Positions 1 through 11,079 of a stretch of 11,079 nt of DNA are shown here, piece after piece (the first letter of the stretch is position 1; every line of letters begins with the position of its first letter). Position numbers and translations under genes: made by a program. The notes under the pieces are model-generated. The model was not told the origin of the DNA and ran no database searches. It worked only from the letters and a program-made list of their open reading frames with translations. Origin of the DNA: Candidatus Tectimicrobiota bacterium (GTDB lineage Bacteria; JACPSX01); contig JACPSX010000142.1 of NCBI GenBank assembly GCA_016193065.1, positions 1-11,079 on the forward strand. Direction: 5' to 3'.

Positions 1-94
1 GAACTCTCAATCCGGCCGACACAACTCACGTCGCAAGCGCTTCGTGAGCCCAAGGGGGCGCTCCCGAGGATCTGGGAAGAGTTGCAATTCCGCA

Positions 95-123
95 GTGATA
101 AACCGGGGGGAACCTCAGGGCAA
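95..123 (-). promoter_or_regulatory. Weak promoter-like sequence downstream of pheT
   Basis: On the minus strand TTGCCC (118-123) and TATCAC (95-100) are separated by 17 bases. Each hexamer matches the sigma-70 consensus at four of six positions. It would direct transcription leftward out of the window, away from pheT. Nothing else identifiable lies in bases 1-148: no reading frame with family features, no tRNA and no clear terminator. Confidence 0.25.
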
Positions 124-148
124 GTTAATCCAAGGAATCGTGGTCAGG

Positions 149-2554
149 TCAGCGCAGCTCGGCGCCGAGGTTTTCCTGCAGGCGGGCCAGGATCTCTTCC
201 TGGATGAGGCGCACCTCCTCATCTGTCAAGGTTCTGTCCGGAGCCCGGAAGGTGAGAGAAAAGGCCAGACTCCGCTTCCCTGCGGGGAGTGGTCTCCCCT
301 GAAAAACGTCGAAGAGAATCGCTTCCTCGAGGAAATCCCCGCCTGCCTTCTTGATCTGGTCGAGGACTTCCCCTGCGCTCCTGTGAGCGTCCACGACCAC
401 CGCCAGATCCCTTAAAACCGCCGGATAGCGGGGAAGAGAGGAAAAAACGGAGAGCCGCCTCGTTTTGCCCAGGCAGGGCTCCAGATCGATTTCCCACAAC
501 GCCACGGGCTGATGGATATCGAGCTCTTCCTGAAGGGCCGGAGCGAGGAGCCCACACACTCCGATCGGGCTCCCCTCCCACCGGACGACCGCGCTGTTGG
601 CAAGGTCCAGAAATGGCACACCTCCCCGGGCAATCTCCAGCTCCCCATCCCCCATTTCCGCTCCGAGCATCTCCACGACCCCCTTGACGTCGTAGAAGTC
701 GTTTTGACGCTTGAGGCCCTGCCAGAGGACCCGTTCATTGCGGACGGTCAGCGCACCGGCCAGAGTTAGGGGCTCCCGGGGCAAGTGACGAGAATCCTCG
801 GCACCCAGAAAAACCCGGCCCAGTTCGAAAATCCTCAAGTTGTAGATGCGGCGGCTCACGTTTCGGGAGACGGTCTCCAAGAGACCGGGGACAAGGGTCG
901 TCCGCATGACCCCCTGTTCACTGCTCAGAGGATTCCGCAGGCGGACCAGAGTCCGGCGGGGATCTTCCGGCAATATCCGCAGGCGATCCAGCCACCTTTC
1001 ATCGATGAAACTGTAGGTAATCACCTCCCAGAACCCGCCCGCCTCCAGGGCGTTCCGAAGCTTTTCGCCGACCGCCTCGGTGGTCGGCCGGGGGGTCACC
1101 CGCATGGGGATCCTGGGGAGCGTGGAAGGAATCCGATTATATCCGTGCAGCCGGGCGACCTCCTCGATCAGGTCGATCTCGCGGGTCAGGTCCGGGCGAA
1201 AGGTGGGAACATGAACCTGAAGCCGGTCTTCGTCCGCTTCCTGACAGGAGAGTCCCAGGCGGTGCAGATAGCCTCCCACCGTTTTCCGATCAAGTGCCGT
1301 GCCCAGGACCCGGTTGGTCCTGCCCACCCGGAGATCGATCCGGCACGGCGCAATGGGCCGCGGGTAGACGTCCAGGATTCCAGCGCAGACTTTCCCTGCG
1401 GCGATTTCCTGCAAGAGTCCGGCGGCGCGGTGGCTGGCCCAGGAAGCCATCTCGGGATCCGCCCCGCGCTCGAAGCGGTAGGAAGCTTCCGTGGACAGGC
1501 CCAGGCTCTTGGACGTACGGCGGATCCCCGTGGGCTGGAAATAGGCGCTCTCCAGCAAAACCCTCCTCGTTTCAGAGGTCACCTCGGAGTCCTTTCCTCC
1601 CATGATCCCGGCCAGAGCCACGGGGTCGCGAGCGTCGGCAATCACCAGCATCCCCGCACGCAAGGATCTGTCCACCCCGTCCAGAGTTCTCAAAACCTCA
1701 CCGCTCCGGGCTTGTCGGACGATGATCCGCTCCTCGCGCAACCGCTCCATGTCAAACGCGTGCAGAGGATGACCCGTCTCCATCAAGACGTAGTTCGTGA
1801 CATCGACCACATTGTTAATGGCCCGGATTCCGCAGGCACGCAGGCGGCGCTGGAGCCACAGCGGAGAAGGCGCCACCGAAACCCCCTGAATGACTCGAGC
1901 CGTGTAGCGGGGGCAGAGATCAGGGTCTGCAATGGAGACCGAAGTGAGAGTGTCAACCGCCGGGCCCAACTCCTCCACGGCATTGGGGGGCAGACATAGG
2001 ACTCCTCCGGTCAGCGCGGCAACCTCACGTGCAACTCCCACCAGGCCCAGGCCGTCAGGTCGGTTGGGGGTCAAACTCAACTCCAGGATCACATCGTTGA
2101 GGCCCGCGGCCTCAACGAGGGGAGTACCGGCGGGAATCGAAGAGTTCAGGATCAGGATTCCGTCGGCGTCATCCGCGATGCCCAGTTCGCCGGCGGAGCA
2201 CAGCATGCCCCGGGACAACACCCCACGGATTTCCTGGAGTTCCACCCTGCTTCCGCCGGCGAGGCGGGCTCCCGGTGGAGCGAAGGCAGCCTTGATCCCG
2301 GATTCCACATTCGTCGCCCCGCAGACCACTTCCACGGTCTCCCTCCCCGTGTACACCTGGCACAGCCAGAGGTGATCGGCCGCAGGGTGTTTGGTGACCA
2401 AGCACACCTCGGCGACTACGACCTGCTCCAGCCCTTCCCCTTCCCGGGTCAGGGATTCCACTTCCAGGCCCGCCATGGTCAGGACCTCGGCCAGATCCTC
2501 CGGGGAGAGATTGAAATCAACGTATTCCCTGAGCCACTGCGTGCTGACTTTCAT
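149..2554 (-). CDS. pheT: Phenylalanyl-tRNA synthetase beta subunit
   Basis: PheT is the large subunit of the tetrameric enzyme. It edits mischarged Tyr-tRNA-Phe and helps bind tRNA. The 801-residue product has the full bacterial domain order. An N-terminal segment (MKVSTQWLREYVD) leads into an EMAP-type tRNA-binding domain at about 40-150. The B3/B4 editing region at about 210-380 contains INNVVDVTNYVLMETGHPLHAFD. A B5 domain at about 400-475 and a catalytic-like core follow, and a ferredoxin-fold anticodon-binding domain fills the last 95 residues from SSLPRYPAVLRDL. The ATG start has GGAG 6 bases upstream. No frameshift or stop is seen, in contrast to pheS. Intact reading over 2.4 kb argues against general decay of the operon. 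Confidence 0.97.
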   Translation of the reverse strand: MKVSTQWLREYVDFNLSPEDLAEVLTMAGLEVESLTREGEGLEQVVVAEVCLVTKHPAADHLWLCQVYTGRETVEVVCGATNVESGIKAAFAPPGARLAGGSRVELQEIRGVLSRGMLCSAGELGIADDADGILILNSSIPAGTPLVEAAGLNDVILELSLTPNRPDGLGLVGVAREVAALTGGVLCLPPNAVEELGPAVDTLTSVSIADPDLCPRYTARVIQGVSVAPSPLWLQRRLRACGIRAINNVVDVTNYVLMETGHPLHAFDMERLREERIIVRQARSGEVLRTLDGVDRSLRAGMLVIADARDPVALAGIMGGKDSEVTSETRRVLLESAYFQPTGIRRTSKSLGLSTEASYRFERGADPEMASWASHRAAGLLQEIAAGKVCAGILDVYPRPIAPCRIDLRVGRTNRVLGTALDRKTVGGYLHRLGLSCQEADEDRLQVHVPTFRPDLTREIDLIEEVARLHGYNRIPSTLPRIPMRVTPRPTTEAVGEKLRNALEAGGFWEVITYSFIDERWLDRLRILPEDPRRTLVRLRNPLSSEQGVMRTTLVPGLLETVSRNVSRRIYNLRIFELGRVFLGAEDSRHLPREPLTLAGALTVRNERVLWQGLKRQNDFYDVKGVVEMLGAEMGDGELEIARGGVPFLDLANSAVVRWEGSPIGVCGLLAPALQEELDIHQPVALWEIDLEPCLGKTRRLSVFSSLPRYPAVLRDLAVVVDAHRSAGEVLDQIKKAGGDFLEEAILFDVFQGRPLPAGKRSLAFSLTFRAPDRTLTDEEVRLIQEEILARLQENLGAELR

Positions 2555-2601
2555 GGATCACTCCGACACAGTTCATCCCCAGCCGGACAGGGATTCTTTC
2601 G

Positions 2602-3562
<961 letters not shown>

Positions 3563-3565
3563 TGC

Positions 3566-3709
3566 TCACAACGCCCGGGTACCCGCCTTGCCGGGTACCC
3601 GCTTTGCCGGGTACCCGCCTCGCGGGTGCGCGCCGAAAAAGACGCAACAAAAAAAGTTTACGGCTTCTCCTCCCCACACGGATAGGCCGTAAACTTTCGG
3701 CTGATTCAT
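3566..3709 (-). CDS. Putative 47-residue pheST leader reading frame with two Phe-Phe pairs
   Basis: An ATG at 3709 is preceded by GGAAGG at a 6-base spacing, a good ribosome site. The frame reads MNQPKVYGLSVWGGEAVNFF, then CCVFFGAH and a tail encoded by the 16-bp repeats. It ends in TGA three bases before the pheS ATG and in the same frame. The position between rplT and pheS matches E. coli pheM, a Phe-rich leader peptide. The Phe codons, however, overlap the T tract of the terminator and follow the hairpin, so a classic ribosome-stalling attenuator would not work on this hairpin. T tracts also give Phe codons by chance. A more likely role, if any, is delivering ribosomes to pheS, whose ATG has no clear ribosome site. 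It could be spurious. Confidence 0.4.
   Translation of the reverse strand: MNQPKVYGLSVWGGEAVNFFCCVFFGAHPRGGYPAKRVPGKAGTRAL
3575..3622. repeat. Three tandem 16-bp palindromic units
   Basis: The units are CCGGGTACCCGCCTTG (3575-3590), CCGGGTACCCGCTTTG (3591-3606) and CCGGGTACCCGCCTCG (3607-3622). They are followed by a partial arm cgggt that can pair back with acccg. Each unit holds the 10-base palindrome CGGGTACCCG. The array lies just upstream of the pheS start, inside the leader frame, and adds 48 bases without changing frame. The same core occurs at 8863-8876. Confidence 0.8.
3649..3697 (-). terminator. Intrinsic terminator or attenuator between rplT and pheS
   Basis: On the minus strand AAAGTTTACGGC (3686-3697) pairs perfectly over 12 bases with GCCGTAAACTTT (3653-3664), with a 21-base loop. 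The 3' arm runs into a seven-T tract (3649-3655). The stem is long and the T tract immediate, as in Rho-independent terminators. It lies in the leader of pheST, where E. coli has the pheM attenuator, so regulated readthrough is possible. Confidence 0.78.
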
Positions 3710-3731
3710 CGGATGCCTTCCACGCCGGCGT

Positions 3732-4091
3732 TCAGGCGGCGCGGGCCTCACGGATCTTGGCCACGATCTGGCCAAATGCCTCGGGATCACGCAAGGCAAG
3801 GTCAGCCAGGATTTTCCGGTCCAACTGGATCTGGGCCTTCTTCAGGCCGGCCATAAAGGCGCTGTACGAAAGCCCGTTCTTCCTCGCCCCCGCATTTATC
3901 CGGACAATCCACAAAGACCGCATGTCCCGCTTGCGGGTCCGGCGATCCCGGTACGCGTACTCACCGGCCTTCATGACCGCCTCTTTCGCCTTGCGGTAGG
4001 AGCGGCTGCGGGAGCCAAAGTACCCCTTGGCCTGCTTGAGGACTTTCTTGTGTCGCCTGCGGGTCGATGGCCCCCCTTTCACCCTGGGCAT
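3732..4091 (-). CDS. rplT: 50S ribosomal protein L20
   Basis: L20 binds 23S rRNA early in 50S assembly and in several bacteria represses its own operon by binding mRNA. The 119-residue product begins [26 protein letters not shown] in the usual way (basic N-terminal arm) and contains [18 protein letters not shown] and the globular C-terminal part. The ATG start has a perfect AGGAGGT site 5 bases upstream. It closes the infC-rpmI-rplT group. A leader reading frame begins 22 bases after its stop and a terminator hairpin 34 bases after. Confidence 0.96.
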
Positions 4092-4111
4092 TGCATACCT
4101 CCTCTTGAAAA

Positions 4112-4306
4112 CTAACGCGAAATCAACTGCTTGACTTTCTTCTGATCAGCCTTGGAAACCAGGCCTCCCCGCCGGAGGTGGCGCTTCCGTTTGGTCGTTT
4201 TCGAGGTCAAGATGTGGCGGGTAAGTGCCTTCTTGCGTTTCACTTTTCCGGTTGCCGTCAGCTTAAATCGTTTGGCGGCCCCCTTATTCGTCTTCAACTT
4301 CGGCAC
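4112..4306 (-). CDS. rpmI: 50S ribosomal protein L35
   Basis: L35 is a small basic protein of the large ribosomal subunit. The 64-residue product starts [14 protein letters not shown] and contains the typical TGKVKRKKA and the [13 protein letters not shown] segment. The start codon is GTG, with AGGAGA 8 bases upstream, and no ATG start fits the family N-terminus. It is flanked by infC and rplT, 20 bases before rplT. The upstream gap is almost wholly occupied by the inverted-repeat element. Confidence 0.95.
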
Positions 4307-4328
4307 GGCGTTCTTCTCCTGCCTGCCC

Positions 4329-4438
4329 CCTAGTGCCGTTCCAACTATCTCAGGCTACGTTTCCGGCTCACGTGGTTCGTACTTTTGCTGCCAGGCAGAT
4401 CGCTCAAACCAGGCAGATCAAGTTGGAACGGCACTAGG
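4329..4438. mobile_element. MITE-like element with 18-bp perfect terminal inverted repeats
   Basis: CCTAGTGCCGTTCCAACT at 4329-4346 is the exact reverse complement of 4421-4438. The 74 bases between carry no gene but contain an 11-base direct repeat, CCAGGCAGATC, at 4391-4401 and 4409-4419. Size, perfect ends and lack of coding match a miniature inverted-repeat transposable element. The ends contain TA (within CTAG), consistent with TA target duplication as in IS630/Tc1-like elements, though the family is inferred. It fills most of the infC-rpmI gap and one end overlaps the infC stop codon. In mRNA the ends would form an 18-bp stem just upstream of the rpmI ribosome site. A purely regulatory hairpin is the alternative. 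Confidence 0.7.
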
Positions 4439-4946
4439 AGGACTTAGGCATTAAAATCATGGTCAGGTTGCGACCTTCCATCTTCGGTGGTTGCTCTACG
4501 ACCCCGATATCCTTCACGTCTTCGATGAGGCGGGTCAAGAGGTTTTCTCCCAGGAAGCTGTGCTCCATCTCCCGGCCTCTGAACATGATGGTCACCTTGG
4601 CCTTGTTTCCTTCCTCCAGGAAGCGCTTGACATGCCGGGCCTTGAATTGGTAATCATGTTCCTCCGTCTTGGGCCGCATTTTCACCTCTTTGACCTGCAC
4701 CACCTTTTGCTTCTTCTTGGACTCCTGGAATTTCTTACTCTGCGTGTACTTGAACTTACCATAGTCCATGATTCGGCAGACAGGAGGATCCGATTCGGGC
4801 GCCACCTCCACGAGGTCCAACCCTTCCTCCTGGGCCAGAGCCAGGGCTTCCTCGATCTGGATGATCCCCTTCTGGCTGCCGTCAGAGGCGATGACTCGCA
4901 CCTGTTTTTCTCGAATCATTTCGTTGATTCGCAGATTCTTCGCGAT
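4434..4946 (-). CDS. infC: Translation initiation factor IF-3, ATC start codon
   Basis: IF-3 binds the 30S subunit, prevents premature 50S joining and checks start codon and initiator tRNA. From the ATC at 4946 the product has 170 residues. It begins (M)AKNLRINEMIREKQVRV, the usual IF-3 N-terminus that an ATG start at 4919 would cut off. The N domain includes GLDLVEVAPESDPPVCRIMDYGKF-type signature residues, a Lys-rich linker (KKFQESKKKQK) follows, and the C domain carries the RNA-binding region around HDYQFKARHVKRFL. Non-AUG starts (AUU, AUC, AUA) are a known hallmark of infC and allow IF-3 to repress itself. The stop TAG falls at the tip of a 110-bp inverted-repeat element. It is followed by rpmI and rplT, the classic IF-3 operon. 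Confidence 0.95.
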   Translation of the reverse strand: MAKNLRINEMIREKQVRVIASDGSQKGIIQIEEALALAQEEGLDLVEVAPESDPPVCRIMDYGKFKYTQSKKFQESKKKQKVVQVKEVKMRPKTEEHDYQFKARHVKRFLEEGNKAKVTIMFRGREMEHSFLGENLLTRLIEDVKDIGVVEQPPKMEGRNLTMILMPKSS

Positions 4947-4951
4947 TGCCT

Positions 4952-4961
4952 ATCACCCCCT
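4952..4961 (-). promoter_or_regulatory. Ribosome binding site that fixes the infC ATC start
   Basis: The minus-strand sequence AGGGGGTGAT is a near-perfect Shine-Dalgarno match. It lies 5 bases (AGGCA) before an ATC codon at 4946-4944, giving 9 bases from the G-rich core to the start. The downstream ATG at 4919 is 32 bases from this site, too far for it to serve. Confidence 0.75.
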
Positions 4962-5007
4962 TTGAAATGAATTCCCCCGCCATCGGCGCATGGGAAGAGA
5001 CACAGAA

Positions 5008-6927
5008 TCAGGACTGGGGTTCCGCCTCTTTCTTGATCCGCTCGATGAGCTGCGCCACGGACATCGGGCCCAGATCTCCCTGGGCCCTCTCGCGGACCGC
5101 CACCATACCCGACTCAACCTCCCGGTTGCCGATGACCAGCATGTAGGGAACCTTGTTTTGCTGGGCCTCCCGGATCTTGTAGCCGATCTTTTCGTTCCGG
5201 AAATCCCCCCCGGCCCGCAGTCCACTCTCCCGCAAGGAAGCCAGCACCCCCTCCCCGTACGGGACGTGCGCATCCGTAATCGAGAGAACCACGGCCTGGA
5301 CCGGGGCCAACCAGACCGGGAAGGCTCCTCCGTAGTGCTCGATGAGAACTCCCAGGAACCGTTCCAGGGATCCCAACAAGGCCCGGTGAATCATGATGGG
5401 ACGCTGGTAGGATCCGTCACTGGCCACGTAAGAGAGATCAAAGCGCTGGGGCAGATTGAAGTCCACCTGAATCGTGCTGCACTGCCAGGTACGGCGCAGA
5501 GCGTCGCGGATCTTTATATCGATCTTGGGGCCGTAAAAGACCCCTTCCCCGGAGTCGACTTCAAACGGCAGCCCTTTTTTCTCCAGCGCGGCTCTCAAAG
5601 CCGAGGTGGCCTTCTCCCAGTCCTCGTCGGATCCCACGGACTTCTCCGGGCGGGTGCTCAGGTAGATCGCGTACTCCGAAAACCCAAAGGCCTTGAGCAC
5701 CCTCACGTTGAGATCGAGGATCCTAAGAATCTCTTCTTCCAGGTGATCCGGGCGGCAGAAGATATGGGCGTCATCCTGGGTAAACCCCCGCACCCGCATG
5801 AGACCGTGGAGCACACCCGACTTCTCGTAGCGATACACGGTCCCCAGCTCGGCCCAGCGGATGGGAAGATCCCGATAGCTGCGCAGCTTCTGCTTGTACA
5901 TCAAAATGTGGAAGGGACAATTCATGGGTTTGACCACGAACTTCTGCCCGTCCAGATCCATGGGAGAGAACATGTTCTCCCGGTAAAACTCCCAGTGTCC
6001 CGAACACTCCCACAGGTTCACCCGGGCCAGATGAGGGGTAAACACCATATCGTAGCCCGAGCGGTAGTGAATCTGGCGCCAAAAATCTTCCAAGGTAACC
6101 CGCAGTCTGGCCCCCTTGGGGTGCCAGAAGACCAGACCCGGCCCCGCTTCTTCCTGAATACTGTAGAGGTCCAGCTCCGGCCCCAGCTTCCGGTGATCCC
6201 GCTTGCGGGCCTCCTCGATCCGCCGCAGGTGTTCCTCCAGAAGCTGGCGGCTCTCGAAGGAGGTGCCGTAAATGCGCTGCAGCATCTTGTTGCGCTCATC
6301 GCCGCGCCAGTACGCGCCCGCGATCCCGGTCAGCTTGAAGGCAGCGATCCTCTTCGTGGAGGGAACGTGGGGCCCCCGGCACAAATCCACGAAGTCCCCC
6401 TGCTCGTAAATGCTGACCGTCCCGTCCGAAATCTCCTCCAGCATCTCCACCTTGTAATCCTCGCCCTGCCGGCGAAAGAGCTCTTTGGCTTCCTCCCGGC
6501 TCAACTCCCGACGCCGGACTTTCAAATCGGCGTTGATGATTTCCTGCATCATCTTCTCGATGGCCTGCAGGTGCTCGGGAGTAAAACTCACCGGTGCATC
6601 GAAGTCGTAGTAGAAACCATCCTCAATCGCCGGGCCGATGGTGATTTTTGTGCCTGGATAGAGGGCCTTTACGGCCTGAGCCATGATATGGGAAGTGCTG
6701 TGGCGGAAGATCTCCCGCCCTTCCGGGCTCCCCGGATAGACCGGCTCCAGGATTGCATCCTCCTGCAAGGGAAAGCTCAGATCCACCAGACGCCCGTTCA
6801 CTCGGGCCGCCACGGGTCGCTGGCTCGTCTCCCCTTCCAAAGCAGCGAGAACCTCCCCTACCGGCGTCCCCGCCGGCCAGGTTTTCCGCTGACTTCCCCC
6901 CACCGTGAGGTGAATCTCGTTGGCCAT
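5008..6927 (-). CDS. thrS: Threonyl-tRNA synthetase
   Basis: A class II synthetase that charges tRNA-Thr in the cytoplasm. The 639-residue product has the full bacterial layout. The TGS domain is at about 1-62. The editing domain follows, with HSTSH at 76-80 (His76, His80) and Cys183/His187 in DLCRGPH, the residues used to hydrolyse Ser-tRNA. The catalytic core spans about 240-535 and has zinc ligands Cys337, His388 and His514. The class II motif 2 arginine is in TVYRYE and motif 3 is around RALLGSLERF. The C-terminal anticodon-binding domain is at about 540-639. The ATG start gives the standard N-terminus, but its ribosome site (GGGAG, 3 bases away) is tight. It lies between the tRNA-Val terminator and infC. 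The high GC leaves the opposite strand open along the whole gene, which has no significance. Confidence 0.97.
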   Translation of the reverse strand: MANEIHLTVGGSQRKTWPAGTPVGEVLAALEGETSQRPVAARVNGRLVDLSFPLQEDAILEPVYPGSPEGREIFRHSTSHIMAQAVKALYPGTKITIGPAIEDGFYYDFDAPVSFTPEHLQAIEKMMQEIINADLKVRRRELSREEAKELFRRQGEDYKVEMLEEISDGTVSIYEQGDFVDLCRGPHVPSTKRIAAFKLTGIAGAYWRGDERNKMLQRIYGTSFESRQLLEEHLRRIEEARKRDHRKLGPELDLYSIQEEAGPGLVFWHPKGARLRVTLEDFWRQIHYRSGYDMVFTPHLARVNLWECSGHWEFYRENMFSPMDLDGQKFVVKPMNCPFHILMYKQKLRSYRDLPIRWAELGTVYRYEKSGVLHGLMRVRGFTQDDAHIFCRPDHLEEEILRILDLNVRVLKAFGFSEYAIYLSTRPEKSVGSDEDWEKATSALRAALEKKGLPFEVDSGEGVFYGPKIDIKIRDALRRTWQCSTIQVDFNLPQRFDLSYVASDGSYQRPIMIHRALLGSLERFLGVLIEHYGGAFPVWLAPVQAVVLSITDAHVPYGEGVLASLRESGLRAGGDFRNEKIGYKIREAQQNKVPYMLVIGNREVESGMVAVRERAQGDLGPMSVAQLIERIKKEAEPQS

Positions 6928-6949
6928 TGACTCCCAACTAGAACCCGGG

Positions 6950-6978
6950 AAAAAATAAGGGCCGAACAGCTCGACCCT
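6950..6978 (-). terminator. Intrinsic terminator between tRNA-Val and thrS
   Basis: On the minus strand AGGGTCGA-GCTGT-TCGGCCCT forms an 8-bp stem with one U-G pair and a 5-base loop, followed at once by TATTTTTT. It would end the tRNA-Val transcript. The thrS start codon is only 22 bases past the T tract, which leaves no room for a separate promoter. The hairpin may therefore act as a partial terminator or attenuator for thrS. Confidence 0.75.
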
Positions 6979-6997
6979 CCCGGGAACTCTTTGAAAA

Positions 6998-7072
6998 TGG
7001 TAGGCACGGGCGGTTTCGAACCGCCGACCTCTTGCGCGTCAAGCAAGCGCTCTCCCCCTGAGCTACGTGCCT
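6998..7072 (-). tRNA. tRNA-Val(GAC)
   Basis: The minus strand folds into a complete 75-base tRNA. The acceptor AGGCACG pairs with CGTGCCT. Then come TA, D stem GCTC/GAGC with loop AGGGGGA, and anticodon stem CTTGC/GCAAG with loop TTGACGC. The variable loop is AGGTC, the T stem GGCGG/CCGCC has loop TTCGAAA, and ACCA is encoded. The anticodon GAC reads GUC and GUU valine codons. It lies between mce and thrS, with its own promoter upstream and an intrinsic terminator 19 bases downstream. Confidence 0.96.
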
Positions 7073-7090
7073 TTTCCAATTTCCCGATCC

Positions 7091-7122
7091 ATTATATAGT
7101 AAGCCTCCGGGTTCAAAGTCAA
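7091..7122 (-). promoter_or_regulatory. Sigma-70-like promoter for tRNA-Val (and possibly thrS)
   Basis: On the minus strand, TTGACT (7117-7122) is followed by an AT-rich TATATAAT box at 7091-7098. The spacer is 18 bases to TATATA or 20 to TATAAT. The box ends 18 bases before the first tRNA base, a sensible distance for a short 5' leader. It is the best promoter-like sequence I see in the window. Confidence 0.7.
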
Positions 7123-7140
7123 GGGGAAAAGCCTTTTCTT

Positions 7141-7569
7141 TCAGAGGCCTTTTTCCTCGATAAGCTCGGTGAGGACCCCCCCCGTGCTGCGCGGGTGCAG
7201 GAATGCGACCGAGGCCCCTTCTCCCCCTGGACGCGGGACCTGGTCGATCAATTCCATTTCCTGGCGGCGGCACAGATCCAGGGACCGCCCGAGATCCTCC
7301 ACGGCATAGGCGAGGTGATGCATCCCTTCCCCTCGTTTGCTTAAAAAACGGGCAACCCCGGAGTTCGGGTCCAGAGGCTGGATGAGTTCCAGGCGGGTTC
7401 CCCCCAAAGGGAAATAAGCAATCCGAACCCCGGCCCCCGGAAGCTCTTCCACGTGGGACAGGGACAAACCCAGCCGAGCCTGATACCGGCCAATAGCCTC
7501 CTCAAGGTCTCGCACCACAATCCCGATGTGGTGCAACCTCTTGATTCCAATTCCTTCAGACCCAGCCAT
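7141..7569 (-). CDS. mce: Methylmalonyl-CoA epimerase (glyoxalase/VOC fold)
   Basis: This enzyme interconverts (2R)- and (2S)-methylmalonyl-CoA, linking propionyl-CoA carboxylation with B12-dependent methylmalonyl-CoA mutase. The 142-residue product has two VOC repeats. The motifs are HHIGIVV at 13-19, LELIQP at 60-65, GMHHLAYAV at 82-90 and HPRSTGGVLTEL at 125-136. They supply the family's metal ligands: the histidine before IGI, a histidine of GMHH and the Glu of LTEL. The pattern STGGVL-x-EL is characteristic of the epimerase, as against general glyoxalases. The ATG start has GGGGAG 11 bases upstream. It follows clpX by 21 bases, and a tRNA promoter starts 18 bases beyond its stop. The partner mutase and carboxylase genes are not in the window. 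Confidence 0.88.
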   Translation of the reverse strand: MAGSEGIGIKRLHHIGIVVRDLEEAIGRYQARLGLSLSHVEELPGAGVRIAYFPLGGTRLELIQPLDPNSGVARFLSKRGEGMHHLAYAVEDLGRSLDLCRRQEMELIDQVPRPGGEGASVAFLHPRSTGGVLTELIEEKGL

Positions 7570-7590
7570 GGCGCGAGCAACTCCCCGGAT

Positions 7591-8832
7591 TCAACTGGCT
7601 TGCTTTTCATAGACCATAATGGGCTTTTCCCGGCTGGACACCACGTCTTCGTTAATGACGCATTCCCGGATGTTGCTCTGGGAGGGGAGTTCATACATGG
7701 TTTCCAGCATGATCTCTTCCAGGATGGCCCGCAGGCCCCGCGCCCCGGTCTTTCTCTTCATCGCTTCTCGGGCAATGGCTTTCAGAGACGTTTCCGTGAA
7801 GCGGAGCTTGACTCGCTCGAACTCGAAAAACTTCTGATATTGCTTTACCAAGGCATTTTTCGGCTCGACGAGGATGCGGATCATCGCCTCTTCATCCAGA
7901 TCGGTGAGCGTGGCGATCACGGGCAAGCGCCCGACAAACTCGGGGATGAGCCCGTACTTGAGCAGGTCCTCGGGCTGGACATAGCTCAGAATTTCCCCCG
8001 TGGACTGCTCTTTGGAGGACTGCAGGTCAACCCCGAAGCCCATGGCCTTGCGGCCGATCCGGTTCTCGATGATCTTTTCCAGACCCACGAAGGCTCCGCC
8101 GCAGAGAAAGAGGATGTTGGTCGTGTCGATCTGCAGGAATTCCTGGTGGGGGTGCTTACGCCCTCCCTGGGGGGGAACATTGGCGATCGTCCCTTCGATG
8201 ATCTTCAACAAGGCCTGCTGCACGCCCTCGCCGGAGACGTCCCGGGTGATCGATGGATTCTCGGACTTGCGGCTGATCTTGTCGATCTCATCAATGTACA
8301 CGATGCCCCGCTCGGTTTTCTCCACGTCATAATCGGCGGCCTGCAAGAGCCGCAAGATAATGTTCTCCACGTCCTCTCCGACGTAACCGGCCTCGGTCAG
8401 CGTCGTCGCATCCACGATCGTGAAGGGGACCTCCAGGATGCGGGCCAGGGTTTGGGCCAAAAGGGTCTTTCCCGACCCCGTGGGACCGATGAGCAGAATG
8501 TTGCTCTTCTGGAGCTCCACTTCCCCCATCTCCACGTTGGCATCGATTCTCTTGTAGTGGTTGTGCACGGCGACGGACAGGATCTTCTTGGCGCGCTCCT
8601 GGCCGATCACGTAATCATCGAGAACCCTCTTGAGCTCCTTGGGCTTGAGCAGGCGGCGGAATTCGGCGCTCTTCTCCTGAGTCCACTCCTCGACCATGAT
8701 GTCGTTGCACAGGTCCACGCACTCATCGCAGATGTACACCATGGGGCCCGCAATCAACCTGCGGACCTCGTCCTGGGTCTTCCCACAAAACGAGCACTTC
8801 AAGTTCTCGCCCCCACCGCTCTTGCGCACCAT
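7591..8832 (-). CDS. clpX: ATP-dependent Clp protease ATP-binding subunit ClpX
   Basis: ClpX is the hexameric AAA+ unfoldase that recognises tagged substrates and feeds them to ClpP. I chose the ATG at 8832 (413 residues), not the in-frame TTG 24 bases upstream. This ATG has a strong GGAAGGGGG site 6 bases ahead, and the product then begins close to the zinc domain. Cys13, Cys16, Cys35 and Cys38 form the C4 zinc-binding domain. Walker A GPTGSGKT is at 116-123, the pore loop GYVG at 149-152, Walker B YIDEID at 179-184 and the RKH loop at 225-227. PEFVGRLP and the sensor-2 GARGLRAI follow near the end. All key residues are present. mce starts 21 bases after its stop, probably in the same operon. 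The lon gene that often follows clpX is absent here. Confidence 0.96.
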
Positions 8833-8862
8833 ATATCGCCCCCTTCCGCAAGCCAATCGAGC

Positions 8863-8894
8863 CCGGGTACCCGCCTGGCGGGTGTCCGACCCGC
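8863..8894. repeat. Palindromic GGTACC repeat in the clpP-clpX gap
   Basis: This segment contains the palindrome CGGGTACCCG followed by alternating arms: acccgc-ctg-gcgggt is one hairpin and gcgggt-gtccg-acccgc is an overlapping alternative. The core CCGGGTACCCGCCT is the same as in the three tandem units at 3575-3622. It is a dispersed extragenic repeat with hairpin potential, which in the mRNA would lie between clpP and clpX. Confidence 0.65.
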
Positions 8895-8917
8895 AGGAAA
8901 GACAGAATCGAACATCC

Positions 8918-9523
8918 CTATGGCTTCGGTTTCACCTGATTGCGGGAGATAATCACATCATCCACGATGCCGTATTCTTTCGCCTGCAGGCCCGACATGA
9001 AATAATCCCGGTCCGTATCCGCCTTGATCCGCTCCAGGGGTTGCCCGGTGTGTTTGACCATGATGTTTTCAAGGGTTTCCCGCACGCGCAGAATCTCTTT
9101 GGCCTGGATGTCGATGTCCGTCGCCTGCCCCTGCACTCCCCCCAGAGGCTGGTGGATCAAAATCCGGGCGTGGGGGAGGGCAAAACGCTTCCCTTTCGCG
9201 CCCGCAGCCAGCAGCAGGGCTCCCATGCTCGCCGCTTGTCCTACGCAGATTGTCTGGACATCGGGCCTAATATACTGGATCGTGTCGTAAATAGCCAGCC
9301 CGGAAGTCACCATGCCCCCGGGGCTGTTGACATAGAGATAGATGTCCCGATCGGGGTCCTCCGCTTCCAGGAACAGGAGCTGGGCAATAATGAGGTTCGA
9401 GATCAGATCGTCAATGGCGGAGCCGAGGAACACAATACGGTCCTTGAGGAGGCGGGAATAGATGTCGTAGGCCCGCTCTCCCCTGGGGGTTTGCTCCACT
9501 ACAATGGGGACCAAGGTCGTCAT
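8918..9523 (-). CDS. clpP: ATP-dependent Clp protease proteolytic subunit
   Basis: ClpP is the serine peptidase that forms a double heptameric chamber and degrades proteins threaded in by ClpX or ClpA/C. The 201-residue product shows the catalytic triad: Ser99 in GQAASMGA, His124 in ILIHQPLGG and Asp173 in DRDYFMS. The oxyanion-side segment VNSPGG is at 65-70. The N-terminus is short, as in enzymes that need little propeptide removal. The ATG start has GGGAG 6 bases upstream. It lies 20 bases after tig and is followed by an 84-base gap to clpX that contains a palindromic repeat. It probably shares a transcript with tig and clpX. Confidence 0.97.
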
Positions 9524-9543
9524 GGACTACTCCCGGTTAATGG

Positions 9544-10839
9544 TTAAGCTTTCTGAATCTCATCCTGAATCGTGAGTTTACCTAACAAGGCGTCCCATGT
9601 CTTCCTTCTTTTCAGGCTGTCTTTGAGTTGCTCCAGGGCTCGATTTTTGGCCAGGGCGTTGCGCACCGCTTCCACGCTTTGCCGGCTCCGGGACGCTAAC
9701 TGCTCGATCTCCTTTTCTACTTCCTCATCCGAGACCGCAATTCCCTCCATCTCGGCCAGCCGCTCCAGGATCAACTCCCCTTTGACCCGGCGGGTTGCCT
9801 GCTCACGGAAGCGCCGGGACCATTCTTCCTGATCCTCCGGCGCGACCGGCATCTGGACGCCTTTGGCTTTGAGGTTCTGCTCAAATTCGCGAGCCAGGGC
9901 CCGGGTCTCTTCTTCCACCAGAATCGCAGGCACCTCAATGGGGTTCATCTCGATGAGCCGATCCAGGATCTCCTCCTGCAACACCGCCTGGGCCTGCCGG
10001 TCCGCCTCCCGCTGCAAGGATTCCTGCAGTTTTGCCCGCAATTCGGCCAGAGAATTAAATTCTCCTTCCACCGCCCTGGCAAACTCGTCATTGATCTCCG
10101 GGAGATGCTTCTTCTTTAACTCCTTGACCACAAGCGAGAAAACCGCCGTCTTTCCAGCCAGATCCCGATTGTGATAATCCACGGGGTAGGTGACCGACAC
10201 CTCCATCGCGTCCCCTTTCCGGCTGCCCACAAGACGATTCTCAAACTCGGGCAGCAAGGTCCCTGAGCCCACGACCAAAGGGAAATTTTCCCCTTTCCCC
10301 TTTTCCATCGGCTCGCCGTCCACCTTGCCGTGAAAATCGATGACCACGTAATCCCCCTCGCTCGTCCTACCTTCGGGAACGTCCACGAACTCAGCATGAC
10401 GATCCTGAAGTCTGGCGAGGGCCTCGTCGATCTGGGCCTCTCCAATCAGCGGTTTTTTGCGGGCAAAAGATAACCCCTCGAAACCGTGCACTTCAACCCG
10501 GGGGAGAACTTCCACCTCCGCCGTGTACTGAATCGGTTTTTCAAGGTTCAGTTGAACGGGGTTCACTTTCGGCCGGCCCAGGATCGGCAAAGACCTCTCC
10601 TGCACCACCTTTTGCAAAGTCTCCGGAATAATCTTCTCGAGCACGTCCCGCTCCACCTCTTTGCGATAATACTGCTCGAGGATCTTGCGCGGGACTTTTC
10701 CCGGACGGAAGCCCGCCACCTTGGCCCTGCGCCCGAGTTCCCGGTAGGCTTCCTCCAGGCGCTCCCGTACGTCTTCCACGGGAACTTCGACGCTCAAGCG
10801 TCTCAAACAAGAGCTAACTTCCTCAACCTCAACTTTCAT
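9544..10839 (-). CDS. tig: Trigger factor (ribosome-associated chaperone, peptidyl-prolyl isomerase)
   Basis: Trigger factor binds the ribosome near the polypeptide exit tunnel and shields nascent chains in the cytoplasm. The 431-residue product has the usual family length. The N-terminal ribosome-binding domain carries the signature GFRPGKVP at residues 43-50. The FKBP-like isomerase domain spans about 160-245 (EGDYVVIDFHG to FSLVVKELK). The helical C-terminal chaperone domain fills the rest and is rich in charged helices. The ATG start has a GGGAG site 5 bases upstream. It is first in a tight tig-clpP-clpX group, with a 20-base gap to clpP. A small terminator lies 25 bases upstream and the tRNA-Leu in front has lost its 5' half. 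The original promoter may therefore have been displaced, and tig may now rely on a promoter in the flanking DNA. The identification is secure. Confidence 0.97.
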   Translation of the reverse strand: MKVEVEEVSSCLRRLSVEVPVEDVRERLEEAYRELGRRAKVAGFRPGKVPRKILEQYYRKEVERDVLEKIIPETLQKVVQERSLPILGRPKVNPVQLNLEKPIQYTAEVEVLPRVEVHGFEGLSFARKKPLIGEAQIDEALARLQDRHAEFVDVPEGRTSEGDYVVIDFHGKVDGEPMEKGKGENFPLVVGSGTLLPEFENRLVGSRKGDAMEVSVTYPVDYHNRDLAGKTAVFSLVVKELKKKHLPEINDEFARAVEGEFNSLAELRAKLQESLQREADRQAQAVLQEEILDRLIEMNPIEVPAILVEEETRALAREFEQNLKAKGVQMPVAPEDQEEWSRRFREQATRRVKGELILERLAEMEGIAVSDEEVEKEIEQLASRSRQSVEAVRNALAKNRALEQLKDSLKRRKTWDALLGKLTIQDEIQKA

Positions 10840-10864
10840 TCAGTCTCCCAAAGGTGCAGTGAAC

Positions 10865-10885
10865 AAAAAAAGGGTCGGAAAACCC
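10865..10885 (-). terminator. Small intrinsic terminator after the tRNA-Leu remnant
   Basis: On the minus strand GGGTT-TTCC-GACCC forms a 5-bp stem with one U-G pair, followed directly by seven T residues (10865-10871). It sits 11 bases after the tRNA CCA end and 25 bases before the tig start. It probably ended the original tRNA-Leu transcript. The stem is short, so termination may be partial. Confidence 0.5.
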
Positions 10886-10896
10886 CGGCTGGAATT

Positions 10897-10950
10897 TGGT
10901 GCGAGAGGGGGGATTCGAACCCCCACGGTTGCCCACTGGATCCTAAGTCC
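10897..10950 (-). pseudogene. tRNA-Leu(UAG) 3' fragment, 5' half missing
   Basis: Read on the minus strand, this segment holds half an anticodon stem (GGA), the loop CTTAGGA with anticodon UAG, and TCCAG as the 3' side of the stem. A long class II variable arm (TGGGCAACCGT) follows, then a T arm GGGGG-TTCGAAT-CCCCC, the acceptor 3' strand CTCTCGC and an encoded ACCA. This is unmistakably the 3' part of a leucine tRNA. An intact gene would need an acceptor 5' strand GCGAGAG, a D arm and CTGGA as the 5' anticodon stem. The upstream sequence has none of these: the base pairs fail from 10951 onward and no GCGAGAG occurs upstream within the window. It therefore cannot fold as a tRNA. Retention of exactly the 3' part from the anticodon stem, next to a chromosomal gene (tig), is what tRNA-targeting tyrosine recombinases leave at the distal end of an island. 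Confidence 0.8.
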
Positions 10951-11079
10951 GTACCCCCCATCCGAGTGCCCCATAGTACCACATCTATCCCCATGAAGAA
11001 AGGGAGATTAGCTCTAGACCCATTGGAGCAAATTGGGGCCGATCCGGGGTGGTTCTCGGACAATTCTCGGGCAGTTCCA
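10951..11079. other. Non-coding right edge, possible end of an integrated element
   Basis: No convincing gene is seen in these 129 bases. The segment abuts the tRNA-Leu 3' fragment exactly where the tRNA similarity stops, inside the anticodon stem. It contains two near-identical 10-mers, TTCTCGGACA at 11053-11062 and TTCTCGGGCA at 11064-11073, in tandem with an 11-base period. If the tRNA fragment is an attachment-site remnant, this is the inner edge of the inserted DNA, and short direct repeats of this kind could be recombinase arm sites. That reading is inference. An assembly junction is the main alternative. Confidence 0.35.

Follow-up and report, generated by a model that had tools for sequence, protein, structure and literature searches.

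Introduction

Integration in tRNA genes was reportedly sorted into sublocation classes by Williams in 2002. Among the described systems are the tyrosine-integrase islands and prophages of the Islander type that enter at the anticodon loop, where a displaced 3' part of the tRNA, starting at the anticodon loop, is found by the old chromosomal neighbour, with non-tRNA DNA joined to it at the break and tandem repeats that resemble arm-type sites. In the Islander survey, 3760 of 3919 islands were accompanied by a 3' fragment and 2083 were anticodon-centred (PMC4383910). One such example is PFGI-1 of Pseudomonas fluorescens Pf-5, which lies in tRNA-Lys; of the 49 bp of its att repeat, 45 belong to the tRNA 3' end, from the anticodon to the T loops (PMC2647930). 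Another known system is the bacterial tRNA group I introns, where more than one tRNA carries a related insert at its anticodon arm.

Here, a tRNA-Leu(UAG) gene that is broken at the end of a metagenomic contig is compared with these systems. The window, the whole stretch of DNA that was analysed, is the entire contig C29 (11079 bp) of the metagenome-assembled genome G000, so that position 11079 is a physical contig end; the bin comprises 294 contigs and 2.9 Mb and is 86% complete. The locus shares with the Islander-type islands the displaced fragment by its neighbour, the non-tRNA DNA and, by resemblance, the arm-like repeats, and its break, which keeps the 3' part and lies where the anticodon loop begins on its 5' side, represents the commonest configuration among mapped tRNA islands, as judged from the Islander counts. 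Its 54-nt fragment covers the same tRNA parts as the 45 bp of PFGI-1, although PFGI-1 is fully mapped with its integrase and occupies tRNA-Lys, whereas the target here is tRNA-Leu(UAG). The locus is best explained as a mobile-element insertion scar at the anticodon loop of tRNA-Leu(UAG), where a tyrosine recombinase has probably displaced the 3' part of the gene that now lies beside tig.

A tRNA-Leu(UAG) gene broken at the anticodon stem

Positions 10897-10950 of the window (minus strand) read GGACTTAGGATCCAGTGGGCAACCGTGGGGGTTCGAATCCCCCCTCTCGCACCA, which corresponds to a run of tRNA-Leu(UAG) that starts at position 29, on the 5' side of the anticodon stem, and ends with the CCA. This stretch contains anticodon-stem positions 29-31, an intact loop CTTAGGA (10941-10947) with the anticodon TAG, and the 3' stem TCCAG, followed by the variable arm, the T arm, the acceptor 3' strand CTCTCGC and CCA. 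The fragment is faultless; genome G031 has an intact tRNA-Leu(UAG) linked to tig, whose corresponding part differs from it at 2 positions. It was recognised from its sequence, with no tRNA being called at 10897-10950 by ARAGORN or Rfam. The first-pass annotation had described a perfect tRNA-Leu 3' part that breaks off at 10950 within the 5' anticodon stem, and both the sequence and the comparison with G031 agree with that description.

The DNA upstream of the break (10951-11079, minus strand), which is proposed to be the end of an integrated element, carries no tRNA 5' half, since its best alignment to a tRNA-Leu 5' half is no better than those of shuffled sequences (p 0.33). A 5' half hidden in this 129-nt tail was rejected on the same grounds, and the earlier statement that the sequence upstream of the break cannot supply the missing half thus holds. 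It had also been claimed that the DNA beyond 10951 would be the end of an integrated element; the flank is indeed non-tRNA sequence, but because the window is a whole contig of the assembled genome, just 129 nt of it are present before the contig ends at 11079. With only that much of a possible element in hand, an integrase and the far end would not be visible. At the left contig end, window positions 1-50 belong to a dispersed repeat, of which 43 nt recur exactly on C35 (L163) and a longer, slightly diverged copy is found on C21 (L151). Overlaps between contig ends gave no information on the assembly k-mer.

On the other side, the fragment lies in the correct orientation 57 nt upstream of tig (trigger factor), an open reading frame at 9544-10839 (minus strand). 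No genome among those compared is closer to G000 than domain level, and a search of genome contigs with tig found no close relative. Of 29 distant tig loci, 17 have an intact tRNA-Leu(UAG) close upstream of tig, in the same orientation in 16 of those 17. This conserved adjacency indicates that the window fragment is the 3' part of the original gene in its old place, and that tig is its original chromosomal neighbour.

tRNA genes and tRNA fragments elsewhere in the bin

An intact tRNA-Leu(UAG), which was expected at the far end of an island, was not found in the 86%-complete bin, while the other four leucine isoacceptors (UAA, CAA, GAG and CAG) are present. This absence is weak evidence, because six whole amino-acid classes (Ala, Ile, Lys, Glu, Gln and Cys) are also missing from the bin. 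Nor does the core of the UAG 3' end recur in the bin, where the sole other match is 32 nt of tRNA-Leu(GAG). Of the 23 tRNA clusters in the bin, 8 lie within 500 nt of contig ends, as opposed to about 10% expected (p 0.0013).

When tRNA 3' ends that belong neither to called tRNAs nor to the tmRNA on C259 were sought across the bin, three were found besides that of the window, on contigs C69, C180 and C288. The match on C288 is likely due to chance. That on C69 (L171, 11598-11632, plus strand) is an orphan Arg-like tRNA 3' part that lies 40 nt after tRNA-His, with a terminator-like hairpin beyond it, and its flank is not related to the flanks on C29 and C180. C69 had been considered as the lost neighbour of the window, since the Lys and Leu(UAG) genes beside tig in L044 and L049 are preceded by a tRNA-Pro/Arg/His cluster, and was rejected, as it runs past the terminator-like hairpin into other genes and has an unrelated flank at its own orphan fragment.

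A second junction in tRNA-Ala(CGC)

The third fragment, at C180 (L221) 5253-5298 (minus strand), is a 46-nt 3' part of tRNA-Ala(CGC), which lies 204 nt from its contig end (C180 ends at 5502). An intact tRNA-Ala(CGC) was not found in the bin. Intact tRNA-Ala genes from other sources, namely a (CGC) gene on a Sphingomonas plasmid and (GGC) genes on an Acidithiobacillus plasmid and in a phage, align to this fragment only from the anticodon-loop edge on. The tRNA genes of C180 and of the window are cut at the same structural point, with ...GGGAACCGA followed by the loop ATCGCAC on C180 and ...GGGGTACGGA followed by the loop CTTAGGA in the window. The C180 contig end carries AAGGAGG and then ATG AGG GGC AAG, reading into the proposed element, which is no more than suggestive.

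The flanks of the two fragments share a modest homology. In an anchored global alignment of the 129 nt of the window with the 130 nt before the C180 fragment, 76 identities were found in 136 columns, a score that neither the 5,000 order-1 shuffles nor the 19,952 pieces drawn at random from the bin reached. Few comparisons were made to obtain this result, because C180 was chosen by its tRNA fragment and not by its flank. A denser scan, of 199,196 windows, turned up a single unrelated window with a slightly higher score, due mainly to a 21-nt match on C184; this match lies inside an open reading frame of transposase-like appearance and was judged to be chance. When nhmmer was run on about 0.7 Mb of the bin, each flank was the best non-self match of the other (E 0.003 with the C180 query, 0.014 in reverse). 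The upstream regions of 21 intact tRNA genes and the flanks on C69 and C288 gave far lower scores. A sequence model of the flank pair, searched against the whole bin, found only the two source places, which match by construction. The blocks common to both flanks, as aligned, include ATGGGGATAGATG (10982-10994, minus strand), which has the form ATGGGGTTAGATG in the C180 flank, GGCCCCAATT (11031-11040, minus strand), and ATGGGGWTAGATG.

Both flanks also carry tandem repeats of a CGGACA type, about 103-126 nt from the break. In the window these are the direct repeats TTCTCGGACAA / TTCTCGGGCAG (11053-11074, plus strand), and their counterpart at matching distance is TTCACGGACAAAACACGGACA (C180:5404-5424). 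These repeats are proposed to be arm-type recombinase sites, a putative function that rests on resemblance to such sites. Across 386 genomes, the motif TTCNCGGACAAWNCNCGGACA was found on C180 only, and in viral contigs it had 7 matches, one of which lies near an apparent tRNA-Thr 5' half. At this viral locus (L232, IMGVR_UViG_3300050139_000325, about 7196-7460), the apparent tRNA-Thr(CGT) 5' half is found between two CGGACA-type tandem repeats, and no integrase was identified near the repeats.

The homology bears on the possibility of an assembly artefact, where chimerism or misassembly would have fused the final 129 nt of the contig to a normal tRNA gene. The break is about one read length from the contig end, and tRNA clusters occur near contig ends above expectation, as given above, both of which would fit such an artefact; but on C180 a homologous flank adjoins another tRNA, cut at that same point of its structure, which a random chimera would not yield, making this explanation quite improbable.

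Two tRNAs interrupted at the same structural position by homologous sequence could also point to an intervening sequence, where the anticodon stems of both tRNA-Leu(UAG) and tRNA-Ala(CGC) would hold an intron-like insert, removed from the transcript, with the flank as its 3' end. While the junctions resemble the group I introns of bacterial tRNAs in that more than one tRNA carries a related insert at the anticodon arm, they differ from them in several respects. No group I or group II Rfam match was obtained even at permissive thresholds: group II domain V-VI had no match in 10880-11079 (E up to 5) or in C180:5150-5502 (E up to 1), and the group I core had none in the same two regions, where only the 3' end of an intron would be present. 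The group I 5' splice site needs a U, whereas the base before position 31, as deduced from stem pairing, would be G in both targets. Moreover, shuffled versions of the strand fold just as well (z 0.56), the bin holds no 5' half of tRNA-Leu(UAG) or tRNA-Ala(CGC) that could serve as 5' exon, and arm-like repeats are found instead. An intron is therefore the most improbable of the explanations considered.

Searches for integrase and mobile genes

No integrase or other mobile gene was found in the 129 nt of the window or near the C180 junction, and peptides of the tail had no family match. Matches to the integrase domain PF00589 sit on other contigs of the bin, with none near either junction; one of these is XerC by its neighbours (beside hslV/hslU), another is a full-length gene on C78, and the remaining matches are weaker or partial. 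Short partial matches to the integrase catalytic domain, in open frames of 54-80 aa that resemble decayed integrases, are found on C188 (L172, 100-240), C131 and C49. The integrase arm domain PF14657 was not found in the bin. When the tail was compared with phages, plasmids and viral contigs, only matches to the tRNA part or of chance size were obtained, and model matches among viral loci picked with a seed were rejected, as they were driven by that seed.

These results bear on whether a living element still exists. It is conceivable that the tRNA was once split by an island or rearrangement and that the element has since been largely deleted, leaving the C29 and C180 flanks as leftover arms. 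Such a decayed remnant would agree with the lack of a visible mobile gene and of a far-end tRNA in the bin and with the several fragment-like integrase-domain matches, but the tRNA part shows no fault or other mark of decay, and the arm-like repeats can still be made out. We regard this explanation as unlikely.

Discussion

Insertion of an element at the anticodon loop, the preferred reading, would have proceeded as follows. An element with a tyrosine integrase would enter the anticodon loop of the chromosomal tRNA-Leu(UAG) upstream of tig, and its attP would supply a replacement 3' part, from which an intact tRNA would be rebuilt at the far junction. The original 3' part (10897-10950) would be displaced and remain beside tig, and 10951-11079 would be the near end of the element, carrying repeats for arm-type binding. 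Two tRNAs that are cut alike, with homologous flanks and repeats at a fixed distance, are what would be expected of the displaced-fragment end of anticodon-loop tyrosine-integrase elements, and it is the homology of the C180 flank together with the matching distance of the repeats that supports this assignment for the window. The first-pass annotation had already proposed a tyrosine recombinase and a displaced 3' part attached to tig, a mechanism that gains independent support from the homologous junction on C180. As opposed to the mapped Islander-type islands, the window presents the displaced-fragment end only, and we infer the integrase, the rebuilt tRNA, the element body and the far end, which the assembled bin did not yield. 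This negative result and the modest degree of the flank homology weigh against the reading. Recovery of islands in metagenome-assembled genomes is poor, as it is for certain other regions (PMC13381789), in line with two contigs that end 129 and 204 nt beyond the break.

Insertion of an island in a tRNA gene is an ordinary kind of event, and the only unusual point here is that the two related junctions do not share a tRNA gene, which suggests that a single element family has changed its target. A tentative and rather doubtful proposal is that the tRNA-Leu(UAG) and tRNA-Ala(CGC) junctions belong to one family, whose recombinase may have switched its tRNA target or may read several anticodon arms while the crossover position and the arm sites were kept. 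The window thus holds a probable island boundary in the genome of a bacterial lineage with no relatives closer than domain among the genomes compared. The pair of junctions would provide a small natural comparison of how the tRNA gene used by related integrating elements may change while crossover position and arm sites stay the same.
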